Origin: a virus
Direction: 5' to 3' (one strand)
DNA: 26,672 bases
IMG/VR virus record: IMGVR_UViG_3300035698_018095
Coordinates: 1 to 26,672 of that record
Shown here: positions 1 to 26,672 of the stretch, piece after piece
How positions within the stretch are numbered: the first letter of the stretch is position 1
How the letters are laid out: each line of letters opens with the position of its first letter
Program-made: the position numbers and the translations under genes
Notes under the pieces: model-generated
Told to the model about the DNA's origin: nothing
The model's input: only the letters and a program-made list of their open reading frames with translations
Database searches by the model: none

Positions 1-138
1 TTCAAATTAAATACTTTCCTTTGTTTTCAAATTAAATACTTTCCTTTGTTTTCAAATTAAATACTTTCCTTTGTTTTCAAATTAAATCCTTTCCTTTGTT
101 TTCAAATTAAATCCTTTCCTTTGTTTTCAAATTTATCC
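1..138. repeat. 25-bp tandem direct repeat array
   Basis: Five head-to-tail 25-bp units run from 1 to 125, then a degenerate partial unit to about 138. Each unit begins TTCAAATTAAAT and ends CTTTGTT. Units 1-3 carry ATACT and units 4-5 carry ATCCT at the same place, so the array has begun to diverge. There are no spacers, so it is not a CRISPR. The array may extend left of the window. Tandem A+T-rich repeats next to a phage gene block can be replication iterons, partition sites or regulator sites; nothing seen here decides which. Confidence 0.9.
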
Positions 139-271
139 TGTTTGGTTAGCATAGCTTTACCTATAGGTTATCAAGAAAAACGACAACCTAGAAGAGATTC
201 AATGTTTTTGAAAACTTTTTAGTTAAATCATACTTGAAAATTCCCCTTCCTTTTTTGTAGTTTTGTTATGG
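139..271. other. non-coding stretch with imperfect inverted repeat
   Basis: No convincing gene is seen between the tandem repeats and the end of the first leftward gene. TAGGTTATC (164-172) and GACAACCTA (182-190) form an imperfect inverted repeat with one mismatch in nine and a 9-nt loop. A ribosome-binding-like GGAAGGGG on the minus strand (about 244-251) leads only to a two-codon ORF. Confidence 0.4.
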
Positions 272-511
272 TTAAAATACTTCTTCAAGTTTGAACCTCC
301 CGATTCTAACAATAGGATTATCTTTTTTCCATGCTTTACCGTATTTCTTGTCGAGCTCTTGTGCCGTTTCCCTGCTAAGTTGTGGCGTGCAACTTTCGGT
401 TTCAAAATCAATCCATTCTTCCCCTGTTGTATGCTTTCTCACAGCAAAAAACCGCTTAGATCTTCTTGATTCTCTTATTTCTTCCTCTTCTTTTTCTTGT
501 GTCTTTTCCAT
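272..511 (-). CDS. small hypothetical phage protein
   Basis: A 79-residue highly charged protein, with a Glu/Lys/Arg-rich first 20 residues followed by a mixed region ending GRFKLEEVF. I do not recognise the family. The ATG is preceded by AAAAGGGGAAAAGATC, the GGGGA-type ribosome binding site shared by most genes of this leftward cluster. It is the most distal gene of the cluster visible here. A CCTAGG hairpin cassette separates it from the gene upstream. The small size and the lack of signal peptide or membrane segment suggest a cytoplasmic accessory protein. Confidence 0.7.
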   Translation of the reverse strand: MEKTQEKEEEEIRESRRSKRFFAVRKHTTGEEWIDFETESCTPQLSRETAQELDKKYGKAWKKDNPIVRIGRFKLEEVF

Positions 512-518
512 GATCTTT

Positions 519-584
519 TCCCCTTTTCATTGATTTGTCCAGAAAGGCCTAGGAAAATGTCCTAGGCTATTCTTGAGAAATCAA
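519..584 (-). repeat. intergenic CCTAGG hairpin cassette, copy 1
   Basis: First of three near-identical intergenic cassettes. The core is a perfect 8-bp inverted repeat, GCCTAGGA / TCCTAGGC, around a 5-nt loop, flanked by GATTTGTCCAGAAAG and TTGAGAAATCAA. Read on the minus strand it follows the stop of the 581-1510 gene and ends in the ribosome binding site of the next gene. It may be an RNA processing or attenuation hairpin, or a protein operator. Confidence 0.8.
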
Positions 585-1510
585 GCGGTAATTTTGTTTC
601 CCCTTACAAAACGGTCAATTTCTTTCCAACTAATTCTGTGGCAACCGGCGACCACTCCTAATTTATCCATTGCATTGATTTCATACATGCCCACCCGAAT
701 AGTCGTATCAGGAATGAGCGCCGCTCCTTTTGCTTTTTTCCGATACTGTGACAATAGACGGAAAATTCTAGAGCATTCGGCAAAGGGGAATTCTGCTCCC
801 AAGCTAGTCTCGACCCTCTTTTGATCTATCGATAGGCGCAGAAAAGCTTTTGGATAAAATCTACCAGGACTAATGGTTGCGCTTTCATGCTTTCGCCATT
901 TCTCAATTTCTTTTTCCAAACTTTTCAAAATTCTTTTTCTTTCCCTTTGTTTTTCTCGTTTTTCTCTTTTGTCAATCTGAAGGAAATAATTTGTGAGATT
1001 TTCTGGATTTTCAAATTGGGGGAGGCTGATTCTTTTGTCGATCAGATCACGCAAGAGCAAAATTTCTTCCTGTGCTTTTTCCGCTTTTTCTGCGCCCCAA
1101 GTTTTGTTGAACTCACAACGTGCACGCTTTGCCGTGAGTATGATCTCGCCTAGTTTTTCCAACATAGTCTTGATCAGGTTTCGTGCTTCTGTTTTTGTAG
1201 TACGAGGATAAGGATCAAGTAAATAGTCGATGCCTTGTCTGGGACAAAAAACGCTGATCGTCCGCTTGTGCGACAAAGCGCTGGCAATGATTCCCTGATG
1301 CCCGCTTGTTGTAACAGAAAATGACGCCCTATTGAGCAGAAAAACTTCTTGCTTCCTCAAAACTATTTGTTGAGCAATGCAAGTTGCGTATGAGTAGAAA
1401 CGATCTTTGTTAAAACTCATAGCTCCAGGTGTTCGTCCAGCGCTTTTGAAGTCTGAGTGCGCCCAAACATGAGCGATCTCTGCGCTTTTGAAAACTGTTT
1501 TCGTTCTCAT
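581..1510 (-). CDS. uncharacterised phage protein of the 'IAHVWAH / YSY / SVTTSxHQ' type
   Basis: A 309-residue protein. The N-terminal part has the order seen in a family of phage hypotheticals: an IAHVWAH segment near residue 15, a YSYAT segment near 40, an aliphatic strand and SVTTSGHQ near residue 68. The middle (about 110-215) is Lys/Glu/Arg-rich and likely coiled coil. The C-terminus ends with GCHRISWKEIDRF, also typical of that family from memory. No catalytic motif is evident. The start ATG has AAAGGTAGG upstream on the minus strand. It is the longest gene of the leftward cluster. Function unknown; the family resemblance is recalled, not searched. Confidence 0.8.
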   Translation of the reverse strand: MRTKTVFKSAEIAHVWAHSDFKSAGRTPGAMSFNKDRFYSYATCIAQQIVLRKQEVFLLNRASFSVTTSGHQGIIASALSHKRTISVFCPRQGIDYLLDPYPRTTKTEARNLIKTMLEKLGEIILTAKRARCEFNKTWGAEKAEKAQEEILLLRDLIDKRISLPQFENPENLTNYFLQIDKREKREKQRERKRILKSLEKEIEKWRKHESATISPGRFYPKAFLRLSIDQKRVETSLGAEFPFAECSRIFRLLSQYRKKAKGAALIPDTTIRVGMYEINAMDKLGVVAGCHRISWKEIDRFVRGNKITA

Positions 1511-1775
1511 AATGTTTTCCTACCTTTCTTGCTAACTTTTTGATTAAAAGTTTTTGGACCCATACAGATTATTTTACTCTAAACTAGCTTGATCAATGTT
1601 TTTCTACCTTTCCCCTTTTTGGTTTTAATTTTATAACAAATTTCCGATTGGTTTTGGGTGCAGTCTAAGTTTTCGTTTTCATTCCCCACAAGAAAAGCCC
1701 TTTGTGTTCATTCCTTTTTTGGGCGCTCTTTTTCCTCTTTTTTGGTTTCTTCATATTTCCCCACTTTTTAGGTTT
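1511..1775. other. 265-nt gap in leftward cluster; possible 29-residue ORF
   Basis: The gap is A+T-rich on the minus strand. It holds one possible very small gene (1665-1754) and two similar ribosome-binding-like stretches, AAAGGTAGGAAAAC before the 1510 gene and AAAGGTAGAAAAAC about 80 nt upstream. That pair looks like a local duplication of a leader. No convincing promoter with both -35 and -10 was found. Confidence 0.4.
1665..1754 (-). CDS. possible very short Lys-rich peptide
   Basis: A 29-codon ORF starts at an ATG preceded by GTGGGGAAAT, similar to the GGGGA ribosome binding sites of the neighbouring genes. The peptide starts MKKPKKRKK and is strongly basic throughout. It fills most of an otherwise empty gap and lies in the direction of the cluster. 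It has no recognisable domain and could be chance; the ribosome binding site is the only positive evidence. Confidence 0.3.
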   Translation of the reverse strand: MKKPKKRKKSAQKRNEHKGLFLWGMKTKT

Positions 1776-1967
1776 TCACACGGTAATCGCTAAGTTTCTT
1801 TTTGACATTTCTGTTTGCAAGATTTCGCTTGCTTGTACTCTCCAGGTGCGGTAGCTTAGGACGTGCGAGTAATTGTCGGCGGCCACTTGGGAGGCGAAAC
1901 GAAAACGTGATTGCAATTCTTCTACCGGCGACGTTTCCAACCATTCTCTCAATTCTTTCATTTCCAT
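1776..1967 (-). CDS. small hypothetical protein
   Basis: A 63-residue protein beginning MEMKELREWLETSP. The start is set by AAAAGGGGAAAAGATC before the ATG, the same leader as the gene at 272-511. A longer overlapping frame through this region (to 2130) lacks such a signal and is taken as a shadow. The predicted protein is helical and amphipathic with two Trp. No family is recognised. It lies between the 81-residue Cys-containing gene upstream and the Lys-rich gap downstream. Confidence 0.65.
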   Translation of the reverse strand: MEMKELREWLETSPVEELQSRFRFASQVAADNYSHVLSYRTWRVQASEILQTEMSKRNLAITV

Positions 1968-2023
1968 GATCTTTTCCCCTTTTTTTTGATTTTGGACGCA
2001 TACAGAGATTTGTCACAGTTTGT

Positions 2024-2269
2024 CTAAAAAAACTCTTCGGGCGGTTGACTGAGAGAAAAATCCGGTAAATTCTGTTCATATCTATCAGCTTCAGCATTTT
2101 CTTCCACCCATTTTTGCCAGCATGTTGCACAGACTACATGCCCTTGTGTCCATCCGATAAGGTCGCCTTTTTTGATTTTGTGGTCACCAGATTGCCCTAA
2201 GTTGATACAAATTCCTCCGGTAAATTTAGCCGTGATTTCTCGAAAATCGGCAAAACGTTTTTCAGTCAT
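2024..2269 (-). CDS. small hypothetical protein with CxxCW motif
   Basis: An 81-residue protein. Residues 20-55 read as a small beta-rich unit (GICINLGQSGDHKIKKGDLIGW) followed by VVCATCWQKWVEENAEA. The CxxC pair with an earlier Cys could bind a metal, as in small phage zinc-ribbon-like proteins, but only three Cys are present. The start is supported by GGGGAGAGAAA before the ATG. A hairpin cassette lies directly upstream on the minus strand. No function can be assigned. Confidence 0.7.
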   Translation of the reverse strand: MTEKRFADFREITAKFTGGICINLGQSGDHKIKKGDLIGWTQGHVVCATCWQKWVEENAEADRYEQNLPDFSLSQPPEEFF

Positions 2270-2271
2270 TT

Positions 2272-2340
2272 TCTCTCCCCTTTTTTTGATTTGTCCAGAA
2301 AGGCCTAGGAGAATGTCCTAGGCTATCCTTGAGAAATCAA
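2272..2340 (-). repeat. intergenic CCTAGG hairpin cassette, copy 2
   Basis: Second copy of the cassette at 519-584. The stem GCCTAGGA / TCCTAGGC is identical and the loop is GAATG. The flanks GATTTGTCCAGAAAG and CTTGAGAAATCAA are conserved. It separates the genes at 2343-2564 and 2024-2269 and again ends in a GGGGAG ribosome binding site. Confidence 0.8.
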
Positions 2341-2342
2341 TC

Positions 2343-2564
2343 TTAGATCTGAACGTGATCTGTCCGGCCACAATCAACGCGATCAAGGATCAGATACCGC
2401 CTATCATTATCAAGGCATACGCTTGCAGTGCCTTCGGTTTCCGAATCCATTGCTTCTTCCCAAGTGTGCGCCAGTTGAAGTGCAATTCCGACGTTTGTGC
2501 ATCTAAACATTATGGCTTTCCCGGCACGCATAAGCCGTCGAGCGTAGCCCTCTGTGATAATCAT
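2343..2564 (-). CDS. small hypothetical protein
   Basis: A 73-residue protein beginning MIITEGYARRLMRAGKA, with an N-terminal helix followed by a likely beta-sheet region (RYLILDRVD). The start ATG has AAAGGAG eight bases upstream on the minus strand. The composition suggests a small soluble alpha/beta protein. I recognise no family with certainty. It sits between the DUF7007-like gene upstream and hairpin cassette copy 2 downstream. Confidence 0.7.
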   Translation of the reverse strand: MIITEGYARRLMRAGKAIMFRCTNVGIALQLAHTWEEAMDSETEGTASVCLDNDRRYLILDRVDCGRTDHVQI

Positions 2565-2578
2565 GATCTCATTCTCCT

Positions 2579-2600
2579 TTTTTCAAAGTGTGTCAAAATG
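2579..2600 (-). repeat. GTGTGTCAAA leader cassette, copy 1
   Basis: The plus-strand sequence CAAAGTGTGTCAAAATG recurs at 2941-2958 and, less well, at 3786-3804. Each copy lies between the stop codon of one leftward gene and the ribosome binding site of the next. This copy leads into the 2343-2564 gene. Function unknown. Confidence 0.6.
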
Positions 2601-2924
2601 CTACACTTTCCTTTTTATTTGCCAGTCTCTCATTTTCCTTGCTTGTGCAATTTCATCGTCGATAAAAAGTGTTGGAAACGTGAGAACAACCACGCACCAA
2701 TCGCAATCCTCTTCGTACCAACCTTTCCAGTTGCCCGCAAAAGGCTTAAAACCTGGGAAGGCCTTTTGGACCTGCTCTTCTCGGTCGTCCGATAGCCGGT
2801 AGCCGCCATGACTTGGCGTGGAGACAAAATCAATCCCTTCTGCAACGCTTTCGATGTTGTCCGCATACCCCCACGGGGTAATAACCGGGGGGGTGTTGAG
2901 AGTTGGGCCGAATACGCTTTCCAT
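2601..2924 (-). CDS. phage protein, DUF7007-like (STPSHGGYxLS ... WYEEDCDW)
   Basis: A 107-residue protein with the ordered motifs WGYADN (about 18), GIDFVSTPSHGGYRLS (about 30-45), GWYEEDCDWCVV (about 68-79) and a hydrophobic FPTLF. This arrangement matches an uncharacterised family common in phages and plasmids that I believe is called DUF7007; the name is from memory. The conserved His, Glu, Asp and Cys positions could be functional, but no activity is established. The start ATG follows AAAAGGGGAGAAAATC. GTGTGTCAAA cassettes flank the gene on both sides, suggesting it travels as a module. Confidence 0.8.
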   Translation of the reverse strand: MESVFGPTLNTPPVITPWGYADNIESVAEGIDFVSTPSHGGYRLSDDREEQVQKAFPGFKPFAGNWKGWYEEDCDWCVVVLTFPTLFIDDEIAQARKMRDWQIKRKV

Positions 2925-2940
2925 GATTTTCTCCCCTTTT

Positions 2941-2958
2941 CAAAAGTGTGTCAAAATG
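2941..2958 (-). repeat. GTGTGTCAAA leader cassette, copy 2
   Basis: CAAAAGTGTGTCAAAATG, nearly identical to the copy at 2579-2600. It lies between the stop of the 2959-3201 gene and the GGGGAG ribosome binding site of the 2601-2924 gene. Confidence 0.6.
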
Positions 2959-3201
2959 TCACAGTTTCCGCTCATTCCAAAACTCCAGATTGTTCTCTGC
3001 CTTTTTTTGGTTTTTGACAAACTGCAAAAATTCTTTACTCTCGCGCAGTTTTTCAAGGTGCAAAAATTCTTTACTCTCGCGCAGTCTTTCAAGGTGCAAA
3101 AATTCTTTACTCTCGCGCAGTCTTTCAAATGCTCTAGCCTTGGCTTCCTCTAGTGCTCTAGCCTTGGCTTCCTCTAGTGCTCTTTGGCGCAGGGACAGCA
3201 T
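2959..3201 (-). CDS. repeat-built coiled-coil protein
   Basis: An 80-residue protein made largely of internal repeats: two perfect ALEEAKAR octads near residue 8, then three 12-residue copies of the LRESKEFLHLER type, and a short unique tail. It should form a long charged helix or coiled coil. The DNA repeats are almost exact (36 bp three times, 24 bp twice), so the repeats are recent and probably vary in number between relatives. The start is supported by AAAAGGGGAAAGAAAATC before the ATG. Possible roles include a multimeric scaffold or an interaction bait; there is no direct evidence. Confidence 0.75.
   Translation of the reverse strand: MLSLRQRALEEAKARALEEAKARAFERLRESKEFLHLERLRESKEFLHLEKLRESKEFLQFVKNQKKAENNLEFWNERKL
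3024..3178 (-). repeat. intragenic tandem repeats: 36 bp x3 and 24 bp x2
   Basis: The 36-bp units start at about 3024, 3060 and 3096, sharing GCAAAAATTCTTTACTCTCG. The 24-bp units lie at 3131-3154 and 3155-3178 and are identical, beginning GCTCTAGCCTTGGCTTCC. Both period lengths are multiples of three and encode the heptad-like repeats of the coiled-coil protein. Confidence 0.9.
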
Positions 3202-3211
3202 GATTTTCTTT

Positions 3212-3276
3212 CCCCTTTTTTTGATTTGTCCAGAAAGGCCTAGGAGATTTTCCTAGGCTATTCTTGAGAAATCAAT
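3212..3276 (-). repeat. intergenic CCTAGG hairpin cassette, copy 3
   Basis: Third copy of the cassette seen at 519-584 and 2272-2340. The stem GCCTAGGA / TCCTAGGC is kept and the loop is GATTT. Loops differ in all three copies while stems are invariant, consistent with selection on the stem or its DNA palindrome. It separates the 3272-3532 gene from the coiled-coil gene. Confidence 0.8.
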
Positions 3277-3532
3277 CGTTGTCCTTCCTTGGAAACATTA
3301 GGCGATAAAGTGCTTCCTTTCGTTGTTCCTCTGATTCTCCCTCTTCCGGCATTGTCGCGGCTAAATAACTGCCCACTTCTTTCGCCAGAACCAACTTTTC
3401 TTCCCTTGAGAGCATCGTCAATTGATCAATGCTTTTTTCTGCAAGTATGATGCATTCCTTTTTGTTTTCCCCATCTTTAACTAAGGTAATGATAAGCCTT
3501 CGCAAATCGTCCACCACGTTTTTCTTAATCAT
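3272..3532 (-). CDS. small helical hypothetical protein
   Basis: An 86-residue protein starting MIKKNVVDDLRRLIITLVKDG and predicted to be almost all helix, with a hydrophilic C-terminal tail ending RKDND. No cysteines beyond one and no signal or membrane segment. The ATG follows GGGAGAAAACGAAC on the minus strand. No family recognised. It sits upstream of hairpin cassette copy 3. Confidence 0.65.
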   Translation of the reverse strand: MIKKNVVDDLRRLIITLVKDGENKKECIILAEKSIDQLTMLSREEKLVLAKEVGSYLAATMPEEGESEEQRKEALYRLMFPRKDND

Positions 3533-3566
3533 GTTCGTTTTCTCCCTTTCCTTGGATTGTGTCCTA

Positions 3567-3764
3567 TCAAGCTATTTCATATTCGGCTTTTCTGCTCAAG
3601 GTACCTGGATCATGAGTCTGATTGTATCGCCGGCAGCGCGCCCTTGCATCGTCATCAGTGTTGCAGTACCCAAGAACCGTTTTACGTCCTAAGCTCGGTT
3701 CTCGACCTTCCGGCCACGCTGGATTACGCTTCCACCACGTTCGAGTAAAGACCCTGAATCTCAT
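3567..3764 (-). CDS. small phage protein of the TRTWW ... SRKAEYE type
   Basis: A 65-residue protein. It starts with a beta strand, RFRVFTRTWWKRNP, then GRKTVLGY, an Asp/Ala/Arg helix (TDDDARARCRRYN) and ends SRKAEYEIA. This pattern recurs in many tailed phages as a small uncharacterised protein, from memory. The start at 3764 is preferred because GGGGAGAAAGG lies just upstream; an in-frame TTG at 3788 would place the ribosome binding site inside the gene. The basic, aromatic N-terminus could contact nucleic acid, but that is inference. Confidence 0.75.
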   Translation of the reverse strand: MRFRVFTRTWWKRNPAWPEGREPSLGRKTVLGYCNTDDDARARCRRYNQTHDPGTLSRKAEYEIA

Positions 3765-3794
3765 TTTTCCTTTCTCCCCTTTTTTCAAAGTGTG

Positions 3795-4367
3795 TCAATC
3801 TGTCGCAGTTTCTGTTCTGAGCCGGTCAACTTCGATTGCAATGTTGAGCAAATTTTCGTCACGTTCTCCATCAGGCTTTTTGGACGTATGTGCCACCCTG
3901 TTTTCTGCGTCAATTTCTATAGGCCTTTTTTTCCACGCAAGGCGACGGGTTCGTCCACTCTCAGCTTGCTTTTCGTCCTGCAAACACCGCGCACCAGTTT
4001 GGTATTGGGCAATGTGTGCAAATTCGTGGGCGAATAGATGGATCATTTCTTCGGCGAATTCGAGGGCGTCATACCGGCAGTGTATACGGGCGGGCAGAAA
4101 TAGTTCAATCCATCCCTTGCATTCAACATATGGTCTGGATTTGAGATACCGGCTTTTTGTCTTTCCGCGAGGGTCAACGAGTGTATCCACGTAAGGACAG
4201 GCCTTGCTTGCTTTACCGTGCATCGCCGACCACTCACTTTGGCTTTTTTTGACCAGGACAGGTACGGTTCCCGCAACTCCCATCCGAGTAGCCGCATATT
4301 CGCAGAGCGCCAAAAGCACAGACTGCTCATATGGCGTGTGATTATACAGTAGGACGTTTGTTTTCAT
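3795..4367 (-). CDS. putative HExxH zinc metallopeptidase-like protein
   Basis: A 190-residue protein with HEFAHIAQYQ about 60% along, a HExxH zinc-binding and catalytic motif on a helix (EMIHLFAHEFAH). About 35 residues later comes RPIEIDAENR, whose Glu is placed like the third ligand or conserved EiDAe motif of small phage and bacterial gluzincin-like peptidases. A Cys/Trp-containing beta region precedes it. The ATG at 4367 has GGAGAAAGGAAAACC upstream; the frame stays open to 4433 without a better start. It is the first gene after the leftward promoter. Substrate unknown; it could process a host or phage protein. No signal peptide. Confidence 0.7.
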   Translation of the reverse strand: MKTNVLLYNHTPYEQSVLLALCEYAATRMGVAGTVPVLVKKSQSEWSAMHGKASKACPYVDTLVDPRGKTKSRYLKSRPYVECKGWIELFLPARIHCRYDALEFAEEMIHLFAHEFAHIAQYQTGARCLQDEKQAESGRTRRLAWKKRPIEIDAENRVAHTSKKPDGERDENLLNIAIEVDRLRTETATD

Positions 4368-4402
4368 GGTTTTCCTTTCTCCGATGCTGGATATTTTCTC
4401 AC

Positions 4403-4438
4403 TGCCTCTATTGTCTACCCTTCGTTGGCACATGTCAA
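4403..4438 (-). promoter_or_regulatory. sigma70-type promoter for the leftward cluster
   Basis: On the minus strand TTGACA (4438-4433) is followed after 17 bases by GACAAT (4415-4410), giving a start of transcription near 4403, about 36 nt before the metallopeptidase-like ATG at 4367. The -35 is perfect, the -10 matches 4 of 6 and the spacing is ideal. Confidence 0.7.
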
Positions 4439-4585
4439 CCTTTTTCTTTTGGAAATCTTAGGTAATTTTGATTTAACTAAAGGGGTTTATTCGCCTTTGC
4501 CCTTGCTTTTCATCCCCTTTTTGTGCACTATGTTTTGTAGTTGATAGGTAGATAGTTCTCTTGATAACTCCAAAGGTAAGTCCAT
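4439..4585. other. divergent intergenic region before the packaging genes
   Basis: This is the switch point between leftward accessory genes and rightward structural genes. It is pyrimidine-rich with several CCCCTTTTT runs. No good rightward promoter was found; candidate TTG hexamers lack a matching -10. The late operon may start from an activator-dependent promoter here or elsewhere. AAAGGTAAG before 4586 is the ribosome binding site for the small terminase. Confidence 0.4.
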
Positions 4586-5215
4586 ATGTCGTCCTCCGTT
4601 GTAAACTTAGCCCTTACTCTCAAACAAAATGCGTTTGTCGATGCATACTTAGGAAATGGGGGGAACGCTACAAGGGCAGCAATATCAGCGGGGTATAGCA
4701 GAAAAAGCGCAGGCGCTCAAGGGACGCAATTGAAACGCTCTCCCGTGATAGCCGCCGAATTAAAGCGGCGTATGGGAGCCGATAAGTTGGTTGCTACCAG
4801 GGATGAGCGCCAAAGGTTCTGGTCGTCCATCATGAGAGGCAGAGCAATAGAAGAGAGTGAGAAACCCAAGGGAAAGACAGGCAGGCCTTCGATTGTCGAG
4901 CGCAAGCCCACGCTTTCCGAGCGGTTGGAAGCCAGCACTCTATTGGGTAAGGCCCAGGGTGACTTCGTGAGTCGGACAGAGCTAACGGGAGCCGGGGGCG
5001 GGCCGGTCGAGATCACAGAAGAGGCCAAGGCCAGAGCTAGGGTGAGACTGTCAGCGCTTATCAAGCGCTCCCTCGTTGCCAAGGTTGTGCCCTTGACAGT
5101 GGATAGTAACCTCGAAGTTAGAAAAGAATTGACAACCGAGGCGGCAGGGCAGACGGTAGAACCTGAGAGGGAAGCGCCTGCTAAACAACTGGATAGTGAA
5201 GGGGCCATGCCTTAA
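4586..5215 (+). CDS. terS: terminase small subunit
   Basis: A 209-residue protein. Its N-terminal LTLKQNAFVDAYLGNGGNATRAAISAGYSRKSAGAQGTQLKRSP (residues 10-55) is the classic Terminase_2 helix-turn-helix region, which binds phage DNA to start packaging. The central helices oligomerise, and the C-terminus (Glu/Pro/Thr-rich) would contact the large subunit. Length is normal to slightly long for the family. The start ATG has AAAGGTAAG upstream. It opens the rightward late operon. It is separated from the large subunit by an unusual region holding a GC hairpin, a parS site and one small gene. Confidence 0.92.
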   Translation: MSSSVVNLALTLKQNAFVDAYLGNGGNATRAAISAGYSRKSAGAQGTQLKRSPVIAAELKRRMGADKLVATRDERQRFWSSIMRGRAIEESEKPKGKTGRPSIVERKPTLSERLEASTLLGKAQGDFVSRTELTGAGGGPVEITEEAKARARVRLSALIKRSLVAKVVPLTVDSNLEVRKELTTEAAGQTVEPEREAPAKQLDSEGAMP

Positions 5216-5220
5216 TTGGT

Positions 5221-5262
5221 TTGCCCACGCGCGGGATAACCCCCCTGACTAGCGCGGGGCAA
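5221..5262 (+). other. strong GC-rich stem-loop after terS
   Basis: TTGCCC-A-CGCGC (5221-5232) pairs with GCGCG-GGGCAA (5252-5262): 11 base pairs with one bulged A and a 19-nt loop that can itself pair GGG with CCC. No U-run follows immediately, so it is a poor intrinsic terminator. Its place beside the terminase genes makes an RNA processing or attenuation element, or a packaging site, possible. Confidence 0.6.
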
Positions 5263-5396
5263 AATTTCAGAAAGGTGTTTTTATGGTTTTATATGTATAT
5301 TCAGAGAGGGGGCTGAAAGTTGAATAGCAGGTGAAGAGCAGAGGGTGGGGAAACAAAAAAAATCGAATGTTTCACGTGAAACAGGAGAAACGGAAT
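5263..5396 (+). other. leader region with possible 14-codon peptide
   Basis: AAAGGTG precedes an ATG at 5283 that opens a 14-codon ORF ending at a TAG (5325-5327). No conserved sequence is recognised and it may be chance. The rest of the region holds a G-rich stretch and the parS site. The frame of the downstream gene is open back to a GTG at 5331, but that start lacks a good ribosome binding site. Confidence 0.3.
5368..5383. promoter_or_regulatory. parS: perfect parS (ParB-binding) palindrome
   Basis: TGTTTCACGTGAAACA is a perfect 16-bp palindrome identical to the widely conserved bacterial chromosomal parS consensus bound by ParB/Spo0J. It lies directly upstream of, and touches, the AGGAG ribosome binding site of the 5397 gene. 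No parA or parB gene is seen in the window, so it may recruit host ParB or a ParB encoded elsewhere in the phage. Confidence 0.85.
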
Positions 5397-5765
5397 ATGC
5401 TAAGCCAGTTGGATGGAGAGCAGTTCATTTTTGGTGAGCGGGGGCGCATCACTCGGTTGGAGCTAGTACTGTTCAGTTATGGGGAGACCGATTGGAAGAA
5501 AGAGTGGGAAACGCTTTTTTGGGATATTCTGGCCGAATGGATAGTTCGAGACGAGGGCAGTAAGGAAGAGGGGTGGTGCTTTTGCAAGGATGGGGAGCAA
5601 CTTCTGTTCGCGGTGGAGGACGAGGAGAATGTACGGGTGTACCGGTTTGATAACAGTGTGCAACTGGAAGGGTGGGCAATGAAGGACGAGGCTGAGGGCA
5701 TACGAAGGATAATCGTGTCCCGATGGTTGGAACTACAGAGGACGGCCAATGGGTATATCCAGTGA
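5397..5765 (+). CDS. small hypothetical protein between terminase subunits
   Basis: A 122-residue acidic protein, rich in Trp and Glu, with alternating strands and helices (LELVLFSYGETDWKK, WCFCKDGEQLLFAVED, VRVYRFDNSVQLEGW). I do not recognise it. The ATG at 5397 is chosen because AGGAG lies nine bases upstream; earlier in-frame starts (GTG 5331, ATG 5367) would run through the parS site, giving the MFHVKQ peptide typical of parS read as codons. The gene overlaps the large terminase start by 17 nt, implying translational coupling. A role in packaging or in connecting the parS region is possible but unsupported. Confidence 0.7.
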   Translation: MLSQLDGEQFIFGERGRITRLELVLFSYGETDWKKEWETLFWDILAEWIVRDEGSKEEGWCFCKDGEQLLFAVEDEENVRVYRFDNSVQLEGWAMKDEAEGIRRIIVSRWLELQRTANGYIQ

Positions 5766-8049
5766 AACGCGTGACCACTTCCTTGACCAACTGCCGGACG
5801 AGGAACTGCTGGCACTCGCCTACGATTGGAAGCTATGGCGAAGAAAAAGCCAAATATGGCCTAAAGGGGTCTTATTTTGGATGATAAAGACGGGTAGGGG
5901 GTGGGGGAAGACGCGAGTGGGGGCGGAAACGGTTAGGCATTGGGTGAATACCGATGGTGTCAAATTTATTCACCTGGTGGGCCGAACGGCTGGCGATTGT
6001 AGGGATACGATGGTTAGGGGGGAGAGTGGGATACTGACCATAAGTGAGGGTGATATAGACAACTTGCCCCACTATAACTCGTCTCAGAAGAAGATTGAGT
6101 GGCCTAATGGTGCGCGTGCCCTTCTGTTCAGCGCGGAGACTCCAGACGCCCTTAGAGGGCCCCAGTGCCTAATTCTAGGTACACAAGTCTTAATGGATAA
6201 TGGAGAAAACAAAGCGATTGAGAATGTTAAAGTTGGAGATTTTGTTTTAACCCGAAAAGGTAGACGAAAAGTAAAATTTTCTGGGCTGACTCGTAAGGAT
6301 TCAATTCTTTATGAATTGACTTTGATGGACGGACGAAGTATAGTTGGAACAGAAGACCATCCTGTATTTGTAGGTGGTAATTTTGTTCGACTATCTGAGA
6401 TAGAAGAAGGTTCAATATGTGTAACAAGTGCGTTGAATTCGACGGGAAAAAATACCACAGGTATTCAGGTGGGTATTACCAGCGTGGGGGACACGGTAGA
6501 AGAGAATATCTGCATCGGGCAATGTGGACCAAAAGAAATGGAAAAATCCCAGACAAATTTTGTGTTCACCATATTGATGGAGATATTTCAAATAATTCAA
6601 TCTCAAATCTTAGGCTTATGCAAAAATCAGAGCATTGCTCCGAACATGCAAAAGATGGGCATCTTCAAGAAAACCGAGAAAATGCTGCTAAGAATGCGAG
6701 AACAACACAGAAACGGAATTGGGGCATATGTATGGCGAAAAAGCATTTTTGTGTTGTCTGTGGTCAAGAATTTCATTCGGGGGCAAAAAAACCACGTAAG
6801 TACTGTTCTATCAAATGTCTTGAGAAACTTAGATCAACTGCATTTGTTAAAGAGAGTAGAATTTGTAAACAATGTGGAATTGAGTACATTGCAACAAGGC
6901 GAGTTCAAAAATACTGCTCAAAAAAATGCAACCAGAAATCCACTGCAAAAAGAAAGAGAATATCACAGCAACGAAAATGCGATTATTGTGGAACCATGTT
7001 TCAACAAATCAGAACAAATTCCAGATTCTGTAGTAGGAAATGTGCCGTGTCATATCATGCCCGTAGCCGTTCGAGACGTAAAAAAACTGAATACTACAAG
7101 TGATGTATATGATATTGAAGTTGAAGATGAACACGAGTTCTTTGCAAATGGAATCCTTGTTCATAATTGCGAGCGATTTTGGGCTGATGAGATAGGAAGT
7201 TGGAAATATCCGAGAGAAACATGGGATATGCTGCAATTTGGAGCACGCCTGGGCGAACGTGTGGAGGGGCTGATAACAACCACCCCCAAACCGATACCAT
7301 TGATTAAGGAACTGGTTATCGATTCGGGAATAAGCGTAACCTCGGGAACCACGTTTGAGAATGCTGAAAATTTGTCTCCCACATTTATTGATACGATGAA
7401 AAGAAAATATGAAGGCACTAGGTTGGGGAGACAGGAATTGGAAGGAGAGATCCTGGACGATAATCCAAATGCTTTATGGCAGAGGAGTTTGATTGAACAA
7501 AATAGGGTGTTGAGTAGAACAGGAATTGTGTTTACAATGATTTCAGTTGGTGTTGACCCCGCAATCAGCACATCCGTGGATGCTGACGAAACGGGAATAG
7601 TTGTAGTTGGAAAGGATGGACGGGATCCCGCTCATTACTACGTGCTTGAAGATGCTTCTGTACGGGCTGCCACACCGAAAAAATGGGGGACAATCGTGGT
7701 GTCCGCGTACAATAGGAATGAAGCGGATAGAATCATACCGGAAGTCAATCAGGGTGGCGATATGGTCGTCTCTACAATATCAACGATAGATTCAAGGGTG
7801 GTTGTTCGTCCTGTAAGGGCAACCCGTGGAAAATTGATAAGGGCCGAGCCCGTCAGCGCGCTCTACGAACAGGGAAGAGTACACCATATAGGCAATTTCC
7901 CTGAACTGGAAGACCAATTATGTGATTGGGAACCGTACCAAAATTATAATTCGCCGGATAGATTAGATGCTTTGGTCTGGGCGGTAACAGATTTGATGGA
8001 AGGCGAACCTCTGATACAGCCCTTTGATAGAACTCTTATTGGTGGTTAA
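5749..8049 (+). CDS. terL: terminase large subunit interrupted by an intein
   Basis: A 766-residue precursor; removing the 334-residue intein leaves a normal 432-residue ATPase-nuclease that drives DNA into the procapsid. The N-extein (1-139) carries Walker A GRGWGKT at residues 49-55. The C-extein (474-766) resumes with CERFWADEIGSW, Walker B with D480/E481. The RNase H-like nuclease has D603 in VGVDPA and the SPDRLDALVWA end with D737 and D740. It resembles Terminase_6 family proteins. The intein splits the protein between LRGPQ and CERFWADE, right at Walker B, so the ATPase should be inactive until splicing. GAGGAC lies just before the ATG, and the gene overlaps its upstream neighbour. The extein before the intein is visibly G-rich compared with the A+T-rich intein and portal. 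Confidence 0.93.
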   Translation: MGISSETRDHFLDQLPDEELLALAYDWKLWRRKSQIWPKGVLFWMIKTGRGWGKTRVGAETVRHWVNTDGVKFIHLVGRTAGDCRDTMVRGESGILTISEGDIDNLPHYNSSQKKIEWPNGARALLFSAETPDALRGPQCLILGTQVLMDNGENKAIENVKVGDFVLTRKGRRKVKFSGLTRKDSILYELTLMDGRSIVGTEDHPVFVGGNFVRLSEIEEGSICVTSALNSTGKNTTGIQVGITSVGDTVEENICIGQCGPKEMEKSQTNFVFTILMEIFQIIQSQILGLCKNQSIAPNMQKMGIFKKTEKMLLRMREQHRNGIGAYVWRKSIFVLSVVKNFIRGQKNHVSTVLSNVLRNLDQLHLLKRVEFVNNVELSTLQQGEFKNTAQKNATRNPLQKEREYHSNENAIIVEPCFNKSEQIPDSVVGNVPCHIMPVAVRDVKKLNTTSDVYDIEVEDEHEFFANGILVHNCERFWADEIGSWKYPRETWDMLQFGARLGERVEGLITTTPKPIPLIKELVIDSGISVTSGTTFENAENLSPTFIDTMKRKYEGTRLGRQELEGEILDDNPNALWQRSLIEQNRVLSRTGIVFTMISVGVDPAISTSVDADETGIVVVGKDGRDPAHYYVLEDASVRAATPKKWGTIVVSAYNRNEADRIIPEVNQGGDMVVSTISTIDSRVVVRPVRATRGKLIRAEPVSALYEQGRVHHIGNFPELEDQLCDWEPYQNYNSPDRLDALVWAVTDLMEGEPLIQPFDRTLIGG
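6316..6344 (+). promoter_or_regulatory. candidate promoter for the nested HNH gene
   Basis: TTGACT (6316-6321), a 17-base spacer, then TATAGT (6339-6344): five of six matches at both elements with ideal spacing. It lies inside the intein N-terminal coding sequence about 75 nt before the HNH start codon. A chance match is possible in A+T-rich DNA, but its position is exactly where an independent promoter is needed. Confidence 0.5.
6417..7103 (+). CDS. HNH homing-type endonuclease overprinted in the TerL intein
   Basis: A 228-residue protein in a different frame from the surrounding intein. Residues 31-73 are a canonical HNH_3 domain: YLHR, G-K-IP, VHHIDGD (50-56), NNSISNLRLM and SEH. Three Cys4 zinc knuckles follow: C112/C115/C130/C134, C150/C153/C167/C171 and C188/C191/C205/C209. 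They probably read DNA sequence. The basic tail ends RSRSRRKKTEYYK. The ATG has AGAAGG six bases upstream (6405-6410) and a candidate promoter at 6316. It starts where the intein N-splicing domain ends and stops 64 nt before the intein end, overlapping the C-splicing domain. It probably cleaves intein-less terL alleles to spread the element; that function is inferred from family and location. Confidence 0.9.
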   Translation: MCNKCVEFDGKKYHRYSGGYYQRGGHGRREYLHRAMWTKRNGKIPDKFCVHHIDGDISNNSISNLRLMQKSEHCSEHAKDGHLQENRENAAKNARTTQKRNWGICMAKKHFCVVCGQEFHSGAKKPRKYCSIKCLEKLRSTAFVKESRICKQCGIEYIATRRVQKYCSKKCNQKSTAKRKRISQQRKCDYCGTMFQQIRTNSRFCSRKCAVSYHARSRSRRKKTEYYK

Positions 8050-8059
8050 AGGAGAAAAA

Positions 8060-9433
8060 ATGGTTACTGAAAATCTTATACTCTCCCCACAAGAAGTTAG
8101 AGCTCTGTGGGATGCTGAAGATACTAACAGAGCACTTCACTTGAAACGAGAAAAGTACTACGCCGGGACGCAAGTAATTTTAGATGAAGATGAAGACCGC
8201 TATGATGGGGGGACAAAAAATCTTTATGTGACTAATTATATTAGATATATTGTTGACCGGCATGTTGGATTCATAGCCGGTCTTCCATATACCTATACGT
8301 CTAAGACAGATGAAAAGGCATTGGTGGAGTTGGCTAAAATTTCAAAATTAAATAACATTCGTGGTATTGATATGGAACATTTGAAGAATGCTATCTTGTA
8401 TGGTATGAGTGTTGAAGTTCATTCGGTTGATCCAGAAGACAGAATAAGATTGAAGGTGTATTCCCCAAGAAAATGGATATTTATTGAAGATGATCAGGGC
8501 ATGGCGGTTGCTGCGATCTATAGAAATGTCCTACCTGCAAATACATGGTATAAAGGTAAATTGCTTACAATAGATACAACTATATTTACTTTGTATACTA
8601 CCACGTTGATCCAATCATTTATCGAACAGCCAGGAAGTGCAACACCACTTTTAGATGGGAAATCCTATGCTCATCATTACCACGAACTTCCTGTTGTTCG
8701 GTTTGGTGTGGAGAAAGATTTTAAGTCTTTTATAACAACAGCAATTATCGGCCAGCAAGATGTTTTCAACAAAATTCGATGCAGAAATTCTGATGATGTT
8801 GAATTTAATGTCGATTCCTTGCTTGCTACGAAGGGCCTAGATCCAAGAGCATTGATGGAAAAAGATGATGATGATGTTAGATTTATAGATAAATTACGAC
8901 AATTCAAAATTCTTCCCTTACCAGAAAATGGGAGTGCTGAATATCTGGAAAAGGGAAATGATAAGGAGAAAATTGAATACGAACTTACATTGACAAGAAA
9001 AGCACTTCACATGATGGGAAAAATTGTTGATATTGAAGAAATGGTAGGAACATCTGGACAGACTTCAGGAATTGCTCTCAAACTTAAAATGCAGCCACAA
9101 ATCGATCAAGCATCTATATTTACATCATATCTTGAATATTCTTTGCGCAGACGAATCGACTTGATTAACAAAATCTTTGAAAAACGAAGTACGCCTCTGT
9201 TAGAAGATTACGAGATTTCCTACTCTTTGAATATACCAGTGAATGAGATCGAAGTTTGGCAGAACATTCCAAATCTTGACCATTTACTTACAATCGAAGA
9301 CCAATTGAGACTCATTCCTTCTGTGCCTGATCCTATGGTTGCAGCGGAAAAAAAGAGGGAAGAAACGAAAGATAATTTAGATAATCCAGTTTTTTCAACA
9401 GACAATTCTTTTAATGAAAACGAAAAAACGTAA
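8060..9433 (+). CDS. portal protein, SPP1 gp6-like
   Basis: A 457-residue protein of the size and pattern of the SPP1 gp6-type portal (Phage_prot_Gp6). It has an N-terminal helical region, KNLYVTNYIRYIVDRHVGFIAGLPYTY near residue 65, the beta-rich wing with PRKWIFIEDD and YHELPVVRFGVEKDF, and a C-terminal helical crown region with SGQTSGIALKLKMQPQ. Portals form the dodecameric ring for DNA entry and tail attachment. The ATG at 8060 follows AAAGGAGAAAAA; the upstream in-frame start at 8024 lies inside terL and is not used. It directly follows terL. The coding sequence is clearly more A+T-rich than the terL exteins. Confidence 0.9.
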   Translation: MVTENLILSPQEVRALWDAEDTNRALHLKREKYYAGTQVILDEDEDRYDGGTKNLYVTNYIRYIVDRHVGFIAGLPYTYTSKTDEKALVELAKISKLNNIRGIDMEHLKNAILYGMSVEVHSVDPEDRIRLKVYSPRKWIFIEDDQGMAVAAIYRNVLPANTWYKGKLLTIDTTIFTLYTTTLIQSFIEQPGSATPLLDGKSYAHHYHELPVVRFGVEKDFKSFITTAIIGQQDVFNKIRCRNSDDVEFNVDSLLATKGLDPRALMEKDDDDVRFIDKLRQFKILPLPENGSAEYLEKGNDKEKIEYELTLTRKALHMMGKIVDIEEMVGTSGQTSGIALKLKMQPQIDQASIFTSYLEYSLRRRIDLINKIFEKRSTPLLEDYEISYSLNIPVNEIEVWQNIPNLDHLLTIEDQLRLIPSVPDPMVAAEKKREETKDNLDNPVFSTDNSFNENEKT

Positions 9434-9541
9434 AAAGTGGTTGCGGAAAATATAATTTTTTGGTAACAAAGTAATAGAAGGTAAAAGAAAGGGAATTTTT
9501 AATTAACTTTCTTCTAATAATTTTTGAAAAGGAGATAGAAA
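9434..9541 (+). other. short intergenic region before scaffold gene
   Basis: An A+T-rich gap of 108 nt. It contains TATAAT at 9451-9456 without a matching -35 and a weak inverted repeat, AAGAAAG / CTTTCTT. AAAAGGAGATAGAAA at its end is the strong ribosome binding site for the scaffold. Confidence 0.4.
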
Positions 9542-10243
9542 ATGGCCGAGGAAAATCAGGGAGCAAAGACTGAACCTGATACTCATCAGGGGCAGGTTTT
9601 GAACACTGATGGCAAAAAAGAAGATAATCAGGACGGTAGTAAGGGAAAAGAAGAAATTGATTTGTCAACTGACCCACGCATTCAGGCGGAAATCGACCGG
9701 CGTGTAACTTCAGCAGTTCAGACTACTCGTGATAAGGTTAAGCAAGAAGTTGAAACTGCTGTAGAGAATGCTAGAGCAGAAGTACAGAGGGAAGCAGAGG
9801 AAAAAAAGCTCTTAGAAGAGGGAAAAACAGAAGAGCTTTTGGAATTGGAGAAAGAAAGACGGATAAAGGCTGAAGAGAAGCTTGCTAAAGTTGAACATCG
9901 TGAAAAAGTGGACGCACTTCTGGATAAGCGAGAGGTTACGGATATTACGCTCAGAAAGTTCCTACATAAGTTTAATGGAGATCTTGCTGAGGTAAACGAA
10001 ACCATTGATGGCTTGAATGAATTTCTGGAGCAAGAAGTGTCAAAGCAAGTTTCTGAAAAGCTGAAGACTCCGCTTCCTCCGTCTGACAAATCTTCTGATA
10101 CGGATACAAGTGGGATGTCTACGGAATCTCAAATGAAAGCAGCAGAAGCAAAGGCAACGACATCAGGAAAACCGGAAGATTGGGCTACTTTTAGAAAAAT
10201 AGCTAACATTGTTTCTGATAAAATTGCCAGTGGTGTAAAATAA
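9542..10243 (+). CDS. capsid scaffolding protein (DUF4355-like)
   Basis: A 233-residue, highly charged, largely helical protein, placed exactly between portal and major capsid as scaffolds are. Residues 1-45 are disordered and polar. Residues 50-115 form a long Glu/Lys/Arg coiled coil (TRDKVKQEVETAVENARAEVQREAEEKK). LLELEKERRIKAEEKLAKVEHREKVDALLDKREV is typical of the DUF4355/Gp20 scaffold type. The C-terminus after a Ser/Thr-rich linker is basic (WATFRKIANIVSDKIASGVK), where scaffolds contact the capsid protein. It should be absent from mature virions. Confidence 0.85.
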   Translation: MAEENQGAKTEPDTHQGQVLNTDGKKEDNQDGSKGKEEIDLSTDPRIQAEIDRRVTSAVQTTRDKVKQEVETAVENARAEVQREAEEKKLLEEGKTEELLELEKERRIKAEEKLAKVEHREKVDALLDKREVTDITLRKFLHKFNGDLAEVNETIDGLNEFLEQEVSKQVSEKLKTPLPPSDKSSDTDTSGMSTESQMKAAEAKATTSGKPEDWATFRKIANIVSDKIASGVK

Positions 10244-10276
10244 GCACATATTTTTAATTAGTAAGGAGATACTAAA

Positions 10277-11239
10277 ATGGCGCACTCAGATGCAACTGGT
10301 GATAGTGTAGCTCTACCTAATTATGCAGGGCCACTATTTACCATTGGAAGTCAGTTTAAGAAAACACCCCTCTTGTCTATAACTGGAGGTCTTACTGGTG
10401 GACGTGTTGTTGCTACCGATACGTTTATCATGGGCAATTTTATCACGTTGGATACGGCCAGTGCAACCTACACAGTAACTGAAACTGCATCTTTGGCTGC
10501 TCCTGCTAGTGATATTTATGCTCCGGCGCAGAAGTACAATTATGTTGAGCTTCACCAGAGGTCTTTTGCGTTGTCCTACAAGAAACAATCTATGACAGCT
10601 GCCATTAGTGGTGAAGCTGTTGTAGGCGGAGAAATGGCACATATGGGCAATCCTCAGAATCAGAGAGATGCACATTTGGCTCAGCTGGCGATTGACATTG
10701 AGTATTCAATGTTACTTGGCGCAGGAGCAGATCCTACGACTGCTGGGACGAACGGCAAAACTACGGGGGTTATTACTGCTATCGCAGCTGATGGTTCCAC
10801 AGAGATTGATGCTGGTGGAGCTGCACTAAGTAAGTCGCTAGTGGAAGAGCTCGAAGTTGCTGTTCTGGGGCAAACTGGGCAAATGATTCAGCCCGTAATT
10901 TTTGCTGGAGCTCGAATTATTCAAAATCTCAACGAACTCTACGGCTTTGCTCCTCAGTCGGTTACAATTGGTGGTGTTACTCTTAATGCTATCAATCTTC
11001 CGACACTTGGGCAGGTTCCAATCGCATACGACCCGATTATTACTTCTACATCACTAGCTCTACTTGATGTAGCTCGTATTGCACCGTGTTTTATGCTGGT
11101 TCCTGGAAAACCCGCTGTGTTCTTTGAAGCGCTGTCTAAGGTTGGTGCTGGTATGCAGGAACAGCTGTATTGTCAGTTTGGACTTGACTATACGAATGCT
11201 GACCTTCATGGCTACATCAAGACTCTAAGCGTTGCGTAA
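10277..11239 (+). CDS. major capsid protein
   Basis: A 320-residue protein with a strong ribosome binding site (AAGGAGATACTAAA), lying directly after the scaffold. Features fitting an HK97-fold shell protein are the early beta-rich arm, the helix-rich segment NPQNQRDAHLAQLAIDIEYSMLLGAG (about 125-150), the central VEELEVAVLGQTGQMIQPVIFAGARIIQNLNELYG spine-like helix region, and the C-terminal P-domain strands. The NYVELHQRSFALSYKKQSMTA segment recalls SU10-type major capsid proteins (DUF5309). A step-down terminator hairpin lies just after the gene, as expected for the most abundant virion protein. Confidence 0.88.
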   Translation: MAHSDATGDSVALPNYAGPLFTIGSQFKKTPLLSITGGLTGGRVVATDTFIMGNFITLDTASATYTVTETASLAAPASDIYAPAQKYNYVELHQRSFALSYKKQSMTAAISGEAVVGGEMAHMGNPQNQRDAHLAQLAIDIEYSMLLGAGADPTTAGTNGKTTGVITAIAADGSTEIDAGGAALSKSLVEELEVAVLGQTGQMIQPVIFAGARIIQNLNELYGFAPQSVTIGGVTLNAINLPTLGQVPIAYDPIITSTSLALLDVARIAPCFMLVPGKPAVFFEALSKVGAGMQEQLYCQFGLDYTNADLHGYIKTLSVA

Positions 11240-11244
11240 GTTTG

Positions 11245-11287
11245 GGGAGAGATGAAACCAGACCCCATCTCTCCCTAATTATTTATG
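11245..11287 (+). terminator. intrinsic terminator-like hairpin after major capsid gene
   Basis: GGGAGAGATG (11245-11254) pairs perfectly with CATCTCTCCC (11266-11275) over an 11-nt loop, followed by the T-rich TAATTATTTATG. The 10-bp stem with a moderate T tract suggests partial termination, leaving the capsid message more abundant than the downstream genes. Confidence 0.65.
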
Positions 11288-11332
11288 CTGTATTTTACAG
11301 TCAAACTCTAATTGAGTATAAAGGAGAAAAAA

Positions 11333-11944
11333 ATGGGTACTGTACATAATCCACATCTTAAAGAAGCTCTTGAAGAACAAATTCTACAGGCTGCAAATTT
11401 TATTCCCATTGCTGCTGATGATAATTGGTTCCATGAATCGGCTGTTCCTACAGCACATTCTAGCTCTTCAGAAACTACGCTTCTTGCTGCTAGCATGACA
11501 AAGTCTTACGCACCTGGATGGCCTGTAGTCCCTGTAATTATGGCCATACAAGATACTCATGATACTTGGACTGCTGTTTCTGCTGTTATTCTTGGTAAGG
11601 ATCAGTTTGGTAAACTTGTTTCTGAAACTGTCACTGGAGTAGACGGAGAAGATAGTACTAGTGGAGATTGGACGTTGACTGCGTATAATGCGTTTGCTTC
11701 CATTACATCTGTAGTGCTTACCATTACTGGTCTTGTTGATGGTTCTGATGCTTACTACATTGGTTTTGCTAAGACTTACGGACTAGGCGTTAGAATTGGT
11801 GGTTCTGCTGACGTTTTGATTCATAATTTTAATGGAACAACTGATGCAGGAACTATCAGTACTGTCTACCATACGTATGTGGTTGCTGGTACTCCAAATG
11901 CTTCCAACACGTTACAGTTTTACATCCGATCTACTGCTCTATAG
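11333..11944 (+). CDS. putative virion structural / decoration protein
   Basis: A 203-residue protein rich in Ser, Thr, Val and Gly, with many short beta strands (TWTAVSAVILGKDQFGKLVSETVTG, TSVVLTITGL). It lies just after the major capsid gene, where decoration or head-fibre proteins are common. The ATG at 11333 follows AAAGGAGAAAAAA; an in-frame TTG 21 nt earlier overlaps that site and is rejected. No catalytic motif, signal peptide or membrane segment. The composition and the next gene being similar suggest a pair of capsid surface proteins; this is positional inference. Confidence 0.65.
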   Translation: MGTVHNPHLKEALEEQILQAANFIPIAADDNWFHESAVPTAHSSSSETTLLAASMTKSYAPGWPVVPVIMAIQDTHDTWTAVSAVILGKDQFGKLVSETVTGVDGEDSTSGDWTLTAYNAFASITSVVLTITGLVDGSDAYYIGFAKTYGLGVRIGGSADVLIHNFNGTTDAGTISTVYHTYVVAGTPNASNTLQFYIRSTAL

Positions 11945-11970
11945 AGCATAGGTAAGAAAGGAGAATTGTA

Positions 11971-12357
11971 ATGGCTGGAACAGTAACAATCTCAGAAACA
12001 GGTATTCGAGAAGGATTGAGTCGTATTGATCTTGTTTGGATTTCTGACAGTGATGGCGATGCTACATTGACTACTGATCGCATTACTGGAACTATAGAAA
12101 GAATTACTTTCAAACCTTCTACAGTTTCTGGGTCAGAACCATCAGCTAGTTATGATGTGACTCTCACAGATGATTTTGGGGTAGATGTTCTCTTGTCGCA
12201 AGGGGCGAACCTGAGCGCTTCAACAGTATCGAATGTAGTGCCTACTGGTGGTGATACAGCGCTATTGCCTTTTGCAACATCTGGTCCGCTCGATCTAGCT
12301 GTGTCTAATGCTGGTGATACAGCATCTGGAATTGTATCATTATACTTTAGGCGGTAA
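11971..12357 (+). CDS. small beta-rich virion protein
   Basis: A 128-residue protein, nearly all beta and Thr/Ser/Asp-rich: SRIDLVWISDSDGDATLTTDRITGTIERITFKPST, later YDVTLTDDFGVDVLLSQGANLS and a final IVSLYFRR strand. This pattern is common in small phage head proteins encoded after the capsid gene. The ribosome binding site is AAGAAAGGAGAATTGTA. It is probably exposed on the capsid or at a vertex; the family is not recognised with certainty. Confidence 0.65.
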   Translation: MAGTVTISETGIREGLSRIDLVWISDSDGDATLTTDRITGTIERITFKPSTVSGSEPSASYDVTLTDDFGVDVLLSQGANLSASTVSNVVPTGGDTALLPFATSGPLDLAVSNAGDTASGIVSLYFRR

Positions 12358-12363
12358 AATACT

Positions 12364-12780
12364 ATGTCAGATTTATGGCTAACTACAGTAGAAGCTGACA
12401 CGTATTTTTCTACGCGATTAGGAGCTTCTACCTATTGGGCGAGTGGAACAGAGAAGACTGAAGCTCTTACGACCGCACAATGGCAGATTGAGAATTGTGG
12501 TGTATTCGGAAACTTTCTTGACATCACAGAATCGGGGGTGGAAGCCGATGCGTCAATGACAAATGCTGTTTGTGAACAAGCGCTGTACCTGCTAAGACAG
12601 GGGGCAGCGCTTGATTCACGTATGGACTTGCAAGCCCAAGGAGTTTTGTTAGCTGGAGTAGTTAAGGAAGAATATAAAGATCGAATGGGTAGGATTTTTA
12701 TTTGCCCAACAGCACGAAAATGTCTGTTAGAGGGTAATTATGGAAAACATGGTATGGGATTCAAATTCTCACTCCCTTAA
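12364..12780 (+). CDS. head-tail connector / adaptor-like protein
   Basis: A 138-residue helical protein starting WLTTVEADTYFSTRLGASTYWASGTEKTEALTTAQWQIEN. An N-terminal VxxAdxYf...W...~~~k~~AL~~A motif followed by a helical bundle is typical of phage adaptor proteins of the gp6/gp15 or DnaT-like connector type, which bind below the portal. The C-terminal TARKCLLEGNYGKHG is basic. It overlaps the next gene by 41 nt. The other connector genes resume only at 22108 and 23940, so the cargo block interrupts the connector module. Confidence 0.7.
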   Translation: MSDLWLTTVEADTYFSTRLGASTYWASGTEKTEALTTAQWQIENCGVFGNFLDITESGVEADASMTNAVCEQALYLLRQGAALDSRMDLQAQGVLLAGVVKEEYKDRMGRIFICPTARKCLLEGNYGKHGMGFKFSLP

Positions 12781-14329
12781 ACGGGTTCCTATTGTAGTAA
12801 AAAAAATACAATGGGAAGAGAATGATGAATCATTTTCTCATAAGAATGTTACTGATAAAGCATTTGTGCAACAACTATTGACTTCATTTATTCTTAAACG
12901 AAGAGAGATCGATGGTTTGCTTATTGCGTATACTACAAAAGAATGTGAACGTATACGAGAACTAAGAAGAAGACGTAATAAACGAGTTACTAAGAAAGAA
13001 GCAAGTCAATCTCCCACCAAACCTTCTGCAAAAAGAATCAAAAGAAATAGACGAAAATTTGTTTCCCCCGATGAAGATTTGAGTAAGTATTCTGAAAAGA
13101 CACTTTTTATGAAAACTTTTAAGGACAATGCTTGGGCTGGACAACGAGCTTTTCTTGTAGGTGGTGGCCCGTCTTTGTCCAATTTTGATTGGTCTTTTTT
13201 GGACGGGGAACTTACAATTGGAATAAATCGTGCTTTTGAACATTTTGATCCTACTATCATTTTTTCGATGGATTACAGATTTTTGCAATGGGTACAAGAA
13301 GGACAATTCGGTAGTGAAGTAACACAACGATTTAATCGTTATAATAAGGGCTACAAAGTTTGGTTAGATTCAACTCGTCAGAATTATCCTGATGGAATTC
13401 ATGTAATACCTTGTATTGGTAAAGAAACATGGTCTACGTCTATATCTCAAGGGTTAGGCGGTGGGGGAAACTCAGGCTTTGGTGCACTCAATCTTGCGTT
13501 TGTTCTGGGGGCTAATCCTATCTATTTGCTTGGCTATGATATGACAGGGAACCAACAGAATGATCGTCAAGCATGGTTTCATGAGGGGTATCCAATCGTT
13601 CAGAGGGGATCAGTTTACAATAGATTCAAAAGTACAATTTCTACATTTGCTGCACCTGAATTGAAAGCTGCTGGACGCACAGTAGTCAATTTGAATCCAG
13701 ATAGTGCTCTTGATTGTTTTCCTAAGCAATCTATTGAATCAGTATCACGAGGAAATGGAATGCCAGTTGTAGTAGCTTATTATACTGAGGATACTGGTTA
13801 TGAGAAAGAGGTTAAAAGACTTATAACAAGCTTAAAACCTTGGGGGCTTCCACGGGAAATCAAAGGAATTAAATCTCTTGGAAGCTGGCAAGCAAATACG
13901 CAGTTCAAGCCTGCATTCCTTTTAGGAATGTTGGAGAAGTTCTCTCCAGATCCCATTCTCTACGTCGATTGCGATGCTGAAATTGTGAAGTATCCTTTGC
14001 TTCTAAAGGGAATCGATGCTGATATTGGTGTTCATTTCAGAGAGAAGCCATCACGCGCACCTGAGCTGTTATCGGGTACGATATGGCTTAACAACAATGA
14101 GAAGACAAGGACACTATTAAGAGAATGGGATTGGGCTTGTCACCAAGATAAAAAGAAATGGGATCAACGAGTTCTTGCATCGTTGCTTCCTAAACATGTA
14201 GAGGCTGGACTTAGAGTGAAGAAACTACCTGCTGAATACTGTGCGATTTATGATCAGGGTATGTCAGAAGATCCTGTGATAATTCACTACCAGGCTTCTC
14301 GACGATATAAAAGAGAGGTAGGTGCATAA
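12740..14329 (+). CDS. two-domain protein: MptE-like domain plus glycosyltransferase-like domain
   Basis: A 529-residue protein. Residues 1-115 are polar and very basic (a run of Arg/Lys at 71-106) and unlike known enzymes. Residues 130-325 resemble the MptE-like/Maf (DUF115) Rossmann domain: RAFLVGGGPSLSNFD (137-150), GINRAF, IIFSMDYRFL, then GFGALNLAFVLGANPIYLLGYDM. In bacteria related domains act in surface glycosylation. Residues 345-525 look like a nucleotide-sugar transferase, with YVDCDAEI (D410/D412), LLSGTIWLNN and DQRVLASLL. GAGGG precedes the ATG, which lies inside the end of the connector gene. It opens the sugar and protein modification block. The combination suggests transfer of a sugar or sialic-acid-like group onto phage or host surfaces; the substrate is unknown. 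Confidence 0.75.
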   Translation: MENMVWDSNSHSLKRVPIVVKKIQWEENDESFSHKNVTDKAFVQQLLTSFILKRREIDGLLIAYTTKECERIRELRRRRNKRVTKKEASQSPTKPSAKRIKRNRRKFVSPDEDLSKYSEKTLFMKTFKDNAWAGQRAFLVGGGPSLSNFDWSFLDGELTIGINRAFEHFDPTIIFSMDYRFLQWVQEGQFGSEVTQRFNRYNKGYKVWLDSTRQNYPDGIHVIPCIGKETWSTSISQGLGGGGNSGFGALNLAFVLGANPIYLLGYDMTGNQQNDRQAWFHEGYPIVQRGSVYNRFKSTISTFAAPELKAAGRTVVNLNPDSALDCFPKQSIESVSRGNGMPVVVAYYTEDTGYEKEVKRLITSLKPWGLPREIKGIKSLGSWQANTQFKPAFLLGMLEKFSPDPILYVDCDAEIVKYPLLLKGIDADIGVHFREKPSRAPELLSGTIWLNNNEKTRTLLREWDWACHQDKKKWDQRVLASLLPKHVEAGLRVKKLPAEYCAIYDQGMSEDPVIIHYQASRRYKREVGA

Positions 14330-14330
14330 G

Positions 14331-14906
14331 ATGCCTTTTGTGATTCTTGGAATGCGGCGCTCAGGAACATCGTTTTTGCGGAGAGTGGTTGAACAATCTC
14401 CTGGTTTTGGTGTTGATTATGAACCATCGGATCTATGGTTCGCCTTGCTTGCACGATTGGCAAGAATAACTAAGTTGCATTGGTTGAAAGAACGAAGAGA
14501 TTTGTTTCTGTCTTCCAATTTTCGATCTGGAGCAAAGTTTGTTGTCAATCCTGGAGTAGACGGACTTCTTTGGCGGAGACTTTGTACTTACAATTTGAAA
14601 ATCTTATTTATTCAACGAGCTCCCGTTGATATATATAATAGTTATGCGAAGGTTGATTCTGGAACTGCCGCTTGGAGAATAGTCCCTGAAGAGATTCATT
14701 TTTACTTCTACCAGCGGTTTTATAAAGAATGGGCTCAGTTTGTTAAAGAGAATCCTGACAAAGGATTGATTATTTTCTATGAGGAATTATGTTCCGAAAC
14801 TCCTAAAGTAGTAGAGCAAATAAATAGGTTTTTGGGGGCACAAATACCTGTAAAAACTGTGCAACAAATGATTCGGATGCCGTTACATAGGAAAGGGTTT
14901 CAGTAA
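14331..14906 (+). CDS. sulfotransferase-family protein
   Basis: A 191-residue protein. GMRRSGTSFL at residues 7-16 is the 5'-phosphosulfate-binding P-loop typical of PAPS-dependent sulfotransferases. LFIQRAPVDIYNSYAK in the middle matches the 3'-phosphate-binding R-x-P-x-D-x(3)-S region, and IIFYEELCSE fits the conserved yE.L element near the C-terminus. It is shorter than most family members. It probably transfers sulfate from PAPS to a sugar or protein. The ATG at 14331 (AGGTG six bases upstream) follows the previous stop by one base. Its glycan-active neighbours suggest a sulfated glycan. Other P-loop transferases are possible but less likely. Confidence 0.78.
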   Translation: MPFVILGMRRSGTSFLRRVVEQSPGFGVDYEPSDLWFALLARLARITKLHWLKERRDLFLSSNFRSGAKFVVNPGVDGLLWRRLCTYNLKILFIQRAPVDIYNSYAKVDSGTAAWRIVPEEIHFYFYQRFYKEWAQFVKENPDKGLIIFYEELCSETPKVVEQINRFLGAQIPVKTVQQMIRMPLHRKGFQ

Positions 14907-14908
14907 AA

Positions 14909-15562
14909 ATGTCACGTTTGAGCATAGTAATACCTACTAGGAATAGATGGGATAAACTTCAAGCAACATTGGATACGATACCAGAGCTGTCTGGTGTAAA
15001 CATTATGATTGTTTGTGACGGAGATGAAGAGACGGCAAGAAAATTACGGGAGAAAGGTCTTCGGAATCTAACATCATGTTATTTGCCTGGTCATAATGGA
15101 GCTGTTGCTTGTAGGAATTATGCAATTCAGAGGACAAGAGACAACATTCTTTATGCTACAGATGATATTAAGTTTCGTCCTCGTGCGATAGTTGATCTGA
15201 TTCGTATTTACAAAGAAAAATTCCCACTTGAGGATGGAGTTTTGGGAATTCGGCAAGCGGAGAAACATCATTTTACAGGTGTGGGATTGGTAGGAACAAA
15301 ATTCATTGATTGGTATCCAAATAGATTGTTATTCAATCCTGAATACTGGCACTTTGCTTGTCAAGAAATTCATTGGCTTGCTGAAAGAGTTGGGAAGTTT
15401 GTATCTACGAAAGAAGTTTTCGTTTTCCATAATCATCCTGCTCATTACCCTGGAGCAATGGATCAAACTCATAAAGACGCTCGTATCCGCAAACGCCAGG
15501 ATATGGATTTGAGGGATCAGCGTAAACGTGACGGAGAGATATGGGGGTTTCACAATGAATGA
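14909..15562 (+). CDS. family 2-like glycosyltransferase
   Basis: A 217-residue protein. It begins with the GT-A start RLSIVIPTRNRWDKLQATLDTI, then MIVCDGD, HNGAVACRNYAI and the DxD-like LYATDDIKF near residue 87. A conserved late EIHWLAERVGKF / VFVFHNHPA segment would form the acceptor side. No membrane segment, so it acts in the cytoplasm on a soluble acceptor. It starts two bases after the sulfotransferase stop. The ribosome binding site AAAGGG is further upstream than usual, suggesting coupling. Donor sugar unknown. Confidence 0.82.
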   Translation: MSRLSIVIPTRNRWDKLQATLDTIPELSGVNIMIVCDGDEETARKLREKGLRNLTSCYLPGHNGAVACRNYAIQRTRDNILYATDDIKFRPRAIVDLIRIYKEKFPLEDGVLGIRQAEKHHFTGVGLVGTKFIDWYPNRLLFNPEYWHFACQEIHWLAERVGKFVSTKEVFVFHNHPAHYPGAMDQTHKDARIRKRQDMDLRDQRKRDGEIWGFHNE

Positions 15563-15603
15563 ATTTTGTGTGCTTAATTGCATTTAGGTGATTGGCTTTT
15601 TAA

Positions 15604-15609
15604 TATAAT
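15604..15609 (+). promoter_or_regulatory. possible weak promoter -10 inside the cargo block
   Basis: A perfect TATAAT lies in the only sizeable gap of the cargo block (15563-15653). The best -35 candidate, TTGCAT, is 20 bases away, so this is a weak call. The gap otherwise shows nothing. Confidence 0.25.
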
Positions 15610-15653
15610 GAGGGAACCTAGTGAAGAAAATGAAATATACGAGGAGGAAGATT

Positions 15654-16589
15654 GTGACTGACTTACCTGTAAAAATTATCTGGCCTGATTCTACTGGTGT
15701 TGAAGAACGCGGTTGGAAACATCGAAATCAAGTTATGCTTTCTGGTTTTGAAAGTTTAGGAATACCTTTTGTCTACAGCGATGAATTCCGACAGGATCGT
15801 TTTACAAAGTATTCTGCAATGGGAGTAAGAGGAGCTTTGTATTTTGATATTGTTTTCCGCGAGGGCGTACAACGGGTATGGTGGGACTATGGAGATAACA
15901 AAAGATGTCACATGCTACGGGTGGATACAGGGAAAGAGATTTACTTCAAACTGGCTCTCACTCGTACAACGGCGAAGATTCCAAGGGTGTACCCAATTGG
16001 ACTTACTGATAGAACTCACCATTTCTTTGATAGAGTGAAGGAGCTTAGAGAGATACGGAAGAAGAATGATAGGTGTGGAACACATCAATATGATATGTTA
16101 GCATTTTTTCGATGTACGGAATTAACTGATAGAGCAAATGTTATTCGCTATCTTCGAGGAAAAGAACAATTTGAAATTCTTTCGGGTATGGCAGATTGCG
16201 GGCTACGTTTAGCACCAGATGATATACGAGTAAAAAAGCTCTTGCCCTTCCATGAGTTTTTGAGGGTCTTAGCATCCTGTAGATTTGCTCTTGCAATGCC
16301 AGGAACCGCGCAAAATCAAGATTATCGGTTTGCTGAGGGGATGGGGCTTGGGCTGTGTACATTAGCCCCAGATAACTACCCGATCATGCCAGAGCAAGGC
16401 TCTCTGCCAGTTGTACAGTTTAAGCAGGACTTATCTAATCTTGCTGAAATTATAGATTATTACAAAAAGCACAAACGAGAAAGGTTTGAAATTGCTGAAA
16501 GCGGACAACACTATTACGAGGATTTCCTTTCTCCTGTCGGTCGTGCAAAATACATTCTCCGAATAGTCGAGAAAGAAAGAAGATTATAA
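15654..16589 (+). CDS. glycosyltransferase-like protein (GT4/exostosin-like C-terminus)
   Basis: A 311-residue protein. The N-terminal half begins VKIIWPDSTGVEERGWKHRNQVMLSGFESLG, and a WWDYGDNKRCH region follows. The C-terminal half has the donor-site pattern of GT-B enzymes: FHEFLRVLASCRFALAMPGTAQNQDYRFAEGMGLGLCTLAPDN, then a helical end. The GTG at 15654 is chosen because GAGGAGG lies just upstream; GTG and ATG codons earlier in the frame lack a ribosome binding site. It overlaps the next gene by one base (TAATG). It probably transfers a sugar in the same pathway as its neighbours; the family is assigned by pattern only. Confidence 0.7.
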   Translation: MTDLPVKIIWPDSTGVEERGWKHRNQVMLSGFESLGIPFVYSDEFRQDRFTKYSAMGVRGALYFDIVFREGVQRVWWDYGDNKRCHMLRVDTGKEIYFKLALTRTTAKIPRVYPIGLTDRTHHFFDRVKELREIRKKNDRCGTHQYDMLAFFRCTELTDRANVIRYLRGKEQFEILSGMADCGLRLAPDDIRVKKLLPFHEFLRVLASCRFALAMPGTAQNQDYRFAEGMGLGLCTLAPDNYPIMPEQGSLPVVQFKQDLSNLAEIIDYYKKHKRERFEIAESGQHYYEDFLSPVGRAKYILRIVEKERRL

Positions 16590-17242
16590 TGCAAAGAGCT
16601 GGGATAGTACTTTCCTTTGATGATTGCTTCATTGATCAATGGTATGAATACCGAATGTTTTTTCGCAAGCATGAGGTCAAGGCAACCTTCTATTTGGCTT
16701 ACATAAATTCGATAACTACTGATCAGTGGAAGAAGATGTTGAATTTAATGCTTGATGGGCATGAGATTGGTTTTCATGGAGTTGAGCACCTTCGCGCAGG
16801 AGAAGTTTCCAAATCACTAGATGATCCAACTCGTAAACATGATATAGCTAGTTTTAATGTGTTTGTCAATCGAGAGATCATTCCAGGTCTTGTCATAGTT
16901 GCTAATATGATTGGTAGGGCACCAAAACATTATTCTTATCCTTACGGGAATAGGTCAGATGAAAGTGATAAGATATTAGGTACGATCTTTACTACTCTCC
17001 GACGTGGGGGAAGAGGGGTTTATGAAGGGCGGTTGGAAAAGATATTTGCGGCTAGTAATTATGGGAAGCGTGAAAAACAAGTCCTAAGCGGCCACGAACC
17101 TTTGATAGAACTTGCTGCTTCGAAGAAGAAACTGGTGTCACTTTACATGCACGCACCTATTCAACATCGGTTAGAGTATCTTGTCGAAAGAGTTGAAAAA
17201 TTGAAGTTGAAGTTCTATACCGTTGAGGAGGTATCATTGTGA
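16589..17242 (+). CDS. NodB-type polysaccharide deacetylase
   Basis: A 217-residue protein with the carbohydrate esterase 4 core: LSFDDCF (D11 catalytic base, D12 metal ligand; Cys replaces the usual Gly), ATFYLAY, GHEIGFHGVEH (H63-x3-H67 metal ligands) and HYSYPYGNRSD, the YPYG motif. It removes N-acetyl groups from amino sugars. It lacks a signal peptide, so it probably works on a cytoplasmic sugar intermediate, not on cell-wall polymer. The start overlaps the preceding stop as TAATG. The stop overlaps the following GTG start. Confidence 0.88.
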   Translation: MQRAGIVLSFDDCFIDQWYEYRMFFRKHEVKATFYLAYINSITTDQWKKMLNLMLDGHEIGFHGVEHLRAGEVSKSLDDPTRKHDIASFNVFVNREIIPGLVIVANMIGRAPKHYSYPYGNRSDESDKILGTIFTTLRRGGRGVYEGRLEKIFAASNYGKREKQVLSGHEPLIELAASKKKLVSLYMHAPIQHRLEYLVERVEKLKLKFYTVEEVSL

Positions 17243-17988
17243 GTCCGACTATTCAGCATATTGTTACTCTGTTGTTTGATATCGAACGACCTGCATTTGA
17301 TCTAACCCAAGAATGGGTGACGAAAAGATGTACACAGTTCCACCAAACAACTTTGAAAAGTATTCTTAACCAATCGTTTCAGGATTTCCGTATTTGGTTA
17401 ATATGTAGTACGAAAGATCAACAAAGGACGGATGGGCTTATTTGGAATAATAGATGTGAACTTCACCATGATTTTGCGGCGAACGCATTGTCCAAGATTG
17501 TCACTGATTATGTAGCACTTACAAGAATTGATAGTGATGATCTTATGCACATGAATGCAATGCAGGATGTACATGATCATCTAGTATTTGATAAATCTGC
17601 GTTTCGGCGGTGTTTGATATTTAGAAAAAACTTACAGTATAGTATGAAAAATCGGATGCTTGGCCCGCATTATAGACAAGGTCCTCCTTTTCACACACAT
17701 ATTTTCCCCCGCAAAGTTTTCCAAAATGCAAAAGCAATGCAAGAGCTTCATTATGTAGCTCATGGGAGTCGGGCTGGTTCAAAATCTTCGGATACAATTG
17801 AGTTGAGTAAGCATAAGATTTGTGTTATTAAGCATGAAGATTGTTGTACCATTAAGAGAAATCCATCAAATATGATAACTGACGAAGAGAAGGAAAAGCG
17901 CTTGAAAAAAGGAGAAGTAATTTGTATAGAGCGAGAAGGAATAAGGGCGATTCTAAAAGATTTTGCTGCTGAGGAGCTTTGCACATGA
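17239..17988 (+). CDS. putative rhamnosyltransferase-like glycosyltransferase
   Basis: A 249-residue protein resembling the family of putative rhamnosyl transferases (PF11316). It begins with HIVTLLFDIERP, then W..KRCTQFHQTTLKSILNQSFQDFRIWLICST and DYVALTRIDSDDLMH with the R96-IDSDD motif holding the metal-binding Asp residues. The C-terminal third is charged. The start is GTG with GAGGAGG seven bases upstream, and it overlaps the deacetylase stop. It is a soluble GT-A enzyme by pattern; donor and acceptor unknown. Confidence 0.78.
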   Translation: MSPTIQHIVTLLFDIERPAFDLTQEWVTKRCTQFHQTTLKSILNQSFQDFRIWLICSTKDQQRTDGLIWNNRCELHHDFAANALSKIVTDYVALTRIDSDDLMHMNAMQDVHDHLVFDKSAFRRCLIFRKNLQYSMKNRMLGPHYRQGPPFHTHIFPRKVFQNAKAMQELHYVAHGSRAGSKSSDTIELSKHKICVIKHEDCCTIKRNPSNMITDEEKEKRLKKGEVICIEREGIRAILKDFAAEELCT

Positions 17989-18758
17989 CTCCGATTGATA
18001 TTATTATCCCTCAGTACATGACATCAATGCTTACTATAAGGTGTTTGGAGTCCATTGAACACAATACACAGAATTACCGAGTGATCCTTATAGAGGACGG
18101 ATCTCCTGGAAAAGAAGAGACTTTTGCTCCGTTGGAGTATCTACAACGTTTGCAAATGCCACATACCTTTTTTCAATTTAAGAAGAATATGGGGTATGCA
18201 ACGGCAACCAATAAAGGATTGGAACTAAGCTCGTCAGATCTTGTGGTGGTAATGAACAATGATGTAAGAGTAACAAAAGGGTGGTTGGAGAAACTAAAGG
18301 CGGTGATGAAGGCAAATTCAAAGGCTGTCTCTGTGGGGGCAATTACAGACAACATATCTGGAATCTGTTCTTGCCGGAATCCATTTTGGACGGGTTATGA
18401 TGATAAAAAGGATTCGCCTGTCACATTTTTCAATTCTAAACCTGATGGATTCACGATTGTACGTCAGGGAAATGTGGCAAATTTTTGTACAATGTTCCGG
18501 GCAAAAGTTTTGAAAGAACTTGGTGGGTATGATGAGCATTTTAAGATTGGTGGTGGAGATGATGATCTCAATGATAGAATTAGACTTGCAGGTTTTGAAA
18601 CGTGTGTGTGCACAAATTTGTTTGTCTATCATGTACATGGGGGCACCATGAAATGTTTGCCTAATCGTTTACGAGAGCGAAAAGCAAGTAAACTGTACCT
18701 TCAACAAGTCCGAAAGGAACGTGCTAATGCTACCACATGTGAAAAAGCTTCTGTCTAA
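17985..18758 (+). CDS. family 2 glycosyltransferase
   Basis: A 257-residue GT2: PIDIIIPQYMTSMLTIRCLESI at the N-terminus, VILIEDGSPG (residues 33-42), KNMGYATATNKGLELSSSDLVVVMNND (67-93, the last three as the DxD equivalent), and later ELGGYDEHFKIGGGDDDLNDRIRLAGF, the ED-type catalytic helix region. YHVHGGTMK near the end resembles the HxxG(S/T) site of rhamnosyl- and galactofuranosyltransferases. The ATG at 17985 has GAGGAG eight bases upstream and overlaps the previous stop (ATGA). This is the most confident glycosyltransferase of the set. Confidence 0.9.
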   Translation: MTPIDIIIPQYMTSMLTIRCLESIEHNTQNYRVILIEDGSPGKEETFAPLEYLQRLQMPHTFFQFKKNMGYATATNKGLELSSSDLVVVMNNDVRVTKGWLEKLKAVMKANSKAVSVGAITDNISGICSCRNPFWTGYDDKKDSPVTFFNSKPDGFTIVRQGNVANFCTMFRAKVLKELGGYDEHFKIGGGDDDLNDRIRLAGFETCVCTNLFVYHVHGGTMKCLPNRLRERKASKLYLQQVRKERANATTCEKASV

Positions 18759-19425
18759 TCTAAATTCTCGTGAAGAAAAACGGATTGAACATGAATTTGA
18801 AAGGTACGTTAAAAAGTTAGGATGTACTGAGGAATCCATTTTCCTTGATATTGGATGTGGCCAAGGTATTCTCCCACTGATGTTGTTGAGTAAAATAAGC
18901 CACAAGATTTTGTATTATGGAGTAGACCCTCGAAGGAAGTTAGTAAAGTGGTGTAAAGATAACATAGAGGCTTACGATCAGAACTATAAATTTCAATTTT
19001 TAGATGTGTATAACGAACGTTACAACCTTAGCGGAACGGTACAGATGGATAGTCGTTGGCAGTTAGGATTCAAGGACGAAACGTTTACAAATATACATCT
19101 TTATTCAATCTTCTCTCACCTTATTGAACAGGAAATTGGTTTGTACTTGAAGGAAATTTATCGTTTGCTAAAGCCTAATGGCATTTGTTTTTGCACTGCT
19201 TTTGTTGAAAACGATGTCCCAAATTTTCAAATAAATCCTCCAGGATATACTGATAGAAATCCTAATGAGCCATTGCATGTTGTCCGAATGAACAAGGAAC
19301 ATTTTGTTGGAATGGTAGAAGCTAGCAGATTGAGGATTGAAGAGTTTGTACACAATAGTGAAACCGTAAGTCTTCTAGGTTTTAATCCAAAGCAATCAGG
19401 AATCTACTTACGAAAGGGGCATTAA
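18727..19425 (+). CDS. SAM-dependent methyltransferase
   Basis: A 232-residue class I methyltransferase with FLDIGCGQGILP (motif I, D41-G46), YYGVDPRRKLVKWC (motif II), LGFKDETFTNIHLYSIFSHLIEQEIGLYLKEIYRLLKPNGICFCTAF (motifs IV-VI of the Methyltransf_11 type). The ATG at 18727 (AAGGA upstream) lies within the end of the previous glycosyltransferase gene. In a sugar gene block it may methylate a sugar or a glycolipid, although protein or small-molecule acceptors cannot be excluded. No DNA-methyltransferase NPPY or DPPY motif is seen. Confidence 0.88.
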   Translation: MLPHVKKLLSNLNSREEKRIEHEFERYVKKLGCTEESIFLDIGCGQGILPLMLLSKISHKILYYGVDPRRKLVKWCKDNIEAYDQNYKFQFLDVYNERYNLSGTVQMDSRWQLGFKDETFTNIHLYSIFSHLIEQEIGLYLKEIYRLLKPNGICFCTAFVENDVPNFQINPPGYTDRNPNEPLHVVRMNKEHFVGMVEASRLRIEEFVHNSETVSLLGFNPKQSGIYLRKGH

Positions 19426-19429
19426 GAAA

Positions 19430-20665
19430 ATGCCGGAAATTAAAGAGGAAAAATCTAGTGTAGTAGAATCAACTCCAGTTGAGCAGTTTGCCACCGATTC
19501 AGATCGGCCAGGAAATTATTACTACTTTCAGTTGCTTTATGAATACCTTGGAGGCAGTCTTAGTAAGGTGTTTACCAAGGAAACTGTTTTGCCTCGGCAA
19601 TTGGACGTACATCTTCCTGGAGATGGTAAACTAGGCTGTAATTTCAATTGTCTTCATTGTCAGGGGCGTTTTTATGAACAAACGTTGGATACTGCATGGG
19701 TGCCAACTGCTTTTTCTTTGATTGATCAATTGAAGGGTACAATTCCTTTCATTGTTGTTGGCGGACAATATACAGAACCTACTCTAAGCCCTGATCTTAT
19801 TCCTCTTATGAAATTAACAAAGAAACATGGTTCATCCTTTGGAATGCATACTAATGGTTCAAAGTTGCTTTCTTTAGAGCAAAAAGAGGGTTTTCTTAGT
19901 AAGTATTGTGAATTGTCTACTTCTGCACAGGATTATCTTAGTTGTTCCTTAGATGCTGGTTTTCCTGAGAGTCACACTAAGTCAAAGCAATTGCAGACCC
20001 CTTATTTTGATACTATTATAGAAGGATTGCGTAGAATGGTTAAAATAAAAGGTGATAAAAAAGGTCCGACAATAAGGATTGTCTATCTAATGACTGAGTT
20101 TAATTCGTCCGATGAAGAAATCGCTAACATAGTTTGTCTTGCAAAAAGCATTGGAGTTGACTCGCTTCGTTTTTCCATTCCATATATGAATTACAATATA
20201 CCATTTGAGACGGTTAGGTTGTACAAAAAGAATGTGGAAGTTAAAAACCGAGTGACTTATTATAATAAGATTGAAAAATATCTTTCTAAGAATCCTAGTG
20301 ATAAGCCTTTTGTCTTTTGGATAACTCCTGAAGCGCAAGACGTTGATCAGATGCACTATCAGCATTGCTTATTTGGGTATTTTCAGATCACATTAGGGGC
20401 TGATGGGTATGTTTATCGTTGTTCCTCTGCTGCGTCTCCGTCAATGGCATTCAACCGGCTTGGACGTATCACGGATGATATGAAGGTATTCCGCGCTATG
20501 GTACGAGAGAACCAATCTCCAAACTGGAAGCCTGATATTTGTGCCAAGCACGATTGTCGATGCAATAGATGTGCTGTTGAGATTAACAATGAATGGCGGG
20601 ATGAGTACAAATCTGGTAAGGGTTTGGAACGGATTGAAATGTGGAAGAAAGATCCTACAACTTAA
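19430..20665 (+). CDS. radical SAM protein with SPASM-like C-terminus
   Basis: A 411-residue enzyme. CNFNCLHC (C70, C74, C77) is the CX3CX2C ligand set for the 4Fe-4S cluster that cleaves SAM. VVGGQYTEPTLSPDL follows as the GGE-like motif. The C-terminal part has CLFGYFQITLGADGYVYRCSS and then C371, C376, C378 and C381, a Cys-rich arrangement like SPASM/twitch domains holding extra clusters. Such enzymes modify peptides (RiPPs), proteins or sugars. The N-terminal 45 residues are an extra polar segment. It is immediately followed by a 54-residue Gly/Arg-rich peptide gene, a possible substrate. The start follows the methyltransferase stop by four bases. Confidence 0.88.
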   Translation: MPEIKEEKSSVVESTPVEQFATDSDRPGNYYYFQLLYEYLGGSLSKVFTKETVLPRQLDVHLPGDGKLGCNFNCLHCQGRFYEQTLDTAWVPTAFSLIDQLKGTIPFIVVGGQYTEPTLSPDLIPLMKLTKKHGSSFGMHTNGSKLLSLEQKEGFLSKYCELSTSAQDYLSCSLDAGFPESHTKSKQLQTPYFDTIIEGLRRMVKIKGDKKGPTIRIVYLMTEFNSSDEEIANIVCLAKSIGVDSLRFSIPYMNYNIPFETVRLYKKNVEVKNRVTYYNKIEKYLSKNPSDKPFVFWITPEAQDVDQMHYQHCLFGYFQITLGADGYVYRCSSAASPSMAFNRLGRITDDMKVFRAMVRENQSPNWKPDICAKHDCRCNRCAVEINNEWRDEYKSGKGLERIEMWKKDPTT

Positions 20666-20678
20666 AAGGAGGAAGACG

Positions 20679-20843
20679 ATGCGAGCAAGAAATCCAAGAG
20701 GCAGTACACGGCTTCGTAATGGCAGTGGTAAAGGAGTAGGGCAACCAGGCGGACGACGAGGGGGTAGGAATACAAGTTCTTGTCCTTCAGGAGGTCCAGG
20801 TAAGGGCTTAGGTGGAGGTCGTGGAGGTGGGAAGAATAGGTAG
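20679..20843 (+). CDS. Gly/Arg-rich 54-residue peptide, possible radical SAM substrate
   Basis: A 54-residue peptide starting MRARNPRGSTRLRNGSGKGVG, about 40% Gly with many Arg/Lys and a single Cys in TSSCPSGGPGKG. It has a very strong ribosome binding site (AAAGGAGGAAGACG) and starts 13 nt after the radical SAM stop. The lack of hydrophobic residues argues against a folded domain. It could be a RiPP-like precursor for the adjacent enzyme, a disordered nucleic-acid-binding peptide, or one of the small Gly-rich phage proteins seen elsewhere. The good ribosome binding site makes a real gene likely; the role is unknown. Confidence 0.7.
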   Translation: MRARNPRGSTRLRNGSGKGVGQPGGRRGGRNTSSCPSGGPGKGLGGGRGGGKNR

Positions 20844-20875
20844 AACACTGAAACAAAATTGAAAGGTGCACAAAC

Positions 20876-21844
20876 ATGGATGAGAAACTGATAGTTGCTT
20901 TGATTGGCTATGGATATTGGGGAAAAATCCTTTTACCCTATCTTGAAAGAGTGTTTGATGTACGATACGTTTATCGTAGGTCTTTGACACCTGAGCAAGC
21001 AGTTGATCCTCGTTTTGTGACTGACCTGGAAATTATTTGGAAGAAAGGTGTTGATGTTGTGGTGGTTGCCACTCCAATTGACAAGCATGTTGAAATCGTC
21101 AAAGCAGCTCTTGAGCATGGAAAGGATGTGTTTTGTGAGAAACCTCTTGCCTTAGATGTGGACGAAGCAAAGATGTTGGTGAAGCTCGCTTCAGAAAAGG
21201 GGAGGAAACTACTTGTTGATTTCACTTACACAAGCTCTCCTGGAATTGACTGTTTGGCAAACCTAGTTTCTGAAACTTTTCACCCCATATCTTATATCGA
21301 AATGTCATTAATGAGGAAGGTAGCGCCAGAAAGACGGGGGTTCACTAATCAGCAACTGTATGAATCCAAGCTTGCTCATCTACTGTCCTTATTCCCTAGT
21401 TTTGATATGGAGTTAAGAAAGACAAGATTCTTCAATCCTTTTGAGAAACAAGGACTTTTCACAGTAAACTTTTCTTGTAAATCCCCGGAACAGATAAATG
21501 GGTTGTTAAGAGTTTCGATTAACTATCCAAAGAAGGAAATGAGTGTCCACGTTTTTAGTTCCATTGGAAAAGCTTCCTATTGGAAGGAACGGAAGTCCAC
21601 TGTGGAGACAAGCTGTTTTCAAGAAAGTAAGTGGTTTGGTGAAGTGGGTACTTTTTCAGTAGCCGCATCATTTGATGAGAACAACAATTTGGCGCACAAG
21701 CTAAAGATGGCAAAACAAATCTTTAGTTCTGGTGAACTGGTTGTTTCACCAGCGCAGACTGAGGTAGATTTGAATGCCTCACAGTCGTTGCTAGTTACAG
21801 AAGCACTATGCAGAATAAGGGCACTTACTAAGAAAGAGGACTAA
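20876..21844 (+). CDS. Gfo/Idh/MocA-family NAD(P)-dependent oxidoreductase
   Basis: A 322-residue protein. The N-terminal Rossmann fold has IGYGYWG (10-16) for NAD(P), then VVVVATPIDKHVEIVKAALEHGKDVFCEKPLAL, with the family's E88-K89-P90 motif. The C-terminal half is a degenerate substrate domain. Relatives oxidise or reduce sugar rings, for example in making amino or deoxy sugars. This fits as a sugar-nucleotide enzyme for the neighbouring transferases and deacetylase. GAAAGGTG lies seven bases before the ATG. It is the last cargo gene before the structural module resumes. Confidence 0.9.
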   Translation: MDEKLIVALIGYGYWGKILLPYLERVFDVRYVYRRSLTPEQAVDPRFVTDLEIIWKKGVDVVVVATPIDKHVEIVKAALEHGKDVFCEKPLALDVDEAKMLVKLASEKGRKLLVDFTYTSSPGIDCLANLVSETFHPISYIEMSLMRKVAPERRGFTNQQLYESKLAHLLSLFPSFDMELRKTRFFNPFEKQGLFTVNFSCKSPEQINGLLRVSINYPKKEMSVHVFSSIGKASYWKERKSTVETSCFQESKWFGEVGTFSVAASFDENNNLAHKLKMAKQIFSSGELVVSPAQTEVDLNASQSLLVTEALCRIRALTKKED

Positions 21845-21848
21845 ACAA

Positions 21849-22115
21849 ATGGAAGCGTTTGGCGCAGCTTCGATTATTCAGACTTTGGTTATTCAGTTGG
21901 GGGCCGTAGGAGTATTGATTGTTGTATTGATTACTCTTATAATACGGTATGAGAAACGAATGATGACTTTGTGTGATGAACATAGAGCAGAAAGACATGA
22001 ATGGCGAACCCAAGCAGCTGAGCAGCATAGGGAAATTTCAAATCTTGTTGGGAATTCTCTTACTGTGCTTACTGAGTTGCGAGTAATGATTGAAGGGATG
22101 CGTGGAAATGGCTAA
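21849..22115 (+). CDS. small membrane protein, holin-like
   Basis: An 88-residue protein with one strong transmembrane segment (about residues 10-33, LVIQLGAVGVLIVVLITLIIRY) followed by a charged helical tail (EHRAERHEWRTQAAEQHREI) and a final helix. This short-N, one-TM, coiled-tail design is shared by BhlA/UviB-like holins and by other small phage membrane proteins. Its location between cargo and minor capsid genes is unusual for a lysis gene, and no endolysin lies nearby. It overlaps the next gene by eight bases. Confidence 0.65.
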   Translation: MEAFGAASIIQTLVIQLGAVGVLIVVLITLIIRYEKRMMTLCDEHRAERHEWRTQAAEQHREISNLVGNSLTVLTELRVMIEGMRGNG

Positions 22116-23937
22116 AAGACTTTCAAGCCTTTCTCCTATACAATCTCTCGATCCTGATTTTGTTATGGATAAGAGAGTAAAAGTACTTATTGCTATGTAT
22201 GCAAATAGTACGAGAAGGTTAGAAAGTTATCTAAATAAATCTGGGTTGACTTCTTATCAACGTTTTCGAGCAAATGAAGTACTACGACAAGTGAATAAGG
22301 AAGTAAGTAATTTAACTAAGCGGTCAAAGATCTGGGCTCAGTCAGCTTCAAAAGCTTCCTATGAACAAGGAGCTAAAGCTTCGGCAAAGGCTGCAAAGAC
22401 TTTTGGGCTTGGGACTTCTCTTGATCTTGGAACTCAGATTCATACGAATGCTGTTTCAGTAATGGCGGATCAAATCGCTTTGGATTTACTCACTGCTGCT
22501 GGTTCAATCCAGACTACTATGCACAGGTACATTAGGCGCACGCAGCAGCGCATTGTAGAGGACTCAGTGCTGACACGGGTACTGGGTGCAGAAATGATCA
22601 AAGGAACGACTCTGCGCTCTTCTACGGATGCTGTGTATAGTAGGCTGGTGGATAAGATTGGAAAGCAGCAGTTTATAACTATCAATGGCAGAAATTATAA
22701 TCCTCGGAAATACGCTGAATTGGTAGCACGGACGAGATTAAGAGAGGCGTCTTCTCAAGGGAATATCAATACGGCAATGCAGTTTGGAGTTGACTTGGTT
22801 CAGATTGACGTACATGGAGATGCTTGTCCTATATGCCAAACGAGAATGGGAAGAGTCTATAGTATTTCAGGGGAAGACTCTGATTTTCCTATCCTTGATG
22901 CAAAGCCCCCCTATCATCCGAATTGCGTTTTACCGGAAACGCCCGTCTTTGCCCCTGGTCAGCAAGCCGCATTGGTTGCCTCCTACAGCGGCCCGATAGT
23001 TAAGTTGTGCTTGGCCGATTCCACACGGCTTTCCGTCACCCCTAATCACATGCTCTTGACGCCTATCGGTTTCATTCCTGCTCAGTTTCTTCATAAGGGA
23101 GATCAAGTACTCAGCAGTTCCCTCTTCCATAGGATAGCAAGCGGGGATCCAAATAATAACGGTTATCCACCCACGATCAGAGAGATAGTCAGTACGGCGT
23201 CTATGTCGCAAGGCGTGAATCCTTGTTGTGTGCCAACTTCCTCCAAAGACCTCCACGGCGATGCGGCTTTCGTTAATGGCGATGTCACAATTATACCTAC
23301 CGATTGCCTTCTGTGGAGTGATTTGGATGCCTCTCGATTTCAAGAATTCTGCGAGAACTCCCTCATTGGCCCCTATATTAGACGGGTGGGTCTCGATGGA
23401 CTTAGCGATACGACATCTATGCTCTTCGCTTTGGCAAACGCCTCTGATGGCGTTATGAGCAGCAGCAACACGCCTTTGTCTTTCTTCAGGGCTTTGCAAC
23501 GAGAGCATGATGCGGTTAGACTCGGACTGCGAGCGAATGGGCACTCCTTTCCTGAGCAAAATGTTATGAACCGTTTGGCGGCTAAAGCCGATCTTATCCG
23601 CGATGTGCTTCTCCAGCATTCCAGATCGGTACATACTAGTGATGTTGTCTCTGTCAAGTTTGGTAGTTACTCTGGACATGTTTACGACCTCCAATCAGAT
23701 AGTACACTTTACATTGCCAATGGGGTTCTGTCAAGCAATTGTCGTTGTAATTTATTTCCTATTATTAGATCAGTTTTAGAAGATCGAAATCAATTAGATT
23801 CAATTATTCAGTTGAGTAACAACACTCCGAAATTCTATAATGCGAAAGAGGCCGAATCTTGGCTTGTAAAGAATGAGAATATGCGGCTAACTACTTTGAA
23901 AGATTATAAAAGCTTTCTTGGTAGTGCAAGGAGGTAA
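22108..23937 (+). CDS. minor capsid / head morphogenesis protein (SPP1 gp7/Mu gpF type) with intein
   Basis: A 609-residue precursor; without the 272-residue intein the product is 337 residues. The N-extein (1-272) is helical, then reads ARTRLREASSQGNINTAMQFGVDLVQIDVHGDACPICQTRMGRVYSISG...YHPN, and the C-extein continues CRCNLFPII. That is the conserved end of gp7/gpF minor head proteins, with C240-x2-C243 and HPNCRC forming a probable metal site. The protein works in procapsid assembly and DNA ejection. GAAGGG lies nine bases before the ATG at 22108; a TTG at 22090 is possible but less likely. The intein sits between HPN and CRC, so the metal site forms only after splicing. Confidence 0.9.
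   Translation: MAKRLSSLSPIQSLDPDFVMDKRVKVLIAMYANSTRRLESYLNKSGLTSYQRFRANEVLRQVNKEVSNLTKRSKIWAQSASKASYEQGAKASAKAAKTFGLGTSLDLGTQIHTNAVSVMADQIALDLLTAAGSIQTTMHRYIRRTQQRIVEDSVLTRVLGAEMIKGTTLRSSTDAVYSRLVDKIGKQQFITINGRNYNPRKYAELVARTRLREASSQGNINTAMQFGVDLVQIDVHGDACPICQTRMGRVYSISGEDSDFPILDAKPPYHPNCVLPETPVFAPGQQAALVASYSGPIVKLCLADSTRLSVTPNHMLLTPIGFIPAQFLHKGDQVLSSSLFHRIASGDPNNNGYPPTIREIVSTASMSQGVNPCCVPTSSKDLHGDAAFVNGDVTIIPTDCLLWSDLDASRFQEFCENSLIGPYIRRVGLDGLSDTTSMLFALANASDGVMSSSNTPLSFFRALQREHDAVRLGLRANGHSFPEQNVMNRLAAKADLIRDVLLQHSRSVHTSDVVSVKFGSYSGHVYDLQSDSTLYIANGVLSSNCRCNLFPIIRSVLEDRNQLDSIIQLSNNTPKFYNAKEAESWLVKNENMRLTTLKDYKSFLGSARR
22930..23679 (-). CDS. Vsr-like homing-type endonuclease, antisense within the capsid intein
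   Basis: A 249-residue protein on the opposite strand. Residues 9-48 form a helix-turn-helix (LDRDNITSMYRSGMLEKHIADKIGFSRQTV). Residues 104-180 match the Vsr-like/EDxHD nuclease core of the PD-(D/E)xK superfamily: NEGVLAEFLKSRGI (E106), IGRYNCDIAI (D132), RIAVEVFGGSWH (E143, H150), RRRTDYLSDRGWITVIIWI. The tail after about 200 runs antisense through the intein N-splicing region. The ATG at 23679 has GGAGGT seven bases upstream, and a TTGACA promoter lies 50 nt further up. The stop lies opposite the third intein codon. Codons are aligned in register with the intein's. It probably cuts intein-less minor capsid genes. Confidence 0.9.
   Translation of the reverse strand: MSRVTTKLDRDNITSMYRSGMLEKHIADKIGFSRQTVHNILLRKGVPIRSQSESNRIMLSLQSPEERQRRVAAAHNAIRGVCQSEEHRCRIAKSIETHPSNIGANEGVLAEFLKSRGIQITPQKAIGRYNCDIAINESRIAVEVFGGSWHTTRIHALRHRRRTDYLSDRGWITVIIWIPACYPMEEGTAEYLISLMKKLSRNETDRRQEHVIRGDGKPCGIGQAQLNYRAAVGGNQCGLLTRGKDGRFR
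23687..23734 (-). promoter_or_regulatory. promoter and Shine-Dalgarno for the antisense nuclease
   Basis: On the minus strand TTGACA (23734-23729), a 17-base spacer and TAAAGT (23711-23706) form a promoter with a perfect -35 and a 4/6 -10. GGAGGT (23692-23687) lies seven bases before the nuclease ATG. All of this is inside the DNA encoding the intein's C-terminal splicing motifs. Confidence 0.7.
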
Positions 23938-23939
23938 AA

Positions 23940-24239
23940 ATGTACGAACCATATTTAATTGATTCAGTTAAAATTGTAACTCAAGAAACTGACAAATGGG
24001 GAGATGCTACTGGTTCACCTGTTGAAACTACTGTACTTGGAAGAATAAATTGGCAGACGAAAATGGTCCGCAATTTTGTTGGTGAGCAAGTTGAATCGCC
24101 TGGGTCAGTAATTCTTCCTTATCTTACTTCAGTTTCTCATTTAGCAAACGTACAAATAAATGATGTAAATTATCAGATAGTTAGTATAATAGAACTGAAA
24201 GACTTTGGAAATCGAGCGAAGGAGGTCTTTTTTATTTAA
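23940..24239 (+). CDS. head closure / head-tail joining protein
   Basis: A 99-residue beta-rich protein: VKIVTQETDKWGDATGSPVETTVLGRINWQTKMV, then VILPYLTSVSHLANVQINDVNYQIVSIIELKDF. This matches the SPP1 gp16/lambda FII-type stopper fold, with a PYLTS turn and a short YQIVSI strand at the end. It closes the portal channel and joins the tail. Ribosome binding site AAGGAGGTAAAA. It directly follows the minor capsid gene and overlaps the next gene by one base. Confidence 0.78.
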   Translation: MYEPYLIDSVKIVTQETDKWGDATGSPVETTVLGRINWQTKMVRNFVGEQVESPGSVILPYLTSVSHLANVQINDVNYQIVSIIELKDFGNRAKEVFFI

Positions 24240-24718
24240 TGGCAAAGTATAGTGCTCGGGCTACCGGATTTACCTTTGATGCTTCTGACTTCGAGAAAAA
24301 GTTTAAGCAAGTGGTACAACAAGCCATGCCAAAAGCATTAGAAAAGGGAATGGGTAGGGCGGCGTTAGCACTTATGCGGGATGCTGCTATGGAAGAGCCT
24401 ACAGTTCCTTTGCTAAAAGGTGGTCTGCGGGGAAGTGGGAGTGTTCATGTAAACAGGGACTTAGTAGGTGTTTCGGAAGACAAATCTGGTGAGGGAACAC
24501 CAATGAGAGATAAAATTAAAGGGGGGAAAAAGCCTAAAAAAGTTATTGCAACAGTCGGTTTCAACACTCCTTATGCAGCAAGAATGCACGAGCATCCTGA
24601 ATATAATTTTACAGAACCAGGTTCGGGCGGGAAATTTTTGGAGCAGAAAATGGCTGAAAATAAAAAAGATTATGTAAAAGTTGTTGCAGAAACAGTTGTG
24701 GAGGAGTCAAAAGTATGA
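24239..24718 (+). CDS. HK97 gp10-like tail completion / minor head protein
   Basis: A 159-residue protein with the family's early FDASDFEKKFKQVVQQAMPKALEKGMGRAALALMRDA helix, GGLRGSGSVHV, TVGFNTPYAARMHEHPEYNFTEPGSGGKFLEQKM and a C-terminal helix. gp10-like proteins connect head closure with tail tube. The start is coupled to the previous stop (TAATG). Length and place are normal for the family. Confidence 0.82.
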   Translation: MAKYSARATGFTFDASDFEKKFKQVVQQAMPKALEKGMGRAALALMRDAAMEEPTVPLLKGGLRGSGSVHVNRDLVGVSEDKSGEGTPMRDKIKGGKKPKKVIATVGFNTPYAARMHEHPEYNFTEPGSGGKFLEQKMAENKKDYVKVVAETVVEESKV

Positions 24719-25125
24719 TAAAAGAACTATTGGAGTATATAGTGGTCGAAGACTCTACGTTGACAATCGGCACTAACCTTTTTGCTGGTTTTCGTCCACA
24801 AGAGGCGCAGGATGAATGCACTACAATTTTAGAAAGAACAGGAGAACAACCAAATTTTTATCTGTCAGGAGTTTTCGAGAAGACAATACAAGTGTTGACT
24901 CGATCAACTTCTTATTATTCTGCCAGAACTCTTGCTCAGAATATACTTGACTTACTGACAGGTAAAACAAAGGCTGGTTTAACTATTCCGGCACTCACGA
25001 GTGGTGGCGATAGTTATTATATAAATACGGCGGAAACTTTGTCTGGTCCTTATTGGTTGGGTCTGGACTCTAAGGGCAGGCACGAATTTTCTGCTAACAT
25101 TATTTTAAGAGTAAAAAAGGAGTAA
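24715..25125 (+). CDS. tail terminator / Minor_capsid_3-like protein
   Basis: A 136-residue alpha/beta protein: LTIGTNLFAGFRPQEAQDECTTILERTGEQPNFYLSGVFEKTIQVLTRSTSYYSARTLAQNILDLLTGK, then GPYWLGLDSKGRHEFSANIILRVKK. This matches the phage tail terminator or PF12691-type fold that ends the tail tube at the head side. GGAGGAG lies before the ATG, which overlaps the previous stop. It directly precedes the tail tube gene. Confidence 0.78.
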   Translation: MIKELLEYIVVEDSTLTIGTNLFAGFRPQEAQDECTTILERTGEQPNFYLSGVFEKTIQVLTRSTSYYSARTLAQNILDLLTGKTKAGLTIPALTSGGDSYYINTAETLSGPYWLGLDSKGRHEFSANIILRVKKE

Positions 25126-25128
25126 AAA

Positions 25129-25653
25129 ATGTCATTTCCTCTTGGAGATTTAGGACCATGTTCAGTATTGTTCAATGAAATTTCTCTCGGCGACAATCTA
25201 AATGTGTCTGTCAGAATTACAGATGAAACTGCTCCTGTACATACGGCTGCTGCGGGTACTGCGAGCAAAGATGAAATCATTACAGGAAGAGTTATTGAAA
25301 TTGAATGTACAATGACTCAGTCAGAACTTTCCGAACTTGAAGATGTTTTCCCAAGTACGACACTTTCATCTGAAGAGCTTATGTTTGGAAATCCAGTTGG
25401 GACTTCACTTGTTGGACTAGCTTATCATCTTGTGATCAAACGAATCAACAATGGTATAATAGCTACTGATGCTGCGGAATGGTGTACATTTTTTCTTGCA
25501 GCTCCTTATTGTACAGCAGAATGGACGTTTGATGCTGCTTCTCAACGAGTTACTACCGCAAAGTTTCGTGCCTTTCCTGTTGAGACAGTACCTTCTGGAG
25601 AGACTTATTCAATAAACGACTTTGGCGCTATTGGTTATGGAGAAACATCGTAA
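25129..25653 (+). CDS. major tail tube protein
   Basis: A 174-residue beta-rich protein, DLGPCSVLFNEISLGDNLNVSVRITDETAPVHTAAAGTASKDEIITGRVIEIECTMTQSELSELEDVFP, then YHLVIKRINNG, TFFLAAPYCTAEWTFDAASQRVTTAKFRAFPVE. Alternating strands with a loop region are typical of siphophage tail tube proteins, which stack as hexamer rings around the tape measure. It lies between tail terminator and tail chaperones, the standard place. Strong ribosome binding site AAAAAAGGAGTAAAA. Confidence 0.85.
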   Translation: MSFPLGDLGPCSVLFNEISLGDNLNVSVRITDETAPVHTAAAGTASKDEIITGRVIEIECTMTQSELSELEDVFPSTTLSSEELMFGNPVGTSLVGLAYHLVIKRINNGIIATDAAEWCTFFLAAPYCTAEWTFDAASQRVTTAKFRAFPVETVPSGETYSINDFGAIGYGETS

Positions 25654-25685
25654 GTAACACTACAAATTGAAAGGGAAAGAGAAAA

Positions 25686-26006
25686 ATGCCTACTTGTAAT
25701 GTTGATTCTATGTATGAACCTATCGAGATTATTCTTGGTGGCAAGACTTATAAAATTGAGTCAATAACTAAGAGTATGCTTGATACAGTAACTGAGATAA
25801 TCGCTCAGGAAGAAAAAAATCCTAATAAAGGTAATATCTCTATTATTGCAAAGCAACTCTCTGTCTTTTTGGACGCACCTGTTGAAGTACTTGAAGCAAT
25901 TGATGTCAGAAAGTTGGCAGCCACATCAAGGTTCATAATGAAATCAATTCAAGATGACGTTGAGGGTTCGGAAAAAAACGTAGAAAAGGTCGAGGAGAAG
26001 CCTTAG
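25686..26006 (+). CDS. tail assembly chaperone G
   Basis: A 106-residue acidic helical protein, the upstream partner of the frameshift pair. MYEPIEIILGGKTYKIESITKSMLDTVTEIIAQEE resembles the start of Gram-positive phage gp13/TAC proteins, with a C-terminal acidic tail. It binds the tape measure during tail assembly and is absent from virions. The 3' end contains the A AAA AAC slippery site at 25973-25979. Ribosome binding site GAAAGGGAAAGAGAAAA. Confidence 0.82.
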   Translation: MPTCNVDSMYEPIEIILGGKTYKIESITKSMLDTVTEIIAQEEKNPNKGNISIIAKQLSVFLDAPVEVLEAIDVRKLAATSRFIMKSIQDDVEGSEKNVEKVEEKP

Positions 26007-26278
26007 CGTATATCTCCTCGGCCTTCCCTGGCCTTTTTAACTACTCAATGCTGTTGTCACTTGATATGAGAGATTTTTTGTTTTGGGCAAAACAAGCTCG
26101 GATACAGGCTTTGACAAACAGACTTATTGAAATGGAGAATTTGAGATTGGCTCAAGCAGAGGGCAAACATTATCAAAAAAAAGTAAGGGAAATTATAGCC
26201 GAGCTGAAAGGATTGCAATCGGGAAAGAAGCAGGAAGATATTGTAAATGATAATTGGAATCGCGTACAGAAGGGATAG
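25964..26278 (+). CDS. tail assembly chaperone T domain, read by -1 frameshift
   Basis: This frame is open from 25964 and continues smoothly across the G stop: RKGRGEALAYISSAFPGLFNYSMLLSLDMRDFLFWAKQA, then a coiled-coil helix ending NDNWNRVQKG. A -1 shift on A AAA AAC gives 98 G residues plus 99 residues of this frame, a G-T fusion of about 197 residues. The fusion links the tail chaperone to the tape measure. An ATG at 26048 exists inside but has no good ribosome binding site, so the fusion is the likely product. Confidence 0.8.
   Translation, partial: GFGKKRRKGRGEALAYISSAFPGLFNYSMLLSLDMRDFLFWAKQARIQALTNRLIEMENLRLAQAEGKHYQKKVREIIAELKGLQSGKKQEDIVNDNWNRVQKG
25973..26020 (+). promoter_or_regulatory. 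programmed -1 ribosomal frameshift site and stem-loop
   Basis: The canonical slippery heptamer A AAA AAC (25973-25979) is in the correct phase of the G frame (GA[A AAA AAC]). Eleven bases downstream, CGAGGAGA (25991-25998) pairs perfectly with TCTCCTCG (26013-26020) over a 14-nt loop, a plausible stimulator. Confidence 0.82.
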
Positions 26279-26282
26279 ATGA

Positions 26283-26672
26283 ATGCCTTTCGATGCTGGT
26301 GCAATTCTAGGACACTTAATTTTAGATACTTCGCAGTTTAGTAATTCAGCAAAGAGATCTACAGAACAAACAAAAAAATTAGAGCTACAAGCAAAACAAC
26401 TTAGTCGTACTATGGTAGCAGTAGGAACTGGTTTTGCTGCTGTGGGTGTTGCTTTAACTATGGTTACAGTTAAAGTAACAAAAGCAGCAATGAAGTTTGA
26501 AGAAACTAAAAACCTTTATGTAATTGCTATGGGAGATATGGAGAAAGCTACAACGAAATGGATTGACGGCTTGAATAGCAAACTTGGTATTGCTCGTGAA
26601 GCGTTGATGAGAACTACAGGTACTTTCCAAGCTATGCTTCAAGGAATGGGTGTTACTGGAAAAAAAGCCCAA
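26283..26672 (+). CDS. tape measure protein, N-terminal part (runs off the window)
   Basis: The first 130 codons of a tape measure protein, open to the window edge. MPFDAGAILGHLILDTSQFSNSAKRSTEQTKKLELQAKQLSRTM is the usual beta-strand plus helix start of TMPs. A hydrophobic segment, VAVGTGFAAVGVALTMVTVKV, and FEETKNLYVIAMGDMEKA follow, as in TP901-type tape measures. The full protein sets tail length and is threaded inside the tube. The ATG follows the T-domain stop by four bases, with AAGGG overlapping the end of that gene. Confidence 0.88.
   Translation, partial: MPFDAGAILGHLILDTSQFSNSAKRSTEQTKKLELQAKQLSRTMVAVGTGFAAVGVALTMVTVKVTKAAMKFEETKNLYVIAMGDMEKATTKWIDGLNSKLGIAREALMRTTGTFQAMLQGMGVTGKKAQ

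Follow-up and report, generated by a model that had tools for sequence, protein, structure and literature searches.

Can one stretch of DNA encode a self-splicing protein on one strand and, on the other, the nuclease that makes it mobile? Canonical homing inteins carry their endonuclease domain in frame between the two splicing halves. Dassa 2009 and Taylor 2011 reportedly describe free-standing EDxHD/Vsr-like nucleases together with split inteins in fractured phage genes. For the viral DNA analysed here (the window, 26,672 nucleotides, IMG/VR record IMGVR_UViG_3300035698_018095), the initial annotation proposed a different arrangement, in which a single mobile segment holds an intein on the plus strand and a Vsr-like mobility nuclease, with its own promoter, on the minus strand. 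The features of this locus are listed in Table 1.

Table 1. Coordinates of the intein, the antisense nuclease and its expression signals in the window
Feature	Position	Strand	Remarks
Host gene, MuF-type / Phage_min_cap2 minor head protein, intein-interrupted	22090..23937	+	615 aa
Exteins of host gene	22090-22923 and 23740-23937	+	
Intein, 272 codons (816 bp), insertion at HPN/CRC	22924..23739	+	Motifs, profile matches, Foldseek
Intein N-terminal splicing part, blocks A-B, codons 1-70	22924..23133	+	Opposite nuclease C-terminal tail; constraint in both frames
Intein spacer, codons 71-238	23134..23637	+	Open passenger of nuclease core and HTH
Intein C-terminal splicing part, blocks F-G, codons 239-272	23638..23739	+	
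Nuclease, 249 aa, ATG 23679 to stop 22930	22930..23679	-	PF18741, AF2, Foldseek
-35, TTGACA	23729..23734	-	Complement of last intein codons, LSS
-10, TAAAGT (TATAAT in most of clade)	23706..23711	-	Within codons for LYIANG
Shine-Dalgarno, GGAGGT, 7 nt before ATG	23687..23692	-	Complement of block F GAC-CTC-C
Nuclease start, ATG	23677..23679	-	Complement of block F His codon CAT

The plus strand of the MuF-type head gene carries a complete intein frame

The host ORF matches Phage_min_cap2 in Pfam (1e-12), and its frame stays open throughout the intein. The intein frame is complete, as had been read from the sequence: it has an N-terminal nucleophile (Cys1, at 22924), a TxxH motif in block B (TPNH), HVYDLQ in block F, a C-terminal Asn (N272, in an SSN end) and a C+1 nucleophile (the Cys+1 of CRC). 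C1, H42 and N272 are invariant in an intein-frame alignment of 59 sequences. The penultimate His of block G is absent from the window, where Ser takes its place, and SSN ends 44 of 73 elements; some known inteins likewise do without this His, and its absence is therefore not counted as decisive.

The Pfam Intein_splicing model gave a partial match to the window (3e-4) that by itself lies below the cut-off, and a profile of the 59 intein-frame sequences matched KlbA, Mtu RecA and other solved inteins with E-values down to 9e-9. The AlphaFold2 model of the intein frame was confident at residues 1-70 and 221-272 and partly disordered between them, with pLDDT <50 in portions of the spacer. Foldseek matched this model to the TliVMA, PI-PfuI and Mtu RecA inteins, pointing to a HINT-type splicing fold. 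No in-frame endonuclease domain was found, the middle of the intein being a shadow of the minus-strand nuclease. The plus-strand motif ExLHGDG (window intein codons 104-115; phrog_15127), for instance, lies antisense to the nuclease motif IAVEIFGG and is its shadow. Taken together, motifs, fold and conservation suggest that the intein excises itself and that the head protein survives.

The minus strand encodes a Vsr-like nuclease in codon register

The nuclease ORF occupies 750 of the 816 intein bases (92%), and its codons are in exact register with those of the intein, position 2 facing position 2. Its product has an HTH N-terminus followed by a Vsr/EDxHD-like catalytic domain at residues about 100-200. 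Pfam identified the MTES_1575 nuclease domain (PF18741) at 1.3e-10, above the cut-off, along with weak matches to DUF559/Vsr and HTH. A model built by AF2 from 61 sequences had a mean pLDDT of 88, and Foldseek matched it to Vsr (1cw0), I-Bth0305I (3r3p) and 1vsr with a probability of 1.0 and a modest E of about 2e-3. The nuclease profile matched 3hrl, 3r3p and 1cw0 in hmmsearch. Among the 61 sequences D132 and H150 are invariant and E106 and E143 nearly so, making them candidate catalytic residues. Profile matches and fold thus agree on the 249-residue HTH/Vsr-like protein that had been proposed, and when both frames were compared with intein and nuclease profiles each matched its own kind. 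A chance antisense ORF was ruled out by the profile matches in both frames, the fold and the recurrence of the same frame pair in >100 relatives.

Elements have main lengths of about 272 and about 320 codons (L001, L008, L009, L014, L024), and in the longer ones the HTH module of the nuclease is duplicated.

The two-sided element is widespread among phages

Using tblastn against named phages, 111 records were found to hold the intein frame and 125 the nuclease frame, the phage groups being mostly the same for both (Salmonella Jerseyvirus, Gordonia, Pseudomonas, Klebsiella, Vibrio and others). Relatives of the nuclease were present in 548 IMG/VR stretches and in 20 more in bacterial assemblies. 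A set of 105 loci on 104 contigs was collected by similarity to the nuclease. In 105/105 of these loci the in-register frame facing the nuclease had no stop along the entire matched length, and the other frames were full of stops. In 8 of the 105 the nuclease itself carries stops and has decayed, with the host-frame reading kept open, which is what a homing element within an essential gene would be expected to show. When inteins were instead picked by their C-terminal motif alone, 79 of 80 had the antisense nuclease; the one nuclease-less intein among these 80 loci, L268, has a decayed copy. Homologous inteins without the antisense frame, which had been named as evidence against the arrangement, thus number 0/105 and 1/80. 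A scan for nuclease-less inteins with the LHGDG pattern is not independent, because LHGDG is a nuclease shadow. Both frames were open in 13 of 14 further named-phage loci (one of these lies in a deaminase gene and another at a different site in MuF).

The only free-standing nuclease copy, with a closed opposite frame, was found in Acinetobacter phage BUCT629 (L131, 1606-2499); IME285 has the same match. It is convergent with an uninterrupted MuF gene that has PMCKC at the target motif, and is possibly a donor or an escaped form. Free-standing relatives as the norm were rejected, the closed opposite frame being seen only in this case.

The arrangement proposed for the window is therefore supported, not as a single case but as a widespread family: the two-sided design is present in >100 phage sequences from very different hosts. 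Overall, it is a real, widespread and very compact new intein architecture.

Both frames are under selection, divided by region

Substitutions were compared in 23 pairs, each sequence being used at most twice, with an alignment that weighted both frames equally. In this register, nuclease-synonymous changes fall mainly at intein codon position 1 and intein-synonymous changes at position 3. Across intein codons 71-238, single changes comprised 768 that were synonymous only in the nuclease and 209 only in the intein. At codons 253-272, a stretch upstream of the nuclease, there were 100 intein-synonymous and 8 nuclease-synonymous changes. At codons 4-70 the counts were 170 nuclease-synonymous and 231 intein-synonymous, with position 2 varying least, so both frames are constrained there. 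As judged from these patterns, constraint is split, with the intein constrained at both ends, the nuclease in the middle and both at the intein N-terminal end. Selection on a single frame, which had been put forward as a refutation of the arrangement, does not describe these data: both frames are under purifying selection, albeit in different regions.

The open intein frame also leaves its mark on the nuclease. Since that frame stays open, the nuclease must avoid the Leu codons TTA/CTA and the Ser codon TCA, and these occur 0 times in 73 elements compared to 443 expected from extein codon use. This codon set is limited to elements that could be delimited; the result of 105/105 open frames is free of such a filter.

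These data bear on the reading that the nuclease alone is real and that the plus frame is a tolerated, open read-through insertion without splicing, as in the phage ShiLan. The middle of the plus frame would fit this reading, being a mere nuclease shadow and partly disordered. However, C1, TPNH, HVYDL and N/C persist, solved inteins are matched by both profile and fold, and codons 253-272 change overwhelmingly at intein-synonymous sites. We therefore regard a nuclease without a splicing intein as very unlikely.

Nuclease expression signals lie inside the splicing blocks

The promoter, Shine-Dalgarno sequence and ATG together fall in the final 63 bases of the intein. GGAGGT seven bases before the ATG and TTGACA-N17-TAAAGT, as initially noted, were confirmed at 23734-23677, with N17 between TTGACA (23734-23729) and TAAAGT (23711-23706). 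The complement of block F HVYDLQ is TTGGAGGTC...ATG, in which Asp-Leu-Gln becomes the Shine-Dalgarno sequence and His the start codon, and the complement of LYIANGxLSSN contains TTGACA-N17-TATAAT.

Codon choice in these blocks is strongly biased. The block F Leu is CTC in 50/63 elements, compared to 22% in exteins, and the block F His is CAT in 43/50. The two Ser codons of SSN are TCA-AGY in 42/44, TCA making up 15% of extein Ser. Expected numbers of signals were obtained by recoding the same amino acids with synonymous codons. A perfect (12/12) TTGACA-N17-TATAAT was observed in 20 of 69 elements against 0.017 expected, and the Shine-Dalgarno sequence in 48 of 69 against 12.4. In a second set of 23 further elements, 3 perfect promoters were observed against 0.010 expected. 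On this sequence evidence, the antisense signals are selected beyond the protein code.

All 20 perfect promoters are in elements ending in SSN. The strong promoter is mostly absent from the 29 of 69 elements that do not, which include the Snoke type and those retaining the usual penultimate His (HN); there, the nucleases must be expressed otherwise. A promoter search in this clade, extended into the C-extein, gave a weak excess (8.5 vs 7.5). The window's own promoter matches at 10/12 positions, and its -10 is weaker than in most of its clade. Thus the claim that the nuclease has its own promoter stands in that the signal is conserved beyond protein demands, and is qualified by the weaker -10 of the window and by a second clade without a strong promoter. 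We infer that the -35 box and the penultimate His are traded off against each other, and the change of this His to Ser in the promoter-bearing clade could make splicing slower. The predicted sigma-70-type promoter would direct antisense transcription, and nuclease expression would then be separate from the late operon.

A further reading takes the intein alone as real and the antisense ORF as a by-product of codon register from which no nuclease is made. Long antisense ORFs do arise opposite genes by chance, and stops in the nuclease at 8 of 105 loci are compatible with such a by-product. Against it stand the match to a curated nuclease domain with a confident Vsr-like fold, the dominance of nuclease-synonymous changes in the middle (768 vs 209), and the selection on promoter and Shine-Dalgarno sequence, which together leave it hardly credible.

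Empty sites and element exchange point to homing

The joined flanks of the Gordonia phage Vivi2 element matched as one continuous piece, i.e. an empty site, in Sanjuju, Fitzgerald, Geodirt and many close relatives, and as two pieces about 0.8 kb apart, i.e. an occupied site, in Lennon, Sitar and Sedona. The exteins of Vivi2 and Sedona are 99.3% (N) and 97% (C) identical; their inteins, of 316 and 275 aa, share about 37% identity, so that a single site holds two divergent elements. In the 120 pairs compared, elements averaged 54% identity and exteins 31%, and element identity exceeded extein identity by more than 15 points in 107 of the 120. Fast evolution of the MuF head protein may add to this excess. 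One relative is inserted at another position of the MuF gene, and in Virus Rctr197k (L139, 616-1968) an antisense-nuclease intein lies in a dCMP deaminase gene (PF00383, 5e-11). Empty/occupied polymorphism and transfer between hosts, as expected of homing elements, were thus found in the window's relatives. With the window's joined extein as query, only distant MuF relatives were found, and so there is no close empty site for the window's own phage. The nuclease probably spreads the element, given its fold, the empty and occupied sites and the element exchange.

The deaminase gene of Rctr197k bears the annotation head morphogenesis protein, apparently because its intein resembles head-gene inteins.

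Both frames might instead be functional with the antisense unit serving antisense control of the head operon or exclusion of co-infecting phages rather than homing. Antisense RNA could indeed come from a consensus sigma-70 promoter that faces the late operon. However, conservation extends beyond transcription to the nuclease amino acids; the fold matches that of a homing nuclease already known; and the distribution includes empty sites, exchange of elements within a single site and insertion in a second host gene. We consider a purely non-homing role improbable, and exclusion could operate alongside homing.

Proposed mechanism

We hold it to be highly probable that the element is a bidirectional homing intein, with a splicing protein on the plus strand and an antisense, in-register homing nuclease whose own signals lie in blocks F/G. 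In this model, the 816-bp segment at HPN/CRC would be translated in frame with the head protein from the late (+) strand, and the ends of the translation would fold as an intein, excise themselves and leave an intact head protein. The other strand, in codon register, would encode a separate HTH/Vsr-like endonuclease, with a sigma-70-type promoter, Shine-Dalgarno sequence and start codon that are the complements of blocks G and F. This endonuclease would cut an intein-less target gene, and the whole segment would be copied in during mixed infection. The catalytic core and HTH would face an intein spacer that need only stay open, and the splicing ends would face the nuclease C-terminal tail and its expression signals. 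It is also likely, with somewhat less assurance, that such elements form a distinct and ancient mobile class, whose splicing domain and nuclease are the two strand readings of one set of codons, whose blocks F/G double as ribosome-binding site, start codon and sigma-70 promoter, and in which selection on the -35 box replaced His by Ser.

Relation to known systems

With canonical homing inteins (PI-PfuI, TliVMA, Mtu RecA) the element shares the splicing blocks at its ends, a HINT-type fold, insertion at a conserved host motif, a spacer between blocks B and F and an associated homing-type nuclease. It differs in its nuclease, which is a protein in its own right, encoded on the opposite strand and equipped with a promoter, Shine-Dalgarno sequence and start. 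The catalytic fold and phage setting are shared with I-Bth0305I and EDxHD/Vsr-like homing endonucleases; here, in contrast, the nuclease is antisense within a continuous intein, has N-terminal HTH module(s) and leaves the host gene unsplit. The gene is not fractured, the host frame being continuous across the nuclease in 105/105 loci. ShiLan, the closest description in the accessible literature, has a hidden, out-of-frame, same-strand HNH insertion in a phage methylase, with no splicing domain and no detectable RBS (PMC11855218). Both cases have a homing-type nuclease overlapping an open host-frame insertion; in the element described here, by contrast, the nuclease is antisense and Vsr-like, the insertion is a real intein, and promoter and Shine-Dalgarno sequence are selected.

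A preprint concerns, by its title, non-canonical intein architectures in actinobacteriophages (bioRxiv 10.1101/2025.01.02.630785, cited in PMC11855218). That title covers the kind of phage that carries the element here (Gordonia Vivi2, Sedona, Lennon), and the preprint may overlap with this work by describing part of the arrangement. The accessible part of a Jerseyvirus phage paper mentions an intein and no antisense nuclease (PMC8425127). A search of the accessible literature found no antisense nuclease in an intein.

If true, this would rank with the clearest examples of sense/antisense dual coding maintained over long times, the catalytic motifs of one protein harbouring the other protein together with its regulatory signals. 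The mobility enzyme of an intein would be packed in an alternative way, one in which expression of the nuclease can be uncoupled from that of the late structural operon. The element has been overlooked in common phages (Salmonella Jerseyvirus, Gordonia, Pseudomonas), and existing isolates therefore allow testing. Caution is also due with databases, whose plus-strand protein families include antisense shadows of nucleases.

Other features of the window and its relatives

Within the structural operon, window positions 12740-21844 hold glycosyltransferase-, methyltransferase-, radical-SAM- and oxidoreductase-like genes, as judged by eye. The L034 host ORF has FYANGILVHNC upstream and that of L115 has extra HINT matches, each hinting at an additional intein or HINT domain within that MuF gene. 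The window itself has a second intein, in the large terminase (6166-7170, plus strand). This carries an HNH endonuclease (PF13392, 2.7e-16) in an ORF at 6417-7103 (+), in a different frame of the same strand. The same frame relation is present in terminase-like genes of L220, L221 and L225, and hidden-frame nucleases in inteins may therefore be a general theme.
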